From Actinokineospora baliensis (GTDB taxonomy: Bacteria > Actinomycetota > Actinomycetes > Mycobacteriales > Pseudonocardiaceae), in NCBI RefSeq assembly GCF_016907695.1, contig NZ_JAFBCK010000001.1:744001-808000 (forward strand): a stretch of DNA of 64,000 bases. The letters run 5' to 3'. Position 1 is the stretch's first letter. Every line of letters begins with the position of its first letter. The notes below the pieces were generated by a model. That model was not told the DNA's origin and ran no database searches. It saw only the letters and a list, made by a program, of their open reading frames with translations. This document shows, piece after piece, positions 1-64,000 of this stretch. The position numbers and the translations under genes were made by a program.

Positions 1-2287
1 CCGGCAGGGCGCGCTGCGGGTCGGCCATCACGCCGGACTCGGTGAGCTCCAGGGTGAGCAGCTCCGGCGGCACGTCGTGCCTGGCGAGCGCGGCGGCGAC
101 CCGGTCGGGGAAGCTCGGGTCGTCGAGGCTGCGGACCGACAGGTTGACCGCCGCGGCGATGCGCAGGCCGCGGTCCATCCACTTGCGGACCCGGATCAGC
201 GACTGGTCCATCACGAAGCTGGTGAGCGCGTCGACCAGGCCCGCCGCCTCGACCGCGGGCACGAACTCGTCGGGGTCGAGCCTGCCGAACTCCGGGTGCC
301 GCCAGCGGACCAGGGCCTCGACCCCGAGCACCTGGCGGCTGGGGAGGGCGACCTTGGGCTGGTAGTGCACCTTGACCTGGCCGGTCTCCAGCGCCTGGCG
401 GAACTGGGTGACCAGCTGGAAGCGGCGCAGGAAGATCTGGCCCATGGTGGGCAGGTACGCCTTGACCGTGTCGCCGCTGGAGCGCGCGGCCCGCAGGGCG
501 ACGTCGGCGCGCTGCAGCAGGGCGTCGACGTCGGTCTCGACCTGGCCGCCGTCGTGCTCGCCGCAGCGCGGCCCGGAGTAGCCGACCACCGAGTTGGCCT
601 CGACGGTGAGCCGGTCGACCGGGTACGGGGCGGCGAGTTCGGCGCGCAGCCGCTCGGCGATCTCGTGCGCCTCCTCGGGGGAGGTCTGCAGCAGCAGCGC
701 GGCGAACTGGCCGCCTTCGAGCCTGGCCAGGGCGACGTCCGGGCCGAGCGCGTCGCGCAGGCGCCGACCGGCGGCGACGACCATGCGGTCGCTCCAGGCG
801 TAGCCGAGGGCGTCGCTGACGGTGGACAGGACGTCGAGGTCGATGCGCAGCACCACCGAGTTCTGGTGGCGGCGCAGCGGGTCACCGGCGGCGCGGCGGA
901 AGCCGGGGCGGTTGAGCAGGTTGGTCAGCGGGTCGTGGTAGGCGTCGTGGCGCAGGGTGGCCAGCAGCCGCCGGTTGTCCATGGCGGTGGCCAGGTGGCT
1001 GGCCATGGTGCCGATCAGCCGGTGGTCGGCCTGGCCGAAGCCGCGCCAGCGGGAGAGCTTGTCGTGCGCCTCGACCACGCCGAGCAGGTGGCTGGCGCTG
1101 CGCAGCGGCACGACGAGCGCCTCGTCGGCGGCGCGGCGGAGCAGGGCGTGCCGGATCTCGGGGGTGGCGTCGCCGCGGCGGAAGTGCCGCACGTGCGAGC
1201 CGGGCAACCGCAGCAGGGCGTCCGCGCGGGATCCGGTGGCCTCGACGTCGCGCGATTCCGGCGGCAGCTCGTCACCGGAGACCACGGTGTGCAGCGGCAG
1301 CTGCGGCTCGAAGCGCAGCCGGAGCACGACCCGGGCGGCGCCGAGCTGGTCCTTGATCCGGTCGGCGATGACCTGCCACTCGTCGCTGTCGGCGACCTGC
1401 GGCATCTTGGTCGGGTCGGTGCGGCCGAGCGAGGGTTTCGCCGCGGCCTGGTGGCCGGAGCGGGCGACGATGAGGCTGACCTCGGAGAGCGCCTCCAGGT
1501 CGCGTTGTTCGCGCAGCAGCCCGGAGTAGGCGATGTAGAGGGCGGACAGGCCCGCGAGGGCGAGCACCAGCAGCGGCCAACCGGCCTCGGCGTGCGAGAC
1601 GACCTGGTAGCCGACGACGCCCATGGACGCGTTGACCAGGCCGAGGACCAGGGTGCGCAGCACGAGCCGGACGGCGGCGTTGATGCGCATGGTGCGGCCG
1701 AGGACCCGCACGCAGACCAGGGCGAGCAGGGTGCTCGACAGCGGCGCGACGAGGGCTCCGGCGAGCACGCCCGCCCAGGCGGGGCCGATGCCCTGCAGCA
1801 GGTCGTTGACCCACTTGGCGACGGCGAAGGCGCTGGTGATCTCGAAGATCATCGCGCCCGCGTTGTAGAGGATCCGGTCCTGCACCTTGCGCACCAGCAG
1901 GGTGCCGACGCCCGCGAGCAGGTGCGCGGCGAGCACCACCTCGAACGGCGCGACGAACAGGCCGATGACCAGTGGGATCTCGCAGAAGGAGATCGACCAG
2001 GAGACACCGGTGCGCACGTCGATGTTGATCGCGAGCTGTTCGGCGAGCAGGAAGCCCAGCGCCAGCAGCAGACCGACCACGACGACCTGCGGGGTGTCGC
2101 GGGCGGGCAGCCACCAGGAGGTCAGTCCGGCGGCGACGAGGCCGGAGACCAGGACGAGGATGGAGAAGAAGAGGAAGCGGCGGTCGGGCGCCTGCTCCTC
2201 GGCCTGCCACTGCTCCGGGTTCGCACCCGGTTCGGCGGTGTCCTGGTGTGGGGTGCCCTGCTCGGCCGCGCCAGGGTGGTCCGGCAT
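1..2287 (-). CDS. Membrane GAF-GGDEF-EAL protein, C-terminus cut by window edge
   Basis: This is a predicted cyclic-di-GMP turnover or sensing protein in the membrane. The ATG at 2287 follows a strong GGAGGAGG ribosome site. Residues about 35-220 form a hydrophobic multi-helix region. Residues about 340-430 look like a GAF domain. Residues about 440-600 are a GGDEF domain whose signature reads GGQFA near residue 526, so diguanylate cyclase activity is probably lost. An EAL phosphodiesterase domain starts near residue 630, with EALVRW at about residue 656 and the later motif ELTES. The frame is still open at position 1, so the last part of the EAL domain lies outside the window. The usual reading of a degenerate GGDEF next to an intact-looking EAL is a phosphodiesterase with a regulatory GTP site; this is inference. 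Confidence 0.88.
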   Translation of the reverse strand, partial: MPDHPGAAEQGTPHQDTAEPGANPEQWQAEEQAPDRRFLFFSILVLVSGLVAAGLTSWWLPARDTPQVVVVGLLLALGFLLAEQLAINIDVRTGVSWSISFCEIPLVIGLFVAPFEVVLAAHLLAGVGTLLVRKVQDRILYNAGAMIFEITSAFAVAKWVNDLLQGIGPAWAGVLAGALVAPLSSTLLALVCVRVLGRTMRINAAVRLVLRTLVLGLVNASMGVVGYQVVSHAEAGWPLLVLALAGLSALYIAYSGLLREQRDLEALSEVSLIVARSGHQAAAKPSLGRTDPTKMPQVADSDEWQVIADRIKDQLGAARVVLRLRFEPQLPLHTVVSGDELPPESRDVEATGSRADALLRLPGSHVRHFRRGDATPEIRHALLRRAADEALVVPLRSASHLLGVVEAHDKLSRWRGFGQADHRLIGTMASHLATAMDNRRLLATLRHDAYHDPLTNLLNRPGFRRAAGDPLRRHQNSVVLRIDLDVLSTVSDALGYAWSDRMVVAAGRRLRDALGPDVALARLEGGQFAALLLQTSPEEAHEIAERLRAELAAPYPVDRLTVEANSVVGYSGPRCGEHDGGQVETDVDALLQRADVALRAARSSGDTVKAYLPTMGQIFLRRFQLVTQFRQALETGQVKVHYQPKVALPSRQVLGVEALVRWRHPEFGRLDPDEFVPAVEAAGLVDALTSFVMDQSLIRVRKWMDRGLRIAAAVNLSVRSLDDPSFPDRVAAALARHDVPPELLTLELTESGVMADPQRALP

Positions 2288-2432
2288 TGCAACCTCCTCC
2301 AACGGCCGCGGGAGGGTGGTCCTGGTGACCTTCCCGCGCGTGGCGGGACCCCGACGGCCCGCTGACTGTACCCCGATCAGGCGAAAGAGGCACGTGTGCT
2401 AGTTACCCGCGGCCACCAAGTTCAGCGGTCGT

Positions 2433-3194
2433 TCAGCAGGTGAGACGGCCAGTCAGCACCGTCACGGCCTGACCGGTCAACCGAACCCGGTCGCCGTCGG
2501 TCCGCACCGTCACAGTGCCTCCTCTGGCCGAGAGTTGCTTGCCCACCAGCAAGGACCGGCCGAGTTCGCGGCTCCAGTGGCCTGCCAGCGTGCAGTGCGC
2601 CGAGCCGGTCACCGGGTCCTCGTCGATGCCGACGGCCGGGTAGAAGCAGCGCGAGACGAAGTCGGCCCCCCGATCACCGGGTGCGGTGACGATCACCCCT
2701 CTGGACGAATCCCTGGCGAACGCAGAGAGATCGGGCCGCACCGCCAGCACCTCGGCGGCGGAGGCCACCCGGACCAGGAAGTCCTCCCGGCCGCGGTACG
2801 CCGAGAGCACGGTCACCCCGGGCAGCGCGGCGACAAGGGCGGCGGGCGGCTCGATCGGCTGCAGCGGGTCCGCGGGGAAGTCGAGCTCGATCCCGGCGTC
2901 GGTGGGGGTCGCGGTGAGGACACCGCTGCGGGTGCTGAAGCGGCAGGCCCCGCCGAGCACGTGCGCGGTGGCCAGGGTGGCGTGGCCGCAGAGGTCCACC
3001 TCGGCTTTGGGCGTGAACCAGCGCAGCGGGATGGGGTCGGCGCGGGTGTCGGCGAAGGCGGTCTCGGAGAGGTTCATCTCGGCGGCCACCGACTGCATCC
3101 ACTCGGCGGAGCGGTCCTCGGTCAGCAGCACGACCGCCGCGGGGTTGCCCCGGAAGGCCTGGTCGGTGAACGCGTCGACGACGTAGACGTCCAT
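2433..3194 (-). CDS. PhzF family phenazine-biosynthesis-like isomerase/epimerase
   Basis: The 253-residue product has PhzF family hallmarks: VDAFTD followed by GNPAAVV at the N-terminus, MNLSETAF carrying the family's catalytic Glu, GHATLA in the first half, and DEDPVTGSAHC in the second. PhzF enzymes isomerise or epimerise small acids with no cofactor, but most relatives outside phenazine producers have no assigned substrate. The ATG at 3194 was chosen because the PhzF fold starts exactly there; a longer frame upstream to 3302 has no family sequence. It is divergent from the acetyltransferase gene at 3215, with only about 20 nt between the starts. No phenazine genes are nearby, so the physiological role is unknown. 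Confidence 0.85.
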   Translation of the reverse strand: MDVYVVDAFTDQAFRGNPAAVVLLTEDRSAEWMQSVAAEMNLSETAFADTRADPIPLRWFTPKAEVDLCGHATLATAHVLGGACRFSTRSGVLTATPTDAGIELDFPADPLQPIEPPAALVAALPGVTVLSAYRGREDFLVRVASAAEVLAVRPDLSAFARDSSRGVIVTAPGDRGADFVSRCFYPAVGIDEDPVTGSAHCTLAGHWSRELGRSLLVGKQLSARGGTVTVRTDGDRVRLTGQAVTVLTGRLTC

Positions 3195-3214
3195 GGTCGT
3201 CGACGGTACTGCGC

Positions 3215-4120
3215 TTGGATGGTCCGGTGGATGTCGCTGAGATCGAAGCCGTGCACGCCGCCCGGGTACGCGCGCTCGACCCGCTGCTGCCCGCTCCCCC
3301 ACCGCTCGCGCCCGGCGCCGGGCACCTGCTGGCGGCCGACGGGGGTGCGGCGATCGCCTGGCCGCAGCGGGGTGTCGAGAGCGATCCGTGGGGGCCGCTG
3401 CGCAGGCACCTGCTGGAGGTGCGGTTGGCGCGGCCGGAGGCGCTCGGGGATCTGCTCGACCAGTGGTTCGACCTGATCCACAGCTCGGTGGCGCCCGGTG
3501 ACCTGGAGTGCGCGGCGGTCGTGGAGCTGCCCAGCCGCGACACCGAGGGCGTGTTCGCGTTGGTGCAGCGCGGTTTCGCCCCGGTCAGCGTCGCCGCGGT
3601 GCGCCGCTCGGGTCGCGGCTCGACCCGCGCGTCCGACGTGCTGGTCCGCCCGGCCGAACCACAGGACCTGGCGACCGTGCTGGACCTGGCCGTCGCCGTG
3701 GTCGAGTACGACGCGCCGTTCGGGAAGATCACTCCCCGACCCGAGGCCATCGAGGCGCTGCGCAACCAGATGACCGGCCTCTTAGCCGCGCCCGAGCCGC
3801 GGATCTGGGTCGGTTGCCGAGACGGGGAGGTCCTCGGTTCGGTCTACCTCCAACTCCCGCCGGAGTCCGCGTGGTGCGCGAAGTACACCTCCGCACCCGA
3901 CCCGGCCTACCTGGCCAGCATGAGCGTCCGCGCCGACCAGCGCGGTTCCGGCGTGGGTTCGGCCCTCGCGGCGCACGCCCACCACGTCGTCGAGGCGGCG
4001 GGCGTCTCGATGACCCTGCTGCACCACGCGCTGCCGAACCCCAGGTCGACGCCGTTCTGGTACAGCAACGGGTACCGCCCGCTGTGGACGACGTGGCTGC
4101 GGCGGCCGATCGTGCGCTAG
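3215..4120 (+). CDS. GNAT family N-acetyltransferase
   Basis: The protein has about 301 residues. The C-terminal half is a GNAT acetyltransferase domain: the acetyl-CoA-binding loop reads RADQRGSGVGSAL, followed by an Asn-Pro and a final FWYSNGYRPL strand typical of the fold. The N-terminal 130 residues are less clear and could be a degenerate second GNAT repeat. The substrate is unknown. The TTG at 3215 is the longest option; a GTG 12 nt downstream is equally possible. Its stop codon shares the bases CTAG with the stop of the convergent gene at 4117. Confidence 0.8.
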   Translation: MDGPVDVAEIEAVHAARVRALDPLLPAPPPLAPGAGHLLAADGGAAIAWPQRGVESDPWGPLRRHLLEVRLARPEALGDLLDQWFDLIHSSVAPGDLECAAVVELPSRDTEGVFALVQRGFAPVSVAAVRRSGRGSTRASDVLVRPAEPQDLATVLDLAVAVVEYDAPFGKITPRPEAIEALRNQMTGLLAAPEPRIWVGCRDGEVLGSVYLQLPPESAWCAKYTSAPDPAYLASMSVRADQRGSGVGSALAAHAHHVVEAAGVSMTLLHHALPNPRSTPFWYSNGYRPLWTTWLRRPIVR

Positions 4121-5061
4121 CCGCTGTTCCACCTGGCGATGTCCTCGGCCTCCGCCTGGACGTCGAGTTCGCTGACGACCTTCCCCTTGTCCATGCGCCA
4201 GGTGCCGACCACCACGCCGTCGCGCAGGACCACGGGCATGACGAAGCCGCCGCCCGCCTGCACGCTCTTGGCGAACTCGGGCGGCACGATGCCGTCACGG
4301 CTGCGGTAGCCCAGCAGGTAGGCGTCGAAGTGGCCGAGGAGCCGGGTCGTGGGGCCGGGATCGGCGACCGGCTCAGGGTCGCGGTCCCCGAAGCCCGCGC
4401 GGGCCTTGCCCAGCGGCAGACCCGACCAGGCGGCGAAGTCCTCGGCCGTGGCGGGCCCATAGCCGGCTCGGTAGCGGTCGGCCAGGCGCTCGATCGCCCT
4501 GGGCTCGTCGACCGGGGGGCCGGGGTCGAAGCGGACGTAGGTGGGTTCGGTGTCGGAGCGGTCCGGGCCCCGGCGGATCCGGCCGGTCATGGCGGCGTAG
4601 GAGATGAGGTGCGCGGGGGCCTGGGTCTTGGGGTCGAGGTCGATGCCGTTGCCTGCCAGCAGCGCGACCAGTTCGGCCCGGCTGTGCGGCTGCTCGGTGG
4701 CGATGATCTCCGCACCCGCCTCGGCGAGCGCGTCGTCGAGGCCGAGGCTGTGCCGCCTGCCGCGGTAGGCGTGGGCGAAGCGCGGACCGAGCAGCGAGAC
4801 CAGCCAACCCGCGTCGCTCGCGGCGACCATGTGCAGGGTGCCGCGCATGGCCCAGGTCCTGATCACCGCGCCCCCGGCGACCGCACTGTCCACATCGGAC
4901 TTGCGCAGACCGGTGGTGCGGGCCCGGACGGCCAGGCGCGCCGGGCGGACGTCCTGGGACTGGATGCCGACCACCCGCTCGACCGCGGCGAGCACCGTGG
5001 TCGGGCGCGGGCCTGCCAGGCCGTTGGCGACCGTGCGGGCGACCAGGTCCGGCGCGCTCAC
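4117..5061 (-). CDS. Winged-helix DNA-binding protein (AlkZ/YcaQ-like, HTH_42)
   Basis: The 314-residue product matches the winged-helix family that includes AlkZ/YcaQ DNA glycosylases: an early VGIQSQD segment, RTWAMRGTLH around residue 65, and a C-terminal FDAYLLGYRSRDG region. In studied members the fold removes alkylated bases or opens interstrand crosslinks, often beside antibiotic clusters. Here the activity is only inferred. The GTG start at 5061 overlaps the stop of the upstream VOC gene as GTGA, so the two are very probably translationally coupled. The 3' end overlaps the convergent acetyltransferase stop. Confidence 0.8.
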   Translation of the reverse strand: MSAPDLVARTVANGLAGPRPTTVLAAVERVVGIQSQDVRPARLAVRARTTGLRKSDVDSAVAGGAVIRTWAMRGTLHMVAASDAGWLVSLLGPRFAHAYRGRRHSLGLDDALAEAGAEIIATEQPHSRAELVALLAGNGIDLDPKTQAPAHLISYAAMTGRIRRGPDRSDTEPTYVRFDPGPPVDEPRAIERLADRYRAGYGPATAEDFAAWSGLPLGKARAGFGDRDPEPVADPGPTTRLLGHFDAYLLGYRSRDGIVPPEFAKSVQAGGGFVMPVVLRDGVVVGTWRMDKGKVVSELDVQAEAEDIARWNSG

Positions 5062-5477
5062 CTGGCGAACAGCAGGTCCGGGTCGGCCATCGCCTTGAAC
5101 TCCAAGGCGTTGCCTGCCGGGTCGCGCAGGAACATGGTCCACTGTTCGCCGGGCTGCCCCTCGAACCGGACGTACGGCTCGATCACGAACTCCGTGCCCG
5201 CCGCCCGCAGCCGCTCGGCCAGGGCGTGGAAGTCGGCGACCGCCAGGACCAGCCCGAAGTGCGGCACCGGCACGCCGTGGCCGTCCACCGGGTTGGTCGC
5301 GGCGTCGGCGCGGCCGCCGGGGGCCAGGTGGGTCACGACCTGGTGGCCCGCCAGGTTCCAGTCGACCCAGGCGTCGGAGTCGCGGCCCTGCGGGCAGCCG
5401 AGGACCTCGCCGTAGAAGTGCCTGGCTGCGGTCAGGTCGTCGACCGGGATGGCGAGGTGGAAAGCGGGCCTGGTCAT
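5058..5477 (-). CDS. VOC (glyoxalase/bleomycin resistance) family protein
   Basis: This small protein of 139 residues has paired beta-alpha-beta-beta-beta modules: FHLAIPVDDL at the N-terminus, HFGLVLAV in the middle and FLRDPAGNALEFK at the end. The family covers glyoxalases, dioxygenases and antibiotic-binding proteins; the substrate cannot be read here. The ATG at 5477 is chosen because the fold begins right after it. It is followed without a gap by the winged-helix gene (GTGA overlap), and that pairing hints at detoxification or repair of a reactive small molecule. Confidence 0.82.
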   Translation of the reverse strand: MTRPAFHLAIPVDDLTAARHFYGEVLGCPQGRDSDAWVDWNLAGHQVVTHLAPGGRADAATNPVDGHGVPVPHFGLVLAVADFHALAERLRAAGTEFVIEPYVRFEGQPGEQWTMFLRDPAGNALEFKAMADPDLLFAR

Positions 5478-5575
5478 GGCCTCGACGGTACCGGGAGAAA
5501 TTTCTCGCGGACTTGGCAACCTTTCCGGGGGTGGGACCGCTCTAGGGGGTGTCCTGGTTGGGAGGAGGTGACGAC

Positions 5576-6085
5576 GTGCACGGCAGTGAGTCCGGTTTCG
5601 ACCAGTTCGTTCGAGACCGGTACGACCACCTGCTGCGCTACGCCGTCATGCTCACCGGCAGGCGCTGGGACGCCGAGGAGATCGTGCAAGAAGCCCTGCT
5701 GCGCTGTCTGCGCAGATGGCGCCGCGTGCCCGCGGACAACGCCCTCGCCTACGCGCGCAAGGCCGTCTACAACGAGTTCCTGCGCGTCGCCAAGCGCAAG
5801 CAGCAGGTGTCGCTCGACGAGCTCACCGAGCAGTTGGACATCGACGACTTCACGGGAGCGGTGGTCGAACGGGACCACGTGCTGGTCGTGCTGCAACAGC
5901 TACCGCCGCGGCAACGGGCGGCGGTGGTGGCACGGGTGGTGCTGGACCTGTCCGAGGCGCAGACCGCGGTCGAACTCGCCTGCTCCGTCGGCACCGTCAA
6001 GTCGCTGACCAGCAGGGGGATGGCTCGGGTCAGGCAGCTGTGGGCGGCCCAAGCGCCCGCGTCACCGGGAAGGAGGGGGGCGTGA
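5576..6085 (+). CDS. ECF RNA polymerase sigma factor (SigE/SigM-like)
   Basis: The product of about 169 residues has sigma region 2 (FVRDRYDHLLRYAVMLTG, then WDAEEIVQEAL) and region 4 (LPPRQRAAVVARVVLDLSE, then SVGTVKSLTSRG). It lacks regions 1 and 3, as extracytoplasmic-function sigma factors do. The GTG at 5576 is preferred because GGAGGAGG lies 7 nt upstream at 5561-5568; an in-frame GTG at 5549 has no such site. Its stop overlaps the start of the next gene as GTGA. That gene encodes a one-helix membrane protein, the usual position for an anti-sigma or signal-receiving partner. Confidence 0.92.
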   Translation: MHGSESGFDQFVRDRYDHLLRYAVMLTGRRWDAEEIVQEALLRCLRRWRRVPADNALAYARKAVYNEFLRVAKRKQQVSLDELTEQLDIDDFTGAVVERDHVLVVLQQLPPRQRAAVVARVVLDLSEAQTAVELACSVGTVKSLTSRGMARVRQLWAAQAPASPGRRGA

Positions 6086-7305
6086 TCGCCGAAGACGAAG
6101 ACCGCGCCATCGCCCGGCTGCGCGACGAGCTGGGCTCGGTGCGGCTGACCAGCAGCGGCGACCAGGTCGACCGCGTGCTGCGGCACGTGCACGGCCGCAG
6201 GCGGGTACAACGGCACCAGCGGGTGCAGATGCTGACCGCAGTCGCCGTGGTGGTGTTCGCGGTCGCGGGGGCGTTCGTGGTCACCTCGCAGTCGGGCACC
6301 GGACCGGACCGGGACGGCACCGCCGCCGCCGCGGTCACGCAGTGGCAACTGCGCGGGGACCTGGCGGGCGAGACAGACCTGGTGAACCGCGCCGAGCAGA
6401 CCTGGCGCACCTCGGCGACACCGCCCGCTGGCGCGGTGCGGGCGGTGTTCGCGGGGCGTTCGCCCAACATCACGGCCTGCCTGGACATCGTGGTGCTGGT
6501 CGCCGACGTGGCGGGCGGCAAGGAGCAGGTCGCGTTCGTGACGACGCCGGTCTCGGTCACCGGCAAGCCGGACCGGTCCAAGCTGCTGCTGCGGGCGTTG
6601 ACGACCGTGCCGGACGGGCAGCGCGCGGTCGGGTTCCTCTCGGCCACCCCCGCCCGCGAAGACGAGCCGACCAGCAGCGGCGGCCCGGTCGGGCTGGCGC
6701 TGACGGCACCGGGCGTGGCCGAGATCGAGGTGCGCACCTCAGCGCTCGACGACCAGGCGGTGCAGACGAACACCCCGGCGGGCGCGGTGTGGCCCGCGTT
6801 CGAGCAGGGTGCGGGGGCGTGGAACGCGGAACTGGTGGTCCGCACCCCCGGCGACCACAAGCAGCGGTACCCCATCGCGGCCGGTCTCGCCGACCCCGCG
6901 GTCGACCAGGTGGCGCTGCGGACCGAGGGGGGCGTGCTGCGCGCCAGCGGACCCGGCCTGCGCCAGGGCGACCTGATCGCCACCCCGGACGGTGTGGTCG
7001 GTGTGGTCAACGACCCGAACGGGACCGTCGACACCAGGCTGTCCGCGCTGGCCGCCGTCGGCCGGGTGCAGACCTCGGTCTCGGCGGTGCCGGGTCAACT
7101 GGTGGACGGCTCCGGCGGGGTCGGGTTCCAGCCCACCGCGGCGGGGCGGCTCGAGGAGGGCAACCGGCTGGTGCTGCTGGCGTGGGACCAGCCGCGGATC
7201 TCGTTGAACATCGGCACGCTCAGGAGGAGCACTCGGGGTTGGCTCACCGACCGGGTCGCGGGCGTGGTGGCCGCGACCTCGGCGATGCGGGTCGGGGGCC
7301 CATGA
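6082..7305 (+). CDS. Single-pass membrane protein, probable partner of the ECF sigma factor
   Basis: The 407-residue protein has a charged cytoplasmic N-terminus of about 48 residues, one transmembrane helix at about residues 50-68, and a large extracellular part without recognised catalytic motifs. The N-terminus has no obvious zinc-binding anti-sigma motif. The GTG start overlaps the sigma factor stop (GTGA), which argues for joint production. This order and topology are common for SigE-family sigma factors in actinobacteria. An anti-sigma role is inferred from context, not seen in the sequence. Confidence 0.8.
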   Translation: MIAEDEDRAIARLRDELGSVRLTSSGDQVDRVLRHVHGRRRVQRHQRVQMLTAVAVVVFAVAGAFVVTSQSGTGPDRDGTAAAAVTQWQLRGDLAGETDLVNRAEQTWRTSATPPAGAVRAVFAGRSPNITACLDIVVLVADVAGGKEQVAFVTTPVSVTGKPDRSKLLLRALTTVPDGQRAVGFLSATPAREDEPTSSGGPVGLALTAPGVAEIEVRTSALDDQAVQTNTPAGAVWPAFEQGAGAWNAELVVRTPGDHKQRYPIAAGLADPAVDQVALRTEGGVLRASGPGLRQGDLIATPDGVVGVVNDPNGTVDTRLSALAAVGRVQTSVSAVPGQLVDGSGGVGFQPTAAGRLEEGNRLVLLAWDQPRISLNIGTLRRSTRGWLTDRVAGVVAATSAMRVGGP

Positions 7306-7325
7306 CCGGGCGGGTCGGCAGGACG

Positions 7326-7355
7326 CGGGCGGGGCGACCGGGGTCGCCCCGCCCG
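7326..7355. terminator. Bidirectional hairpin terminator
   Basis: The arms CGGGCGGGGCGACC (7326-7339) and GGTCGCCCCGCCCG (7342-7355) are perfectly complementary. The hairpin lies between the convergent ends of the membrane protein gene (stop at 7305) and the secreted protein gene (stop at 7365). There is no clear U-tract, as is common in actinobacteria. Confidence 0.7.
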
Positions 7356-7364
7356 TGGACCCGC

Positions 7365-7916
7365 TCAGCTGGCCGACGCCCAGCCGTTGCCCCACACGCG
7401 CACGGTCGGGCTCCAGTCCTTGACCAGCCGGAAGTAGTGCTCGTGGTAGGGGTAGAGGCCGCTCCAGCAGTACCCGTAGGAGTTGCCGTTGAGGGTGTAG
7501 CGCACCGACGGACCGACGCGGGTGTCGGTTCCGTACGCGTTCCACATCTCGATTCTGATTTCCTTGCCGAAGTAGCTGGGATCGCTCCCACCGGTGCCGC
7601 GCAGACTGACGCAGGCGCGGCTGGCACTGGTCGGCCAGAACGTGCGCGAGACCAGCGAGGACGAGAAGTCGAAGGAGTAGGTGAACGGCAAATAGGCGGC
7701 CTGGGCGGCGACCCCCTCCCCGGTCGGGCGGTCCGAGCCGTCATCGGGCAACAACGGCAGCACCGGAGCGCCGGGAGTTGGTCGAGAGGTGGTCAACTTG
7801 GCCACTTCGACCCGGTCGTCGGTCTTGTCCCTCGGTTCGGCCGCGGCCTCGGTGGTGATCGAGGACACCGCCGCTATTGCCAGAAGAACCGCAGCAAAAC
7901 GCTTTATCGAAGACAT
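7365..7916 (-). CDS. Small secreted protein of unknown function
   Basis: The 183-residue product begins with a classic signal peptide: charged MSSIKR, a hydrophobic stretch, then a likely AEA-type cleavage near residue 27. The mature part has a Pro/Thr-rich linker and a compact C-terminal region rich in Tyr, Trp and Ser with two cysteines (ACVS and GYCWS) that could form one disulfide. I do not recognise a family. Its own upstream region is long and carries a strong hairpin. Composition fits the local chromosome. Confidence 0.72.
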   Translation of the reverse strand: MSSIKRFAAVLLAIAAVSSITTEAAAEPRDKTDDRVEVAKLTTSRPTPGAPVLPLLPDDGSDRPTGEGVAAQAAYLPFTYSFDFSSSLVSRTFWPTSASRACVSLRGTGGSDPSYFGKEIRIEMWNAYGTDTRVGPSVRYTLNGNSYGYCWSGLYPYHEHYFRLVKDWSPTVRVWGNGWASAS

Positions 7917-8292
7917 GGGCTAAACCCCCGCGACTAGTACCCGGAAGACAGGAAAGGAAAGCTAGCCAGTGCACCTGGCGCCGCACGTCCGGCGTTCGGG
8001 TGACACCCCCGGTAAATAGGCCGTTGACCAGGGACAACGAAGCAGATGGTGGCACCGTCGATGACTGAGCGGACCAGAGCGCACCACCGTTCAGCGCAAT
8101 GGTGATGTTCTGTGAATTACCGGCTGCCACGACCACCTGCACCAAGCCGGGTGGCACCGAGCGGCCGCCCGGGCGAAGGCAGTCGACCCGGACCTGTTCT
8201 GGGTATATGTGAACAAGAGTTTTCCGCCGGGTTGGCTCCCCCGCGGAAATAGCGTCCCCATCGCGCCGCCCTCGCGCGCGATGCGGACGCCA

Positions 8293-8329
8293 GGGACCGG
8301 CCACACTGTGCAGGGGTGTGGCCGGTCCC
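8293..8329. terminator. Strong 14-bp hairpin
   Basis: GGGACCGGCCACAC at 8293-8306 pairs perfectly with GTGTGGCCGGTCCC at 8316-8329 around a 9-nt loop. It lies in a long non-coding stretch at the edge of the accessory cluster. It could be a terminator or a structured leader; no adjacent gene ends here, so its purpose is unclear. Confidence 0.55.
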
Positions 8330-8481
8330 CCTGTATCTCACCGCTGCCGGCAGACCGCCGAGCGGCCCGCCGACCCGAGACGACCGCGGTGGCGCTGATC
8401 GCGGGAACTCGCCCTCCCCCAGCGGGCAGCGCGCACCTCCACCAACCGGCACCCTCCTGATCAGCCATTTGTCATGGTTTT

Positions 8482-8511
8482 GTCAACTTTGATCGACCAC
8501 ACCAAGTTGAC
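8482..8511. promoter_or_regulatory. Inverted repeat upstream of the nucleotide cluster
   Basis: GTCAACTT at 8482-8489 is repeated inverted as AAGTTGAC at 8504-8511, with a 14-nt spacer. It sits about 215 nt before the first gene on the plus strand, in an AT-rich stretch, and touches a second dyad. A regulator-binding site is plausible. Confidence 0.45.
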
Positions 8512-8527
8512 TCACTCGATCAAGTGA
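8512..8527. promoter_or_regulatory. Near-palindromic 16-bp site
   Basis: TCACTCGATCAAGTGA is palindromic except for one symmetric pair. It directly abuts the inverted repeat at 8482-8511. Two adjacent dyads just inside the AT-rich boundary suggest an operator for the cluster downstream. Confidence 0.4.
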
Positions 8528-8725
8528 TTCGAACGCTGAATCAGTGCTAAACCGCGCCCCATCAGCTACTTTGCGTGAAACCAAGGCCCCATCTCAGGTT
8601 TGCACACCAACCCCACCGTGGCACTAGTAGCCTACTCGGTGAGGTTCCGTGTTGTGTACGATGTGCCGCTCACGACTCTCACGAATTGAGACTTGAGACC
8701 GCAAACCGTGTACATAGGGGCAGAA

Positions 8726-9412
8726 ATGAACCAGCACACTGTTATCGCCGTCGATGGACCTGCCGCAGCCGGGAAAACCAGCACCAGTCGTGCACTTTCG
8801 GACATGTTCACATTGAGCTACCTGGAGAGCGGCCGCGCCTACCGCACACTCGCATACGAGGCATTGGCGGCCGGAATCCGACCGGACGACCGCGCGGCCA
8901 TGACAGGTTTGATATCAACGATCCTCCAGAAGAACCAATCGGATACACTTTTCGACCCGACCAGGCTGCGAGACAGCGATCTGCGCACGCTCGACGTTTC
9001 GAAGGCAGTATCGACCGTGGCCAAAATTCCCGACCTGCGCTCGGCGATAACCTCGTTGATACATGAATGGGCCTCGCACAGGCCAGCAAGCATCATTGAG
9101 GGCAGGGATATCGGAACGATAGTGTTCCCGCGCGCTCAGATTAAGTTCTTTCTTACCGCGTGCGCCGAGGAGCGGGCGACACGGCGACACCGCCAAGAAC
9201 CTGGCTCGGTGTACGAAACCGTGCTGGCCGACGTAGTGCGCCGCGACCACGAGGACACGTCCAGAGAAGCATCGCCGCTTCGGCCCGCCGCCGACAGCGT
9301 TGTGATCGACACCAGCTCCCTGCCGCTCGGCCAGGTGATCGCCATGATGTCCGAGGTGTGCCGGAGCGCCGGGATGATCGAGAAACGGCACACCACAGGC
9401 GCAGCCAGGTAA
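8726..9412 (+). CDS. Cytidylate-kinase-like nucleoside monophosphate kinase
   Basis: The 228-residue protein has a P-loop GPAAAGKTS at residues 11-19, a CMP-site-like YLESGRAYR, IIEGRDIGTIVFP in the middle, and the lid-like arginines of RATRRHR. This is the fold of bacterial cytidylate kinase, which phosphorylates CMP/dCMP with ATP. It is divergent from a housekeeping Cmk and lacks the usual neighbours, so a dedicated substrate such as a modified nucleotide is possible. The ATG at 8726 was chosen because the conserved strand starts six residues later. Codon use is less GC-biased than in the flanks. It reads toward a HIT gene 130 nt downstream on the same strand. Confidence 0.8.
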   Translation: MNQHTVIAVDGPAAAGKTSTSRALSDMFTLSYLESGRAYRTLAYEALAAGIRPDDRAAMTGLISTILQKNQSDTLFDPTRLRDSDLRTLDVSKAVSTVAKIPDLRSAITSLIHEWASHRPASIIEGRDIGTIVFPRAQIKFFLTACAEERATRRHRQEPGSVYETVLADVVRRDHEDTSREASPLRPAADSVVIDTSSLPLGQVIAMMSEVCRSAGMIEKRHTTGAAR

Positions 9413-9542
9413 CCAGCCCACGCGGGCCAAGCGGACAGACTGGAAGCAGGCCTGCCGAGTGGCTATCTTGGCCACCTACGATTCAGCCGACCACCACTCC
9501 TACGATCCGCGCACGACATGCAGGAAGATCAGGTACTTTGAG

Positions 9543-9980
9543 ATGAGCAAGACAATGAACAGCGAGCTACCCGCGGTGCACAGCATTGACAGTTGCATCT
9601 TTTGTCGAGTACGAGACGGATCGATGAATAGATTGGTTGACGAAACATCCAACTTCTACGCCCGTCTCGACAATTTTCCAGCAGCTAGAGGTCACGTAGA
9701 AATCGTCCCCAAGAGGCATATCGTTTCATTCTTCGAACTCTCGCCGCAGGAGGCGTCCGAGGCATATGACCTCATGCGGCGCATCCAGGCCAAATGGGAC
9801 GCCGAGCTCAACCCCGATGGCTACACAATAGGTGTCAACGAGGGTCGGGCCGCAGGACGCACGATCGACCACCTGCACATACACATGATCCCCCGGTACA
9901 ACGGTGACGTGACGGACCCCCGGGGAGGCATCCGGCAAATCTTTCCGAACTGCGACCCGAGCGAGTGGGCGGCTGACTAA
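9543..9980 (+). CDS. HIT family nucleotide hydrolase/transferase
   Basis: The 145-residue protein is a compact HIT protein: CIFCRVRDGS near the N-terminus, GHVEIVPKRHI, and the catalytic histidine triad DHLHIHMIPR near the end. HIT enzymes hydrolyse or transfer nucleoside 5'-phosphoryl groups (AMP-lysine, AMP-NH2, diadenosine polyphosphates and the like). The ATG at 9543 gives the usual family length. It follows the cytidylate-kinase-like gene in the same direction. Its TAA stop shares four bases with the TAG stop of the convergent methyltransferase. Confidence 0.85.
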   Translation: MSKTMNSELPAVHSIDSCIFCRVRDGSMNRLVDETSNFYARLDNFPAARGHVEIVPKRHIVSFFELSPQEASEAYDLMRRIQAKWDAELNPDGYTIGVNEGRAAGRTIDHLHIHMIPRYNGDVTDPRGGIRQIFPNCDPSEWAAD

Positions 9981-10615
9981 GCACGTGTGCCCGAGGCGAT
10001 GAACCAACTACCACGCCCACTCGGCACGGTCGCCACCTCGCGAAATCCGACGCTGATCATCAACTCGGCCACGGCGGGCTGGCGCCAGTACGTGAACCAC
10101 CGCCGCTCATCCATCAGCTCACCCACCCGCCATCCTTCGCCGTCCCCCTCTTTGAGGCTTATCGCGATGCGCCCTCCGGGTTGGAGCACCCGAATCGCCT
10201 CGGCCAGAACCGACCGTTGCCGGGCGCGCGGGATGTGGATCAGGCTGCCGCACATCCAGATCCCCGCGAACACGCGGTCCGCGAAAGGCAGCGCGGACAT
10301 GTCACCGTGCACCGCGGACGCGCCTACCCGCGCGCGGGCGACTTCGAGCATGGTGAAGCTGACATCGCACAGCACGACCGCCAAGCCGAGTTCGGCGATG
10401 TACTCGGCGTCCCTGCCCACCCCACAGCCGATGTCCAGAACGGGCCCGGTCGCGCCGATGGCGTGCACGAACGAGCGGATCTCCAGGTCCAGCCCGGGAA
10501 ACTGATCCAAGCTCGAGGTCGCCACGGCGTACTTGGACGCGTGCCGGTCGTACACGTCCCGCATCCGCGAAGTCACGGGGTCCACCCTTGGCTCACCTCC
10601 GCCCAGTCGGCTCAC
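9977..10615 (-). CDS. Class I SAM-dependent methyltransferase
   Basis: The 212-residue protein has motif I VLDIGCGVGRDAEY, motif II LAVVLCDVS and the post-I region ALPFADRVFAGIW, followed by LQPGGRIAISL. This is the fold of small-molecule methyltransferases (Methyltransf_11/25). The GTG at 10615 overlaps the stop of the membrane GAF-like gene (GTGA), so the two are translationally coupled. The substrate is unknown; neighbours suggest a nucleotide-linked metabolite. Confidence 0.85.
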   Translation of the reverse strand: MSRLGGGEPRVDPVTSRMRDVYDRHASKYAVATSSLDQFPGLDLEIRSFVHAIGATGPVLDIGCGVGRDAEYIAELGLAVVLCDVSFTMLEVARARVGASAVHGDMSALPFADRVFAGIWMCGSLIHIPRARQRSVLAEAIRVLQPGGRIAISLKEGDGEGWRVGELMDERRWFTYWRQPAVAELMISVGFREVATVPSGRGSWFIASGTRA

Positions 10616-11376
10616 ACCAGGTCGAAATCGTCCCGGGACATCGTCGTCGAGAGCGCGTTCATCTCCTCCACGACAGAGGAGCGCTCCAGGACATCGAACC
10701 CGTGTCCCGCATCCAGGCTGATGCAGCCGATGAACCGGCTCTGCGCATTGCGGATGGGGACCGCGAACAGCGCCTTGCGATGCCGAACCTGCTGGAAGGT
10801 CGTCCAGTCCAGGTTCATGACCGACTCCGAACCGTGCGCCTGCCGATACGCCGTGAACTCGTTCTCGGACTTGAGTTCGTCAAGGCGGCTGGCGTCAACC
10901 TTGACCTCCCGGTTGTGCGACCAGCAAAGACCTACCGCACCGACTCCTCTGGGTGGAGCGAACGTCCTGGTCTGCGGCGAGGATGACATCCGGTACGTGG
11001 ACAACCTGCGCAGCACACCGGAGACCGGGTGGCGCCACGTCCGCTGCACCTTCCAGAAGTGCAGCGCGAGATCGCCGGTCCTCAGCGGTGGTTCCACCCG
11101 GGAACCGACCTCGAGCATCCGGCCGAACGAGGTCAGGATCCGACGCCGCATGGTGGTCTTCCGATCGGCGAGCGTGCGCTGGTGCCACCACTCGAACGGC
11201 GTCAACGCACCGAAGATCCCCGCGATGACGAGCAGGACGACGGGTAGGTAGGGCTGGGCGGCGACCACCGCGTTCCAGAACTGCGTCGAGGGCACGCCGT
11301 TGGCCTTGCCCGCGAGCGCCACACCCGCCGCCACCAAGACCGCCTTGTCCAACAGCTTCGCGGCCCTAAGTCCCAT
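10612..11376 (-). CDS. Two-helix membrane protein with GAF-like domain
   Basis: The 254-residue protein has hydrophobic segments at about residues 11-24 and 42-60, then a soluble region of about 190 residues. The latter contains GVGAVGLCW and, near the end, ALFAVPIRN with IGCISLDAGHG, the strand pattern of a degenerate GAF domain. GAF domains bind small ligands. The gene lies 42 nt after the ThiL-like gene and overlaps the methyltransferase by 4 nt. A sensor placed inside a biosynthetic operon is unusual. The ATG at 11376 has only a weak upstream G-rich stretch. Confidence 0.65.
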   Translation of the reverse strand: MGLRAAKLLDKAVLVAAGVALAGKANGVPSTQFWNAVVAAQPYLPVVLLVIAGIFGALTPFEWWHQRTLADRKTTMRRRILTSFGRMLEVGSRVEPPLRTGDLALHFWKVQRTWRHPVSGVLRRLSTYRMSSSPQTRTFAPPRGVGAVGLCWSHNREVKVDASRLDELKSENEFTAYRQAHGSESVMNLDWTTFQQVRHRKALFAVPIRNAQSRFIGCISLDAGHGFDVLERSSVVEEMNALSTTMSRDDFDLV

Positions 11377-11418
11377 CCGCCACCAACCTGGACAGGGGTG
11401 CTGCTCGATCGCACCCGT

Positions 11419-12492
11419 TCACAGCATCGTCGTGTGCCGCCACGCGGCGCCCGGGAGTTCGATGCACTCCCCCGAACGCAGGCGCATGGTGGCACCGGGC
11501 GCTTCGGTGACCCGCCCGATGACCCCGAAGGACAGGCCCTCGCGGTCGAAGGCCGCCGACAGGTCCGGCTCCCGCTCCGGGGGGATGGTGAACACCAACT
11601 CGAAGTCCACAGAGTCGCCCATGACGATGGCGAGTGGCTCTTTCGACAGTTCACGGCACACCGCGGTGACCGGATCCGGTATGGCTATTGCCGCTTCGTC
11701 CACGACCACCCCAACTCCACTCGACCGCGCGATGCATTCGAGCGTCGCCTTGAGGCCGTCCGAGGTGTCTTGACAGCTGGTCACAAAGCCGCTGCGTCCC
11801 AGGCAAGCGCCCTCTCGCACTCGGGCCTGGGGGCGGGTCCAGCTTCGCAGCAACACCTCCCGGTACTTGTCTTCGATGACCGGTATCGATGTGCCACTTC
11901 GGAAGTACTCCGTCGCCGCACCAGCCGTCCCCGTTGGTGCGGTCAGGCACACGAGGTCACCGGGGCAGGCGCCGTTGCGCAGCAATGCACCCCCCGGCAC
12001 ACACGACCCGAGCGCGGTCGCCGACAGGATCAGTCGCTCCGCCCCGCCGATGTCACCACCGATGTTCGGGGCACCGAAATCGGTACAGGCCTGATCTATC
12101 CCCCTCATGACCTGCTCGAACACAGCGTCGGTCATGTCAGAGGGGTAGCGCACGACGGACAACACACCGATCGGGGTCGCCCCCATCGCCGCGATATCGC
12201 TGACGTTCGCCGCGACCAGGTAGTAGCCCAGGTCGAACTCGCTGAGAAGCCCGTACTCGTACAGCCGGAACTTGGGTCCCCTGACGTAGTCGGATCCGAT
12301 CACGAGGTCCTGATCGCCTCGCACAGCCACCACCGCGCAGTCGTCCTGCCGGTCAGCGCCTGCGACGACCGAGATCGTGGAACCATCAGGATGCTCGACC
12401 GAGGGGGCTGACGAGGACTGGTTGGCGAAGATGGTCGAGATGATCTTCGCTAACCGCGTCGGTTCATCCGAGAAGGCTTCCGAAGCCGACAT
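11419..12492 (-). CDS. ThiL/AIR-synthase-like kinase
   Basis: The 357-residue product belongs to the PurM/ThiL/HypE/SelD superfamily. It shows DDCAVV in the first third, NVSDIAAMGATP with the Mg/ATP-site aspartate, a GGD motif, SCQDTSDG and a C-terminal GDSVDFELVFT, close to thiamine-monophosphate kinase. ThiL phosphorylates thiamine phosphate with ATP. Here the setting contains no thiamine genes and the protein is longer than usual, so a repurposed phosphotransfer on another metabolite is likely. The ATG at 12492 has GGAGGG 7 nt upstream. It follows the second HIT gene by 29 nt. Confidence 0.78.
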   Translation of the reverse strand: MSASEAFSDEPTRLAKIISTIFANQSSSAPSVEHPDGSTISVVAGADRQDDCAVVAVRGDQDLVIGSDYVRGPKFRLYEYGLLSEFDLGYYLVAANVSDIAAMGATPIGVLSVVRYPSDMTDAVFEQVMRGIDQACTDFGAPNIGGDIGGAERLILSATALGSCVPGGALLRNGACPGDLVCLTAPTGTAGAATEYFRSGTSIPVIEDKYREVLLRSWTRPQARVREGACLGRSGFVTSCQDTSDGLKATLECIARSSGVGVVVDEAAIAIPDPVTAVCRELSKEPLAIVMGDSVDFELVFTIPPEREPDLSAAFDREGLSFGVIGRVTEAPGATMRLRSGECIELPGAAWRHTTML

Positions 12493-12521
12493 GGCGGGCC
12501 CTCCTATGCCACTGGTTGCCA

Positions 12522-13172
12522 TCACAACACCCATTGCCGTGTTCTTTTCATGGTTTCCCGGAGGGCCTCCTTGCGCACAACCACCGCGTAGTCCCATTCC
12601 GGGTCCACCAACGACAAAACGCGACCCGCGACGGAGCGCAAATATTGTCGCTTGTTGGACGCGCCCGGGTTGTACAGCCGAAGGTCATCGCCATAGCCTC
12701 GCAGGTAGTACGCCGTAGAGCGCCACCGCTCATGCGCCAATTCAACAATGGCGGAAAGCCCGACATACCCGGCGGTCTCGGCCTCCATGATCTCGTCGAC
12801 GCGCGCGCCGTCGACGGGAAGCAGGTGCCAGTGGGCATGGGTGATGCAGGCGTTGCCGTGTTCCAACTCGGTCGACCCGTGTTCTAGGACCAGCGGCTCA
12901 CCGAACGTCGTGCGGTACAGGTCGAAGATCCTGGGAACCACGTCCTCGACCTCCTCGCGATGCGCGGCTACCACTTCGGAGAAGGACAGGTAGTGCCACC
13001 TCGGCAGCAGCAAGAGGTGTCCGGCGACCAGGGGCGACATGTCCGCGAGGAGAACGAGTGCCTCCGTCTCGAGGATGAGTCTCGAAGATGGCTGTCCCGC
13101 ATAGACGCGAACGAATGAGGTATCCGCAACACCGGACAACTCCTCGCAGAAATCAGCCCCCGTGCACTTCAT
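12522..13172 (-). CDS. Second HIT-like protein, divergent
   Basis: The product of about 216 residues carries the histidine triad as THAHWHLLPV after ELEHG, and an upstream LVAGHLLLLPRWH strand. It is longer than the first HIT protein and has an extra C-terminal region of about 80 residues without known motifs. It heads the minus-strand operon of HIT, ThiL-like, membrane GAF and methyltransferase genes. The start is uncertain: ATG at 13172 or GTG at 13184, the latter sitting very close to a GGGGAAG stretch. The role is unknown; HIT chemistry suggests cleavage or transfer of a nucleotidyl group. Confidence 0.75.
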   Translation of the reverse strand: MKCTGADFCEELSGVADTSFVRVYAGQPSSRLILETEALVLLADMSPLVAGHLLLLPRWHYLSFSEVVAAHREEVEDVVPRIFDLYRTTFGEPLVLEHGSTELEHGNACITHAHWHLLPVDGARVDEIMEAETAGYVGLSAIVELAHERWRSTAYYLRGYGDDLRLYNPGASNKRQYLRSVAGRVLSLVDPEWDYAVVVRKEALRETMKRTRQWVL

Positions 13173-13511
13173 TCGAGTCGTCACGACTTCCCCTTTGAAC
13201 GCGCGGTTTCCGCCCGACAGCGGGAAACCCACCATTCGCCCCGAGGTTGGACGATCCCGAAGAGAGTAGCATCGACTTCCGATGATCGGCAGCTTGTACG
13301 GTCCACCTTGACCCGATTATCCCACCAGCTCAACAGGCCTGGCGGTGTAGCCGCTGGTCAGTCAGCGAAGGGAAGATGATCAAGTAGCAATCTGTCCAGA
13401 ATTTGTCGTGTTCCGCCGATCCGACATCGTCCGGACACCTCAGATCTCATCGAGGCCCGCCGCCTAGGCATGCGAATCAAGGCCGAGTGCCTGTTGCGCC
13501 GGCTCAGCCAC
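13173..13511. other. Intergenic region, promoter of the minus-strand cluster
   Basis: About 340 nt separate the second HIT gene from the Nudix stop. I see no gene and no clear dyad. It must hold the promoter of the HIT/ThiL-like operon. Base composition is mixed, consistent with the right boundary of the accessory cluster. Confidence 0.4.
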
Positions 13512-14063
13512 CTAGTCCTGCCGACGTGAGTTCAGGTAGTACAGCAGCGATACGAGCGTGCCGGACCCGAGCAATTCCTGTCGCAGAGCGAGTTCGTTGA
13601 CCCGGCTCAGCGGCACCCACTCAACCCGGCCTATTTCTTCGGTGTCGGTCGGCTCGCCGAGGCGTTCGGCCTCGCGCCAGAGGTAGACGTCCATTGGCGC
13701 TGTCACCTGTCCGGGCAGCGGCTGAAAGCTGATCAGGTGCTGGGGCTCCCCCACCGGCAGCCAACCGCTCTCTTCGGCCGCTTCACGTGCCGCAGTCGCG
13801 GCAGCATCCGCACCCTCGTCCACGAGCCCGCCGAGAAGCTCGTAACCCCATTGGCCGGTCGGGAATCGGTAGCGCCACAGCATCAGCACTTCGTCGCGGT
13901 CATTCACGACCAGCGCGATGGCAATCCGGGCAAGGTGAACGACGTGGTAATCCCACCGCTGACCGTTGGGAGCTTGGACGTCAGCGACGCCCACCCGCAC
14001 CCACCGGTTGTCATAGACGGTCCGCTCACCGAAGGTCTTCCAGACCCCGCGCTCGTCGCTCAC
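13512..14063 (-). CDS. Nudix hydrolase (ADP-ribose pyrophosphatase type)
   Basis: The product of about 183 residues contains a Nudix box in GGLVDEG followed by AREAAEESGW, inside an ADP-sugar pyrophosphatase-like context (MLWRYRFPTGQWGYELLGG). The metal-binding REAxEE glutamates are present, but the first Glu of the G-x5-E part is Ala. The start is uncertain: GTG codons at 14063, 14072 and 14084 are in frame, and none has a good ribosome site because the upstream stretch is a G-tract on this strand. Confidence 0.85.
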   Translation of the reverse strand: MSDERGVWKTFGERTVYDNRWVRVGVADVQAPNGQRWDYHVVHLARIAIALVVNDRDEVLMLWRYRFPTGQWGYELLGGLVDEGADAAATAAREAAEESGWLPVGEPQHLISFQPLPGQVTAPMDVYLWREAERLGEPTDTEEIGRVEWVPLSRVNELALRQELLGSGTLVSLLYYLNSRRQD

Positions 14064-14084
14064 CCGCGACACAATACGAAGCAC

Positions 14085-14215
14085 CCGCCCGCCGCCCACC
14101 CACACCGACAGCCGCCCACCCCCCACCCGCCCCCGCAGGGTCTGGCCTGCCCACCCCCACCCCCACCCCGCGGGGGTCTGGGGGTCGCCCCCCAGATACA
14201 AAAACAGACAACCAG
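14085..14215. repeat. Low-complexity C-tract (G-tracts on minus strand)
   Basis: The plus strand is a run of CCC/CCCC blocks separated by one to three bases, so the minus strand (the sense strand of the Nudix mRNA leader) has many closely spaced G-tracts. It lies between tRNA-Tyr and the Nudix gene. It also contains short self-complementary CCCCGCGGGG. G-quadruplex formation is plausible. Confidence 0.6.
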
Positions 14216-14253
14216 GCCCACGCTCTCCGTGGGCACAGGTCGCCTGTTGTCTG

Positions 14254-14334
14254 TGGCGGGTAGAGGATTCGAACCTCTGAAGCTTTCGCGACGGATTTAC
14301 AGTCCGCTCCCATTGGCCGCTCGGGCAACCCGCC
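14254..14334 (-). tRNA. tRNA-Tyr (anticodon GTA)
   Basis: Reading the minus strand, the acceptor arm GGCGGGT (14334-14328) pairs with ACCCGCC next to the discriminator A at 14254. The anticodon loop reads ACTGTAAAT with anticodon GTA, the T arm contains GGTTCGAATCC, and a long variable arm is present, as expected for class II bacterial tRNA-Tyr. The length is about 81 nt. The 3' CCA is not encoded. Confidence 0.95.
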
Positions 14335-14490
14335 GGGGTGTCCGGTGTTGCTGGACGTCGGGAACCATACCCAATGGGGCGGGGGGAGTTCCAACGGGTA
14401 CCCCCTCTGCGCGGCGACCCCCTGGTGGGTGGTGGCGGCGGTACCATCCGTGCCGACCTGACAACCCCGGAACGCGGAGGTGCGAGGCAC

Positions 14491-14982
14491 GTGGCGGACC
14501 CGTCATTCGACGTGGTGAGCAAGGTGGACCGGCAGGAGGTGGACAACGCGCTCAACCAGGCGGCGAAGGAGCTGTCCACCCGGTTCGACTTCCGCGGTAC
14601 CGGGGCCAAGCTCGCCTGGTCCGGCGAGGAGGCGATCGCCTTCGAGGCCGAGACCGAGGAGCGCTGCGCTGCCGCGATCGAGGTCTTCAAGGAGAAGCTG
14701 ATCAAGCGCGGCATCTCGCAGAAGGCCTTCGACATCGGTGACCCGGCGCTGTCGGGCAAGGTGCACAAGGTGACCGGCAGCCTGGTCCAGGGCATCTCGG
14801 CGGAGAAGGCCAAGGAGATCGCCAAGCGGATCCGCGACGAGGGGCCCAAGGGGGTCCAGGCGCAGATCCAGGGCGACCAGCTGCGGGTCTCCGGCAAGAA
14901 GAAGGACCACCTGCAGGACGTGATCACCCTGCTCAAGGGCGCCGACTTCGGCATCGCGCTGCAGTTCACGAACTACCGCTGA
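14491..14982 (+). CDS. YajQ family cyclic-di-GMP-binding/nucleotide-binding protein
   Basis: The 163-residue product matches the YajQ (UPF0234) family over its full length: [17 protein letters not shown] at the start, TRFDFRGT, and the end [16 protein letters not shown] before [11 protein letters not shown]. YajQ proteins bind c-di-GMP in some bacteria and RNA or nucleotides in others. The GTG at 14491 gives the canonical N-terminus. A hairpin terminator follows the stop. Confidence 0.93.
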
Positions 14983-14989
14983 CCGTGCG

Positions 14990-15009
14990 GGGGGCGGTCA
15001 GCCGCCCCC
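14990..15009 (+). terminator. Hairpin terminator after yajQ-like gene
   Basis: GGGGGCGG at 14990-14997 pairs with CCGCCCCC at 15002-15009 around a TCAG loop, starting 7 nt after the stop codon. Confidence 0.65.
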
Positions 15010-15165
15010 TGCTCCGTCCGTGGACCCTCCGTCACCGTGTCCCGCGTCACTGGTAACCCTGCGTGTAGTAGGGGCGATGCACAGTCGGGGGGTCGCCTTC
15101 GGATAGGGGATGTGGGCGTCTCTTACGTGGGTAGCCTCGGATCGGTGAACACGACAGGAGCCGCG

Positions 15166-16047
15166 ATGAAGGGCATCGTCCTTGCCGGGGGTAGTGGGAC
15201 CCGGTTGCACCCGATCACGCAGGCGGTGTCCAAGCAGCTGCTGCCGGTGTACGACAAGCCGATGATCTACTACCCGCTCTCGGTGCTGATGCTGGCCGGG
15301 ATCCGGGACATCCTGATCATCTCCACGCCTGCCGACCTGCCGAACTTCCAGCGGCTGCTCGGCGACGGCAGCCAGTTCGGGGTGGCCTTCTCCTACGCCG
15401 AGCAGGCGCAGCCCAACGGGCTGGCCGAGGCGTTCATCATCGGCGAGGACTTCGTCGGCGACGACCCGGTGGCGCTGGTGCTCGGCGACAACATCTTCTG
15501 GGGCCTGGGGTTCTCCCAGATCATGCAGGCCAACACCACCGACCTCGACGGCGCGGTGCTGTTCGGCTACCCGGTCAAGGACCCGCAGCGCTACGGCGTC
15601 GGCGAGGTCGACGGCGACGGCAGGCTGATCTCCATCGAGGAGAAGCCGAAGGCGCCGAGGTCCAACCGGGCGATCACCGGCCTGTACTTCTACGACAACG
15701 ACGTCATCAAGATCGCCAAGGGCCTCACCCCGTCCGCCCGAGGCGAACTGGAGATCACCGACGTCAACGCCGAATACCTGCGCCAGGGCCGAGCCCGGCT
15801 CATCGACCTCGGCCGCGGCTTCGCCTGGCTGGACACCGGCACGCACGACTCGCTGCTGGAGGCGGGCCAGTTCGTACAGGTCCTGGAGCACCGCACCGGC
15901 GTGCGCATCGCCTGCCTCGAGGAGATCGCCCTCGACCGCGGCTTCATCAGCGCCGACGAGTGCCACGCCCTCGGCGCCAAACTGGCCAAGTCCGGCTACG
16001 GCGAATACGTCATGAGCGTCGCGAAGGCCGCGGGCGCCACCGGCTGA
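15166..16047 (+). CDS. rfbA: Glucose-1-phosphate thymidylyltransferase RfbA
   Basis: The 293-residue enzyme makes dTDP-glucose from dTTP and glucose 1-phosphate, the first step toward dTDP-rhamnose and other deoxysugars. The nucleotidyltransferase signature [15 protein letters not shown] is at the N-terminus, then [27 protein letters not shown], and ITDVNAEYL with [11 protein letters not shown]. Length and motifs are typical of the short RfbA type. The ATG at 15166 follows GGAG. No other rhamnose genes are next to it here. Confidence 0.95.
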
Positions 16048-16178
16048 ACCGCCGCTCCACCGCGCTGCGATCGACAGCTACTGGCGGAGCGGCCTGCAGG
16101 TCATAGCTTGCCTCGCGGAGATCGCCCTCGGCGGCTGAGTTTGGCGGCGGAGCGGGAGTTCACCCGGTAGGGGCTGGG

Positions 16179-17045
16179 CTACTGCTGCTCCAGTGCCATG
16201 CGCTCCAGGCGGGCTATGCGGTCGGCGATCGGGGGGTGCGTCGAGAAGTGCCGGGAGATGCCGTCGCCGGGGCGGAAGGGGTTGGCGATCATCAGGTGGG
16301 ACTGGGTGGCCACGGCGGGCTCGGGGGCCAGGGGTGCGGCACGGGTGCCCTCGTCGAGTTTGCGCAGCGCTGACGCCAGGGCCAAGGGGTCGCCGGTGAG
16401 GCGGGCGCCGGATTCGTCGGCCTGGTACTCGCGGGAGCGGCTGACGGCCATCTGGACGATGGTGGCGGCGATCGGGCCGAGCAGCGCGACCAGCAGCAGG
16501 GCCAGCGGGTTCATCCGGTCCTCGTCGTCGCCGTCGCCGAAGATGCCCGCGAACATGGCGAGGTTGGCCAGCAGGCTGACCACGCTGGCCAGCGCGCCCG
16601 CGACGCACGAGATGAGGATGTCGCGGTTGTAGACGTGCGAGAGCTCGTGGCCCAGGACTCCGCGCAGTTCGCGCTCGTCGAGCAGCTCCAGCAGGCCGGT
16701 GGTGCAGCAGACGGCGGCGGTGCGCGGGTTGCGGCCGGTGGCGAAGGCGTTCGGGGCCTGGGTCGGGCTGATGTAGAGCCGGGGCATGGGCTGGCGGGCG
16801 GCCGTGGCCAGCTCGCGCACAATCCGGTACAGAGCGGGCTGCTCGGCCTGCGACACCGGGCGGGCCCGCATCGCGCGCAGCGCCAGCCGGTCGGAGTTGA
16901 AGTACGCGTAGCCGTTGATCCCCGCGGCCACCAGCACGCCGATGACCAGGGCGGTCCTGCCGAAGAACGAGCTGATCGCGATGATCAGCCCGGTCATGCC
17001 GCCGAGCAGCAGGGCCGTGCGCAGTCCGTTGAAATGCCCGTGCAC
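16179..17045 (-). CDS. htpX: Membrane zinc metalloprotease HtpX
   Basis: The 288-residue protein has two N-terminal membrane helices (about 10-27 and 31-48), the zinc motif HELSH at residues 133-137 and a second pair of hydrophobic segments at about 148-170 and 184-205. The third zinc ligand is in [10 protein letters not shown]. HtpX degrades misfolded membrane proteins with the active site facing the cytosol. The GTG at 17045 is the predicted start. It reads convergently with rfbA. Confidence 0.93.
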
Positions 17046-17121
17046 GCCCGCCTCCTCAGGTCCGGTTGGTCCGCCGGGTTCAACGACCGCACCGGGTGAG
17101 AAGTTCCAACCAGACAGTCGA

Positions 17122-17904
17122 TCAGTTGCCGCTTTCGCCCAGCCGCCAGTAGGTCGTCGGCCGGACGCGCTGCCTCGGGTAGCCCCGCTCGTCGAGCAGG
17201 TGCGACCGCAGCGCGAGCATCGCCGACCGCTCTCCGGCCAGCCAGACCTCGGGGAGGCCGCCGGGGAGCTCGGCAGCGCGGACCGCGTCGACCAGGACGG
17301 TGTTCTGGCCCGCCGGGGCGCCGTCGCGGTGCAGCCAGGTGATGCCGTCGATGGGCTGTTCCTCGGCCGCGTCCGCGACCTCGACGTAGGCCAGCACCCG
17401 CTTGTCGCCGGGCAGGGCGGCCAGGATCGCGGCGATCGCCGGGATCGCGGTCTCGTCGCCCGCGAGCAGGTACCAGTCGGCGCCCGGATCGGGCTGGTAG
17501 GCGGGCGAGGGGCCGACGAAGATCATCCGGTCGCCGGGCTGGACCCGCTCGGCCCACGCGGAGGCCGGGCCCGAGTCGCCGTGCAGCACGAAGTCGAAGT
17601 CGACCTCGTTGCTGACCGGGTCGTGCCTGCGCAGCGTGTAGGTGCGGGTGAGCGGCCGGACCTGGGCCCACAATCCGCGTGCGGACTCCAGGGTCAGCGG
17701 CTCGGGGAGCTCGGTGCCCTCGGGGTAGAGGTAGAGCATCACGTTCTGGTCGGTGCCCGCGCCCGCCAGGCCCGCCAGCGACTCGTCCCGCACGGTGACC
17801 CTGGCCATGTGCGGGGTGACGCGCTCGACGCGGACGACGGGGACGTGCCAGAGGCGGGTCTCTTGCCTGCGGGAACGCCTGCGGGTTTCGGGGTTCGTGC
17901 TCAT
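17122..17904 (-). CDS. Siderophore-interacting flavoprotein (ferric-siderophore reductase)
   Basis: The 260-residue product has the SIP family layout: an FAD-binding barrel with RTYTLRRHD near residue 87, [17 protein letters not shown] in the linker, and a C-terminal NAD(P)H-binding SIP domain with DETAIPAI and [11 protein letters not shown]. Such enzymes release iron from imported siderophores by reduction. The ATG at 17904 is used; an in-frame ATG at 17913 is also possible. No siderophore biosynthesis genes adjoin it. Confidence 0.88.
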
Positions 17905-17950
17905 CACCCCCATCTTCGCGCCCGTGGTCACGGGGGCGCGCAGGGGCTAC

Positions 17951-17968
17951 TGTTCGTTCGAACGAACA
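17951..17968. promoter_or_regulatory. Perfect 18-bp palindrome, probable TetR operator
   Basis: TGTTCGTTCGAACGAACA is a perfect palindrome. It ends exactly where the ribosome-binding AAGGAGG of the amidase gene begins (17968-17974). The amidase is co-transcribed with a TetR-type repressor, so negative autoregulation at this site is the simplest reading. Confidence 0.75.
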
Positions 17969-17979
17969 AGGAGGTCGCC

Positions 17980-19311
17980 GTGCTCGGACTCGAGGCCACC
18001 GCCCGCGCTCTCGCCGCTGGGGAGACCACGTCTGTCGACCTGACCACCCAGGTACTAGCTGCGATTGGGCAGAGCCAACCGACGCTCAACGCGTTTCGGC
18101 TCGTTCGCCAGGCGGCGCTGGATGAGGCCGCAGCCGCCGATTGCCTCTTACGCGAAGGGGCGCGCAAACCCTTGCTAGGCGTTCCCGTTGCCATCAAGGA
18201 CGACGTCGACATCACTGGGGAGCCCACCGCGTTCGGGTGCGCGGGTGAGTTCCCTGCCGCTAAGGCCGACTGCGCGTTGGTAGGGCGACTGCGGGATGCG
18301 GGGGCTGTCATCGTCGGTAAGACCAACACGCCCGAGTTTGGCCAATGGCCGATCACCGAGGGACTCGCGTTCGGCGCTACGCGGAACCCCTGGGACCTCA
18401 CGCGTACACCCGGCGGATCGTCTGGCGGGTCTGCGGTCGCGGTCGCAGCTGGGTTGGTACCTGCGGCCGTTGGGTCTGATGGAGCCGGTTCGGTTCGGAT
18501 CCCGGCAGCGTGGACGCATCTTGTGGGGATCAAGCCGCAGCGCGGTCGAGTGTCCAGCCCGGACTTGTTCCACGGCATCACTACAGACGGCGTCTTGGCC
18601 CGCAGTGTCGCGGACGCCGCTCTATTGCTGGAAGTTCTTGCCGATGAACCGTTCCGGGACGCGGCCAATGTGGAGCCCGGGCGCCTCCGGATCGGACTGT
18701 CGCTGCGCCCTGCCTTCAACGGTGTGCGCGGCGTCGTGCTGGACCCGTTGGTGCGCGCGGCCGTCGTGCGGCTGGCGCGGGTGCTGAGCTCGTTGGGGCA
18801 CGAGATCGTGGTTGTGAACCCCGATTACGGCCTCATAGGACTCAACTTCCTCCCCCGTTCCCTTGGCGGCGTCCACGACTGGCACAGCCGGGTACCGGAT
18901 CAAGCGCTGCTTGACCCACGGACGCGCGACAACAGCCGACTCGGCGCACTGCTGCGCGGCCAAGGCTTGCGCGCAGCGAATGCCACTCTGCGTTTGGCAC
19001 AACGCCGAATCGGGCGGGTATTCGACCGAGTCGACGTCTTACTGACCCCAACGACCGCGACCCTGCCGCTGCCTATAGGCGCCATCGACGGACTACGCGG
19101 GTGGCAGACTGACCAAGCAATCGTCAGAGCGTGCCCGTACGCGTGGCCGTGGAACGTCTTGGGTTGGCCGGGGATCAACGTTCCCGCAGGCCTAACGCCA
19201 CTGCCGGTGGGCGCGCAGTTGCTCGGACCGGCCAACAGCGAACGGAAGCTGATATCCCTTGCCGCGCAACTGGAGTCGGTCGAGCAGTGGGACCAGAGGT
19301 GGCCTTCGTGA
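17980..19311 (+). CDS. Amidase signature family hydrolase
   Basis: The 443-residue enzyme has the amidase signature: catalytic Lys in VPVAIKDDVD, the glycine/serine-rich TPGGSSGGSAVAVAAG with the cis-Ser, and GSDGAGSVRIPA with the nucleophile. It hydrolyses an amide of unknown identity. The GTG at 17980 has AAGGAGG 5 nt upstream. The gene contains a TTA leucine codon at 18148-18150, rare in such genomes, and its codon use is somewhat less GC-biased than its neighbours. The 3' end overlaps the TetR gene as GTGA. Confidence 0.9.
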   Translation: MLGLEATARALAAGETTSVDLTTQVLAAIGQSQPTLNAFRLVRQAALDEAAAADCLLREGARKPLLGVPVAIKDDVDITGEPTAFGCAGEFPAAKADCALVGRLRDAGAVIVGKTNTPEFGQWPITEGLAFGATRNPWDLTRTPGGSSGGSAVAVAAGLVPAAVGSDGAGSVRIPAAWTHLVGIKPQRGRVSSPDLFHGITTDGVLARSVADAALLLEVLADEPFRDAANVEPGRLRIGLSLRPAFNGVRGVVLDPLVRAAVVRLARVLSSLGHEIVVVNPDYGLIGLNFLPRSLGGVHDWHSRVPDQALLDPRTRDNSRLGALLRGQGLRAANATLRLAQRRIGRVFDRVDVLLTPTTATLPLPIGAIDGLRGWQTDQAIVRACPYAWPWNVLGWPGINVPAGLTPLPVGAQLLGPANSERKLISLAAQLESVEQWDQRWPS

Positions 19312-19832
19312 CTAGAGAGCGGATCTTGCGCGCGGTGCTGCGGGTCATCGCCGCGGAGGGCGTCGCGGGCGTGACGAACCGGCGGATCGCGCGAGAGGCG
19401 GAGGTATCGCTCGGATCGATCACGTACCACTTCGCCACGCAGTCAAACCTGCTGCGCGAGAGCCTCTTGCTGTTCGTCCACGAAGAAACCACCCGGCTGA
19501 CCGCGCTGGCCCAGCAACCAGCCACGGTCGAACAAGCGGCCGCCCTGGTCCAGCAGGTGATCGAGAGCCTGCCGTCGGAGTTGGCCCCCTTCGAGCTCTA
19601 CCTGCACGCCGCCAGGGACCCCTCCCTGCGCGACGCCGCGTCCCGCTGCTTCGCCGCCTACGACGCGTTGGCCCTGACCGTCCTCAAGGCCCTGGGCCTG
19701 CCCAACCCAGCCGCCCTCACCGCCCCAGTCGTCGCCCTGGTCGCGGGCATGCAGCTCCGCCGCCTCGCCACGGGCACCACCCCGGAGATCGCCGCCGCGC
19801 TGTTGCTCCTGGTCAGCGCGTCGCCGAGCTGA
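19308..19832 (+). CDS. TetR family transcriptional regulator
   Basis: The 174-residue protein has the TetR helix-turn-helix at its N-terminus: RERILRAVLRVIAAEG, VTNRRIAREAEVSLGSITYHF. The C-terminal domain is helical and variable. The GTG at 19308 overlaps the amidase stop and has AGAGG 8 nt upstream. It probably represses its own operon through the palindrome at 17951-17968, with the amidase substrate or product as inducer; this is inference from layout. Confidence 0.88.
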   Translation: MTRERILRAVLRVIAAEGVAGVTNRRIAREAEVSLGSITYHFATQSNLLRESLLLFVHEETTRLTALAQQPATVEQAAALVQQVIESLPSELAPFELYLHAARDPSLRDAASRCFAAYDALALTVLKALGLPNPAALTAPVVALVAGMQLRRLATGTTPEIAAALLLLVSASPS

Positions 19833-19947
19833 ACACCGGGTTCTCCACCGACACCCGGGGCGTGGGAACCTCCTGCGGCTGCTCCACGACGACGGTGCTC
19901 TGGAACACCGGTGTCTTCGGCTTCTCGGGGCGTGCGATTACGGTCAT
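19813..19947 (-). CDS. Small 44-codon open reading frame with good ribosome site
   Basis: The ATG at 19947 is preceded by AGGAGG at a spacing of 4 nt. The peptide starts MTVIARPEKPKTPVF and is rich in Pro, Val and Glu (VVVEQPQEVPTPRV), with no cysteine and no signal peptide. It ends inside the last codons of the convergent TetR gene. It lies downstream of the secreted subtilase but past a strong terminator. The good ribosome site argues for translation. Function is unknown; a modified-peptide precursor or a small regulatory protein are both possible. Confidence 0.5.
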   Translation of the reverse strand: MTVIARPEKPKTPVFQSTVVVEQPQEVPTPRVSVENPVFSSATR

Positions 19948-20040
19948 GCGTCCTCCTGCGGTTGTTGGCCCGGATGTGCCCAGCGTAGGCCAGGCTGTAA
20001 CTCCCTCGCGGGAATTGGACCACCGGGGTACGACAATCCG

Positions 20041-20075
20041 GGGTGGAACCGGGGCGTGGCGCCCCGGTTCCACCC
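20041..20075. terminator. 16-bp hairpin terminator after the subtilase gene
   Basis: The arms 20041-20056 and 20060-20075 (core GGTGGAACCGGGGCG and its complement) pair perfectly around a 3-nt loop, 20 nt after the stop of the subtilase gene on the minus strand. Confidence 0.8.
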
Positions 20076-20095
20076 GGTCAGGACCTGCCCTGCCG

Positions 20096-21241
20096 TCAGG
20101 ACCCGACGTAGAGCAGCCGGTTCGGCGACCCGGTGCCGACGCCGGTCAGCACCCCCTTCGTCGACCGGTCGATGATCAGCTGCTTCGCCTGCGCCAGGGT
20201 CAGGCCGGGGTTGCCCGCCTTGGCGATGGCCAGCGCCCCCGAGGCCAGCGGCGCGGCGAACGAGGTGCCGTACCAGCCGGACTGCACGGCGGTGTCGCTG
20301 GACTTGCCCGCTCCGGTGACGTTGGCGCCCGGCGCGAACGCGGTCACGCAGCTGCCGTAGCTCGACGCGTTGGTGCCGGTGTTGCGCGCGTCGGTCTTGG
20401 TGGTGGCGCCCATGATGATCGCGCGGGAGTCCTTGGGCGAGTTCCGGCAGTCGCCCTTGTTGAAGTTGCCCGCGATCAGCACCGGCAGCATTCCCCGGTC
20501 CACCAGTTTCTTGGCCGCGGCGTCGAGCACGCTGTCGGTGACGCCGTTGGAGCTCTGCAGGCTGATGTTGACGATCGAGCCCGCCGGGGCGTTGAGCGCC
20601 GTCCAGTTCATGCCGTCGGCCATGTCCTCGGTGGTGCCGGAGTTGTCGCACTTGAGCACGCGGACGGCCTTGATCTTCGCCTTCTTGGCCACGCCGTAGG
20701 TCTTGCCGGCGATGTGGCTGGCGACGAACGTCCCGTGCCCGGCGCAGTCGGTGTTGCCGTTGCCGTCGCTGACGGTGTTGTAGACGCTCGTCGCGCGGCC
20801 TTCGAACTCCGAGTGCGTAGTGCGGACGCCGCTGTCCACGACGTAGACGTCGACGCCCGCGCCGGTGCCGTACGGGGTGAAGGTGCCGTTGAGCGGGAGA
20901 TTGCGCTGGTCGACCCGGTCCACGTGCCACGGGGCAGCCGCGGCGGCGGCCGGGGCGGCCTCCATCCGGTGCACCCGGTTCTCCTGGACGAGGGCCACGG
21001 CCGGGTCGCGGCGCAAGCGGTCGAGCGCGGACCGGGACAGGTCCGCGGAGAAGCCGCCGAGGGCGTTGTAGCGCTTGCGCACCGCGACACCCGAGGTGTC
21101 GGCGACCGACGCGGTGCCGTCGGTGAACAAGACGATGTAAGTACCCGCCGCGCTTTCGCTCGACGCACCCGCGCTCGCGACTACAGCGGTTGACAATCCG
21201 ACCGCCAGGACCAGCCCGGTGGCGATGAAACGCATTCGCAT
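20096..21241 (-). CDS. Secreted S8 family subtilisin-like serine protease
   Basis: The 381-residue preproprotein has a signal peptide (about residues 1-25), an I9-type propeptide (about 33-95, YIVLFTDG to VQENRV), and a subtilase domain with Asp136 in VVDSG, His169 in GHGTFVASH, Asn259 in AGNF and Ser327 in GTSFAAPLASG. This is the proteinase-K-like group common in actinobacteria. It acts outside the cell after self-cleavage of the propeptide. The ATG at 21241 has GGAG nearby; ATG at 21235 is an alternative. A strong terminator follows. Confidence 0.95.
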   Translation of the reverse strand: MRMRFIATGLVLAVGLSTAVVASAGASSESAAGTYIVLFTDGTASVADTSGVAVRKRYNALGGFSADLSRSALDRLRRDPAVALVQENRVHRMEAAPAAAAAAPWHVDRVDQRNLPLNGTFTPYGTGAGVDVYVVDSGVRTTHSEFEGRATSVYNTVSDGNGNTDCAGHGTFVASHIAGKTYGVAKKAKIKAVRVLKCDNSGTTEDMADGMNWTALNAPAGSIVNISLQSSNGVTDSVLDAAAKKLVDRGMLPVLIAGNFNKGDCRNSPKDSRAIIMGATTKTDARNTGTNASSYGSCVTAFAPGANVTGAGKSSDTAVQSGWYGTSFAAPLASGALAIAKAGNPGLTLAQAKQLIIDRSTKGVLTGVGTGSPNRLLYVGS

Positions 21242-21384
21242 GCTCGCTCCAATCGGTACAACTGCAGGGTCGTCGGCGAGCGTATGACTGGGAAAAAGCC
21301 TGCGGAACAGACCGGTCGGGGCCCTGGCCAATTCTGTGGCCGAGAGGTCAATATTGTGGCTGGACGCGAGGAGGAACAGTCCCG

Positions 21385-22305
21385 GTGACAACGGGCCATG
21401 AGCTGGCGAAGGCACTGCGGACCGGCCCGTTCGAACTGGCCGTGCAGGCCGCCGTGCGCGCCAGCGGGCTGAGCCTGGACCGGCTCGCGCACCGCCTGGG
21501 CACCAGGGGCGTCCGGGTCAGCGCGTCGAGCCTGAGCAACTGGCAGACCGGGCGCAGCAGGCCGGAGCGGGCCGAATCGCTGCACGCCGTGCGGGCCCTG
21601 GAGGAGGTCCTCGACCTGCCCCGCGACGCCCTGGTCCAACTGCTCGGACCCCGCCGCCCGCGCGGCCGATGGCTCGACCACGTGCCGGGATCGGTGCACT
21701 ACGACGCGATCTTCGACGACCACGCCAGGCTGACCAAGATCGTGGCCGAGGCCGAGATGGCCGACCCGCGCCGCTACACCTGGCTCACCGTCGAGGACAC
21801 CGTGCGCTTCGACGACACCGGCACCCTGCGCGTCATCTCGGTGCGCCTGGTCCTGTCCGCCCTCACCAACGCCGTCGACAGCTGCCTGGTCTTCTACCGC
21901 ACCGACGACGGCACCCACCCCGCCATCCACCCCGTCGACGGCTGCCGCCTCGGCCGAACCCGCCTCGCCGACGACTACCTGGTCGCCGAACTGCTGCTCG
22001 ACCACCACCTCAACCGCGGCGACGTGCACCTGCTCGAATTCGACCAGCGCTTCCCCCAAGCCCCGCACCCGGCACCGGTCGACCACTACTACAAAGCCTT
22101 CCGAGCCCCCTGCCGGACCTACCTGCTCCGCATAGCCTTCGACCCGGCCGCCGTCCCCATCCGCATGCACTCATTCCAAGCAGACCGCTGGGGCGCCGAA
22201 CCCACCGAAAGCCGCCCCCTCCCCTGCCAACGAAACCGGGTGACCCACCTCTACGCCGCCAACATAACCCCCGGCGTAGTCGGCGTCCGCTGGGAATGGC
22301 ACTGA
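21385..22305 (+). CDS. Helix-turn-helix (XRE-like) regulator with large C-terminal domain
   Basis: The 306-residue protein begins with an HTH region (AVRASGLSLDRLAHRL, then SASSLSNWQTGRSRPERAES) of the XRE type. The remaining 220 residues have no recognised ligand domain but contain His/Asp-rich strands. Similar long HTH proteins are frequent in Pseudonocardiaceae and usually uncharacterised. The GTG at 21385 has GAGGAGG about 10 nt upstream. It is divergent from the subtilase gene and might control it. Confidence 0.75.
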   Translation: MTTGHELAKALRTGPFELAVQAAVRASGLSLDRLAHRLGTRGVRVSASSLSNWQTGRSRPERAESLHAVRALEEVLDLPRDALVQLLGPRRPRGRWLDHVPGSVHYDAIFDDHARLTKIVAEAEMADPRRYTWLTVEDTVRFDDTGTLRVISVRLVLSALTNAVDSCLVFYRTDDGTHPAIHPVDGCRLGRTRLADDYLVAELLLDHHLNRGDVHLLEFDQRFPQAPHPAPVDHYYKAFRAPCRTYLLRIAFDPAAVPIRMHSFQADRWGAEPTESRPLPCQRNRVTHLYAANITPGVVGVRWEWH

Positions 22306-22325
22306 ATCCCGCTAGAGCGCAAGGA

Positions 22326-22356
22326 AAAGGCCCCCACCGGAGAGGCAGGGGCCTTT
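22326..22356. terminator. Bidirectional terminator
   Basis: AAAGGCCCC at 22326-22334 pairs with GGGGCCTTT at 22348-22356, giving A-rich and T-rich flanks on both strands. It lies between the convergent HTH gene (stop 22305) and korB (stop 22373). Confidence 0.85.
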
Positions 22357-22372
22357 CACGCGAGCGAAAGCC

Positions 22373-23427
<1,055 letters not shown>

Positions 23428-23431
<4 letters not shown>

Positions 23432-25329
23432 GCCGCATCGACCCCCTTCACGATGTCGGTGAGCACGTTCTGCAGTTCTTCGGCCTTGAACGGCAGGCCT
23501 GCGACCTTGGTGTAGCTGACGACGTCGACCAGGTACTTGGCCCTCAGGAGCAACGCGAGCTGCCCCAGGTTCATTTCCGGCACGACGACCTTGTCGTAAG
23601 AGCGCAGAACGTCGCCGAGGTTGGCGGGGAACGGGTTCAGGTTCCGCAGGTGGGCTTGCGCGACCGAGTGGCCGAGCTTGCGCACCCGTCGGCAGGCCGC
23701 GCCTATAGGCCCGTAGGACGAGCCCCAGCCCAGCACCAGCACCCGTGCCTTCCCGGACGGGTCGTCGACCCCCAGGTCCGGCACCGGGATGTTGTCGATC
23801 TTGGCCTGCCGCAGCCGGACCATGCGGTCGTGGTTGTCGGGCTCGTAGGAGATGTTGCCGGTGCCGTCGGCCTTCTCCAGACCGCCGATGCGGTGCTGCA
23901 GGCCAGGGGTACCCGGAACCGCCCACGCGCGCGCCAGCGTCTCCGGGTCGCGCAGGTACGGCCAGAACGCCGACCCGTCCGGCGAGTTGGGCTCGGTGGC
24001 GAACTCGACGGTCAGGTCGGGCAGGTCCTCGACGTCGGGGATCAGCCAGGGCTCGGAGCCGTTGGCGACCGCGCCGTCGGACAGCAGCAGCACCGGCGTG
24101 CGGTACTTGAGCGCGATGTGCGTGGCTTCCAGCGCCGCGGCGAAGCAGTCGGCGGGCGACTGCGGCGCGACGATCGGCACCGGGGACTCGCCGTTGCGGC
24201 CGTACATCGCCTGCAGCAGGTCTGCCTGCTCGGTCTTGGTCGGCAGACCGGTCGACGGGCCACCGCGCTGCACGTCGACAACGAGCAGCGGCAGCTCGGT
24301 CATCACACCAAGGCCGATGGTCTCGGACTTAAGCGCGACACCTGGCCCAGAGGTCGAAGTGACGCCTAGAGCGCCGCCGTAGCTTGCACCCAGCGCGGCG
24401 CAGATACCCGCGATCTCGTCCTCGGCCTGGAACGTCGTAATGCCGAACTGCTTGTACTTGGACAGCTCGTGCAAGATGTCCGACGCCGGGGTGATCGGGT
24501 ACGTGCCGAGCAGCACAGGCAGCTTCGACTGCTGCGCGGCGGCGACGATGCCGTAGGCCAACGCCGTGTTGCCGGTGATCTGGCGGTACGTGCCCGGGGC
24601 GAGCTTGGCGGGGGCCACCTCGTAGGTGACCGCGAACGCCTCGGTGGTCTCGCCGTAGTAGAAGCCCGCGCGGAACGCCAGGACGTTCGCCTCGGCGATG
24701 TCCGGCTTCTTGGCGAACTTCTCGCGCAGGAACCGCTCGGTGCCCTCGGTCGGCCGGTGGTACATCCACGACAGCAGACCCAGCGCGAACATGTTCTTGC
24801 AGCGCTCGGCGTCCTTCTTGCCGAGCCCGGTGTCCGCGAGGGCCCCTTGCGTGATCGTCGCCATCGCGACCTGGTGGACCTGGTACCCGGCAAGGGAGTC
24901 GTCTTCGAGCGGGTTGGCCGCGTACCCGACCTTCGTCAGGTTCCGCTTGACGAACTCGTCGGTGTTGACGATGAGCGTGCCACCCGCGGGCAGGTCGGCG
25001 ATGTTGGCCTTGAGCGCGGCCGGGTTCATCGCGACGAGCACGTCCGGCCGGTCGCCCGGGGTGAGGATGTCGTAGTCGGCGAAGTGCACCTGGAAGCTGG
25101 AGACACCGGGGATGGTGCCCTGGGGGGCGCGGATCTCCGCGGGGAAGTTGGGCATGGTGGACAGGTCGTTGCCGAAGGCAGCGGCCTCCGAGGTGAAGCG
25201 GTCGCCGGTGAGCTGCATGCCGTCACCGGAGTCCCCGGCGAACCGGATCACCACTCGATCGAGTTTGGTGACCGCGGCCGCCCGCGGGGTCCCGGTGGCG
25301 GCGGTACCACCGTCCACACCTGTGCTCAT
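23428..25329 (-). CDS. korA: 2-oxoacid:ferredoxin oxidoreductase, fused gamma-alpha subunit
   Basis: The 633-residue protein is a natural fusion: the gamma domain comes first (VVIRFAGDSGDGMQLTGDRF near residues 26-45), then the alpha pyrimidine-binding domain (LLGTYPITPASDILHEL and STSGPGVALKSE), then the transketolase C-terminal-like part (VLVLGWGSSYGPI). This is the actinobacterial KorA arrangement. The ATG at 25329 was chosen; an upstream in-frame start at 25356 would place the ribosome site inside the gene. It forms an operon with korB. Confidence 0.93.
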
Positions 25330-25556
25330 GAGCTGCCGAACCCTCTCTCCTGACACCCGGACTGGCTGGTCGTGTCGCGTTCAACGGTAGGCATCGCCGG
25401 ACCCCGGACCCGTGCAACGCGCTGCAGATCACAGTCCCGCGCGAGACCCCCATCCCAAAGTATCGGGTAAGGGCCTGGTGCGGTCCCAGTTTGAGTGTAA
25501 CCGGCGGTTACAGTTATCCCGCATGCTGGGCAGGTCGCTGGGATGCCGCGAACAGC

Positions 25557-26321
25557 CTACGGGGTCGCCGTCGACGAGATCCTGGCCTTCATCGCCGCCA
25601 GGAGCTGGGCGAACGCCGGGGCGTCCATCGAGGTCAGCTGGGCGGCGAGCTCGGTCTCGATGGCGTCGTCGTGGCGGGTTTGCGCTGCCGTGGTTCGCAG
25701 GGATTGCTTGATGGAGAGCACGAGTTCTTTAGGGGCCCCTGCGGTCGGCGCGGCGAGATCGACAGCGGCCTGGACGAGCGCCTCGTGGTCACCTTCGACC
25801 GTGCTCAAAGTCAGCCCGATCCGCCGCGCCTCGGTGGCGTCGACGACGTGCTTGAAGAGGGTCATCGCGGTCGCGGTCTGCGGCCCGACCAACCGCTGCA
25901 GCATCCAGGTCATGCCGCCCCCGGGGTGGATGCCCAACTGCAGGAACCGGGCGTCGAACCGCGCCTTGGGACCCGCGATCCGCACATCCGCCGCCAACGC
26001 CAGGTTCAACCCCGCGCCCACAGCGGCCCCGCCGACCGCCGCGATCGTCGGCAGCGAGCAGCGCGCGACAGCGAGGAACCCCGCATAGATCCCCCGCAGC
26101 CCCTCCTCGCGGGACTCGCCGAGCACGGTCAGGTCGGCCCCGGCGCAGAACGCGGGCGGGGTACCGGTCACCACCAGGGCCGCGATATCCGGGTCGGCCT
26201 CACACTCGGCGACCAACTCGGCGAGCCGTGCGGACATGGGCAACGTAAGAGCGTTGCGCCGGTCGGGGTCGTTGAGCGTGATCACTGCGACGCCCTCGCG
26301 CCGCTGCAGCAGGACGGTCAT
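25557..26321 (-). CDS. Enoyl-CoA hydratase/isomerase family protein
   Basis: The product of about 254 residues is a crotonase-fold enzyme: CoA-binding oxyanion segments PPAFCAGADL and AAVGGAAVGAGLNLALAAD, then FLQLGIHPGGGMTWML. It probably hydrates or isomerises an acyl-CoA in fatty acid or amino acid breakdown. The ATG at 26321 has AGGG about 9 nt upstream. An alternative GTG at 26354 would overlap the Lrp gene stop as GTGA, so the two genes are probably co-transcribed. Confidence 0.88.
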   Translation of the reverse strand: MTVLLQRREGVAVITLNDPDRRNALTLPMSARLAELVAECEADPDIAALVVTGTPPAFCAGADLTVLGESREEGLRGIYAGFLAVARCSLPTIAAVGGAAVGAGLNLALAADVRIAGPKARFDARFLQLGIHPGGGMTWMLQRLVGPQTATAMTLFKHVVDATEARRIGLTLSTVEGDHEALVQAAVDLAAPTAGAPKELVLSIKQSLRTTAAQTRHDDAIETELAAQLTSMDAPAFAQLLAAMKARISSTATP

Positions 26322-26350
26322 GTCCGCGCACCCTAGCGGCTCGTATCCAC

Positions 26351-26812
26351 TCACTGATTGGGCTCCGGCGCGGGCGGGCGCTCCAAGAGGGTGGACAGCA
26401 CGACAGTCGACACCGTGCGCGAGACCATGTCGACAGCGCGCAGCCGCTCCAGGGCGTCCTCTAGGTGGTGGATGTTGGCGGCGCGCAGGTGCACGATCGC
26501 GTCGGCGGAACCGGAGACCGTGTAGGCGGCCACCACCTCGGGCAGCGGCTCGAGGCGCTGGCGGATCCGATCGGGGGACACGTTGCCCTGGCAGTGCACC
26601 TCGACGAACGCCTCGGTGCCCCAGCCCAGCGCCTCGGGGTTGACCACGGCGGTGAACCCGCGCAGCACCCCGGTCTCCAGCAGCCGGTCCACCCGCCGCT
26701 TCACCGCGGGCGCCGAGAGCGACACGGCCTTCCCGATCTCGGCGTAACTCGACCTCGCGTCGGCCACGAGCTGTGAAATGATTCGCTGATCAATGACGTC
26801 CACACGCAACAT
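26351..26812 (-). CDS. Lrp/AsnC family transcriptional regulator
   Basis: The 153-residue protein has an N-terminal winged HTH (RIISQLVADARSSYAEIGKA, then LSAPAVKRRVDRL) and a C-terminal RAM ligand-binding domain (AYTVSGSADAIVHLRA). Lrp proteins sense amino acids. It is divergent from the dimethylargininase-like gene with 65 nt between starts, a layout that points to amino-acid-dependent control of that gene. The ATG at 26812 fits the family start. Confidence 0.92.
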   Translation of the reverse strand: MLRVDVIDQRIISQLVADARSSYAEIGKAVSLSAPAVKRRVDRLLETGVLRGFTAVVNPEALGWGTEAFVEVHCQGNVSPDRIRQRLEPLPEVVAAYTVSGSADAIVHLRAANIHHLEDALERLRAVDMVSRTVSTVVLSTLLERPPAPEPNQ

Positions 26813-26877
26813 TCTGCATGCTGATGGGCAGCGAAGCGACATTGATGGTTGCTCCGCGTGCCCTTACATTTCGATCC

Positions 26878-27735
26878 ATGACCTCGGCACCCGTGCGCCA
26901 GCCCGCGACCACCCGCCTCGCCACCACGCGGCGGTACCTCATGTGCGAGCCCACGTACTTCGCGGTCGAGTACTCCATCAACCCCTGGATGGACCCCACC
27001 CGGCCGGTGAGCACCGAGGGCGCCATCGCCGAGTGGGCGGCCCTGAAGCAGACCTACGAGCGGCTCGGCCACGTGGTGGAGACCATCGCCCCGCAGCCAG
27101 GCCTGCCCGACATGGTCTTCTCGGCCAACTCCGGCACGGTGATCGACGGGGTCGTGCTCGGCTCCCGTTTCCGCGCCCCCCAGCGCGCCGCCGAGGCCGA
27201 CTTCTTCCGCACCTGGTTCCTCGACCACGGCTACCGCGACATCGTGATGCCGGAGAAGATCAACGAGGCCGAGGGCGACCTCACCTGGACCGGCGACCTG
27301 TTGCTCGCGGGCACCGGCTTCCGCACCGACCCCGGCGCCCACGCCGAAGCCCAAGAGGTCCTCGGCGTCCCCGTGGTATCCCTGCAGCTGGTCGACCCCC
27401 GCTACTACCACCTGGACGTCGCGCTGGTGGTCCTCGCCGAAGCGACCCCCGGCTCCCGAGCCCACATCGCCTACTACCCCGCCGCCTTCTCCCCCGGCAC
27501 CCAACGCCTCCTGCGCCGCCTCTACCCGGACGCCATCCTGGCCACCGAAGAAGACGCCGCCTGCCTAGGCCTCAACGCCGTCTCCGACGGCCACAACGTC
27601 GTCATCGCCAAGGAAGCCACCACCCTGGCCGCCCAACTGGAAGCCCACGGCTACACCACCCACAACGTCGACATCACCGAACTCCGCAAGTCCGGCGGCG
27701 GCCCGAAGTGCTGCACGATGGAAATCCGGGGCTGA
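26878..27735 (+). CDS. Dimethylarginine dimethylaminohydrolase/amidinotransferase family
   Basis: The 285-residue protein has the pentein fold signatures of arginine-modifying enzymes: MCEPTYFAVEY and NPWMDP near the start, MVFSANSG, GEGD-like EAEGDLTW, the catalytic His in YYHLDVAL, and the catalytic Cys in GGGPKCCTM at the end. It likely hydrolyses dimethylarginine or a related guanidine to citrulline. The divergent Lrp regulator supports a role in arginine or ornithine metabolism. No rocD-type gene is adjacent. Confidence 0.85.
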   Translation: MTSAPVRQPATTRLATTRRYLMCEPTYFAVEYSINPWMDPTRPVSTEGAIAEWAALKQTYERLGHVVETIAPQPGLPDMVFSANSGTVIDGVVLGSRFRAPQRAAEADFFRTWFLDHGYRDIVMPEKINEAEGDLTWTGDLLLAGTGFRTDPGAHAEAQEVLGVPVVSLQLVDPRYYHLDVALVVLAEATPGSRAHIAYYPAAFSPGTQRLLRRLYPDAILATEEDAACLGLNAVSDGHNVVIAKEATTLAAQLEAHGYTTHNVDITELRKSGGGPKCCTMEIRG

Positions 27736-27883
27736 TATAACTACCGGGAGTGAGTTTACGGCCTACCACCCATGGCCCAAAGACCCCTGAAATCCTGCTT
27801 TAGGGTTTAAAGGCCGCCAGCCGTATGTAACTGTCCGTCGCTGAATGGGCCTCGGTATGGCCTCCCCGGAACTGTCAAGAAAC

Positions 27884-27924
27884 GGCCGACGGCTCCCGAG
27901 CGTGTTCCTCGGGAGCCGTCGGCC
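27884..27924. terminator. 17-bp perfect hairpin, probable integrase terminator
   Basis: GGCCGACGGCTCCCGAG at 27884-27900 pairs perfectly with 27908-27924 around a 7-nt loop. It lies just beyond the 3' end of the integrase remnant on the minus strand, where AICE integrase genes end. It is one of the strongest hairpins in the window. Confidence 0.75.
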
Positions 27925-27929
27925 TGCGG

Positions 27930-28340
27930 TTTCGTCGCGTTAGCCAGTCGTCGATCCGGCTGTTGGAGGCGTTCCGCTGGACCATCCAGGCACCTTACGT
28001 AGACCTTCAAAATGCACATCGACCGTGTGCCCGGCCCGCCCCGCCACCTCAGCCATGGGCACCCGGCCGCCAAGTGAACACACGCGTACCTAAGGTCGTA
28101 CGACCGCTTCGCCAACGGCCTCCTTACAGTGCCCAGCGCGATCTCCCGCCCGCTTCCACACGTTGGCGTGGATCGACGGCGTGACCGGCTCGCCTTCTCC
28201 TAGCCCCGGAAGAGACGACCGTTCCAGGTCGCGCCGAAACCGTCCAGGCGCTCCCGAAGGATCGCCACGAGCTGGAATAGGATTGGCACCACTCGAACCG
28301 CGCCCTCGGCCCGCCGTTTCAGCGCTCATTCCTCCCACCG
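27930..28340 (-). pseudogene. Tyrosine recombinase (AICE integrase) C-terminal remnant
   Basis: Three minus-strand frames carry consecutive pieces of one integrase C-terminus. IHANVWKRAGDRA near 28150 is followed, in another frame, by LAKRSYDLRYACV near 28090-28125 with the catalytic Arg. A third frame holds GVPMAEVAGRAGHTVDV near 28030 with the HxxR-box His. Then CILKVYVRCLDG near 27985-28020 contains the catalytic Tyr. AICE integrases show the same order in one frame. Several frameshifts and the missing N-terminus make it non-functional. Confidence 0.75.
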
Positions 28341-28439
28341 CTCCACCTGACGGGGTACCGCGGCGGCTGCGAAGCCAGCCGGGATAACACCAGTTCGCCG
28401 CCCGACTCCGGCTGCTTGCAGTCCTCCTCCCTGGGCCTG

Positions 28440-28885
28440 TTCACCTCAGCGGGACACAAGCGCCGCCCCGAAGGCGAACACGTGGGCGGGCCCTTGACCT
28501 CGTCCAGCGCGTCTGTCCCGGGAGGGGGATGAGGGGATGGCAGGTGTGGGGGTCGACGTACCATTCCCGTCCCACACCAGCAAGCAATCGGCGGAGATCA
28601 ACTCGTCTTGCGGTGGCCACCAGACTTGCAGGTAGGTTGCCGCTTTGACCTGCTGCAGCGTCTCGTGCGGGATTAAACCGCAGATCGCGACGAGTAGATG
28701 CGGCGCCACCCCCGCGTTGTAGTTCGACGGTGGTGAAGTACTGCACCTCCCAGTCGACGGCGCGGCGCAGGTTCTGCCACCACCGGTCGAACAGGAAGGC
28801 GAAGTGCGCCGCACCCCCGCAGCCCAGCGGTAACATCCACCCGTCGACCCACCTCCGCATCGACCACGCCCGGGAGAACCGCACG
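28440..28885 (-). pseudogene. RepSA-type replication initiator remnant
   Basis: Pieces of an actinomycete plasmid/AICE replication initiator occur in alternating frames: FDRWWQNLRRAVDWEVQYF near 28720-28800, then APHLLVAICGLIPHETL and TYLQVWWPPQDEL near 28600-28690, then EWYVDPHTCHPL, ALDEVKG and PAHVFAFGAALVS toward 28445. In intact members these form one continuous segment. At least three frameshifts are needed to join them, so this is a pseudogene. It lies next to the integrase remnant, as in pSAM2-like elements. Confidence 0.75.
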
Positions 28886-29252
28886 AAGCCTTATTACTCC
28901 CAAGTTCCTTGACGACCTGAAGCCACCGGCACGAATCGACGACGTTCCAGCGATAGAGTCGATATTATCGATCTCCATCCCCTGGTCGAAGGTATCATTG
29001 TCGAGGCTATCGCGGATCTATTGGGCGTAGTCGATGAGGGATTCCAGTTCTTCAGCCAGGGTATGGCACGTAAGGCCAGTGCCCGCTCGGCGACTTGGCC
29101 ATCACCCCAGCTATCGCGTGCGGCAGCCTGGCCAGGTTATGCTGATCAACACCGTGCGGTTCGACTGTTAGGAGGACGAGTCATCGACGTATCCCGAATA
29201 CGAGCACGACATCGGCACAGATGACGGCTACCAAATCAACCCTCTCTTGCTG
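28886..29252. other. Non-coding or decayed stretch in the island
   Basis: About 370 nt between the replication initiator remnant and the ATPase stop. Short open frames exist on both strands, but none shows a recognisable domain or ribosome site. It may be decayed element sequence. Confidence 0.4.
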
Positions 29253-31211
29253 TCAGCGCACCAAATGCTCGTACCGACGAACCTGCTCAATGAGAGGACT
29301 AAGTGAATTGTCCTCAGGGCGGCTGAGGCCACTACACCACTGCAGGGCCGTAATTGGGGCTGGCATGCTGGCCGCAACTCGCTGGATAGCGGCAACCAAC
29401 GCGTCTATCCCGCCGAAGGTTCTAGCCTCTACGTTTAGATCGTGGAGGTATTGCTTCGGGTAGAGGTATTCGCCCAGAAACGGTGAGCGAGGGGCGCAGG
29501 TCAATGCCTCAACTTCGGCCAACAGATCGACGGTTCCGTCAAATTCTCCCACGTTTTCGTAGATCAGCTTTGCGTTGTAAGCCAGAAGATGCAGTGCTCG
29601 CGTGATGTTCGCGGGCGTCAACCTCGACCTAGGTCGATCCGAAAGCGAAACCTGGGCGGCCCAGTATGCAGTTGCCCAGTGCCCAGCCGCGCTGAGTGCG
29701 GTTGCCAGTTCCCCCCAAGCCGAGCGAGTGTGCTGGGATTCAACCCAAGCAGAGGGATCATCGAGCAAGGCGGCCCTGACCTCCCAGACTTCAGTGAGAG
29801 CCTGGGCTGGCTTCTTCAATGTGCGCAGAGTGTGGGAAAGCGCGACCCAAGCACCCATGTGTCGATGAGACACATTACAAGCCGTACGACACAATTGCAG
29901 CGCAAGCGGCCCGATCAAATCATGCGAAAGGCCGCTGCGCATCAGTCGATGCCCCAGATCCAACAACCGGCCGAAACCATCCCGAAAACCAAACTGCTCG
30001 CCCATAGCGCCGATGTCATGCAGAAACTTGTCGAGGCTTGTTTCCACCCGCAAGTCAGATTCGTCATCGAGGGCGAGCTCGAGCAGAGCCTTCGAGATCA
30101 TCGGATGCCTCGAGAAGAACTCCGATGACGAACTACCGAGGAAGAATTCCCGTTTCATCGGCACTTCAACCTTTGGCCGCAGCTCGGATTCTAGAATGCC
30201 TAGGAACTGGGCAACCACATCTCTCGGCACGCCTTCAATTTCGCTGACATCCACAGCAGCAAGCACAACAAGGAAATCTGCCAGAGTGATCTTTGGCAGC
30301 TCCGGATAAATAGTGTCCAGCTTGGCCACCAGAGAGGCCAGCCTGGAACGCAAGCTCTCCGAGTCGAACCGAACGGAGATGACGCCGCCCATAAAGGCTT
30401 GTCGACCACCAGAAGCACTACTGGCGTCGAGCACATTCTTCGCAATCTCCTGAACACTTTTACCGCGGATCAATACTGGCCGACTCGAGGAGCAGTTGAT
30501 CCAGTTCTCCGCCAGCACCCGAGCGTCGGCGGGTTCGACCGTCCGCAGATTCACCGGAGTCAGGACGCGAAATGAGGGTTCCAGCCTGCTGGAGACGCTG
30601 AACTTCCATCTCAGTCGATCACGTTCAGCGTTCCAGTCCACGTCCCGGCTCGCCAAGAGAAAATGGACAAAGACGTCCTCTTCGTGAAGCTTCGTTCTGG
30701 CGAACTCGTCGATATCAGAAAGTAGACACTCGGCCTCGTCGGAAACGATCAAGAATTGCGATTGCCTCGCTTGCATCGCCTCGATGACGTCCGGAGTGAG
30801 TCGGGCATCCGGCCTGTTTCGCCAGTAGAGCGTCTCGAAAACGCCGTCCTTCAACAGCGTCACTGCGGCCTGCATGAGTACAGTGGACTTGCCATCACCG
30901 GTGGCCCCTGCGATCCGGAGCAGCACACTTCGGTCCTCTAGATCGCGATTGGAGAACTCCTGCACGACTTTGTGCACAGCGGGTCGAGCTTTCAAATTGG
31001 GGTGACACACGTCCTTCCAGTCGGGCTGAGCACCGTCGAAGAAGTGCACGAGGTCAGAACGCACTTTAGTGTCGACAAAAGACTGCGCGGTCTTGCGAAC
31101 CCATCCCCGCAAGGGCGAAGTCGACTCCGTCCCAGGGTTCACATAAATGTTCCCGAACGCTTGATAGTTTGTGGATCCCGTTCCACCGTGCTGCTCTTGA
31201 CGAGGCTCCAT
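29253..31211 (-). CDS. STAND-like P-loop ATPase with N-terminal NYQAFGNI motif
   Basis: The 652-residue protein begins with a short Gly/Asn-rich tail containing STNYQAFGNIYV (residues 13-24), then a helical linker, a P-loop NTPase domain with Walker A GATGDGKST (102-110) and Walker B FLIVSDEAE (153-161), and about 400 helical residues that look like a winged-helix plus repeat region. This is the plan of STAND NTPases, which act as switchable sensors in immunity and cell-death pathways. The start is 3 nt after the stop of the membrane protein gene. The N-terminal motif is nearly the same as the C-terminal motif of that partner. Composition is lower in GC than the flanks. Confidence 0.8.
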   Translation of the reverse strand: MEPRQEQHGGTGSTNYQAFGNIYVNPGTESTSPLRGWVRKTAQSFVDTKVRSDLVHFFDGAQPDWKDVCHPNLKARPAVHKVVQEFSNRDLEDRSVLLRIAGATGDGKSTVLMQAAVTLLKDGVFETLYWRNRPDARLTPDVIEAMQARQSQFLIVSDEAECLLSDIDEFARTKLHEEDVFVHFLLASRDVDWNAERDRLRWKFSVSSRLEPSFRVLTPVNLRTVEPADARVLAENWINCSSSRPVLIRGKSVQEIAKNVLDASSASGGRQAFMGGVISVRFDSESLRSRLASLVAKLDTIYPELPKITLADFLVVLAAVDVSEIEGVPRDVVAQFLGILESELRPKVEVPMKREFFLGSSSSEFFSRHPMISKALLELALDDESDLRVETSLDKFLHDIGAMGEQFGFRDGFGRLLDLGHRLMRSGLSHDLIGPLALQLCRTACNVSHRHMGAWVALSHTLRTLKKPAQALTEVWEVRAALLDDPSAWVESQHTRSAWGELATALSAAGHWATAYWAAQVSLSDRPRSRLTPANITRALHLLAYNAKLIYENVGEFDGTVDLLAEVEALTCAPRSPFLGEYLYPKQYLHDLNVEARTFGGIDALVAAIQRVAASMPAPITALQWCSGLSRPEDNSLSPLIEQVRRYEHLVR

Positions 31212-31214
31212 ATA

Positions 31215-31613
31215 CTAGGACTTTCTGCGCTTACTCTCGACCGGGTCAACTTTGATGTTGCCACCTGCCTGATAGTTGACGGAATCACGACCACCGACCT
31301 GTTTCTGGACGATGACCGGTTTCGCCTCCGCCGGTTCTAGATCGTCAACCGCCACGAGAAAGCTGCCAATCATAGCCAGAGCTCCGAAAAAAAGAACGGC
31401 GACCCCGAGAATTCCCGGCCAATGCCAGAAGCTTCGCGACGCGTCCTGAAGACTGTAGATCAGGTAGCCAACACACAACGACCCACCCACACCCGAGAGG
31501 GTCGATCCGAGAGGCATAAGTCGCTTGTGCCATGTCGCCATGCAGAGAGTGTACTCGAACCGATATCCTTCGGCAAAGACCTTCACAATCAGAGAGCGCT
31601 TCCGGCCTGCCAT
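31215..31613 (-). CDS. Two-helix membrane protein with C-terminal NYQAGGNI motif
   Basis: The product has two hydrophobic helices (about residues 36-55 and 66-89 counting from the ATG at 31613) joined by a short loop, then a charged tail ending in DSVNYQAGGNIKVDP and KRRKS. The tail motif matches the N-terminus of the ATPase encoded 3 nt downstream. It could be a membrane-disrupting effector switched on by the ATPase. The start is unsure: the frame extends to an ATG at 31697, neither start has a clear ribosome site, and another frame upstream (around 31620-31750) looks codon-like, so a frameshift at the 5' end cannot be excluded. Confidence 0.65.
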   Translation of the reverse strand: MAGRKRSLIVKVFAEGYRFEYTLCMATWHKRLMPLGSTLSGVGGSLCVGYLIYSLQDASRSFWHWPGILGVAVLFFGALAMIGSFLVAVDDLEPAEAKPVIVQKQVGGRDSVNYQAGGNIKVDPVESKRRKS

Positions 31614-31697
31614 GGGCTGGAGAAGTGGCGAAGCTCTTGGTAGATGACTTCTCGATGAGAGCAAGGCCATCGGCAGGAGCTTCGTGTACTTGTTCAT

Positions 31698-31980
31698 CCG
31701 TCAGCATATTGACCTGTCCAGTTGGCATCCGCAGTTCTTCGCTCGGGAGCTGTCCGGCACCGGACCTGACCCACGCTGCACACGTCGCCACATGCAACGC
31801 CTATTTATCCGCGACGCCAGCCTGCTACGCATCGACCACATCGCCGCCGACCGCACTACTCAGGAAACACAAGCGACACGGAATGAACGCCCTACTCCTC
31901 GCACACCTGGACGGACTGCCCTGGACCTCACCGCGCTGCCGGGAGCGGCGCACGACCTGACTGAGACCCGACCCCATGGC
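31698..31980. other. Gap between the membrane protein gene and the HAD remnant
   Basis: About 280 nt with no supported gene. It should contain the promoter of the two-gene ATPase module on the minus strand. Short frames on both strands show no known domain. Confidence 0.35.
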
Positions 31981-32340
31981 ATTGTCGACGCCCTGACCGC
32001 TGCAGGCGTCCCATGCTGGGCGGCCAATGCCTGCCAACGAGCGGACGGTCCGATCCGCGTCCCATATCAGTGGCAACCCTCTCACCCAGTCAGCAGGCGG
32101 ACGACCGCCCCCACGCCCTGGCAAACAAGCCGTACCAACCCTCAAACTGGCGACTTGCTAGACGAAGCGCTGGCTGGCCGCTCGACTCCCGCCGTTTTCG
32201 TGGGCGATTCGGTATCCGACCTGCACGCCGCGAAGGCGGCCGCAGTCCCGTTCATCGGCTACGCCAACAAGCTGGGCAAAATCACCAGCCTGGCCCGCTC
32301 AGCGGCCGTGACGACATCCATGGACTGCTGTCTGAAATGA
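31981..32340 (+). pseudogene. HAD-family hydrolase remnant
   Basis: IVDALTAAGVPCWAA near 31981 resembles the helical part of HAD phosphatases, and the end reads VFVGDSVSDLHAAKAAAV followed by FIGYANKLGK, the motif IV region with its acidic pair. Between them the frame is disturbed (a KPYQPS piece lies in another frame) and the N-terminal DxD motif is missing. HAD genes like this are common cargo near AICE elements. It is non-functional. Confidence 0.6.
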
Positions 32341-32347
32341 TCATGAA

Positions 32348-32734
32348 CTAGGGTTCGCTGGTTTCTTCGGCGTTCCAGGGGGTGAAGCCCGCGCGTTCGG
32401 CGTCGGTGGGGGTGCGGAACCAGACTGTGGCTGTGGTGGTGCTGTAGTGGGGGGACTCGGTGGTGTGGAAGACGCCGTGGATTCCTTTGACGGTGTAGTC
32501 CGTGGAGGGGGCTAGGCCGTCTGGGCCCGCGGGGGCGGCTGGGCCTTCGAAGGCGTTGTCGAGGGTGCCGGAGACGCCGGTGTAGTCGTCGTCTCGGGAT
32601 TGGAGGGGGATTCTGACTGCGGGGGTGGGGAGAACCCAGGGGGGTTGGGGGGCGAGCCTGCGGGAGAGGTAGACCCAGGTCAGGACCACACCAGCCAGGA
32701 ACGACAGCACGCACCACAGAACCGGTCGCCTCAC
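32348..32734 (-). CDS. Small membrane-anchored sunset-domain protein
   Basis: The 128-residue protein has one N-terminal membrane helix (about residues 4-22), a Pro-rich linker, and a C-terminal domain (YTVKGIHGVFH to TATVWFRTPTDAERAGF) that resembles the sunset domain known from ArfC-type proteins. The GTG at 32734 has GAGGAGG at a spacing of 6 nt, which rules out the longer frame to 32809. The same domain ends the next protein upstream, so the two are probably related by duplication. Confidence 0.75.
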   Translation of the reverse strand: MRRPVLWCVLSFLAGVVLTWVYLSRRLAPQPPWVLPTPAVRIPLQSRDDDYTGVSGTLDNAFEGPAAPAGPDGLAPSTDYTVKGIHGVFHTTESPHYSTTTATVWFRTPTDAERAGFTPWNAEETSEP

Positions 32735-32879
32735 CGGATGCCTCCTCGCGCCGCCGTCTGACCGCCACCGGGGTCGCGGTCGTCCGTAGCCAGAGATCCC
32801 TTGTATCACTCTGGGTGGACAGCTGCCACCTAGGCGCGGCCGGACGGTGCGCTACCCGGCACCATCGGGTGACGCCTGG

Positions 32880-34697
32880 TCAGGCGAGGGGGCGGAAACC
32901 GACCCGTTCGGCGTCGGCGACCGAGCGGAACCACACCTCGGCGACCGTGCGGTCGAACTTCGCCGACTCCGGGGCGCAGTAGCGCAGCGCGGTCACGCTG
33001 GCCTTGATCGTGTACTCGCTCGACGGGGAGCGGCCGCCGGGCAGCGGCATGGCCGAGCCGGGGCCGAACGGGCCGGGGGGCACGAACGGGTCCATCCCGG
33101 TCGGCGACTGCTGCAGCGTGCGGGCGCCGCGCAACCGGTTCGGCGGGGGCGGCGGGGCCTGCTTGGCCTCCGACAGGTCCGCGGGCAGGATCGGCTCGAA
33201 CAGGGAGCGCTCGCGGTCCGGGGTGGTCTGCAGCGCGGGCTCCGGCTCGGGGACCACCGGCGCGGGCGCCGGGGTGGTGGCAGTGGCGGTGGCGGTCTGC
33301 ACGCCGAAGGGGAATCGGTTCTGCGGCTTGGACGGGATCCGCTTGGGCAACACGCTCGAGTTCCTTTCCGGCGTCGCCTGCCCGTAGGCCGGGGTCGGCT
33401 CGATCGGCTGCTGGAACCCCGGTGGGTCGGTCACCGCCGTCGAGGGGTCGGTGTACCCGGAGTCCAGGGCCGCGTGGGCGGGCTGGCGCTCTGGCTCGGT
33501 ATCCGGCTCGAAGACCGGTTCCACCTCGACCGGCTCGTCGCGCACCACCGGCACGAACTGGGTGGCGTCGACCTGCAGCAGCGCGGGCTCCTCGACCGGC
33601 CGCTCGTCGTCGTAGCGCTCCTGCTCGACGACCGGGTCCTGGTAGCGGTCCTCGGTCAACTCGCCCCTGGCGGCGTGGTCGCCGTAGCCGTCGACCTCGT
33701 GGGGGTCGAGGTAGCCGGTGCGGTCGTAGTCCGGCTCGCCGTCGAGGTCGTCGACGAGCGCGGCGTCGTCGTCGACCCGGGTGCGCGCGGGCACGTCGTC
33801 GGCGTAGTCGTCAGCGGACTTGCCCTCGTCGAGACTGCGGATCAGCTCGGCCGGGATCGGCGTGGTGTGCTGGGTGAAGATCGTGCCGGTCTCGTCGGAG
33901 CGCTCGTACTCGTCGTCGCCGCGATCGGCCAGGTACTCGGGCTCGTCTTCGTCAGCACGGTCGTCGGCAGCGCGGTCATCGACAGAGCGGTCGTCATCAT
34001 CGGCGACGCGGTCATCGCCAGGGCGGTCGGTCTCGTCGAGGTCGTCGACCAGGCGGTCACCGGGGGCGCGGTCGCCGAACCAGTCGCGCTCTGGGTCGGC
34101 CTCGGCGTCGTCGCGGTAGTCCTCACCGCGCTGCTCTTCGCGGTAGTCCTCGCCGTGCTCGGTGGCGGGCGGGATGTACTGGGTCAGCTCCGCGGCGGTC
34201 TCGGGCTCCGGTTCGCGGTCCCAGTCCCGCTCGCCCGCCGGGGCGACCTCGTCGCGCTCGTCGAGGTCGTCCCGGTCGTCCCGGTCGACGTGCTCATCGC
34301 GGTCATCGCGCCGGTCGAGATCGTCGTGGTGCTCGTCGTGGTCGTCGTGGTGCTCGTGCGGGGCGGGCGCGGGCAGCGCGCGCAGCCCGTCCTCGTCCTC
34401 GTCCGACAGGGTCAGCAGACCGCGGCGGATCGACTCCTCGCCCTCCTTGGCGGGCCGCTGCGGCTGGACGTAGCCAGGGCCGTCGCGGGAGTCGCCGAAC
34501 CCGGGGACCAGCGCGGCGGAGGTGTACCCGCTGTCCTCGGCGGCCAGCCGGGACTCGCGCTTGCGGACCGCGGTGAGCCGGTCCTGCAGTTCGGTGACGC
34601 GCTTGCGGGCGGGCAGGGCGATCAGGACCCAGCACAGCGCCGCGCCGACCAGGAAACCGGCGAGGCTGTAGACCCACACCTGCCCGAAGAACGGCAT
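32880..34697 (-). CDS. Large acidic membrane protein with C-terminal sunset domain
   Basis: The 605-residue protein has one N-terminal membrane helix (about residues 8-28), a short coiled region (RKRVTELQDRLTAVRKRE), and about 450 residues of low-complexity Asp/Glu/Arg-rich sequence with many DD, RDD and DDR runs. The last 50 residues (YTIKASVTALRY to VWFRSVADAERVGF) are a sunset-like domain. The long acidic arm is probably disordered in the cytosol or periplasm. Role unknown. It lies between the small sunset gene and the prenyl synthase. Confidence 0.8.
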   Translation of the reverse strand: MPFFGQVWVYSLAGFLVGAALCWVLIALPARKRVTELQDRLTAVRKRESRLAAEDSGYTSAALVPGFGDSRDGPGYVQPQRPAKEGEESIRRGLLTLSDEDEDGLRALPAPAPHEHHDDHDEHHDDLDRRDDRDEHVDRDDRDDLDERDEVAPAGERDWDREPEPETAAELTQYIPPATEHGEDYREEQRGEDYRDDAEADPERDWFGDRAPGDRLVDDLDETDRPGDDRVADDDDRSVDDRAADDRADEDEPEYLADRGDDEYERSDETGTIFTQHTTPIPAELIRSLDEGKSADDYADDVPARTRVDDDAALVDDLDGEPDYDRTGYLDPHEVDGYGDHAARGELTEDRYQDPVVEQERYDDERPVEEPALLQVDATQFVPVVRDEPVEVEPVFEPDTEPERQPAHAALDSGYTDPSTAVTDPPGFQQPIEPTPAYGQATPERNSSVLPKRIPSKPQNRFPFGVQTATATATTPAPAPVVPEPEPALQTTPDRERSLFEPILPADLSEAKQAPPPPPNRLRGARTLQQSPTGMDPFVPPGPFGPGSAMPLPGGRSPSSEYTIKASVTALRYCAPESAKFDRTVAEVWFRSVADAERVGFRPLA

Positions 34698-34843
34698 CGC
34701 CGAAGTCTCCCTCCCGGTCGCGTCAGGTCAGACGCGGCATACGGTTGTCCAAGCCTAGGGGAGGTTACTGCGACGCGTCGGACCACCGGCGGCATGCCGC
34801 GCAATTAGCCGCTACGTCACAGTTCGGTACCCAGAACTATGCC

Positions 34844-35851
34844 TCATCGGGTTCGGGCGACTACATAACGTGTCAGTAGCTCCAGTGCGTCGCGGGCGGC
34901 GCACCCGGGCAGAGCAGCGAGCTCGGCGTGCGCGCGGTCGGCGTAGGACTCCAGGGTCCGCAGCGCGCGGTCCAGACCACTCGACCGGCGAAGCAGCTCC
35001 AGCGCCTCGTCGACCTCCGCGTCGTCGGTGATCGGCCCGGCCAGCAGCTGCGCCAGCCTCGGCTCGGTGCCGTCGGCGAGCGCGTAGAGCATCGGCAGCG
35101 TGCGCACGCCCTCGCGCAGGTCGGTCCCCGGCGTCTTGCCGGACTCGGTGGCGGGCGAGGCGATGTCGATGACGTCGTCGGAGATCTGGAAGGCGGCGCC
35201 GATGATGTCGCCGAAGCGGCACAGCGCGTGCACCTCGGCCTGCGTCGCGCCGGAGAACATGCCGCCGAAGCGGCCCGCGGTGGCGATCAGCGAGCCGGTC
35301 TTCTGCGTGATCACCGACAGGTAGTGCTTGATCGGGTCGGCGTCGCCGGGGCCGACGGTCTCGCGCATCTGCCCGGTGACCAGCTCGCGCATGGTCTCCG
35401 CGATCACCCTGGTCGCGTCGGCGCCGAGGTCGGCGACCAGCATCGAGGCGTGCGCGAACAGGAAGTCGCCGGTCAGGATGGCCACCGAGTTGTTCCACCT
35501 GGCGTTGGCGCTGGCGTCGCCGCGGCGCATGGTGGCCTCGTCCATCACGTCGTCGTGGTAGAGCGTGGCCAGGTGCACCAGCTCCACCGCGGCGGCCGCG
35601 GCGATCACCTTGTCGGTGCCGCCGTCGTTGAACTGGGCCGACAGCAGCGTGAACAGCGGCCGGAACCGCTTGCCGCCCGCCTTCACCAGGTGCAGCGCCG
35701 CCTCGTCGACGAACTCGAAGTCGCTGTGCACCACCTCGCGCAGCAGCGACTCGACCTTGGCCAGCCCGTCGGTGACGGCACTCACCAGCACCGGGTCGGC
35801 GTCGTCGAGCCCCAGGAACGCGGGGATGCCGGAGTTCTCGGTGGTGGTCAC
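34844..35851 (-). CDS. Polyprenyl diphosphate synthase (menaquinone side chain type)
   Basis: The 335-residue enzyme has both Asp-rich motifs of trans-prenyl synthases, DDVMD in LATLYHDDVMDEA and DDVID in FQISDDVIDIA, with GGKRFRP near the N-terminus and FLFAHAS in the middle. It elongates a prenyl diphosphate for menaquinone. The GTG at 35851 follows AGGAG. Its place just after the nuo operon, with MenG and MenJ-like genes some 18 kb away, supports a respiratory role (GrcC-like). Confidence 0.9.
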   Translation of the reverse strand: MTTTENSGIPAFLGLDDADPVLVSAVTDGLAKVESLLREVVHSDFEFVDEAALHLVKAGGKRFRPLFTLLSAQFNDGGTDKVIAAAAAVELVHLATLYHDDVMDEATMRRGDASANARWNNSVAILTGDFLFAHASMLVADLGADATRVIAETMRELVTGQMRETVGPGDADPIKHYLSVITQKTGSLIATAGRFGGMFSGATQAEVHALCRFGDIIGAAFQISDDVIDIASPATESGKTPGTDLREGVRTLPMLYALADGTEPRLAQLLAGPITDDAEVDEALELLRRSSGLDRALRTLESYADRAHAELAALPGCAARDALELLTRYVVARTR

Positions 35852-35928
35852 GGCGGCGGCACTCCTGATCAGCTGTGGCTGTGGAGTGCCGAGCCTACTT
35901 GGCATTCACGGCCAACCCCCGTGGATGT

Positions 35929-35968
35929 CTTGAAGGCCACCCCCGCGTGCGCGGGAGTGGCCTTCAAG
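35929..35968. terminator. Terminator of the nuo operon
   Basis: The arms 35929-35947 (CTTGAAGGCCACCCCCGCG) and 35950-35968 pair over 19 positions with one mismatch. It lies 20 nt after the nuoN stop and before the prenyl synthase start, so it should end the nuo transcript. Confidence 0.8.
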
Positions 35969-35987
35969 GGGGACAACCGATCTTGGG

Positions 35988-37574
35988 TTACCGGATGGCG
36001 AACACGCCGCTGGAAGCCCAGTCCAGCGCGAAGGCCGGGGCGACGCCCAGCAGCAGCGTGACGATGACGCCGAGGGTGATCGCCGCCGTGGTGAACGCGC
36101 CGGGCACGGTGACCGTGGGGCCGTCGGCGGCCGGTTCGCTGAAGTACATCAGCACGATCACCCGCAGGTAGAAGAACGCCGCGACCGCCGAGGCGATCAG
36201 CGCGACGACGACCAGCGGCGCCATGCCGTCGGCAAGCGCGGCCTCGAACACCACGAACTTGCCGACGAACCCGCTGGTGAGCGGGATACCGGCGAGCGCG
36301 AGCAGCAGGAAGGTGAACACCCCGGCCAGCAGCGGCGAGCGCTTGGCCAACCCGGCCCACTGCGACAGGTGCGTCGCCTCGCCGGAGGAGTCGCGGACCA
36401 GGCTGATCACGCCGAAGGTGGCGATCGTGGTGAAGCCGTAGGTCAGCAGGTAGAACAGGGTGCTCGACAGGCCCTTCTCGGTCAGCGCGATGGAGCCGAT
36501 GAGCAGGAAGCCCGCGTGCGCCACCGAGGAGTAGGCGATCATCCGCTTGACGTCGGTCTGGGTGAGGCCGAGCACGGCGCCGATGACCATGGAGACGATC
36601 GCGACGCCCCAGAGCACCCCGCGCCACTCCCACTGGGTCGACTCCAGCGCGACCTGCAGCACGCGCAGGATCCCGCCGAACGCGGCGACCTTGGTGCAGG
36701 CGGCCATGAACGCGGTGACCGGGGTGGGCGCGCCCTGGTAGACGTCCGGGGTCCAGGTGTGGAACGGACCGACGGCCGCCTTGAACAGCAGGCCGACCAC
36801 CAGCAGGCCCATGCCCGCGAACAGCAGCGTGTCGGAGCGGTCGCTGCCCGCCGCGGCCTCGGCGATGTCGGAGAGCCGCACCGAACCCGCGTAGCCGTAG
36901 AGCAGCGCGACGCCGTAGAGGAAGAACGCCGAGGCGAACGCGCCGAGCAGGAAGTACTTGACCGCCGCTTCCTGCGAGAGCAGGCGGCGGCGGCGGGCGA
37001 GGCCGCACATCAGGTACAGCGGCAGCGACAGCACTTCCAGCGCCACGAACATGGTCAGCAGGTCGTTGGCCGAGCAGAAGACCATCATGCCGCCGAGCGC
37101 GAACAGCGTCAGCGGGAAGACCTCGGTCTGCATCCCGGTGGAGGCCACCTGGGCGCGGTCCTGGATGGTGCCCGGCCGGATCGCCGCGCTGGCCACGAAC
37201 GCGCCGCCCGGTTCCACCGAGCGGTCGGCGATCAGCAACACCGCGCCGAGCGAGAGCGCCAGCAGCGTGCCCCACAGGAACAGCGCGGGCCGGTCGACGG
37301 CGAGCGTGCCGAACATCGCGGTCTCGCCAGCGGCAGGCGCGTCGGCCACGTAGGTGACCAGCTTGATCCCCGCGGCCGCGATGGTCAGCAGCGACAGGGC
37401 GACCTGGGCGGGCCAGCGCAGGTGCTTGGGCAGCAGCGCCTCGAACAGCACGCTGAGGCAGGCCGCGCCGAGCACGATCAGGATCGGCCAGATCGCCGAC
37501 ACCGGGGGCGCCTCGACCTTGGGCGGCGCTGGTGGCTCCTGCGCGAGCAGGAGCACGGAGGACATCACCGACAC
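35988..37574 (-). CDS. nuoN: NADH-quinone oxidoreductase subunit N
   Basis: This antiporter-like membrane subunit of complex I has about 528 residues and some 14 helices. Lysines in helices such as VKYFLLGAFASAFFLYG and LFKAAVGPFHTWTPDVYQGA are the proton-path residues. The GTG at 37574 has GAGAGG 8 nt upstream; an ATG at 37565 overlaps the nuoM stop as TGATG and is the alternative. It is the last gene of the operon and is followed by a terminator. Confidence 0.94.
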   Translation of the reverse strand: MSVMSSVLLLAQEPPAPPKVEAPPVSAIWPILIVLGAACLSVLFEALLPKHLRWPAQVALSLLTIAAAGIKLVTYVADAPAAGETAMFGTLAVDRPALFLWGTLLALSLGAVLLIADRSVEPGGAFVASAAIRPGTIQDRAQVASTGMQTEVFPLTLFALGGMMVFCSANDLLTMFVALEVLSLPLYLMCGLARRRRLLSQEAAVKYFLLGAFASAFFLYGVALLYGYAGSVRLSDIAEAAAGSDRSDTLLFAGMGLLVVGLLFKAAVGPFHTWTPDVYQGAPTPVTAFMAACTKVAAFGGILRVLQVALESTQWEWRGVLWGVAIVSMVIGAVLGLTQTDVKRMIAYSSVAHAGFLLIGSIALTEKGLSSTLFYLLTYGFTTIATFGVISLVRDSSGEATHLSQWAGLAKRSPLLAGVFTFLLLALAGIPLTSGFVGKFVVFEAALADGMAPLVVVALIASAVAAFFYLRVIVLMYFSEPAADGPTVTVPGAFTTAAITLGVIVTLLLGVAPAFALDWASSGVFAIR

Positions 37575-39172
37575 TGCAACTGCCTCTCTCCGGACTGGAC
37601 CGGGTCGACCAGGGCCGCCTGGCACATCGTGGCGTCCACGGTCGGGGTCACGACGTCGAGCACGGGCTTCGGGTAGAGCCCGAGGCCGACGATCAGCAGG
37701 ACCAGCGGTGCCAGCACCAGCTTCTCCCGCCCGTTGAGGTCGGCGATGGCCCGCTTGGCGCCGATCTCGGGGTCGATCATGGTGCCCGGCCCGCCAGCGG
37801 CGCCGACCAGCGCGGTGCCGCGCAGCGGGCCCTGCATGATCCGCTGGTAGAGCCAGAGCACGTAGAGCGCGGCGAGCACCATGCCGACGGTGGCGATGAT
37901 CGTGTAGACCGGGGCGTTGGGGAACGACCCGATGAGCACCAGGAACTCGCTGATGAAGGAGTTCGTGCCCGGCAACGACATCGAGCTGAGCCCGGCGATG
38001 AGCAGCATGGCCGCCAGCACCGGGGTCAGCTTGGCCATGCCGCCGTAGTCGGCGACCCTGGTGGAGCCGCCCCTGGCGATCACCATGCCGACGACCAGGA
38101 TCAGCATGCCGGTGGCGATGCTGTGGTTGACCATGTAGGTCACCGAGCCGACCATCGCCTGCGAGCTGAACGCGAAGATGCCCAGCGCGATGAAGCCGAA
38201 GTGGGCGATCGACACGTAGGCCAGGAACCGCTTCATGTCCCGCTGGCCGGTGGCCAGCATCGACCCGTAGATCACCCCGACCACGGCCAGCACCAGCACC
38301 AGCGGCGCGAGTTCCTTGCTGGCCAACGGGAACATCGGCAGCAGGTAGCGCAGGAAGCCGAAGGTGCCGACCTTGTCGAGGATGCCGACCAGCAGCACCG
38401 CGACACCGATCGGCGCCTCGGCGGTGGCGTCGGGCAGCCAGGTGTGCAGCGGCACCAGCGGCGCCTTCACCGCGAAGGCGATGAAGAAGCCGAGGAACAG
38501 CCAGATCTGCGTCTCCAGCGGCGCCTTGCTCACCACCGAGGTCAGCTCGGACCAGTCGAAGGTGCTCTTGCCCAGTTCCTCGCCAGCCAGCACGTAGCAG
38601 CCGATGACCGAGGCCAGCATGATCAGGCCGCCGAGGAAGGAGTACAGGAAGAACTTGACCGCCGCGTACTGCCTGCGCGCCCCGCCGTAGGAGCCGATCA
38701 GGAAGTACATCGGGATCAGCATGATCTCGAACAGCACGTAGAACAGGAACACGTCGGTCGCGGCGAACACCCCGACGGTCAGCGCCTGCTCCAGCAGGAT
38801 CAGCGCGAAGAAGCCGCCCTTGGTGCGACCCTCCGGCACCTTGTCCGCCCAGCCGGCGCCGATCACCAGCGGCACCAGCAGGCCGATGACCGCGATCATC
38901 ACCAGCGCGATGCCGTCGACGGCGAAGGAGATGTGCACGCCGAAGGACGGGATCCAGTCCAGCGAGAAGCCCTGCTGGAGCCGGGCGCCGCCCGGCTCGA
39001 ACTGGACCCAGGCCACGATCCCGATGACGAACTCGACGAGGGAGAACGCCAGCGCCGCCAGCTTGGCGACCCGGTCGTTGCCGCGCAGGGCGACCACGAC
39101 GGCGGCGCCGACCAGCGGCAGCAGCAGCAACGCCGCCAGCAGCCAGTTCCCGGTCGAGGATGGGGTGATCAT
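37565..39172 (-). CDS. nuoM: NADH-quinone oxidoreductase subunit M
   Basis: A 535-residue antiporter-like membrane subunit. The proton channel region reads VKAPLVPLHTWLPDATAEAP, with the Glu in LFEIMLIPMYFLIG. The ATG overlaps the nuoL stop by 4 nt. The C-terminal 40 residues after the last helix form a soluble tail ending in a polar stretch, longer than in many homologues. Confidence 0.95.
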   Translation of the reverse strand: MITPSSTGNWLLAALLLLPLVGAAVVVALRGNDRVAKLAALAFSLVEFVIGIVAWVQFEPGGARLQQGFSLDWIPSFGVHISFAVDGIALVMIAVIGLLVPLVIGAGWADKVPEGRTKGGFFALILLEQALTVGVFAATDVFLFYVLFEIMLIPMYFLIGSYGGARRQYAAVKFFLYSFLGGLIMLASVIGCYVLAGEELGKSTFDWSELTSVVSKAPLETQIWLFLGFFIAFAVKAPLVPLHTWLPDATAEAPIGVAVLLVGILDKVGTFGFLRYLLPMFPLASKELAPLVLVLAVVGVIYGSMLATGQRDMKRFLAYVSIAHFGFIALGIFAFSSQAMVGSVTYMVNHSIATGMLILVVGMVIARGGSTRVADYGGMAKLTPVLAAMLLIAGLSSMSLPGTNSFISEFLVLIGSFPNAPVYTIIATVGMVLAALYVLWLYQRIMQGPLRGTALVGAAGGPGTMIDPEIGAKRAIADLNGREKLVLAPLVLLIVGLGLYPKPVLDVVTPTVDATMCQAALVDPVQSGERQLQCR

Positions 39173-41136
39173 GCGAACCTCACCATCAGCAGTGCGGCGA
39201 TCACCAGGATCGACCCGCCGAGCATGGACAGCGCGTACGAGCGGACGAAGCCGGTCTGCAGCCTGCGCAGTCGGCCGGAGCTACCGCCCAGGCCCGCCGC
39301 GATGCCGTTGACCACGCCGTCGACGCCGCGGTTGTCGACGAACACCAGGAACCTGGTGAGCCAGACGCCGGGGCGGGCGAACAGCGCCTCGTTGAGGTGG
39401 TTGCCGTAGAGGTCGGCCCGGGCGGCGCGCACCGGCCACGACACCCGCTGCGGCCGGGTGACCGGCTGCTCGCGGCGACCGAAGATGGCGAACGCGATGG
39501 CCGCGCCGATCGCGGAGATGCCGACGGTCAGGATCGAGACCGCGGTGTGCGACAGCGGACCGTGCACCTCGGCGAGTTCGCCGACCGAGGGCTCCAGCCA
39601 GCCGGGCAGCATCCCGGACAGCACCGCGCCCGCGCCGACCGAGCCGACCGCCAGGACGATCATCGGCAGCGTCATGGTCCAGCCGGACTCGTGCGGGTGG
39701 TAGGCCCGACCGTCCTCGGACTTGAGGTTGGTCCACCGGGCCTTGCCCAGGAACACCAGGATCAGCAGGCGGGTCATGTAGAACGCGGTCAGCCCGGCGC
39801 CGAAGAGCGCGATGCCGCCGAAGACCCAGCCGCGGCTGCCACCGGCGCTGAACGCGGCGCTGATGATGGCGTCCTTGGAGAAGTAGCCGGACAGGAACGG
39901 GAAGCCGATCAGCGCGAGGTAGCCCAGCGTCCAGGTGATGAAGGTGATCGGCATCTTCTTGGCCAGCCCGCCGAGGCGGCGGATGTCGCCCTCGTCGTTC
40001 ATCCCGTGCATCACCGAACCGGCGCCGAGGAACAGCCCCGCCTTGAAGAAGCCGTGGGTGAGCAGGTGCAGGATGCCCAGCGCGTACCCGGCCGGGCCGA
40101 GGCCGACGGCCAGGATCATGTACCCGATCTGGCTGACCGTGGAGTAGGCCAGCACCTTCTTGAAGTCGTCGTAGGCGCAGCCGATCACGCAGCCGATCAG
40201 CAGCGTGATCGCACCGATGATCATCACGACGAACCGCGCGTCCTCGGCCTGCGGCAGCGAGTACAGCGGGCTGGAGCGGGCGATCAGGTACACGCCCGCG
40301 GTCACCATCGTCGCCGCGTGGATCAGCGCCGACACCGGGGTCGGGCCCGCCATGGCGTCCGGGAGCCAGGCCTGCAGCGGGAACTGGCCGGACTTACCGC
40401 AGGCGCCCAGCAGCAGCAGGATGCCGATGGCCACCACGACGCCGGTGGACTGGTTGCCGATCTCGGCGAACACCACGTCGTAGGAGGTGCTGCCCATGTG
40501 CTTGAACATCAGGAAGATCGCCAGCGCCAGGCCGACGTCGCCGACCCGGTTCATCAGGAACGCCTTCTTCGCCGCCGTGGCCGCGAAGTCCTTGCCCTGG
40601 TACCAGCCGATCAGCAGGTAGGAGGCAAGACCGACGCCCTCCCAGCCGAAGTACAGGGTCACGAAGCTGTTGCCCAGCACCAGCAGCAGCATCGCGGAGA
40701 CGAACAGGTTCAGGTAGGCGAAGAACCGCCGCCGGTCCCGGTCGTCGGACATGTAGCCGATCGAGTAGATGTGGATCAGCGACCCGACACCGGTGATCAG
40801 CAGCACGAAGGTCAGCGACAGCGGGTCCAGCCGCAGTCCCAGGTCCACGCTGAGGCTGTTGACCGAGATCCAGTCGAACAGGTGCAGGTTGCGCGTGCGG
40901 TCGTCGGCAGCCAACGAGGTGGTGTCGAAGAACAGCAGCAGGCCGTAGCCGAACGCGCCGATGACCGTGGCGCTACCGAGCAGGTGTCCCCACTTGTCGG
41001 TGCGCTTGCCGCCGATGAGCAGCACAGCGGCACCGGCGGCGGGCAGCACGAGCAGCAGCCAGGCCAGGTTGGCGACCCCGGATGCCTGCTGTGCCCCGTC
41101 CGCGAGGGTGCCCGCGAGGTTGATGGTTCCCGTCAC
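39169..41136 (-). CDS. nuoL: NADH-quinone oxidoreductase subunit L
   Basis: The 655-residue subunit is the distal proton pump of complex I, with the lateral helix near its C-terminus. Conserved segments include FVTLYFGWEGVGLASYLLIG and GKSGQFPLQAWLPDAMAGPT. The GTG start at 41136 lies 12 nt after the nuoK stop and is preceded by an AAGGGGA stretch, one of only a few junctions in the operon with a real gap. Confidence 0.95.
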   Translation of the reverse strand: MTGTINLAGTLADGAQQASGVANLAWLLLVLPAAGAAVLLIGGKRTDKWGHLLGSATVIGAFGYGLLLFFDTTSLAADDRTRNLHLFDWISVNSLSVDLGLRLDPLSLTFVLLITGVGSLIHIYSIGYMSDDRDRRRFFAYLNLFVSAMLLLVLGNSFVTLYFGWEGVGLASYLLIGWYQGKDFAATAAKKAFLMNRVGDVGLALAIFLMFKHMGSTSYDVVFAEIGNQSTGVVVAIGILLLLGACGKSGQFPLQAWLPDAMAGPTPVSALIHAATMVTAGVYLIARSSPLYSLPQAEDARFVVMIIGAITLLIGCVIGCAYDDFKKVLAYSTVSQIGYMILAVGLGPAGYALGILHLLTHGFFKAGLFLGAGSVMHGMNDEGDIRRLGGLAKKMPITFITWTLGYLALIGFPFLSGYFSKDAIISAAFSAGGSRGWVFGGIALFGAGLTAFYMTRLLILVFLGKARWTNLKSEDGRAYHPHESGWTMTLPMIVLAVGSVGAGAVLSGMLPGWLEPSVGELAEVHGPLSHTAVSILTVGISAIGAAIAFAIFGRREQPVTRPQRVSWPVRAARADLYGNHLNEALFARPGVWLTRFLVFVDNRGVDGVVNGIAAGLGGSSGRLRRLQTGFVRSYALSMLGGSILVIAALLMVRFA

Positions 41137-41148
41137 CGGAGGTTCCCC

Positions 41149-41448
41149 TTAGTACTTCAGCAGGTTGGAGTCGTCGACCGACGCGGTCCGGCGGGTCCGG
41201 AAGATCGACATGATGATGGCCAGACCGACCACGACCTCGGCAGCGGCGACCACCATGACGAAGAACGCCATGATCTGGCCGTCGAGGCTGCCGTTGATCC
41301 GCGAGAACGTCACCAGCGACAGGTTCACCGCGTTGAGCATCAGCTCGATGCACATGAACACCACGATGGCGTTGCGGCGCACCAGCACGCCGACGGCGCC
41401 GATGGTGAACAGCAGCGCGGACAGCAGCAGGTAGTACGTCGGGGTCAC
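41149..41448 (-). CDS. nuoK: NADH-quinone oxidoreductase subunit K
   Basis: The 99-residue, three-helix subunit contains the two membrane Glu residues of the family ([11 protein letters not shown] and [11 protein letters not shown]). Its start overlaps the nuoJ stop by 4 nt. It links the proton channels to the quinone site. Confidence 0.95.
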
Positions 41449-42281
41449 GACTCCTCCTTGCCTGGGGCGAGCGCGCGGGCGTCGGGGCCGGGCAGGGCGC
41501 CTGCGACCGCCTTGCGCTCCTGGTCGAGCTTCTCCGACGCGGTGGCGTCGATGAGCCGCGACAGCGACTCCTCGGCCACCGAACCGTCGGGCAGCAGCGC
41601 CGGGGTGGCCACCGAGTTGGAGGTGGCGAACACGCCGGGGCCGGGCAGCGGCGACGGGCGGTCGTGCTCACCGCGGAAGCGGGCCTCGACCAGTTCCTTC
41701 TGCGTCTTGCGGCCGCGCACGTGCCGGTCGACGTAGCCGAGCACCATCGCGCCGACGGCCGCGACGATCAGCAGCGCCGAGGTCAGCTCGAACGGGAAGA
41801 CGTAGTCGGTGAACAGCTTCAGGCCGATGTTGGCGACGTTGCCGTCACCGCCGTTGGCCTGCTCACCGGCCAGGCCCAGCGGCCGGACCTCGGTGAGCGC
41901 GCGGGCCACCGCGGCCACGATGAGCACCGCGAGGCCGACGCCGAGCACGGTGGCCCACATCCGCTGCCCGCGCAGCACCTCGACCACCGAGTCCGAGGAG
42001 TCGCGGCCGACGAGCATCAGCACGAACAGGAACAGCATCATGATCGCGCCGGTGTAGACGATGATCTGCACGAACCCGAGGAACGGGCCCTGCTGGACCA
42101 TGTACATCACGCCGAGGCTGAGCATGGTCAGCACCAGGAACAGCGCCGAGTGCACGGCGTTGCGGGCGAAGATCATGCCGAGGCCACCGGCGAGCGCGAG
42201 CGGGCCGAGCACCCAGAACGAGATCGCCTCACCGGTGGTGACGTGCGTGGCCGCCTCCTGGGCCAGCAGCAGTGCGCTCAC
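41445..42281 (-). CDS. nuoJ: NADH-quinone oxidoreductase subunit J
   Basis: This subunit has 278 residues. The first 190 residues form five helices, including [18 protein letters not shown] with the pi-bulge helix. The remaining 90 residues are a soluble tail (ending PGKEES), a feature of actinobacterial NuoJ. The GTG start overlaps the nuoI stop (GTGA). Confidence 0.93.
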
Positions 42282-42805
42282 TTGGCCGCCTCCGCGTTGC
42301 GGGCCAGCTGCGGGCCGTTGACGTAGTAGTCCTGCTCGTTGTCACCGAGGCGCATCGGGTGCGGCGGCTGCTCCATGCCCGGCAGCAGCGGCGCGAGCAG
42401 CTGCTCCTTGGTGTAGATCAGCCGCTGCCGGTCGTCGTCGGCGAGCTCGAAGTCGTTGAGCATGGTCAGCGACCGGGTCGGGCAGGCCTCGATGCACAGG
42501 CCGCAGCCGATGCAGCGCAGGTAGTTGATCTGGTAGTCGGCGCCGTAGCGCTCACCGGGGGAGTAGCGGTCCTCGTCGGTGTTGTCGCCGCCCTCGACGA
42601 AGATCGCGTCGGCCGGGCAGGCCCAGGCGCACAGCTCGCAGCCGACGCACTTCTCCAGCCCGTCCGGGTGCCGGTTGAGCTGGTGGCGGCCGTGGTAGCG
42701 CGGCGCGGTGCCGGGGAAGTTCTCCGGGTACTCCTCGGTGACGACCTTCTTGAACATCGTCGAGAAGGTGACCCCGAAGCCCTTCAGGGGGTCGAAGATG
42801 CTCAC
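42278..42805 (-). CDS. nuoI: NADH-quinone oxidoreductase subunit I
   Basis: The 175-residue subunit carries clusters N6a and N6b, seen as two ferredoxin motifs, [12 protein letters not shown] and [12 protein letters not shown]. It passes electrons toward NuoB and the quinone. The ATG overlaps the nuoH stop by 4 nt. Confidence 0.96.
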
Positions 42806-44121
42806 TGCTCAGTCTCCTTCTGCGCGCCGCTGCCCGCGTCCGAGCTGACGCCAGCGCCGACCGCGGCCTTCTCCCGCCTGCGGCGGACCTTCGGCTTGAG
42901 GTCGGCCTTGTTCGGGACCTTGAGGTCCAGCGGCGGCACCGGGTACCCGCCGCCGGTGACCGGAACGGCCTGGCCGTCGGTGCGCGGTGCCCGCTCCGGC
43001 AGCAGGAAGACCACGCCGATGAGCACCACCAGCACGATGCCGCCGGTGATCAGGATGGTGCTGGTCGGGATCTCGTTCTGGTTGCGGAACGCGCGCAGCG
43101 CCACCACCAGCACGATCCACACCAGGTTGGCGGGAACCAGGATCTTCCAGCCGAGCCGCATGAACTGGTCGTAGCGCAACCGCGGCAGCGTGCCGCGCAG
43201 CCAGATGAAGACGAACAGGAACAGCCACGTCTTGCCGAAGAACCACAGCAGCGGCCACCAGCCGGTGTTGAAGTAGTTCGCGTCGATCAGCGAGATCGGC
43301 CACGGCGCCATGTACCCGCCGAGGAACAGCGTGGTGCAGAACGCCGAGACGATCACCATGTTGACGTACTCGGCGAGGAAGAACAGCGCGAACTTCATCG
43401 AGCTGTACTCGGTGTGGAAGCCGCCGACGAGCTCGGACTCGGCCTCCGGCAGGTCGAACGGCGCCCGGTTGGTCTCCCCGATCATCGACACGAAGTAGAT
43501 GAGGAAGCTGGGGATCAGCAGGTAGAAGTACCAACCGCTGGCTTGTTTGTCGACGATGTCGCCGGTGGACAGCGAGCCGGAGTAGAGGATGACGGCCACG
43601 ATGGACAGTCCCATCGCGATCTCGTAGGAGATCACCTGCGCCGCCGAGCGCAGACCACCGAGCAGCGGGTACGGCGAGCCGGAGGCCCAGCCCGCGAGCA
43701 CGATGCCGTAGACGCCCATCGACGAGCAGGCCAGCACCACCAGCACGCCGACCGGCAGGTCGACCAGCTGCAGCACGGTGCGCTCACCGAAGATCGAGAC
43801 CTCCGGGCCGAACGGGATCACCGAGAAGGCCAGGAACGCCGGGATGGTGGACATGATCGGGGCCAGGAAGTAGACCTTCCTGTCCGCGGTGTCCGGGATG
43901 ATCTGCTCCTTGAACGGGAGCTTGATCGCGTCGGCGATGGACTGGAACCAGCCGTTGGGGCCGACCCGGTTGGGGCCGGGGCGGTGCTGCATCCTGGCGA
44001 CGATCTTGCGCTCCAGGATGATCATCGCCATGGTCGCCAGCGCGCCGAGCAGCAGCAGCGCCACCGCCTTGATCAGGATCAGCCAGATCGGGTCGTCGGC
44101 CAGGAGTTGGGCCCTGGTCAT
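42802..44121 (-). CDS. nuoH: NADH-quinone oxidoreductase subunit H
   Basis: The 439-residue membrane subunit forms part of the quinone chamber: [20 protein letters not shown] near the N-terminus and [20 protein letters not shown] in a conserved loop. The C-terminal tail of about 80 residues is basic and longer than in E. coli, as in other actinobacteria. Start overlaps the nuoG stop (ATGA). Confidence 0.95.
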
Positions 44122-46556
44122 GAATTGCCTCCAGTCACCGTCACCACGGCGCCGTGACCGGCCCCGAGGGTCCTGCGCACGGTCGAGCCAGCCGAGTTGC
44201 CCGGCAGCCAGACCACGCCGTCGGGCAGGTCGGCGATCTGGACCGGCACGGTCACCGAGCCGCGGTCGGTGGCGACCGTCGCGGTCGTGGCCACGCCGAG
44301 GTCGGTCGCCGTCTTGAGCGAGAGCCGGGCGTAGACCGGGCGCGCGGTGCCAGCCAGGTTCGGCTCACCGTCCTGCCCGGACCCGAGGTCGAGCAGCTGC
44401 CGCCAGCTGGCCAGCACGGCCTGCCCGGTACCGGGGGTGGCCGGGGCGGGCGCCACGTCGGGCGCGGCGGCGGAGGCGGCGACGGAGCCGAGCCTGGCCA
44501 GGTCGGCCGCGCTGGCGGCCGGGGTCTGGGTGAACAGGTCGACGTCCATCTCCACGGCCAGCGAGTCGAGCACCCGGCTGTCGGGCAGCGCGCCGGTGCC
44601 CTCGAGGGTGTTGCCGAACTCGCGGCGGCGGCCCTCCCAGTTGAGGTAGCTGCCGGACTTCTCCACCGCGGGGGCGATCGGCAGCACCACGTCGGCGAGC
44701 GCGGTGGCCGCGCTGTGCCGCAGTTCCAGGCTCACCACGAACCCGGCCTCGGCGATCGCCCGCAGCGCCAGCTCCGGGTCGGCCAGGTCGTACGGGTCGA
44801 CCCCGCCGATGACCAGGCCGTCGAGCTTGTGGTTGTCGGCGGCGGTGAGGATCGCGTCGGTGTCGCGGCCGGGGGTCGCGGGCAGCGATCCCTCGGCCAG
44901 GCCCCAGGTCTGCTCGACCGCGGCACGGGAAGCGGCGTCGGCGACCAGGCGGCCACCGGGCAGCAGGGTCGGCGCCGCACCGGCGTCGAGCGCACCGCGC
45001 TCACCGGCCCGGCGCGGGATCCAGGCGACCTTGGCGCCGGTCGACCCGGCCAGCCGCAGCACCGCGCTGAGCAGCCCGGGCACCTGGGCGGCGCGCTCGC
45101 CGACCAGGATGACCGACCCCGCGGCACCCAGTGCCTCGGTGACGTCCGGGGCGTGCGCGGCGAGGCTGTCGAGCGCGGCGGGCTCGCTGCCGGGAACACA
45201 GGCCAGCAGCGTGCCGTTGGTCTTGGTGACGCTGGGCGTCGTCCACTGGCCGAGGTGGAAGACCTTCGTCCGGTTCTTGCGGGCCGCCTTGCGCAGCCGC
45301 AGGAACACGATCGGGGCCTCCTCCTCCGGGTCGAGGGCGACCAGCAACGTGGCCGGTGCCTGCTCGATGCCGGTGAAGGTCACCCCGGTCGCCGGGGTGG
45401 TGCCGACCACGGTGGCGGCCAGGAAGTCCAGCTCCTCGGCCGAGTGCGGCCGGGCCCGGAAGTCGATGTCGTTGGTGCGCAACGCGATCCGGGCGAACTT
45501 GGCGTAGGCGTAGGCGTCCTCGACGGTCAGCCGACCGCCCGCGAGCACCCCGACGCCCTTGCCGTCGCGGGCCTTGATCAGACCCGCCGCGGCCAGCTGC
45601 AGCGCCTCGGTCCAGCTGGACTCGACCAGCTCACCGGTGCCCGCGTCGCGCACCAGCGGCCGGGTGATCCGGTCGCCGAGGGTCGCGTAGCGGAAGGCGA
45701 ACCGGCCGCGGTCGCAGATCCACTCCTCGTTGACCTCGGGATCGTCGCCAGCGAGCTTGCGCATGACCTTGCCGCGCCGCCAGTCGGTGCGCTCCGCGCA
45801 ACCCGACGAGCAGTGCTCGCACACGCTCGGGGTGGACACCAGGTCGAACGGGCGGGACCGGAAGCGGTACGCGGCGCTGGTGAGCGCGCCCACCGGGCAG
45901 ATCTGGATGGTGTTGCCGGAGAAGTAGCTCTGGAAGGGCTTCTCCTCGGCGATGCCGATCTGCTGCTGGGCGCCGCGCTCGAGCAGCTCGATGAACGGGT
46001 CACCGGCGATCTGCGCGGAGAACCGGGTGCAGCGCTGGCAGAGCACGCAGCGCTCCCGGTCCAGCAGGACCTGGGTGGACACCGGGATCGGCTTGGCGAA
46101 GGTGCGCTTGGTCTCGACGAAGCGGGACTCGGTGCGCCCGTGCGCCATGGCCTGGTTCTGCAGCGGGCACTCGCCGCCCTTGTCGCAGATCGGGCAGTCC
46201 AGCGGGTGGTTGATGAGCAGCAGCTCCATCACACCCTGCTGCGCCTTGTCGGCGACCGGCGAGGTCAGCTGGGTCTTGACCACCATGCCGTCGGCGACGG
46301 TGATGGTGCAGGAGGCCTGGGGCTTGGGCATCGGGCGCCCGCCCATCTCGACCTCGACCAGGCACTGGCGGCAGGCCCCGGCCGGTTCGAGCAGCGGGTG
46401 GTCGCAGAACCGCGGGATCTGGATGCCGAGCCGCTCCGCGGTACGGATGACCAGCTCACCCTTGGGGGCGTCCACCTCGTGGCCGTCGACGAGCAGCCGC
46501 ACGTGGCCCTCGGGCACCGGCTTGGTCGTGGTGGGGTTCTCCGGCGCGATGGTCAT
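44118..46556 (-). CDS. nuoG: NADH-quinone oxidoreductase subunit G
   Basis: The 812-residue subunit starts with a ferredoxin domain ([15 protein letters not shown]), then His/Cys ligands of N5 and the [15 protein letters not shown] region, a 4Fe-4S domain ([16 protein letters not shown]), and a molybdopterin-oxidoreductase-like body. Cysteines of an extra cluster ([10 protein letters not shown]) are present. The ATG at 46556 overlaps the nuoF stop. Confidence 0.95.
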
Positions 46557-47848
46557 GACTGCGCTCCAACCAGGGCCTTGTTCTTGTCGCACAGGGCCAG
46601 GAACTCGTCCTTGAAGTACTTGATGCCGCTGGTGATCGGGCTGACCGCGCCGTCACCGAGCGCGCAGAACGAGCGGCCCAGGATGTTGTCGCAGATGTCG
46701 AGCAGGGTGTCGATGTCGGACTCGGTGCCCTTGCCGTCGACCATCCGCTCCAGGATGCCGGTGAGCCAGTAGGTGCCCTCGCGGCACGGGGTGCACTTGC
46801 CGCAGGACTCGTGCTCGTAGAACTGGGTCCACTTCATGACCGCCCACGGCACCGACACGGTCTCGTTGAAGACCATCACCGCGGTGGTGCCCAGCATCGA
46901 GCCAGCCGCGGCCGCGCCCTCGAAGTCCAGCGGGACGTCGAGGTGCTCGGCGGTGAACATCGGCGTGGACGACCCGCCCGGGGTCCAGAACTTGAGCGGG
47001 ATGCCGTCCTTCATGCCACCGGCGAGCTCCAGCAGCTCGCGCAGCGTGGTGCCCAGCGGCGCCTCGAACTGGCCGGGGTTGGTCACGTGGCCGGAGATCG
47101 AGTAGATCTTCGGGCCGGGCGACTTCTCGGTGCCCATGGTGCGGAACCAGTCGGAGCCGCCGTTGACGATGAACGGCACGCTGGCGATGGTCTCGACGTT
47201 GTTCACCGTGGTCGGCGCGGCGTAGAGGCCCGCGGCGGCGGGGAACGGCGGCTTGAGCCGCGGCTGGCCGCGGCGGCCCTCCAGCGAGTCGAGCAGCGCG
47301 GTTTCCTCACCGCAGATGTAGGCGCCCGCTCCGGCGTGGACGGTGATCTCCAGGTCGTACCCGGAGCCCAGGATGTCCTTGCCGAGGTAGCCCGCCTCGT
47401 GCGCCTCGCGCACGGCGGCGTTGAGCCTGCGGATGCAGTGCAGGGCCTCACCGCGCACGTAGATGAAGCAGTGGTGCGACCGCATCGCGTACGAGGCGAT
47501 GACGCAGCCCTCGATCAGCGAGTGCGGGTCGGCCATCATCAGCGGGATGTCCTTGCAGGTCCCCGGCTCGCCCTCGTCGGCGTTGATCACCAGGTAGTGC
47601 GGCTTGTCCTCGTTGGGGGGCATGAACGACCACTTGATGCCCGCCGGGAAGCCAGCGCCGCCGCGGCCGCGCAGACCGGAAGCCTTCACCAGCTCGACCA
47701 ACTGCTCGGGGGTGCCAGCCAGCGCCTTGCGCAGCGCGGTGTAGCCCTCGAGCTGCTCGTAGGTCTTGATGGACCAGGAGTTCGGGGACAGCCAGCGCTT
47801 GGTCAGCACGGGGGTGACCGGGGCGGGCTTGTTGACCGGGGTCGTCAC
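46553..47848 (-). CDS. nuoF: NADH-quinone oxidoreductase subunit F
   Basis: The 431-residue subunit binds NADH, FMN and cluster N3. Motifs are [13 protein letters not shown] (NADH), [16 protein letters not shown] (FMN) and [12 protein letters not shown] (4Fe-4S). The GTG start overlaps the nuoE stop as GTGA. Confidence 0.96.
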
Positions 47849-48705
47849 TTCTTCTCCACCTCCGGGAGCGGCGGGTTCGGCATGACCGGCGCGGTCCAGC
47901 CGCGGTCCTCGGCCAGCTTCGCCCCGCGCAGGGTCTCCACCGCGGCCGACGGACCGTCCACAGTGGCCCGGTAGCCCGGCTCGTCCTCCGGCCAGAACCC
48001 GGCCAGCTCCAGCTCCGCGGTGCGGAAGTCGCGCAGCGGGGCACCCCGGGTCGGCGCGGGCTTGTCGCCCCCGCGCAGCGCGTCGACCAGCGCCACCGCC
48101 TTCTCCGGGGTCTGGTTGTCGTAGAACTCGTAGTTGACCTGGATGACCGGACCGAGGTCGCAGGCGGCCAGGCACTCGGCGTGCTCCAGCGTGATCGAGC
48201 CGGGCGCGCCCGGCTCCCCCGCGGTCTCGTTGTGGCCGAGCTTGCGGCCACCCTCACCGAGGTGCTCGCCGAGCTTCTTGTAGATCTCGTCGCCGCCCAG
48301 CACCGCGCACAGGGTGTTGGTGCAGACGCTGACCAGGTGCTCGCCGCAGGTCTTGCGCTTGTACATCGTGTAGAAGGTCGCGACCGCGCTGACCTCGGCC
48401 GCGGTCAGGTCCAGCTGCAGCGCGCAGAACTGGATGCCCGCCTGGCTGACCCGGCCCTCCACCGACTGCACCAGGTGCAGCATCGGCAGCAGCGCCGACC
48501 GCGCCTGCGGGTAGCGGGCGATGATCGCCTGCGCCCGCTCGACGGTCTTGGCGTCGAAGACGCTCAGGTCCTCGGCGATGTCGGTGACCAGGTGCTCCGC
48601 CGCGACCGGGGACACGGCCAGCACGTCGGTGTCGCCCACCGTCGACTGGTGCGTCGCCCCGGCGCCCACGCTGGAGCCACCGTACGTGGAACCGGTGCTG
48701 CTCAA
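47845..48705 (-). CDS. nuoE: NADH-quinone oxidoreductase subunit E
   Basis: The 2Fe-2S subunit has a thioredoxin-like fold and ligands in [11 protein letters not shown] and [10 protein letters not shown]. It has about 286 residues, with an N-terminal extension of 30 and a C-terminal tail of 90 compared with E. coli. The likely start is TTG at 48705, overlapping the nuoD stop as TTGA; a start further inside is possible. Confidence 0.93.
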
Positions 48706-50027
48706 CGGTCACACCCTCCCATCACGGGGTCGATCGAGGCGACGGCCGCGATCACGTCGGCGACCTGGCCGCCCTCGGACATCGCGGGCATCGACTGCAG
48801 GTTCACGAAGCTTGGGTCGCGCACGTGCACGCGCAGCGGCCGGGTGCCGCCGTCGGAGACCAGGTGGTAGCCCAGCTCGCCGCGCGGGGACTCGATCGGC
48901 ACGTACACCTGGCCTGCCGGGACGTGGAAGCCCTCGGTCACCAGCTTGAAGTGGTGGATCAGCGACTCCATCGACTGACCCATGATCTTGCGGACGTGCT
49001 CGAGGGAGTTGCCCATGCCGTCCGGGCCGATGGTCAGCTTGGCGGGCCAGGCGACCTTCTGGTCCTCGACCATCACCGGGCCCGGCTCGAGCTTCTTGAG
49101 CGCCTGGTTGATGATCCGCAGCGACTGGTGGATCTCCTCGACGCGCAGCAGGTAGCGGGCGAAGGAGTCGGCGTCGTTGGAGGTGGGGACCTCGAAGTCG
49201 TACTCCTCGTAGCCCAGGTACGGCTCGGTCTTGCGCATGTCCCACGGCAGACCGGCCGAGCGCAGGATCGGGCCGGTGACGCCAAGCGCGAGGCAGGCGT
49301 CCACCGGGAGGTAGCCGACGTTCTTGAGCCGGTTGCGCCAGATCGGCTGACCGGTGAGCAGCTTGTCGTAGTCCGGCAGCCGCTTGTTCATCGTCTGCAG
49401 GAATTCCTTGACCTTGACCTCGTACCCGTCCGGGAGGTCTTGGGCCACACCGCCGGGGCGGATGAACGCGTGGTTCATCCGCAGGCCGGTGATGAACTCC
49501 AGCACGTGCAGCGCTTCCTCGCGCTCGCGGAACCCCGACGTCATCGCGGTCAGCGAGCCCAGCTCCATGCCGCCGGTGGCCAGCGCCACCAGGTGCGAGG
49601 AGATGCGGTTGAGCTCCAGCAGCAGCACCCGGATGACCTGCGCCCGGCGCGGCGCCTCGATGCCGAGCAGCTTCTCCACCGCGAGGCAGTAGGCGGCCTC
49701 GTTGGACAGCGGCGCCAGGTAGTCCATGCGGGTCACGAAGGTGACGCCCTGGGTCCAGGTCCGGTACTCGCAGTTCTTCTCGATACCGGTGTGCAGGTAG
49801 CCGATGACGCTGCGGGCCTGGGTGACCGACTCGCCCTCGAGCTCGAGCACCAGCCGCAGCACGCCGTGCGTGGACGGGTGCTGCGGGCCCAGGTTGATGA
49901 CGATGCGCTCGTCGTGGATCGCGTCCTCGAGGACGGTGTCCCAGTCGCCGCCGGTGACCGTGTACACCCGGCCCTCGGTGGTCTCCCGCTCGGCCGCGTC
50001 CTGGATGTTCTCGCTGCTGGTGGTCAC
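48702..50027 (-). CDS. nuoD: NADH-quinone oxidoreductase subunit D
   Basis: The 441-residue hydrophilic subunit lines the quinone pocket. Recognised by [25 protein letters not shown] and [16 protein letters not shown]. Separate NuoC and NuoD genes are usual in actinobacteria. GTG start overlaps the nuoC stop (GTGA). Confidence 0.96.
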
Positions 50028-50818
50028 GAGTACGACCTCCGCTGGTCCGGCGGAGGGATCTCCGCGCCCTTGTACTCCACCGGGATCCCGCCGAGCGGGT
50101 AGTCCTTGCGCTGGGGGTGGCCGTCCCAGTCGTCGGGCATGAGGATGCGGGTCAGCGCGGGGTGGCCGTCGTAGACGATGCCGAACATGTCCCAGGCCTC
50201 GCGCTCCTGCCAGTCCGCGGTCGGGTAGACCTCGACCACCGACGGGATGTGCGCGTCGTCGACGTCCACCGCGACCTCGAGCCGGATGCGGCGGCGGTAG
50301 GTCATCGACGTCAGGTGGTACACCGAGTGCAGCCGCTGCGGGACGTCCACGCCGTAGTCCACACCGGACACCGAGCTGCACAGCTCGAACCGCAGCGCCG
50401 ACTCGTCGCGCAGCAGCCTGCACAGCTCGAGGAGGTGCTCGCGGCCCACGTAGAACGTGATCTCGCCGCGGTCGACGGTGACCTGCTGGATCGCCTCGGC
50501 CGGGACACCGCGCGCGGCCATGGCCGCGCTGAGGTCGTCGGCGAACTCGTCGAACCAGCCGCCGTAGGGGCGCTCGGCGGGGGCCGGGCTGTAGGCGGGC
50601 AGGACGAGACCGCCGAAGCCGGAGGTGTCGCCGGTACCCGCGACGTTGAACATGCCCTTGCGGGTGCGACCGGCCTGCACCGGCTCGGCCGGGGCGTTGG
50701 TGTGCCCGGCGACGGCGGTGGGCTCGTTGAGGCCCTCGGCGGGCTGCTGGGCGCTGGAGTGCGCCGCGCCCGTCTCCTTGCCCGCGTCGGCTTCCGGTGT
50801 GGTGGGGTTGTCAGCCAT
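50024..50818 (-). CDS. nuoC: NADH-quinone oxidoreductase subunit C
   Basis: The 264-residue subunit ends with the 30-kDa signature [19 protein letters not shown] and [20 protein letters not shown]. The N-terminal 85 residues are Ala/Pro/Glu-rich and probably disordered, a typical actinobacterial extension. It starts 4 nt after the nuoB stop. Confidence 0.95.
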
Positions 50819-50822
50819 CAGT

Positions 50823-51374
50823 TCACTTCTTCTTCGCGAACTTCACGGAGGAGGGGATCAGCTCCGTGCGGGCACCGCTGGCCGCGCGGATGGCGGCCCT
50901 GGTGGCGTTGATCGGCTCGTCGCCGATCTTGGCGTGCAGCTTGAGGATCGCGTCGAGCAGCATCTCCGGCCGCGGCGGGCAGCCGGGCAGGTACATGTCC
51001 ACCGGGACGACGTGGTCCACGCCCTGCACGACGGCGTAGTTGTTGAACATGCCGCCGGAGGAGGCGCACACGCCCATCGCCAGCACCCAGCGCGGCTCGG
51101 CCATCTGGTCGTAGATCTGGCGCAGCACCGGGGCCATCTTGTTGGTCACCCGACCGGCCACGATCATCAGGTCGGCCTGCCTGGGCGAGGCGCGGAAGGC
51201 CTCCATGCCGAAGCGCGCGATGTCGTAGCGCGGGCCGCCGGTGGTCATCATCTCGATGGCGCAGCAGGCCAGGCCGAACGTGGCGGGCCACAGCGAGTTC
51301 TTGCGCCCCCAGTTCACCAGCTTCTCCAGGCTGGCCAACATGATGCCGTTCGGCAGCTTCTCCTCGATACCCAT
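50823..51374 (-). CDS. nuoB: NADH-quinone oxidoreductase subunit B
   Basis: The 183-residue subunit holds cluster N2, the last one before the quinone: [10 protein letters not shown] provides the tandem cysteines and GCPPRPE the last ligand. The ATG at 51374 lies 16 nt after the nuoA stop with a purine-rich GAAAGGGGG stretch in the gap. Confidence 0.96.
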
Positions 51375-51390
51375 GTCGTCCGCCCCCCTT

Positions 51391-51828
51391 TCAGTTCCAG
51401 TCGAGCCCGCCGCGCCGCCACACGTAGGCGTAGGCGAAGCCGACCGTCGCGATGAACAAGAAGATCTCGAGCAGGCCGAACATGCCCAGGACGTCAGCCG
51501 ACACCGCGAACGGGTAGAGGAACACCATCTCGATGTCGAAGAGGATGAAGAGCATGGCGGTCAGGTAGTAGGCGACCGGGACCCGACCCCCGCCGATCAC
51601 CGGCTGCGGCGACGGCTCGATGCCGCACTCGTAGGCGGCCACCTTGGCCCTGTTGTAGCGGCTGGGGCCCAGCAGCGGGCCGAGCAGGGCGGAGAACACG
51701 GCGAACCCGGCGGCCAGCACGAACATGACCACCAGTGGCAGGTACACCGCCAAGTTGGACACGACGTCCGGCGGTTGAGCCGCCGGCGTCTGGGCAAGCT
51801 CCGTGAGCAAAGGCCTTAGCGTGGGCAC
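51391..51828 (-). CDS. nuoA: NADH-quinone oxidoreductase subunit A
   Basis: The 145-residue, three-helix subunit is recognised by [11 protein letters not shown] and [16 protein letters not shown]. The GTG at 51828 has AAAGGA 8 nt upstream; the longer frame to 51939 would include the operators below. It is the first gene of a complete 14-gene operon. Confidence 0.95.
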
Positions 51829-51892
51829 CTTCGTCGTCCTTTCCCGCGTCCTCGGCCGGAACCCTATGGGCCCTGGCTCACACCACCGTCGG

Positions 51893-51906
51893 TTAGGCTG
51901 GCCTAA
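51893..51906. promoter_or_regulatory. Iron-box-like dyad (IdeR/DmdR type)
   Basis: TTAGGCTGGCCTAA has perfect 6-bp arms around TG and matches most positions of the actinobacterial iron-regulator box TTAGGTTAGGCTAACCTAA. It lies between the Rex sites and nuoA. Complex I holds many iron-sulfur clusters, so iron control would make sense, but the match is partial. Confidence 0.4.
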
Positions 51907-51923
51907 CTCACGGTTCGCCGAGC

Positions 51924-51941
51924 TTGTGAAAACATTCACAA
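51924..51941. promoter_or_regulatory. Rex operator 1 upstream of nuoA
   Basis: TTGTGAAAACATTCACAA has the perfect form TTGTGAA-N4-TTCACAA, the operator of the NADH/NAD-sensing repressor Rex known from Streptomyces. About 95 nt upstream of the nuoA start. Confidence 0.85.
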
Positions 51942-51955
51942 ACTTCGGCTCAACG

Positions 51956-51973
51956 TTGTGAACGGCTTCACAA
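51956..51973. promoter_or_regulatory. Rex operator 2 upstream of nuoA
   Basis: TTGTGAACGGCTTCACAA is a second perfect copy. The centres of the two sites are 32 bp apart, about three helical turns, so two Rex dimers could sit on the same face of the DNA. Confidence 0.85.
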
Positions 51974-52240
51974 GCAGCGGGCCCAGTGTAGGACCTTGCT
52001 CACAGCCGGAATCCGACCCCCCTCGGCAACTCTCCGTGAACACTTGATGATCCTTTTCGCCGCGCTGACCAGCGCTAACTCCCTGCTAGCACCAATTAGC
52101 GGCCAGGGGTGGGAACTGACGTGAACGAATTCTGGTGCGCGCCGCACAATCGCGCCCATTGCCACCGGTCTCCCCACACTTCCGAGTGAAAACCAGGCCG
52201 GGGACGCGCAATTCGATGGATTGCCCACTAGCTTGACCGC
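51974..52240. other. Intergenic region upstream of the nuo operators
   Basis: No gene or clear dyad is seen in this 270-nt stretch between the Rex sites and the first repeat of the DUF3800 module. Confidence 0.4.
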
Positions 52241-52325
52241 CGAGAGTCCGCCGTCGTGGGCGGTGGGCGAGTCGTGGGGCCAGGTGCTCCCCGGGGCAGA
52301 CCGGGACCCTGGCCGCGCGCATGTC
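52241..52325 (-). repeat. 85-nt direct repeat, copy distal to the DUF3800 gene
   Basis: This copy matches the one at 52374-52458 at most positions. On the minus strand it contains GGCCAGG and CCTGGCC arms enclosing a CCCGG/CCGGG inner hairpin, followed by a CACCG/CGGCG arm pair. Differences from the other copy include one compensated pair (A-T to G-C) and two uncompensated ones in the outer stem. Confidence 0.7.
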
Positions 52326-52373
52326 ACCCTTCCGAGTAGCTCCGGAGGCGACCGGCGTTTGGTAGGCTGGTCA

Positions 52374-52458
52374 CGAGAGTTCACCGTCGTGGGCGGTGGG
52401 CGAGTCGCAAGGCCAGGTGCTCCCCGGGGTATACCGGGACCCTGGCCTTACGCATGTC
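52374..52458 (-). repeat. 85-nt direct repeat, copy next to the DUF3800 gene
   Basis: On the minus strand the outer stem CGTAAGGCCAGG pairs over 12 bp with CCTGGCCTTGCG, enclosing a nested hairpin. A second small hairpin CACCG/CGGTG follows. The repeat begins 13 nt after the stop codon of the DUF3800-like gene on the same strand, so it would be transcribed in that mRNA's 3' region. Repeat period is 133 bp. Confidence 0.75.
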
Positions 52459-52471
52459 TAGAGGCGGATCA

Positions 52472-53050
52472 CTACCCGACCGGGACGACGCACTCGGCCA
52501 CACCGGGGGCGAGCAGATCCCATGGTTCAGTGGCACCTGCCAGAGCGGCGTGCGCGGCGCCAGCCAGGATGTCCGCCGCCCAAAGCAGGGGTTCCTCACC
52601 ACCGCGAAGATGGGTGACCGCGAACTGTGCCCCCTTGGGCAGGTTGGACCGTGCCCACATGGCGACACGGATGTCACGGTCGTTCAACTGCCGCGTTCGA
52701 CCTTCCATGAACAGTCCCGCCACACCACGAAGGTGCAGTTCGTACACGAGGCGTTCCAAGCACTTCGCGCGGCCGCGCTCTTGCTGTGCCGCACCAACTG
52801 TCGTGCCGACCACGACCACGTGCCTGCCACTAACCGCCGCGAGAGTCCTAGCGGCATCCAACCGCGCATCACGCTTCATGTCATGCCAGTGGAGCTTGCC
52901 GCGCTTCTTGCGCCCACGAAGTCCGAGCATCGCCGCACGGATCGCTTCGCGCTCGGCGTCGGCAACGACCACCGCGCCCATGATGTACGAGCCGTTCTGC
53001 CCGGCGGTGAAGTGTGACTCGTCGGCGAAGGCTTGGGGGGTGGGGAGCAC
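52472..53050 (-). CDS. DUF3800 family protein
   Basis: The 192-residue protein has DUF3800 hallmarks: an N-terminal FADESHF with the acidic pair, KLHWHDM in the first third, and a C-terminal PLLWAADILAGA. The family is thought to have an RNase H-like fold with a carboxylate active site, suggesting nuclease activity, but it is not well characterised. The GTG at 53050 is 50 nt after the MenJ-like gene stop on the same strand. Two structured repeats follow the stop. Known DUF3800 genes are often associated with conserved RNA motifs, which makes the neighbourhood notable. Confidence 0.78.
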   Translation of the reverse strand: MLPTPQAFADESHFTAGQNGSYIMGAVVVADAEREAIRAAMLGLRGRKKRGKLHWHDMKRDARLDAARTLAAVSGRHVVVVGTTVGAAQQERGRAKCLERLVYELHLRGVAGLFMEGRTRQLNDRDIRVAMWARSNLPKGAQFAVTHLRGGEEPLLWAADILAGAAHAALAGATEPWDLLAPGVAECVVPVG

Positions 53051-53100
53051 CGGGCAAGGCTAGGGATCCGAAAACTCCTCACCCGATCGAGGCATGGCGG

Positions 53101-54393
53101 CTAGGCGCTGGGGGTCAGGCGGGTGGCGGTGGTGATGATGCGGTCGTAGGCGTCGCCGTCTTTGGGGTCGTAGAGGCCTGCTAGGAGCTTGAGGACCAGC
53201 TTCATCAGGGTCTTCCGGGGCAGGCCGTGTTTGGTGGCGATGCCCATGATGGTGGGGTTGCCGATGAGGCGGGAGAAGATGTTGCCGAGGCGGTAGTAGC
53301 TGCCCAGGGCTTGGCGCATGGCTACGGGGTAGCCCTCCAGGGCGCGTTCGCGGGCTGGGCCTTCGGCTCGGGCCAGGGCTTGGACGACGATTTCGGCGGC
53401 GATGCGGGCCGACTCCATGGCGTAGCCGATGCCTTCGCCGTTGAACGGGTTGACCATGCCGCCCGCGTCGCCGACCAGCAGGAGGCCGTCGCGGTAGTGG
53501 GGGGTGCGGTTGAAGCCCATGGGCAGCGCGGCGCCGCCGATCTTGCCGATGGCGTTGGGTTCGCGGAAGCCCCACTCCTCGGGGGTGCCGTCGAGCCAGG
53601 AGCGCATGAGCTGGCGGTAGTCGGTGGTGCCGAATGCCTTCGACGTGGACAGGATGCCCAGGCCGACGTTGACGGTGCCGTCGCCCATGCCGAAGATCCA
53701 GCCGTAGCCGGGCAGCAGGACCGGGTTGGCCGGGTCGGAGCGGTCCCACAGCTCCAGGTGCGACTCCAGGTAGTCGTCCTTGCTGCGCGGCGAGGCGTAG
53801 TACCGGCGGACGGCGACGCCCATCGGGCGGTTGTCGAGCTTCTCCAGGCCGACCGACAGGGCGAGGCGGGCGGACACGCCGTCGCAGGCCAGGACGAGGG
53901 GGGCGCGGTAGGTCACGGGGGTCTTGTCCGGGCCCGCCTTCGCGGTGACGCCCACCACGCGGCCGCCTTCGACGACGGCGCCGGTGACGGTGGTCTGCTC
54001 GAGCAGCCGGGCGCCCGCGCGCTGGGCGGTGCGGGCGAGCATCTCGTCGAAGTCCTGCCTAGGGCGGACCACGCCGTACGGGGGGAAGGTGGCCAGGTCG
54101 GGCCAGTCCAGTTCGAGGGTGACGCCGCCGCCGACCACGCGCAGGCCGCGGTTGTGCAGCCAACCGGCCTCTTCGCGGGTGTCGATGCCCAGGTCGATGA
54201 GCTGCTTGACGCCGCGCGGGGTCAGCCCGTCGCCGCAGACCTTCTCCCTGGGGAAGCTGCTCTTCTCCAGCAGGAGCACGTCGAGCCCGGCCCTGGCCAG
54301 GTAGGTCGCCGCGGTCGACCCGGCAGGACCGGCGCCGACCACGATGACCTCAGCGTCCTCGCCAGCCTTGCGGCGGCCGACAGTCGTGCTCAT
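53101..54393 (-). CDS. Geranylgeranyl reductase family FAD enzyme (MenJ-like)
   Basis: The 430-residue flavoprotein has an FAD-binding Rossmann motif VIVVGAGPAGSTAATYL at residues about 16-32, EKVCGDGLTPRGV, and LLLVGDAGGMVNPFNGEGI near residue 290. The family reduces isoprenoid double bonds; the mycobacterial member MenJ saturates one in menaquinone. MenG close by and the prenyl synthase support that role. The ATG at 54393 has AAGGAG at a spacing of 4 nt, and this site overlaps a Rex-like dyad. Confidence 0.87.
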   Translation of the reverse strand: MSTTVGRRKAGEDAEVIVVGAGPAGSTAATYLARAGLDVLLLEKSSFPREKVCGDGLTPRGVKQLIDLGIDTREEAGWLHNRGLRVVGGGVTLELDWPDLATFPPYGVVRPRQDFDEMLARTAQRAGARLLEQTTVTGAVVEGGRVVGVTAKAGPDKTPVTYRAPLVLACDGVSARLALSVGLEKLDNRPMGVAVRRYYASPRSKDDYLESHLELWDRSDPANPVLLPGYGWIFGMGDGTVNVGLGILSTSKAFGTTDYRQLMRSWLDGTPEEWGFREPNAIGKIGGAALPMGFNRTPHYRDGLLLVGDAGGMVNPFNGEGIGYAMESARIAAEIVVQALARAEGPARERALEGYPVAMRQALGSYYRLGNIFSRLIGNPTIMGIATKHGLPRKTLMKLVLKLLAGLYDPKDGDAYDRIITTATRLTPSA

Positions 54394-54401
54394 CGCGCTC
54401 C

Positions 54402-54419
54402 TTGTGAAAGCCTTCACGT
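54402..54419. promoter_or_regulatory. Rex-like site at the MenJ-like gene start
   Basis: TTGTGAAAGCCTTCACGT matches the Rex operator in 12 of 14 defined positions. It overlaps the ribosome site of the MenJ-like gene and would block its transcription if the promoter is just upstream. Confidence 0.5.
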
Positions 54420-54507
54420 ACCCCGTCGAGTCTAGAGGCAACTGAAACGCCCGGACTGTGATCAGCGATCCACCGGGGAAGGCGCGCAGGACGCAGGAAG
54501 GCCGGAG

Positions 54508-55230
54508 ATGACGGATCCAGACCAGGCCACCCCGCCCTTAGGCATCAAAGCTGTCCAGCTCCCGCCTGAACTCCCCCACGCTAGGCCTGCCCGCGCGGCC
54601 CGGTTCGTCGCTTCCGCTCTTATCCTCGCCACCACTGCTGTCGCCCTCTTGGCCGCATGGCAGGCGTGGCGCTCTTATTGGCTGGTCAGGGACGTCTTCT
54701 CGGCGATACCCACGGTCACCGATGAGCAGTTGAAGGTCGCTGCGGACCGCAGCACCCTCCTCTCTTACGCCTGGCTGGCCGGAGTGGTGCTGTCCGGCAT
54801 CGCGTTCCTCGCGTGGCTGTGGCGGGCGCGGATCAACTCGGCGCGGATCTGCGACGCGCCTCAGCGGCTGCGGATCCGCTGGTCGGTGCTGGCGTGGTTC
54901 GTGCCGATCGGCAACCTGTGGCTGCCGCAGATGGTGCTCGGGGACGTGTGGCGGGCGAGCAGGCCCGACACCCCGGCGCGCGGCGGCGACCTGCGGAAGG
55001 TCCCGGCGAGCAAGCTGATCGCGATCTGGTGGGCGCTGTTCGTGGTGATGCACGGGGTCGACCTGTTCGCGGTGAACCTGCTCACCAGGGACAGCTCGGT
55101 GGCGACCTTCGAGTCGGTCTTCTACGCGAACTCGCTCAGCGGCGGCCTGGCGGTGCTGACCGCGCTCGCGGCCCTGGTGCTCATGCGCCGGGTCGACCGG
55201 TGGCAGGACGACCGGGAGATGATCCGCTAG
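54508..55230 (+). CDS. DUF4328 domain membrane protein
   Basis: The 240-residue protein has four or five hydrophobic helices (about residues 31-51, 87-105, 122-142, 170-190, 207-225) and the motif [15 protein letters not shown] typical of DUF4328, with [21 protein letters not shown] in the next loop. Function is unknown. It is divergent from the MenJ-like gene. Its stop codon shares CTAG with the convergent MenG gene. Confidence 0.85.
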
Positions 55231-55919
55231 TCCGGGTTGGTCGCCCGGTGCAGTGCGACCACGCCGAAGGTCAGGTTCAGCCACTCCACCTCGCGCCAGC
55301 CCGCCTTGGCGATGAGCTCGGCCACGGTGCGCTGGTCGTGCCAGTCGCGCATGGATTCGGCCAGGTAGGAGTAGGCCTCGCTGTTGGACGAGAACGGCTT
55401 GGTGACCAGCGGCAGGCCGCGCAGCACCGTGTTGCGGTAGAGCCACCGCAGCGGGCGCAGCGGCGGCTGGGAGACCTCGCAGATGACCAGGCGGCCGCCG
55501 GGGCGCACCACGCGGCGCATCTCGGCGAGGGCGGCGACGGTGTCGTTCATGTTGCGCAGCCCGAAGGACACGGTGACCGCGTCGAAGGCGTCGGTGGCGA
55601 ACGGCAGGTGGAAGGCGTCCGCGGCGACCCTGGGCACGCCCCGGTCGGCCCCGCCGCGCAGCATCTCCAGGGAGAAGTCGGCGGCGACGCACCAGGCCCC
55701 GGAGCGGGCGTACTCGACGGTGGACACGGCGGTCCCGGCGGCCAGGTCGAGGACCTTCTCCCCCGGCGACGCGTCGAGCACCTGGCGGGTCGTCTCGCGC
55801 CAGCGGCGGTCGAAGCCCATCGTCATCACCGTGTTGGTGCGGTCGTACCCCTTGGCGACCCCGTCGAACATCACGGCGATGTCGCGGGGGTCCTTGTCCA
55901 AACCGGCGCGAGCCATCAT
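55227..55919 (-). CDS. menG: Demethylmenaquinone methyltransferase
   Basis: The 230-residue enzyme adds the final methyl group of menaquinone. It shows the UbiE/MenG pattern: [13 protein letters not shown] at the N-terminus, SAM-binding [33 protein letters not shown], and [10 protein letters not shown]. An ATG pair at 55919 and 55916 leaves the exact start open. Confidence 0.93.
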
Positions 55920-55951
55920 GTGCGCAGACTACGAGGGTCCCGGTGGCCGCG

Positions 55952-57061
55952 TCATGCCAGGCTCATCGCGGTGAGCATGCCGCGCACGGAGCTCGGCCAG
56001 TCGAACTGCTCGGCGCGGGCCCTGGCGGCCGCGCGGCGGTCCGGTTCGGGCACGGAGAGCAGGCCCTCGACGGCGTCCGCGAACGCGGGGGCGTCGTCGG
56101 ACACCGCGTGACCGCAGTCGGGCCCGACGATCTCCGGTAGCGCCGAGGACTCGGATACGACGACGGGGGTCCCGGACGCAAGGGCCTCCAAAGCCGCCAG
56201 ACCGAAGGTCTCGTGCGGACCGGGGGCCAGCGAGACGTCGGCACTGGCGAGTAGCCGGGCCACGTCTGAACGGTCGGAGAGGAAGCCGAGGAAGGTCACC
56301 GGCAGTCCTGCCGCGCGCCTACGGAGTGAACCCATCTTAGGGCCGTCACCAGCCACTACGAGTCTGGCGTTGGTTCCGGCGGCGTGGAGTTCGGCGAGGG
56401 TATCGATGCTTCGGTCCACGTGCTTCTCTGGGGATAACCGACCGCAGTGGACTAAGAGGGCGTCGGCGCCATGGGCTAGTTCGGCGCGGAGGGCTACGTC
56501 GTGGTTGGACGGCGTGAAGGCGGTCAGGTCCACGCCAAGAGGCACGCGGGCGACGTTGCTAACGCCGATGCGGTCGAACTCGGCGCGGGCGAACGCGGTG
56601 GTGCACACGACGGTGTCGTAGCTGGCGGCCATCCGGCGGTTCGCGGCATCAGCGACAGAACGGGCAACCGGTCCGGGTAGGAGGAACTGCTCCAGTAGGC
56701 GGTCGAGCCGTTCGTGCGAGATCACCACGCTGGGGATGTCCCGTCCTGCGGCCCAGCGGCCCATCCCGCGCAGGGTGAGCCGGTCGGAGACTTCCAACCG
56801 GTCTGGGCGTAGTCGGGCTAAGAGGGATGCCACGCGTAAGGGGTCGACCGCGCGATAGCCACCCGTACCGGGGATGTGTGGCGCGGGCAGCGTTATGCGA
56901 CGGACCCCGTTCGGTAGGCACTCGTCTCCGGTGCGTCTACCGGGGACAACCAGTACTACGTCGTGCCCGCTCGCCACGTACCCACCGCCGAGGTGGTGCA
57001 GGGCTGTTCGCAGGCCGCCGGAGCGCGGACCGTAGAAGTTCGCGAGCTGCACGATCCGCAT
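55952..57061 (-). CDS. GT4 family glycosyltransferase
   Basis: The 369-residue enzyme has the GT-B fold: N-terminal ANFYGPRSGGLRTAL, and the C-terminal sugar-nucleotide site VHCGRLSPEKHVDRSI with GPHETFGLAALEALASGTPV. It resembles actinobacterial mannosyltransferases of phosphatidylinositol mannoside/lipoglycan pathways. A TTA codon encodes Leu81. It follows a second GT4 gene by 3 nt, so they form an operon. The acceptor is unknown. Confidence 0.87.
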   Translation of the reverse strand: MRIVQLANFYGPRSGGLRTALHHLGGGYVASGHDVVLVVPGRRTGDECLPNGVRRITLPAPHIPGTGGYRAVDPLRVASLLARLRPDRLEVSDRLTLRGMGRWAAGRDIPSVVISHERLDRLLEQFLLPGPVARSVADAANRRMAASYDTVVCTTAFARAEFDRIGVSNVARVPLGVDLTAFTPSNHDVALRAELAHGADALLVHCGRLSPEKHVDRSIDTLAELHAAGTNARLVVAGDGPKMGSLRRRAAGLPVTFLGFLSDRSDVARLLASADVSLAPGPHETFGLAALEALASGTPVVVSESSALPEIVGPDCGHAVSDDAPAFADAVEGLLSVPEPDRRAAARARAEQFDWPSSVRGMLTAMSLA

Positions 57062-57064
57062 GGC

Positions 57065-58180
57065 TTACGCGGCCTTCGACCTTCTTCCCAGCGCGACCGC
57101 GTCGTAGTGGCCGAGGAGTTCCTCGCACACCGCGCTCCATGTGCGAGTGAGCACAGCAGACCTGCCCGCCGCACCCATGCGGCGTCGCAGGAGAGCGTCG
57201 GTGAGCCTGTCGACGGCGGGTACGAGCTGGGCGGCGAACTGGTCCGGGTCGAGCAGGAACCCGGTGCGGCCGTGGTCGACGAGGTCGCGCGGGCCACCAG
57301 CGTTGGGCGCGATCACGGGCAATCCGGAAGCCATCGCCTCTTGGACGGCCTGGCAGAACGTCTCGTGCGGTCCGGTGTGCACGAACACGTCGAGGCTCGC
57401 GTAGGCGGCAGCGAGCTCGGCGCCGTCGCGGAACCCGAGGAACGCGGCGTTGGGCATGCGCTCACGCAACGCCCGGTTGTCAGGCCCGTCCCCGACGACC
57501 ACTACGCGCACCCCGGGCAGCGAGTCGAGCGCGGCTAGGTGCTCTACGCGCTTTTCCGGGGCAAGCCTGCCGACGTACCCGACCAGCAGTTCGCCGTTAG
57601 GCGCGAGCTGAGTTCGCAGTGACCGGTCGACGTGCTCAGGCGCGAACCTGCGGATGTCGACTCCCCGAGCCCACCGGTGCACCCGCGGGATGCCGTGTCT
57701 GGTCAGGTCGGCGACAGCGGCCGTAGAGGGCGCCAGGGTTCGGTCCGCGCCGGAGTGCACCCGGCGGATCCAACGCCAGGCGGCACGCGCGCCTCTACTA
57801 AGGCCGTAAGAGGCAGCGAACCCGGCCACGTCGGTTTGGTAGACCGCCACAGTCGGCACGCCGAGCCTCTTGGCCGCCCACAACCCGCCCGCGCCCAACA
57901 CGAACGGTGACGCCAGGTGGATGACGTCCGGGTCGAACTCGGCGAGGTCGGTCAGCATCTTCGGCGACGGCAGCCCGATGGGCAGGGAGGTGATGACGGG
58001 CAGGTCCACCGCGCGGACCCGGACGACGTCCACGCCGAGGTGGCGGTCCGGTCCGGCGCCCGGGGCGACCACCATCGCCCGGTGCCCGCGCTGGTCGAGG
58101 TGCTCCAGCACTCTGAGCACGGAGTTGGTGACGCCGTTCACCTGGGGGAGGAAGCTCTCGGTCACGATGGCGACGCGCAC
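57065..58180 (-). CDS. GT4 family glycosyltransferase (MgtA-like)
   Basis: The 371-residue GT-B enzyme starts [20 protein letters not shown] and ends with [14 protein letters not shown] and [20 protein letters not shown]. It is close in motif to the GDP-mannose-dependent glycolipid mannosyltransferase MgtA of corynebacteria and mycobacteria. The GTG at 58180 starts exactly at the fold; the frame extends upstream without family sequence. Confidence 0.88.
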
Positions 58181-58357
58181 GGGTGCGACCGTCGCACCCC
58201 GCGCCGTCGTCGGGGTGGTCGACCGCGTGACGGCGCGGCGAACGACACCGGAACAGCCGGTGGGTACCGCCGGAACGACCAACCTTGGCCTGGCGCTACC
58301 CGGCTTTTCATGTTCCGGACGCACGGCGGTCACACGGTGTGGTCACTCTAGGTTGGC

Positions 58358-59185
58358 ATGACGCTCTTGTCCTCCCGCTCGCGCAAGCCGGTGGAGCCTG
58401 GGCTGCTGTCACGGGCCTTGGAGATCGCGGGCCGCCTGGCCAACGACGCGACCGACGTGATCACCGCGACCGCGGGTCGAGGCGCCCGTCCGGTGGTCCT
58501 CGACACGCCGTTCGACTGGGTGACCGACACCGACCGGACGCTCGAGCGGCACACCCGCCGGGTGCTGACCGCCGAGTTCCCGGGCATCCCGGTGGTGGGT
58601 GAGGAGTTCGGTGCCGACGTCGGCTCGGACGAGTCCGAGTACCGCTGGGTGGTCGACCCGGTCGACGGCACCGCGAACTACATCGCCGGTGTCCCCTGGT
58701 GCGCCTACAGCCTGGCCCTGGTCGACGCCGAGGGCCCGGTGGTGGGCGTGGTCGCCGACCCGTACCGCGGGCAGATCTACGCCGCCGCGCGCGGCCGCGG
58801 GATGCGGGCGAACGGGGTGCGCGTGCAACTGCTGGACCGGGCGTCGGCGGCGGGCACGATCGTGTGCACCGAACTGGCCCGCACCGGTCCGTGGCCGGGG
58901 ATGGGCGGCTTCATCGAGCGGGCTTCCGCCGCGCACGCCGGGGTCCGGGTGCTCGGTTCTGCGGCGCTGGCGGTCGCGCAGGTCGCCCTTGGTCACGCCG
59001 CCGCTGCGGTGCTGCACAGCTACCACGAGTGGGATGTCGCGGGCGCGGTCGCGTTGGCCTTGGAGTCCGGGGCCGTGGTGCTGGACCGGCGTGGTGACGA
59101 TGCCCCGCTGCCTGTGGACGGACTGTTGGTCGCGGCCCCTGGTGTCGCCGAGGCAGTGCTGTCGTGGTGGCAAGACGCAGTGTGA
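58358..59185 (+). CDS. Inositol monophosphatase family protein
   Basis: The 275-residue enzyme has the metal-binding IMPase motifs: GEEFG around residue 81, VVDPVDGTANYIAGVP in the middle, and HEWDVAGAVALALESG near the end. The family dephosphorylates inositol phosphate, histidinol phosphate or related sugars; the substrate is open. It is divergent from the GT4 pair, whose products may need inositol. Confidence 0.9.
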   Translation: MTLLSSRSRKPVEPGLLSRALEIAGRLANDATDVITATAGRGARPVVLDTPFDWVTDTDRTLERHTRRVLTAEFPGIPVVGEEFGADVGSDESEYRWVVDPVDGTANYIAGVPWCAYSLALVDAEGPVVGVVADPYRGQIYAAARGRGMRANGVRVQLLDRASAAGTIVCTELARTGPWPGMGGFIERASAAHAGVRVLGSAALAVAQVALGHAAAAVLHSYHEWDVAGAVALALESGAVVLDRRGDDAPLPVDGLLVAAPGVAEAVLSWWQDAV

Positions 59186-59252
59186 CTCCGTAGGCGGGGA
59201 CTGCCGACTAGTAGGAGGATGCTGGCTGTCCTAACGCGTGGGGAGACCTAAG

Positions 59253-60004
59253 ATGCAGACAGCTCGCTCATTGGACGGCACGGCCATCGCATACGAGGCT
59301 GTCGGTAGTGGAACGCCGGTGGTGTTGGTGGGCGGGGCTTCAACGACCGCAACTCCACCGCGGGCTTGGGTGCCTTGCTGGCGGAAGCCGGTTTGACTGC
59401 GGTCTCTTACGACCGTCGCGGCCGCGGCGACAGCGGAGACACAGCGCCTTACGCCGTCGAGCGTGAGACCGAAGACTTGTCAGCCGTACTCACAGCCACC
59501 GCCAGCACCGCCGTCTACGGCATGTCCTCTGGCGGCATCTTGGCTCTACTGGCCGCACACCACGGCCTCCCCATCACGCGAGTGGCTGTCTACGAGCCAC
59601 CGTTCAATGAGGACTCCTCCGAGGCCTTCGCCGACGCCCAAGCCGACCGGGCCGCCACCGGCCGCCGAGAGCAGGCCGTCGAAGCGTTCCTCACCACCAC
59701 CGGTATGCCACCCGAGGCCATTGACGCCATGCGCTCAGGCCCGGCTTGGCCCTACCTGGTCGGGCTGGCCCACACCCTCTCTTATGACGCTCGCGTCGTA
59801 GCCCGCGGTTCGATCCCCGCCCTCGTGGCTCTGCAAACGCCAACGCTGGTGGTGGACGGCGACGCCAGCCCCCCGTTCTTGCGAGGCGCGGCCGCTTCCC
59901 TCGCGGCGACCTTGCCCCACGCGACCGCGGTGTCGCTGCCCGACCAGACCCACAACGTGGACATCGCCGTGCTGGCACCGGAATTGGTCAGGTTCTTCTC
60001 TTAG
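59253..60004 (+). pseudogene. Alpha/beta hydrolase interrupted by a frameshift
   Basis: The ATG at 59253, after GGGGAG, opens a frame reading MQTARSLDGTAIAYEAVGSG and PVVLVGGA. It then runs into a stop at about 59396. The expected continuation (FNDRN, then GLGALLAEAGLTAVSYDRRGRGDSGDTAPY) lies one frame over, starting near 59341, so one base is missing around 59335-59342. After the shift the rest is complete to 60004, including YGMSSGGILALLAAHHG with the nucleophile Ser and the final TLVVDG and HNVDIAV. It could be a real mutation or a sequencing error. Confidence 0.75.
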
Positions 60005-61191
60005 TCCAAGACAAGGCGACGGGCGGCGGCTCGGGCTTCGGTGGGCGTGGTCGCTCGGCGGACGGCAGCGGCCAACTCTTGGCACTGCGCGAGGGTGTGC
60101 GCGGCGAGGATCGTGCGGACCGCGGGCAGGCTGGCGGGCGGCATCGAAAGCGAGTCGACCCCCAAGCCGGTGAGGACCAGAGCCAGCAACGGGTCCGCGG
60201 CGGCTTCACCGCAGACACCCACGTGGGTGGGAACGGCGGCGACGTGCGCGACGAGGTCCAAGAGGGCGGGCTGCCAGGGATCGAGCAGGTCAGCCAACTC
60301 GGCCCGGTGCCGGTCGGCGGCGAAGGTGTACTGGGCCAGGTCGTTGGTGCCGACGCTGAGGAAGTCCACTTCGGACGCGATGTCAGCCGCCCGGAGAGCG
60401 GCGGCCGGGAGCTCGACCATGGCGCCCGCGGTGGTGAGGCCGTGCTCGCGAACCGCGGTGGCGAAAGCGGCGGCCTCCGCGGGCGTGGCGATCATGGGCG
60501 CCATGACCCACGGCACGGCACCGGTGTCAGCCGCCGCCCTGGCGATGGCTTCGAGCTGGTCGCGGAGCAGATCGGGCCGGGCACGGGCGATCCGGATGCC
60601 CCGAACCCCCAACGCGGACCCGGTCGCGGCATACGGAATCGGCTCGTCCGCCCCGGCGTCGAGGGTGCGCACCACGACCTTGCGGCCCGTCAGCGGAGCC
60701 AAGACCTCGCGATAGGCGACGCGCTGCTCCTCGACGGTGGGCGGACGGGAGCGGCCGAGGAAGAGGAACTCGGTGCGCAACAACCCGACCCCCTCCACGC
60801 CGTGCACCGGATCAGGACCACCGATGGTGGCCAGCAACTCCACCCGATACCCATCGGCGGTCCGACCGGGCCCCACATCAAGCACGGGCCGGACGGCAGC
60901 GTGGCGAGCGGCTCCGCCCCGGGAGTTCCGGGCGGAGCCCACAACGGACGCAGAACCGGCAGCGAGGCGATGGCCGCCACCTTGGGGCAGGCCGGTCGGA
61001 TGCCGCACCGAATGAGCGGTGGGCTCCGAGCCACCTGCGCCCGGCGCGGGGCGGGCTACTGGGCGGGCGCCAGGAACAGCACCGGCACTGCGGTCCGGTT
61101 CACTGTCCTCAGCGGGCCGCTCCACTCCGTCACCCAGTCGCCCGGTCCGCAGCCCGTGCGGTGGGCTGGACAGCGGCGTGGGCTTGGACAA
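60001..61191 (-). CDS. PTS enzyme-I-like PEP-binding protein lacking the phosphohistidine domain
   Basis: The last 280 residues are the PEP-binding TIM barrel of enzyme I: GVEGVGLLRTEFLFLGRS, VVVRTLDAGADEP, LSVGTNDLAQYTFAADR and GVCGEAAADP. The first 110 residues are low-complexity Gly/Pro/Arg sequence. The HPr-binding helical domain and the GGxxSHxAI phosphohistidine site are absent; the nearest vestige is GGSEPTAHSVRH. No HPr gene is adjacent. It may be a decayed ptsI or a PEP-binding regulator. The start is uncertain. Confidence 0.65.
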   Translation of the reverse strand: MSKPTPLSSPPHGLRTGRLGDGVERPAEDSEPDRSAGAVPGARPVARPAPGAGGSEPTAHSVRHPTGLPQGGGHRLAAGSASVVGSARNSRGGAARHAAVRPVLDVGPGRTADGYRVELLATIGGPDPVHGVEGVGLLRTEFLFLGRSRPPTVEEQRVAYREVLAPLTGRKVVVRTLDAGADEPIPYAATGSALGVRGIRIARARPDLLRDQLEAIARAAADTGAVPWVMAPMIATPAEAAAFATAVREHGLTTAGAMVELPAAALRAADIASEVDFLSVGTNDLAQYTFAADRHRAELADLLDPWQPALLDLVAHVAAVPTHVGVCGEAAADPLLALVLTGLGVDSLSMPPASLPAVRTILAAHTLAQCQELAAAVRRATTPTEARAAARRLVLD

Positions 61192-61292
61192 GTTCGTCCA
61201 GGCCTGCCCCGATCCCGCGCAGCGTGCTCACCCGCCCAACCTACGCGTCGAAAACCACCCGGGACGACCCGCAGGCGGGCGATCTTTGACGG

Positions 61293-62351
61293 TCAGGCGT
61301 CGAAGTCGACGGTGACCGAGTCGGTGGCGGGCAGGCCCTGGCAGGTCAGCACGAACCCGGCGTCGATCTCGTGCTGCTCGAGCGCGTAGTTCCGGCGCAT
61401 CCGCACATCCCCGGTGACCACCTTCGCCCGGCACGTCCCGCACACCCCGCCCCGGCAGGCGAACGGCAGGTCGGACCGGACCCGTTGCGCGGCGTCGAGG
61501 ATGGGCTCGTCGAACGGCAGTGCCAGGGTGGTTTCCCGGCCGTCGAGGATCACGGTCACCGACGATGTCGGTCCGTCCACACCTTCCTCGACCCGCTTGG
61601 GCTCCGGCGGCGGCTCGTCGACGTAGAAGAGTTCACGGTGGAGGCGGTCCGAAGGGACACCGCGCGCGGTCAGCACCGCGTGCGCGTCTTGGACCAGACC
61701 GAACGGCCCGCACAACCACCAGTGGTCGATGTCGTCCGCGGGCACGACCCGGCTGAACAACTCCTCCAGCCGCGCGGTGTCGAGCCTGCCGGAGAACAGC
61801 TCTACGTCTCCCGGTTCGCGCGACAGGATGTGCACGAGTTGAAGCCGGTTCGGGTAGCGGTCTTTAAGGTCCGCGAGGTCCTCCGCGAACATGACCGTGT
61901 CACTTCGGCGGTTGCCATAGAGGAGCGTGACCCGCGTAGTGGGATCGGCGAGCACAGTGGCCGCGATCGAGAGAACCGGCGTAATGCCCGAACCGGCGGC
62001 GATGAAGCCGTGGTGACTACCCGGCTCGACCACGGGTGTAAAGCCACCTTGTGGCGGTAGGACTTCCAGCACGTCTCCCGGCTTCAGTGAATCCACCAGG
62101 TGTGAAGAGAACAGCCCGCCTTCAACCCGCCTAACGCCAATGCGCGGTGCGGCGCCGGCAGGGGCGCAGATCGAGTAAGAGCGTCGCTCCTCCCGGCCTT
62201 CGACGTCCTGCCTAAGAGTCAGGTATTGGCCCGCTTTGAAGACGAAGTGCTCGCCCAACTCGGCGGGCACGGCGAAGGTGATCGCGACCGCGTCGTCGCA
62301 GAGGCGGTCTACCCCGGCTACCGGGAGGGAGTGGAAGGCGCGCACGGTCAC
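61293..62351 (-). CDS. paaE: Phenylacetyl-CoA epoxidase reductase subunit
   Basis: The 352-residue reductase supplies electrons to the PaaAC oxygenase. It has an FAD domain (LRQDVEGREERRSYSICAP), an NAD(P)H domain (GSGITPVLSIAATVL, CGPFGLVQDAHAVL) and a C-terminal plant-type 2Fe-2S site (ACRGGVCGTC and a later Cys). The GTG at 62351 overlaps the paaD stop (GTGA). Confidence 0.93.
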   Translation of the reverse strand: MTVRAFHSLPVAGVDRLCDDAVAITFAVPAELGEHFVFKAGQYLTLRQDVEGREERRSYSICAPAGAAPRIGVRRVEGGLFSSHLVDSLKPGDVLEVLPPQGGFTPVVEPGSHHGFIAAGSGITPVLSIAATVLADPTTRVTLLYGNRRSDTVMFAEDLADLKDRYPNRLQLVHILSREPGDVELFSGRLDTARLEELFSRVVPADDIDHWWLCGPFGLVQDAHAVLTARGVPSDRLHRELFYVDEPPPEPKRVEEGVDGPTSSVTVILDGRETTLALPFDEPILDAAQRVRSDLPFACRGGVCGTCRAKVVTGDVRMRRNYALEQHEIDAGFVLTCQGLPATDSVTVDFDA

Positions 62352-62836
62352 AGTTCCTTGATCTGCTCGAACGGTTCCCGGCAGTCCTCGCAGCGCCGCA
62401 GCGCCTTGCACGCGGTCGACCCGAACCGGGACAGCTCGGTGGTCCGCGCCGACCCGCACAGCGGGCACAGCACCCGGCGGCTCGGTGGTTCCAGGTTCAG
62501 CGGCACCGGACCGACGGCGCGCGGGCCGATCCGCTGGGGCGGGGCGATGCCGTGGTCGGCGAGCTTGCGCAGGCCGTCCTCGCTGATCCAGTCGGTCGTC
62601 CACGCCGGGTGCAGGACGGTCCGCACCTCGACCTCGGCGTACCCGGCCTCGGTCAGGCTGGCGACCAGGTCGGCGCGCATCTCGTCCACCGCGGGGCAGC
62701 CGGAGTAGGTGGGGGTGATCGTCACGGTCACCCGGCCGCCGTCCTCGTCGACCGCGCGCAGCACCCCGAGGTCGGCGAGGGTCAGCACCGGCAACTCGGG
62801 GTCGAGCACCTGCTCGGCGACCTGCCGCGCGGTCAC
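62348..62836 (-). CDS. paaD: Phenylacetyl-CoA epoxidase accessory protein PaaD
   Basis: The 162-residue protein has a DUF59/MIP18-like N-terminal domain (DPELPVLTLADLG, TPTYSGCPAVDEM) and a C-terminal Cys-rich part (CPLCGSARTTELS and CEDC) likely binding metal. It helps mature the epoxidase iron centre. GTG at 62836 overlaps the paaC stop (GTGA). Confidence 0.92.
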   Translation of the reverse strand: MTARQVAEQVLDPELPVLTLADLGVLRAVDEDGGRVTVTITPTYSGCPAVDEMRADLVASLTEAGYAEVEVRTVLHPAWTTDWISEDGLRKLADHGIAPPQRIGPRAVGPVPLNLEPPSRRVLCPLCGSARTTELSRFGSTACKALRRCEDCREPFEQIKEL

Positions 62837-63717
62837 CAGCGCGCCCCTGGCGTCGACCGGGCGATGTGCTGCAACTCGGCGAGCAGGAACCCCATCGCGG
62901 CGGTGTGCACGCCGTCGCGGCCCGCTTGGCCCGCCACTGCCGCGACCTGCTTGACCTGCGGCCGGTCCAGCCCGGCCGCGGTCAGCACGGTGTCGATGAC
63001 CTGGTCGAACTCCTCGCGCGCGGCAGCCGGGTCGACGGCGATGCCGGGCAGCGCGGCCTCCACCGGGTGCGTGGCGAACAGTTCGTCGGTGAACGCCCAC
63101 ACACGGTCGAAGCCTGCCACGATGCGTTCGCGGGAGTACTCGGTGCCGCCCGCGAGCCGCAGTACCCACTGGGCGGCGTGGTCGCGGTGGTAGGCCAGTT
63201 CCTTGACGCCCTTGGCGGCGACGGCGGCCAGCACCGGGTCTGCCGAGGTGATCAGCCGCTGGAACACGGCGAGGCGCCAGGTCGCGAACACCAGCAGGCG
63301 GGCGATGGTGGTGCCGAAGTCGCCGCCAGGTCCGGGGCCGCAGTCGATCTCGGCGAGCCGGACGTTGCGGAACTCGCGCTCGTCGCGCAGGTAGGCCAGG
63401 GCGTCCTCGTCGCGGCCGAGCCCCTCGACCTCAGCCGCGCGCGAGAGCAGAAGCCGGGCTTGGCCGAGGAGGTCGAGCGCGATGTTGGCCAGCGCGACGT
63501 CTTCTTCCAGCTCCGGCGCGCGCGAGCACCACTCGGCCAGGCGCTGCGAGTAGATGAGCGCGTCGTCGCCGAGCATGAGGCAGTACGCGACGAGGCTCTC
63601 GCGGTCGACGTCCGGTACCGCGCGGTCGACCCCGGCGAGAGCAGCGGTGAAGCCGGTGCCGAACGCCCAGTGCTTCTCCTCACCCGCGTCGGTAAGGCCG
63701 TCGTAGGCGTTATCCAT
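62833..63717 (-). CDS. paaC: Phenylacetyl-CoA epoxidase subunit C
   Basis: The 294-residue ferritin-like structural subunit of the epoxidase pairs with the catalytic PaaA. Seen are DALIYSQRLAEWCSRAPELE, ALANIALDLLGQARLLL, and ELAYHRDHAAQWVLRLAGGT. The ATG at 63717 follows AAGGAACC. It is 10 nt downstream of the paaB stop. Confidence 0.94.
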   Translation of the reverse strand: MDNAYDGLTDAGEEKHWAFGTGFTAALAGVDRAVPDVDRESLVAYCLMLGDDALIYSQRLAEWCSRAPELEEDVALANIALDLLGQARLLLSRAAEVEGLGRDEDALAYLRDEREFRNVRLAEIDCGPGPGGDFGTTIARLLVFATWRLAVFQRLITSADPVLAAVAAKGVKELAYHRDHAAQWVLRLAGGTEYSRERIVAGFDRVWAFTDELFATHPVEAALPGIAVDPAAAREEFDQVIDTVLTAAGLDRPQVKQVAAVAGQAGRDGVHTAAMGFLLAELQHIARSTPGARW

Positions 63718-63727
63718 GGCGGGTTCC

Positions 63728-64000
63728 TTACAGGTGCGGGACGTCCTCGGGGATCGCGTAGAACGTGGGGTGCCGGTAGACCTTGTCGCCACTAGGCGCG
63801 AAGAACGGGTCCTTCTCGTCCGGGCTGGACGCTGTGATCGCCTCCGCCTTGACGACCCAAATGCTGACGCCTTCGTTGCGGCGCGTGTAGAGGTCTCGCG
63901 CGTTGCGTAGGGCCATTTCGTCGTCAGGGGCGTGCAGGGAACCGACGTGCACGTGGTTCAGACCGCGCTTGCCCCGGACGAACACCTCGTAGAGGGGCCA
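63728..64000 (-). CDS. paaB: Phenylacetyl-CoA epoxidase subunit B, N-terminus cut by window edge
   Basis: The visible residues start WPLYEVFVRGKRGLNHVHVG, typical of PaaB, and end with YAIPEDVPHL; about 90 residues are in the window. PaaB is a small structural subunit of the multi-component epoxidase. Only the first few residues lie beyond 64000. paaA is expected just beyond. Confidence 0.92.
   Translation of the reverse strand, partial: WPLYEVFVRGKRGLNHVHVGSLHAPDDEMALRNARDLYTRRNEGVSIWVVKAEAITASSPDEKDPFFAPSGDKVYRHPTFYAIPEDVPHL

What the first reader, a model, noticed from the sequence alone, without database searches (positions are those of the whole stretch)
29253..31697. Membrane protein plus STAND-like ATPase sharing an NYQAxGNI motif at their meeting ends
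Seen: the membrane protein ends with SVNYQAGGNIKV and the ATPase, 3 nt downstream, begins with STNYQAFGNIYV. The two tails match at nearly every position although the rest of the proteins are unrelated. Known: in bacterial NLR-like systems a short amyloid-type motif (RHIM-like, with a hydrophobic-Gln-x-Gly core) can occur at the C-terminus of an effector and the N-terminus of the neighbouring STAND NTPase, passing on an activated fold. Inferred: the ATPase senses an invader and templates assembly of the two-helix membrane protein, which then damages the membrane. Location in a decayed mobile element fits a defence cargo. I do not recognise this exact pair.
Basis: partly seen in the sequence, partly recalled or inferred. 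Interest (0 to 1): 0.87.

Follow-up and report, generated by a model that had tools for sequence, protein, structure and literature searches.

The report
Paired-motif STAND ATPase and membrane effector
A bacterial immune-type ATPase and a tiny neighbouring membrane protein carry the same short tag at their facing ends, and a second species keeps the same arrangement, so the pair probably works as an alarm that switches on a membrane-damaging partner; it looks like a new branch of a known kind of system.

Summary
Confirmed. Window 31215-31541 (-; ORF to 31697) encodes a small membrane-type protein ending QKQVGGRDSVNYQAGGNIKVDP...; 3 nt on, 29253-31211 (-) encodes a 652-aa P-loop ATPase (Pfam nSTAND_NTPase5, E 2.9e-26) beginning ...QEQHGGTGSTNYQAFGNIYVNP. 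The tags match at E 8e-6; 0 of 5000 shuffles reached the score. In 390 family genomes a DNA pattern for NYQAxGN[I/M] occurs in two only, twice in each, as this pair. The second genome, Amycolatopsis sp. NBRC 101858, has full orthologues (51% and 54%) and keeps the tags while the rest of the effector tail drifted (16/20 versus 2/22 identical). Codons differ, so the peptide is kept. Both pairs are GC-poor, probably horizontally acquired; here beside remnants of a pSAM2-like element. Three of five related nSTAND5 proteins scanned have a SIR2 domain N-terminal to the ATPase domain, where this one has the tag. Best reading: a STAND signalosome whose activated ATPase templates a membrane effector through a shared amyloid-type motif. 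The tag matches the one BASS3 peptide at hand only weakly; BASS profiles were unavailable, no structure was obtained, and amyloid, toxicity and defence are inferred.

The parts
31215..31541 (-). small membrane effector candidate, 108 aa from the conserved Met53 (ORF runs to 31697): one clear transmembrane stretch (19-residue windows starting at 37-51), a weaker hydrophobic stretch before it, then a polar tail with the tag
   Evidence: 54% identical to the Amycolatopsis orthologue; no PADLOC hit; Pfam only DUF4131 at 17.6 bits, cut-off 31.6
31248..31307 (-). C-terminal tag of the effector, QKQVGGRDSVNYQAGGNIKV
   Evidence: 16 of 20 residues identical to the orthologue, rest of tail 2 of 22
29253..31211 (-). 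652-aa STAND-type P-loop ATPase
   Evidence: nSTAND_NTPase5 E 2.9e-26; Walker A GATGDGKST, strand ending SD, LLASR segment
31140..31199 (-). N-terminal tag of the ATPase, QEQHGGTGSTNYQAFGNIYV
30618..31046 (-). nSTAND5 nucleotide-binding domain, residues 56-198
29256..30617 (-). C-terminal region, residues 199-652, possible helical-repeat sensor
   Evidence: only TPR_14 at E 0.12; one related protein, L037, has clear TPRs; inferred
27820..28426 (-). remnant related to the integrase region of a pSAM2-like element
   Evidence: 72% identical over 637 bp to L277:13272-13898, which overlaps an ORF with a Phage_integrase match, E 7e-7
28441..28884 (-). remnant of a RepSA-type replication-initiator gene
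   Evidence: RepSA E 2e-4, below cut-off; 28465-28825 is 74% identical to part of an L277 ORF with RepSA E 1e-99
31684..32340 (+). ORF with an HAD-phosphatase-like end, probably a remnant
   Evidence: HAD_2 E 0.038, below cut-off; window 32161-32330 is 70% identical to L275:5478-5651

Best explanation
A two-gene NLR-type (STAND) signalosome. The ATPase is receptor and switch: its C-terminal region is held off until it meets a trigger (most likely a phage product), ATP binding drives oligomerisation, and the clustered N-terminal tags adopt an ordered, probably cross-beta (beta-arch) assembly. That assembly templates the matching tag at the C-terminus of the small membrane protein, clustering it in the membrane so that it permeabilises it and stops the infected cell. 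Shown: the pair, the tag on both sides, its conservation as peptide, the ATPase class, the same pair in a second genus. Strongly suggested: horizontal transfer. Inferred: trigger, oligomerisation, amyloid nature of the contact, toxicity, defence role.
For: Tag match far above chance. In 2 of 390 family genomes the motif pattern occurs, twice in each and only as this pair. The orthologous pair in Amycolatopsis keeps gene order, short spacing and both tags; tag 16/20 against 2/22 in the rest of the tail (boundaries were chosen after seeing the alignment, so its p of 3e-6 is optimistic); conserved residues often use different codons. ATPase is nSTAND_NTPase5; 3 of 5 class proteins of that family scanned have a SIR2 domain N-terminal to it, two of them of the ThsA/Dsr2 sort by PADLOC. 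Both pairs are 52-57% GC in loci near 69%. A review describes this layout for BASS systems: motif at the C-terminus of a small membrane-type effector and at the N-terminus of the adjacent NLR (passages of PMC7889193).
Against: Only two pairs are known here, so covariation of the tags cannot be tested. The motif-less relative G240 (32%) shows that the ATPase lineage does not need the tag. Pfam finds nothing in four tails even at E 10, and similarity to the BASS3 peptide is weak. Only one of two hydrophobic stretches of the effector passes the threshold. No structure prediction could be run. No PADLOC hit for either protein or its orthologue.
Confidence: 0.65

Rival explanations
1. The tag is a constitutive, non-amyloid docking strand: ATPase and membrane protein form a stable complex through beta-strand pairing, and the ATPase gates or is recruited to a membrane channel or sensor; information may even flow from membrane to ATPase.
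For: The motif is short and could pair as strands; each side has its own signature (QAGGNI in both effectors, QA[F/A]GNIYV in both ATPases), which could mean a heterotypic contact.
Against: Near-identical motifs on both partners are the mark of homotypic templating; a simple docking pair need not look alike.
Confidence: 0.22
2. A member of a published BASS family (RHIM-like BASS3 or another of BASS1-10) with a Bell-type effector, so only a further example. This shares the mechanism of the best explanation and competes only on novelty.
For: Same layout; effector size (108 aa, tag at 79-98) resembles the Frankia BASS3 effector whose motif lies at 103-123; Q-A-G-G-N resembles Q-V-G-D-G-N of that peptide.
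Against: One residue shorter between Q and N; the ATPase side lacks the G after QA; shuffles reach the alignment score in 80, 54, 814 and 88 of 3000 for the four tails. BASS and Bell profiles were not at hand and the founding paper is not held.
Confidence: 0.3
3. Chance, a duplicated segment of no function, or a shared DNA element rather than a peptide motif.
For: Nucleotide identity of the two tags in the window is 34 of 57, so a common origin is possible.
Against: Shuffle and real-protein controls; conservation across two genera with synonymous codon change.
Confidence: 0.03

Closest known systems
BASS amyloid signalosomes (NLR plus Bell-type effector), chiefly BASS3/RHIM-like (Dyrka et al. 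2020, not held, not read; described in PMC7889193, passages, and PMC8086366, passages and its section 13)
   Same: Two adjacent genes, motif at effector C-terminus and receptor N-terminus, small membrane-type effector, actinobacteria
   Different: Consensus of the four tails, GGx(2)S[VT]NYQAxGNIx[VI], fits the one BASS3 peptide only weakly; the receptor is nSTAND5 with no NB-ARC or NACHT hit; the effector has no family hit
nSTAND_NTPase5 proteins with an N-terminal SIR2-like domain (G513, G364, G404)
   Same: Same NTPase domain family
   Different: Effector domain is fused there; here it is a separate gene and the N-terminus holds only the tag
Avs5 (SIR2-nSTAND3-repeats; PMC12931631, passages)
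   Same: STAND ATPase with N-terminal output and C-terminal sensor region
   Different: Other nSTAND family (nSTAND3 only E 0.1 here); no separate membrane effector named in the passages seen
Fungal HET-S/NWD2 (recalled), sigma and PP systems (passages of PMC8086366)
   Same: Works like: receptor N-terminal motif templates effector C-terminal motif
   Different: Membership tested only through Pfam, which gave no hit

Membership tests
nSTAND_NTPase5 (PF25199) | profile match above the curated cut-off (34 bits) | tested here: met
   92.5 bits, E 2.9e-26; orthologue 86.2 bits
STAND/NLR receptor | P-loop with Walker A, Walker-B-like strand and an LLxSR sensor-like segment (definition recalled) | tested here: met
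   G[AP]TG[DE]GKST, SD and LLASR kept in three sequences
STAND/NLR receptor | C-terminal repeat sensor domain | tested here: inconclusive
   TPR_14 only E 0.12; no structure obtained
NLR-associated amyloid signalosome (BASS type) | similar motif at effector C-terminus and adjacent receptor N-terminus | tested here: met
NLR-associated amyloid signalosome (BASS type) | motif pair kept in homologous gene pairs | tested here: met
   the one orthologous pair found keeps both; but it was found through a motif pattern, and ATPase G240 (32%) lacks the motif
NLR-associated amyloid signalosome (BASS type) | motif forms cross-beta fibrils and cross-seeds | not testable with these tools
   needs peptides
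BASS3/RHIM-like motif | match to the BASS3 or RHIM profile | tested here: inconclusive
   no Pfam hit in 4 tails at E 10; weak alignment to one published BASS3 peptide; BASS profiles not available
Bell domain | match to the Bell profile | not testable with these tools
   profile not available; no Pfam family above cut-off
Known anti-phage system (PADLOC) | model hit for either protein | tested here: not met
   no hit for the window proteins at E 1 or the orthologues at E 0.01

The most novel reading that the evidence does not exclude
A signalling-motif family outside the ten published BASS families, in which the nSTAND5 ATPase lineage has exchanged a covalently fused effector (SIR2 and others) for a peptide tag that calls in a separate, previously undescribed small membrane effector; the motif would be the adaptor that lets one receptor lineage change its killing mechanism by swapping a 20-residue tag and its matching partner gene.
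Probability: 0.4. Interest if true: 0.68.

Novelty: new variant of a known kind. Interest (0 to 1): 0.56.

Why it matters
If right, it adds a new effector and motif type to bacterial signalling by fold templating and shows, within one ATPase family, both states side by side: effector fused (SIR2-nSTAND5) and effector in trans through a shared tag. That makes the question of how NLR-type receptors acquire new effectors testable by swapping tags between two small genes in a laboratory host. It is rare (2 of 390 family genomes), which suggests that other private motif pairs may escape family-based searches.

Tried and rejected
Relatives by tblastn-confirmed scan: none in genome contigs with P0001, none in viral contigs with A1 or A2; but one search missed the 51% orthologue that lies in the same collection, so these three negatives are weak. 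None in plasmids or phages by tblastn with P0001. Pfam PF25199 over the class rang in 380 of 394 genomes at E <= 0.001 but also in 14 of 14 control genomes, so only matches over the cut-off (46 of 394 genomes) were taken as informative. I fetched 20 regions (18 from matches, G240 and G170), scanned all 20 for an N[YFVILTQ]Q-type motif with no hit outside the window genome, read the first 200 residues in 12 and scanned 5 with Pfam. The viral pattern scan was too loose (87 stretches); the genome-contig scan gave 91; filtering both for end-of-one-ORF and start-of-next left the own locus, L165 and one low-complexity chance case, L134. The patterns fixed Q-[A/G]-x-G-N and the spacing, so variant pairs would be missed. 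Marginal hits dropped as chance: G738 and G719 for the effector (E 4e-4 per genome among 386, hydrophobic stretches in 704- and 485-aa ORFs) and G170 for the ATPase (E 6e-4). PDB searches: A1 best E 0.33, A3 none at 0.1. No promoter-like site; terminator-like sites 2 against 2.9 expected. The idea that the relatives' other operon sits at the very same point was rejected: the pair lies between DDAH and the HAD remnant, that operon at the other end of the inverted block.

Full report
Observation. Two minus-strand ORFs lie head to tail. The first, 31215-31697, is 160 aa as an ORF; comparison with its orthologue puts the likely start at Met53 (MATWHKRLMPLGSTL...), giving 108 aa (31215-31541). The second, 29253-31211, is 652 aa and starts 3 nt after the stop of the first. 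The facing ends align over 22 residues, 14 identical (QKQVGGRDSVNYQAGGNIKVDP / QEQHGGTGSTNYQAFGNIYVNP), BLASTP E 8e-6 in that single comparison. Local score 67; shuffled effector tails gave a mean of 18.6 and a maximum of 39 (0 of 5000 reached it). Among 3634 C-termini of stop-to-stop ORFs of 100 aa or more in the window and selected loci (six frames, so spurious ORFs included) only two copies of the Amycolatopsis orthologue score higher (68); the best unrelated one scores 43. A DNA pattern for NYQAxGN has two matches in the window, expected 0.00.

The proteins. The ATPase matches Pfam nSTAND_NTPase5 (E 2.9e-26, 92.5 bits, cut-off 34), with a Walker A (GATGDGKST), a Walker-B-like strand ending in SD and an LLASR segment kept in three aligned sequences. 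The part after residue 198 has only a weak TPR hit (E 0.12). The small protein has one clear hydrophobic stretch (19-residue hydropathy windows above 1.4 start at residues 37-51); the earlier stretch around residues 8-29 does not pass that threshold, so two helices are my reading of the sequence. A polar tail with the tag follows. Neither protein has a PADLOC hit.

Relatives. With the ATPase as query, 3 of 249 family genomes rang: the own genome, G240 (32% identity, E 6e-67) and a marginal G170. A pattern scan of the genome-contig collection (84,980 species by the tool's description) for two Q[A/G]xGN motifs 41-101 nt apart gave 91 stretches; asking that the first lie at the end of one ORF and the second near the start of the next left one true pair outside the window genome: L165, Amycolatopsis sp. 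NBRC 101858, Pseudonocardiaceae. Its ATPase is 51% identical over the full length and its effector 54%. A pattern for NYQAxGN[I/M] over 390 genomes of the window's family matched in two genomes only, twice in each, at exactly these places; the reversed control pattern shows no match in any row listed. The effector profile found 4 of 386 family genomes at E <= 0.001, two real and two marginal, and 1 of 296 in a phylum sample, the own genome. The ATPase profile found 1 of 80 in the genus of the Amycolatopsis genome and 1 of 163 in a class sample at E <= 1e-10, the own genome. The pair is rare, and in both genomes found to have the effector it sits beside the ATPase. A caution: the second pair was found through the motif, so motif conservation in it is partly built into the search; the full-length orthology of both genes was not.

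Conservation of the tag. Between the two species the effector tag keeps 16 of 20 residues while the rest of the tail keeps 2 of 22 (Fisher p 3e-6, optimistic because the boundaries were set after seeing the alignment). ATPase residues 1-24 keep 16 of 24 (the GTG start counted as M) while the next 11 columns keep 1. Over 19 codons the effector tags share 15 residues but 4 codons, the ATPase tags 13 residues but 4 codons. So the peptide, not a DNA element, is kept. Each side has its own signature: QAGGNI in both effectors, QA[F/A]GNIYV in both ATPases.

What stands in the same place elsewhere. Of five class proteins with nSTAND5 scanned with Pfam, three (G513, G364, G404) have a SIR2-like domain N-terminal to the NTPase; G444 and G570 have long N-terminal regions without a hit at E 0.01 (they look to me like a phosphoesterase and a trypsin-like protease from the letters, which is not a tool result). 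In the window and Amycolatopsis proteins only 55-58 residues precede the NTPase domain. The G240 relative has no tag and instead a 235-aa gene with a hydrophobic stretch and a charged, probably helical part overlapping its 3' end (no Pfam hit). The tag therefore looks like an exchangeable output device in this ATPase lineage; that is inference from few sequences.

Genomic setting. GC of the pair is 56-57% in a window mostly near 69-70%; of the Amycolatopsis pair 52-53% in a 16-kb stretch of 68.5%. None of the other 15 genomes of the genus has the ATPase at E <= 0.001. The DDAH gene at 26.9-27.7 kb and the gene at 32.9-34.7 kb have matches in 16 of 16 genus genomes, the latter partial or weak in several. 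In all six of the 15 other genus loci that I fetched, the block 22.37-27.73 kb is in the opposite orientation relative to the flanking gene at 32.4 kb. Downstream of DDAH, G236 carries an ORF with a Phage_integrase match (E 7e-7) and one with RepSA (E 1e-99), which points to a pSAM2-like integrative element (the link of RepSA with pSAM2 is in the Pfam name; the rest is recalled). The window keeps diverged stretches of both at 27820-28426 and 28441-28884. Window 32161-32330, the HAD-like remnant, matches DNA that in G244 lies about 1.2 kb downstream of DDAH, so the pair sits between DDAH and this remnant, on the side where the element lies in G236. The decayed mobile element is thus supported; that the pair was its cargo is inference.

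Another possible paired-motif system in relatives. At the other end of the inverted block, four of the six loci (G244, G220, G236, G167) carry 4.5-4.8 kb where the other two (G211, G119) have 90 and 66 bp. By my reading of the ORFs it encodes a CRP-like regulator, a nucleotide-cyclase-like protein, an NLR-like protein and a membrane-type protein. Pfam does not confirm the middle two: no hit for the cyclase-like protein of L275 and L280 at E 10, none for the NLR-like protein of L275 and only weak ones (nSTAND3 E 0.053) for that of L280; PADLOC has none for L275. In the three loci whose tails I compared (L275, L280, L276), the C-terminus of the one and the N-terminus of the other share a different motif (NVNNGSGAQIN / NVNNGPGPQFN and the like; scores 57, 83, 77 against maxima of 42, 57, 49 in 2000 shuffles each). 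The window genome has no match to the L275 NLR-like protein. Not followed further.

Mechanism and comparison. The layout is that of the published NLR-associated amyloid signalosomes (PMC7889193 passages; PMC8086366 passages and section 13; PMC12261475 passages). I therefore think that the ATPase, once triggered, oligomerises and templates the effector tag, clustering the effector in the membrane. That it works like such a system I put at 0.65. That it belongs to a named BASS family is not established: the one BASS3 peptide that I could read aligns weakly, Pfam finds nothing in four tails at E 10, and the BASS and Bell profiles and the founding paper were not available. Structure prediction could not be run because the queue stayed full in 14 tries.

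Literature. In the listings of searches for amyloid signalling motifs with NLR, Bell and BASS and for nSTAND I saw no title or abstract start about an nSTAND5 ATPase with such a tag. These searches cover only open-licence PMC papers; I looked at passages of five papers (PMC8086366, PMC12261475, PMC7889193, PMC8195603, PMC12931631) and one section of the first, so absence in print is not shown.

Noticed in passing
L275:13101-15784, L280:12181-14927, L276 and L277 (same-genus loci): Four of six relatives examined carry 4.5-4.8 kb with, by eye, CRP-like, cyclase-like, NLR-like and membrane-type ORFs; in the three compared (L275, L276, L280) the cyclase-like C-terminus and NLR-like N-terminus share another motif. 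Pfam does not confirm the family names. Possibly a second motif-paired signalosome.
   Followed up: partly
window 22370-27730: Block inverted relative to 6 of 6 same-genus loci examined, with DNA not aligned to them at both ends (20.0-22.4 kb with a subtilisin-like ORF by eye; 27.7-32.2 kb apart from the element remnants).
   Followed up: partly
L277:13392-16560: Integrase and RepSA ORFs of a pSAM2-like element downstream of the DDAH gene in G236, related to the remnants in the window.
   Followed up: partly
L034:30-6239: G240: KAP-family NTPase ORF and an HAD-like ORF by eye near the motif-less nSTAND5 ATPase, which overlaps a 235-aa gene with a hydrophobic stretch.
   Followed up: no
At E <= 0.001 PF25199 rings in nearly every genome, 14 of 14 controls included; only its curated cut-off separates members.
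   Followed up: no
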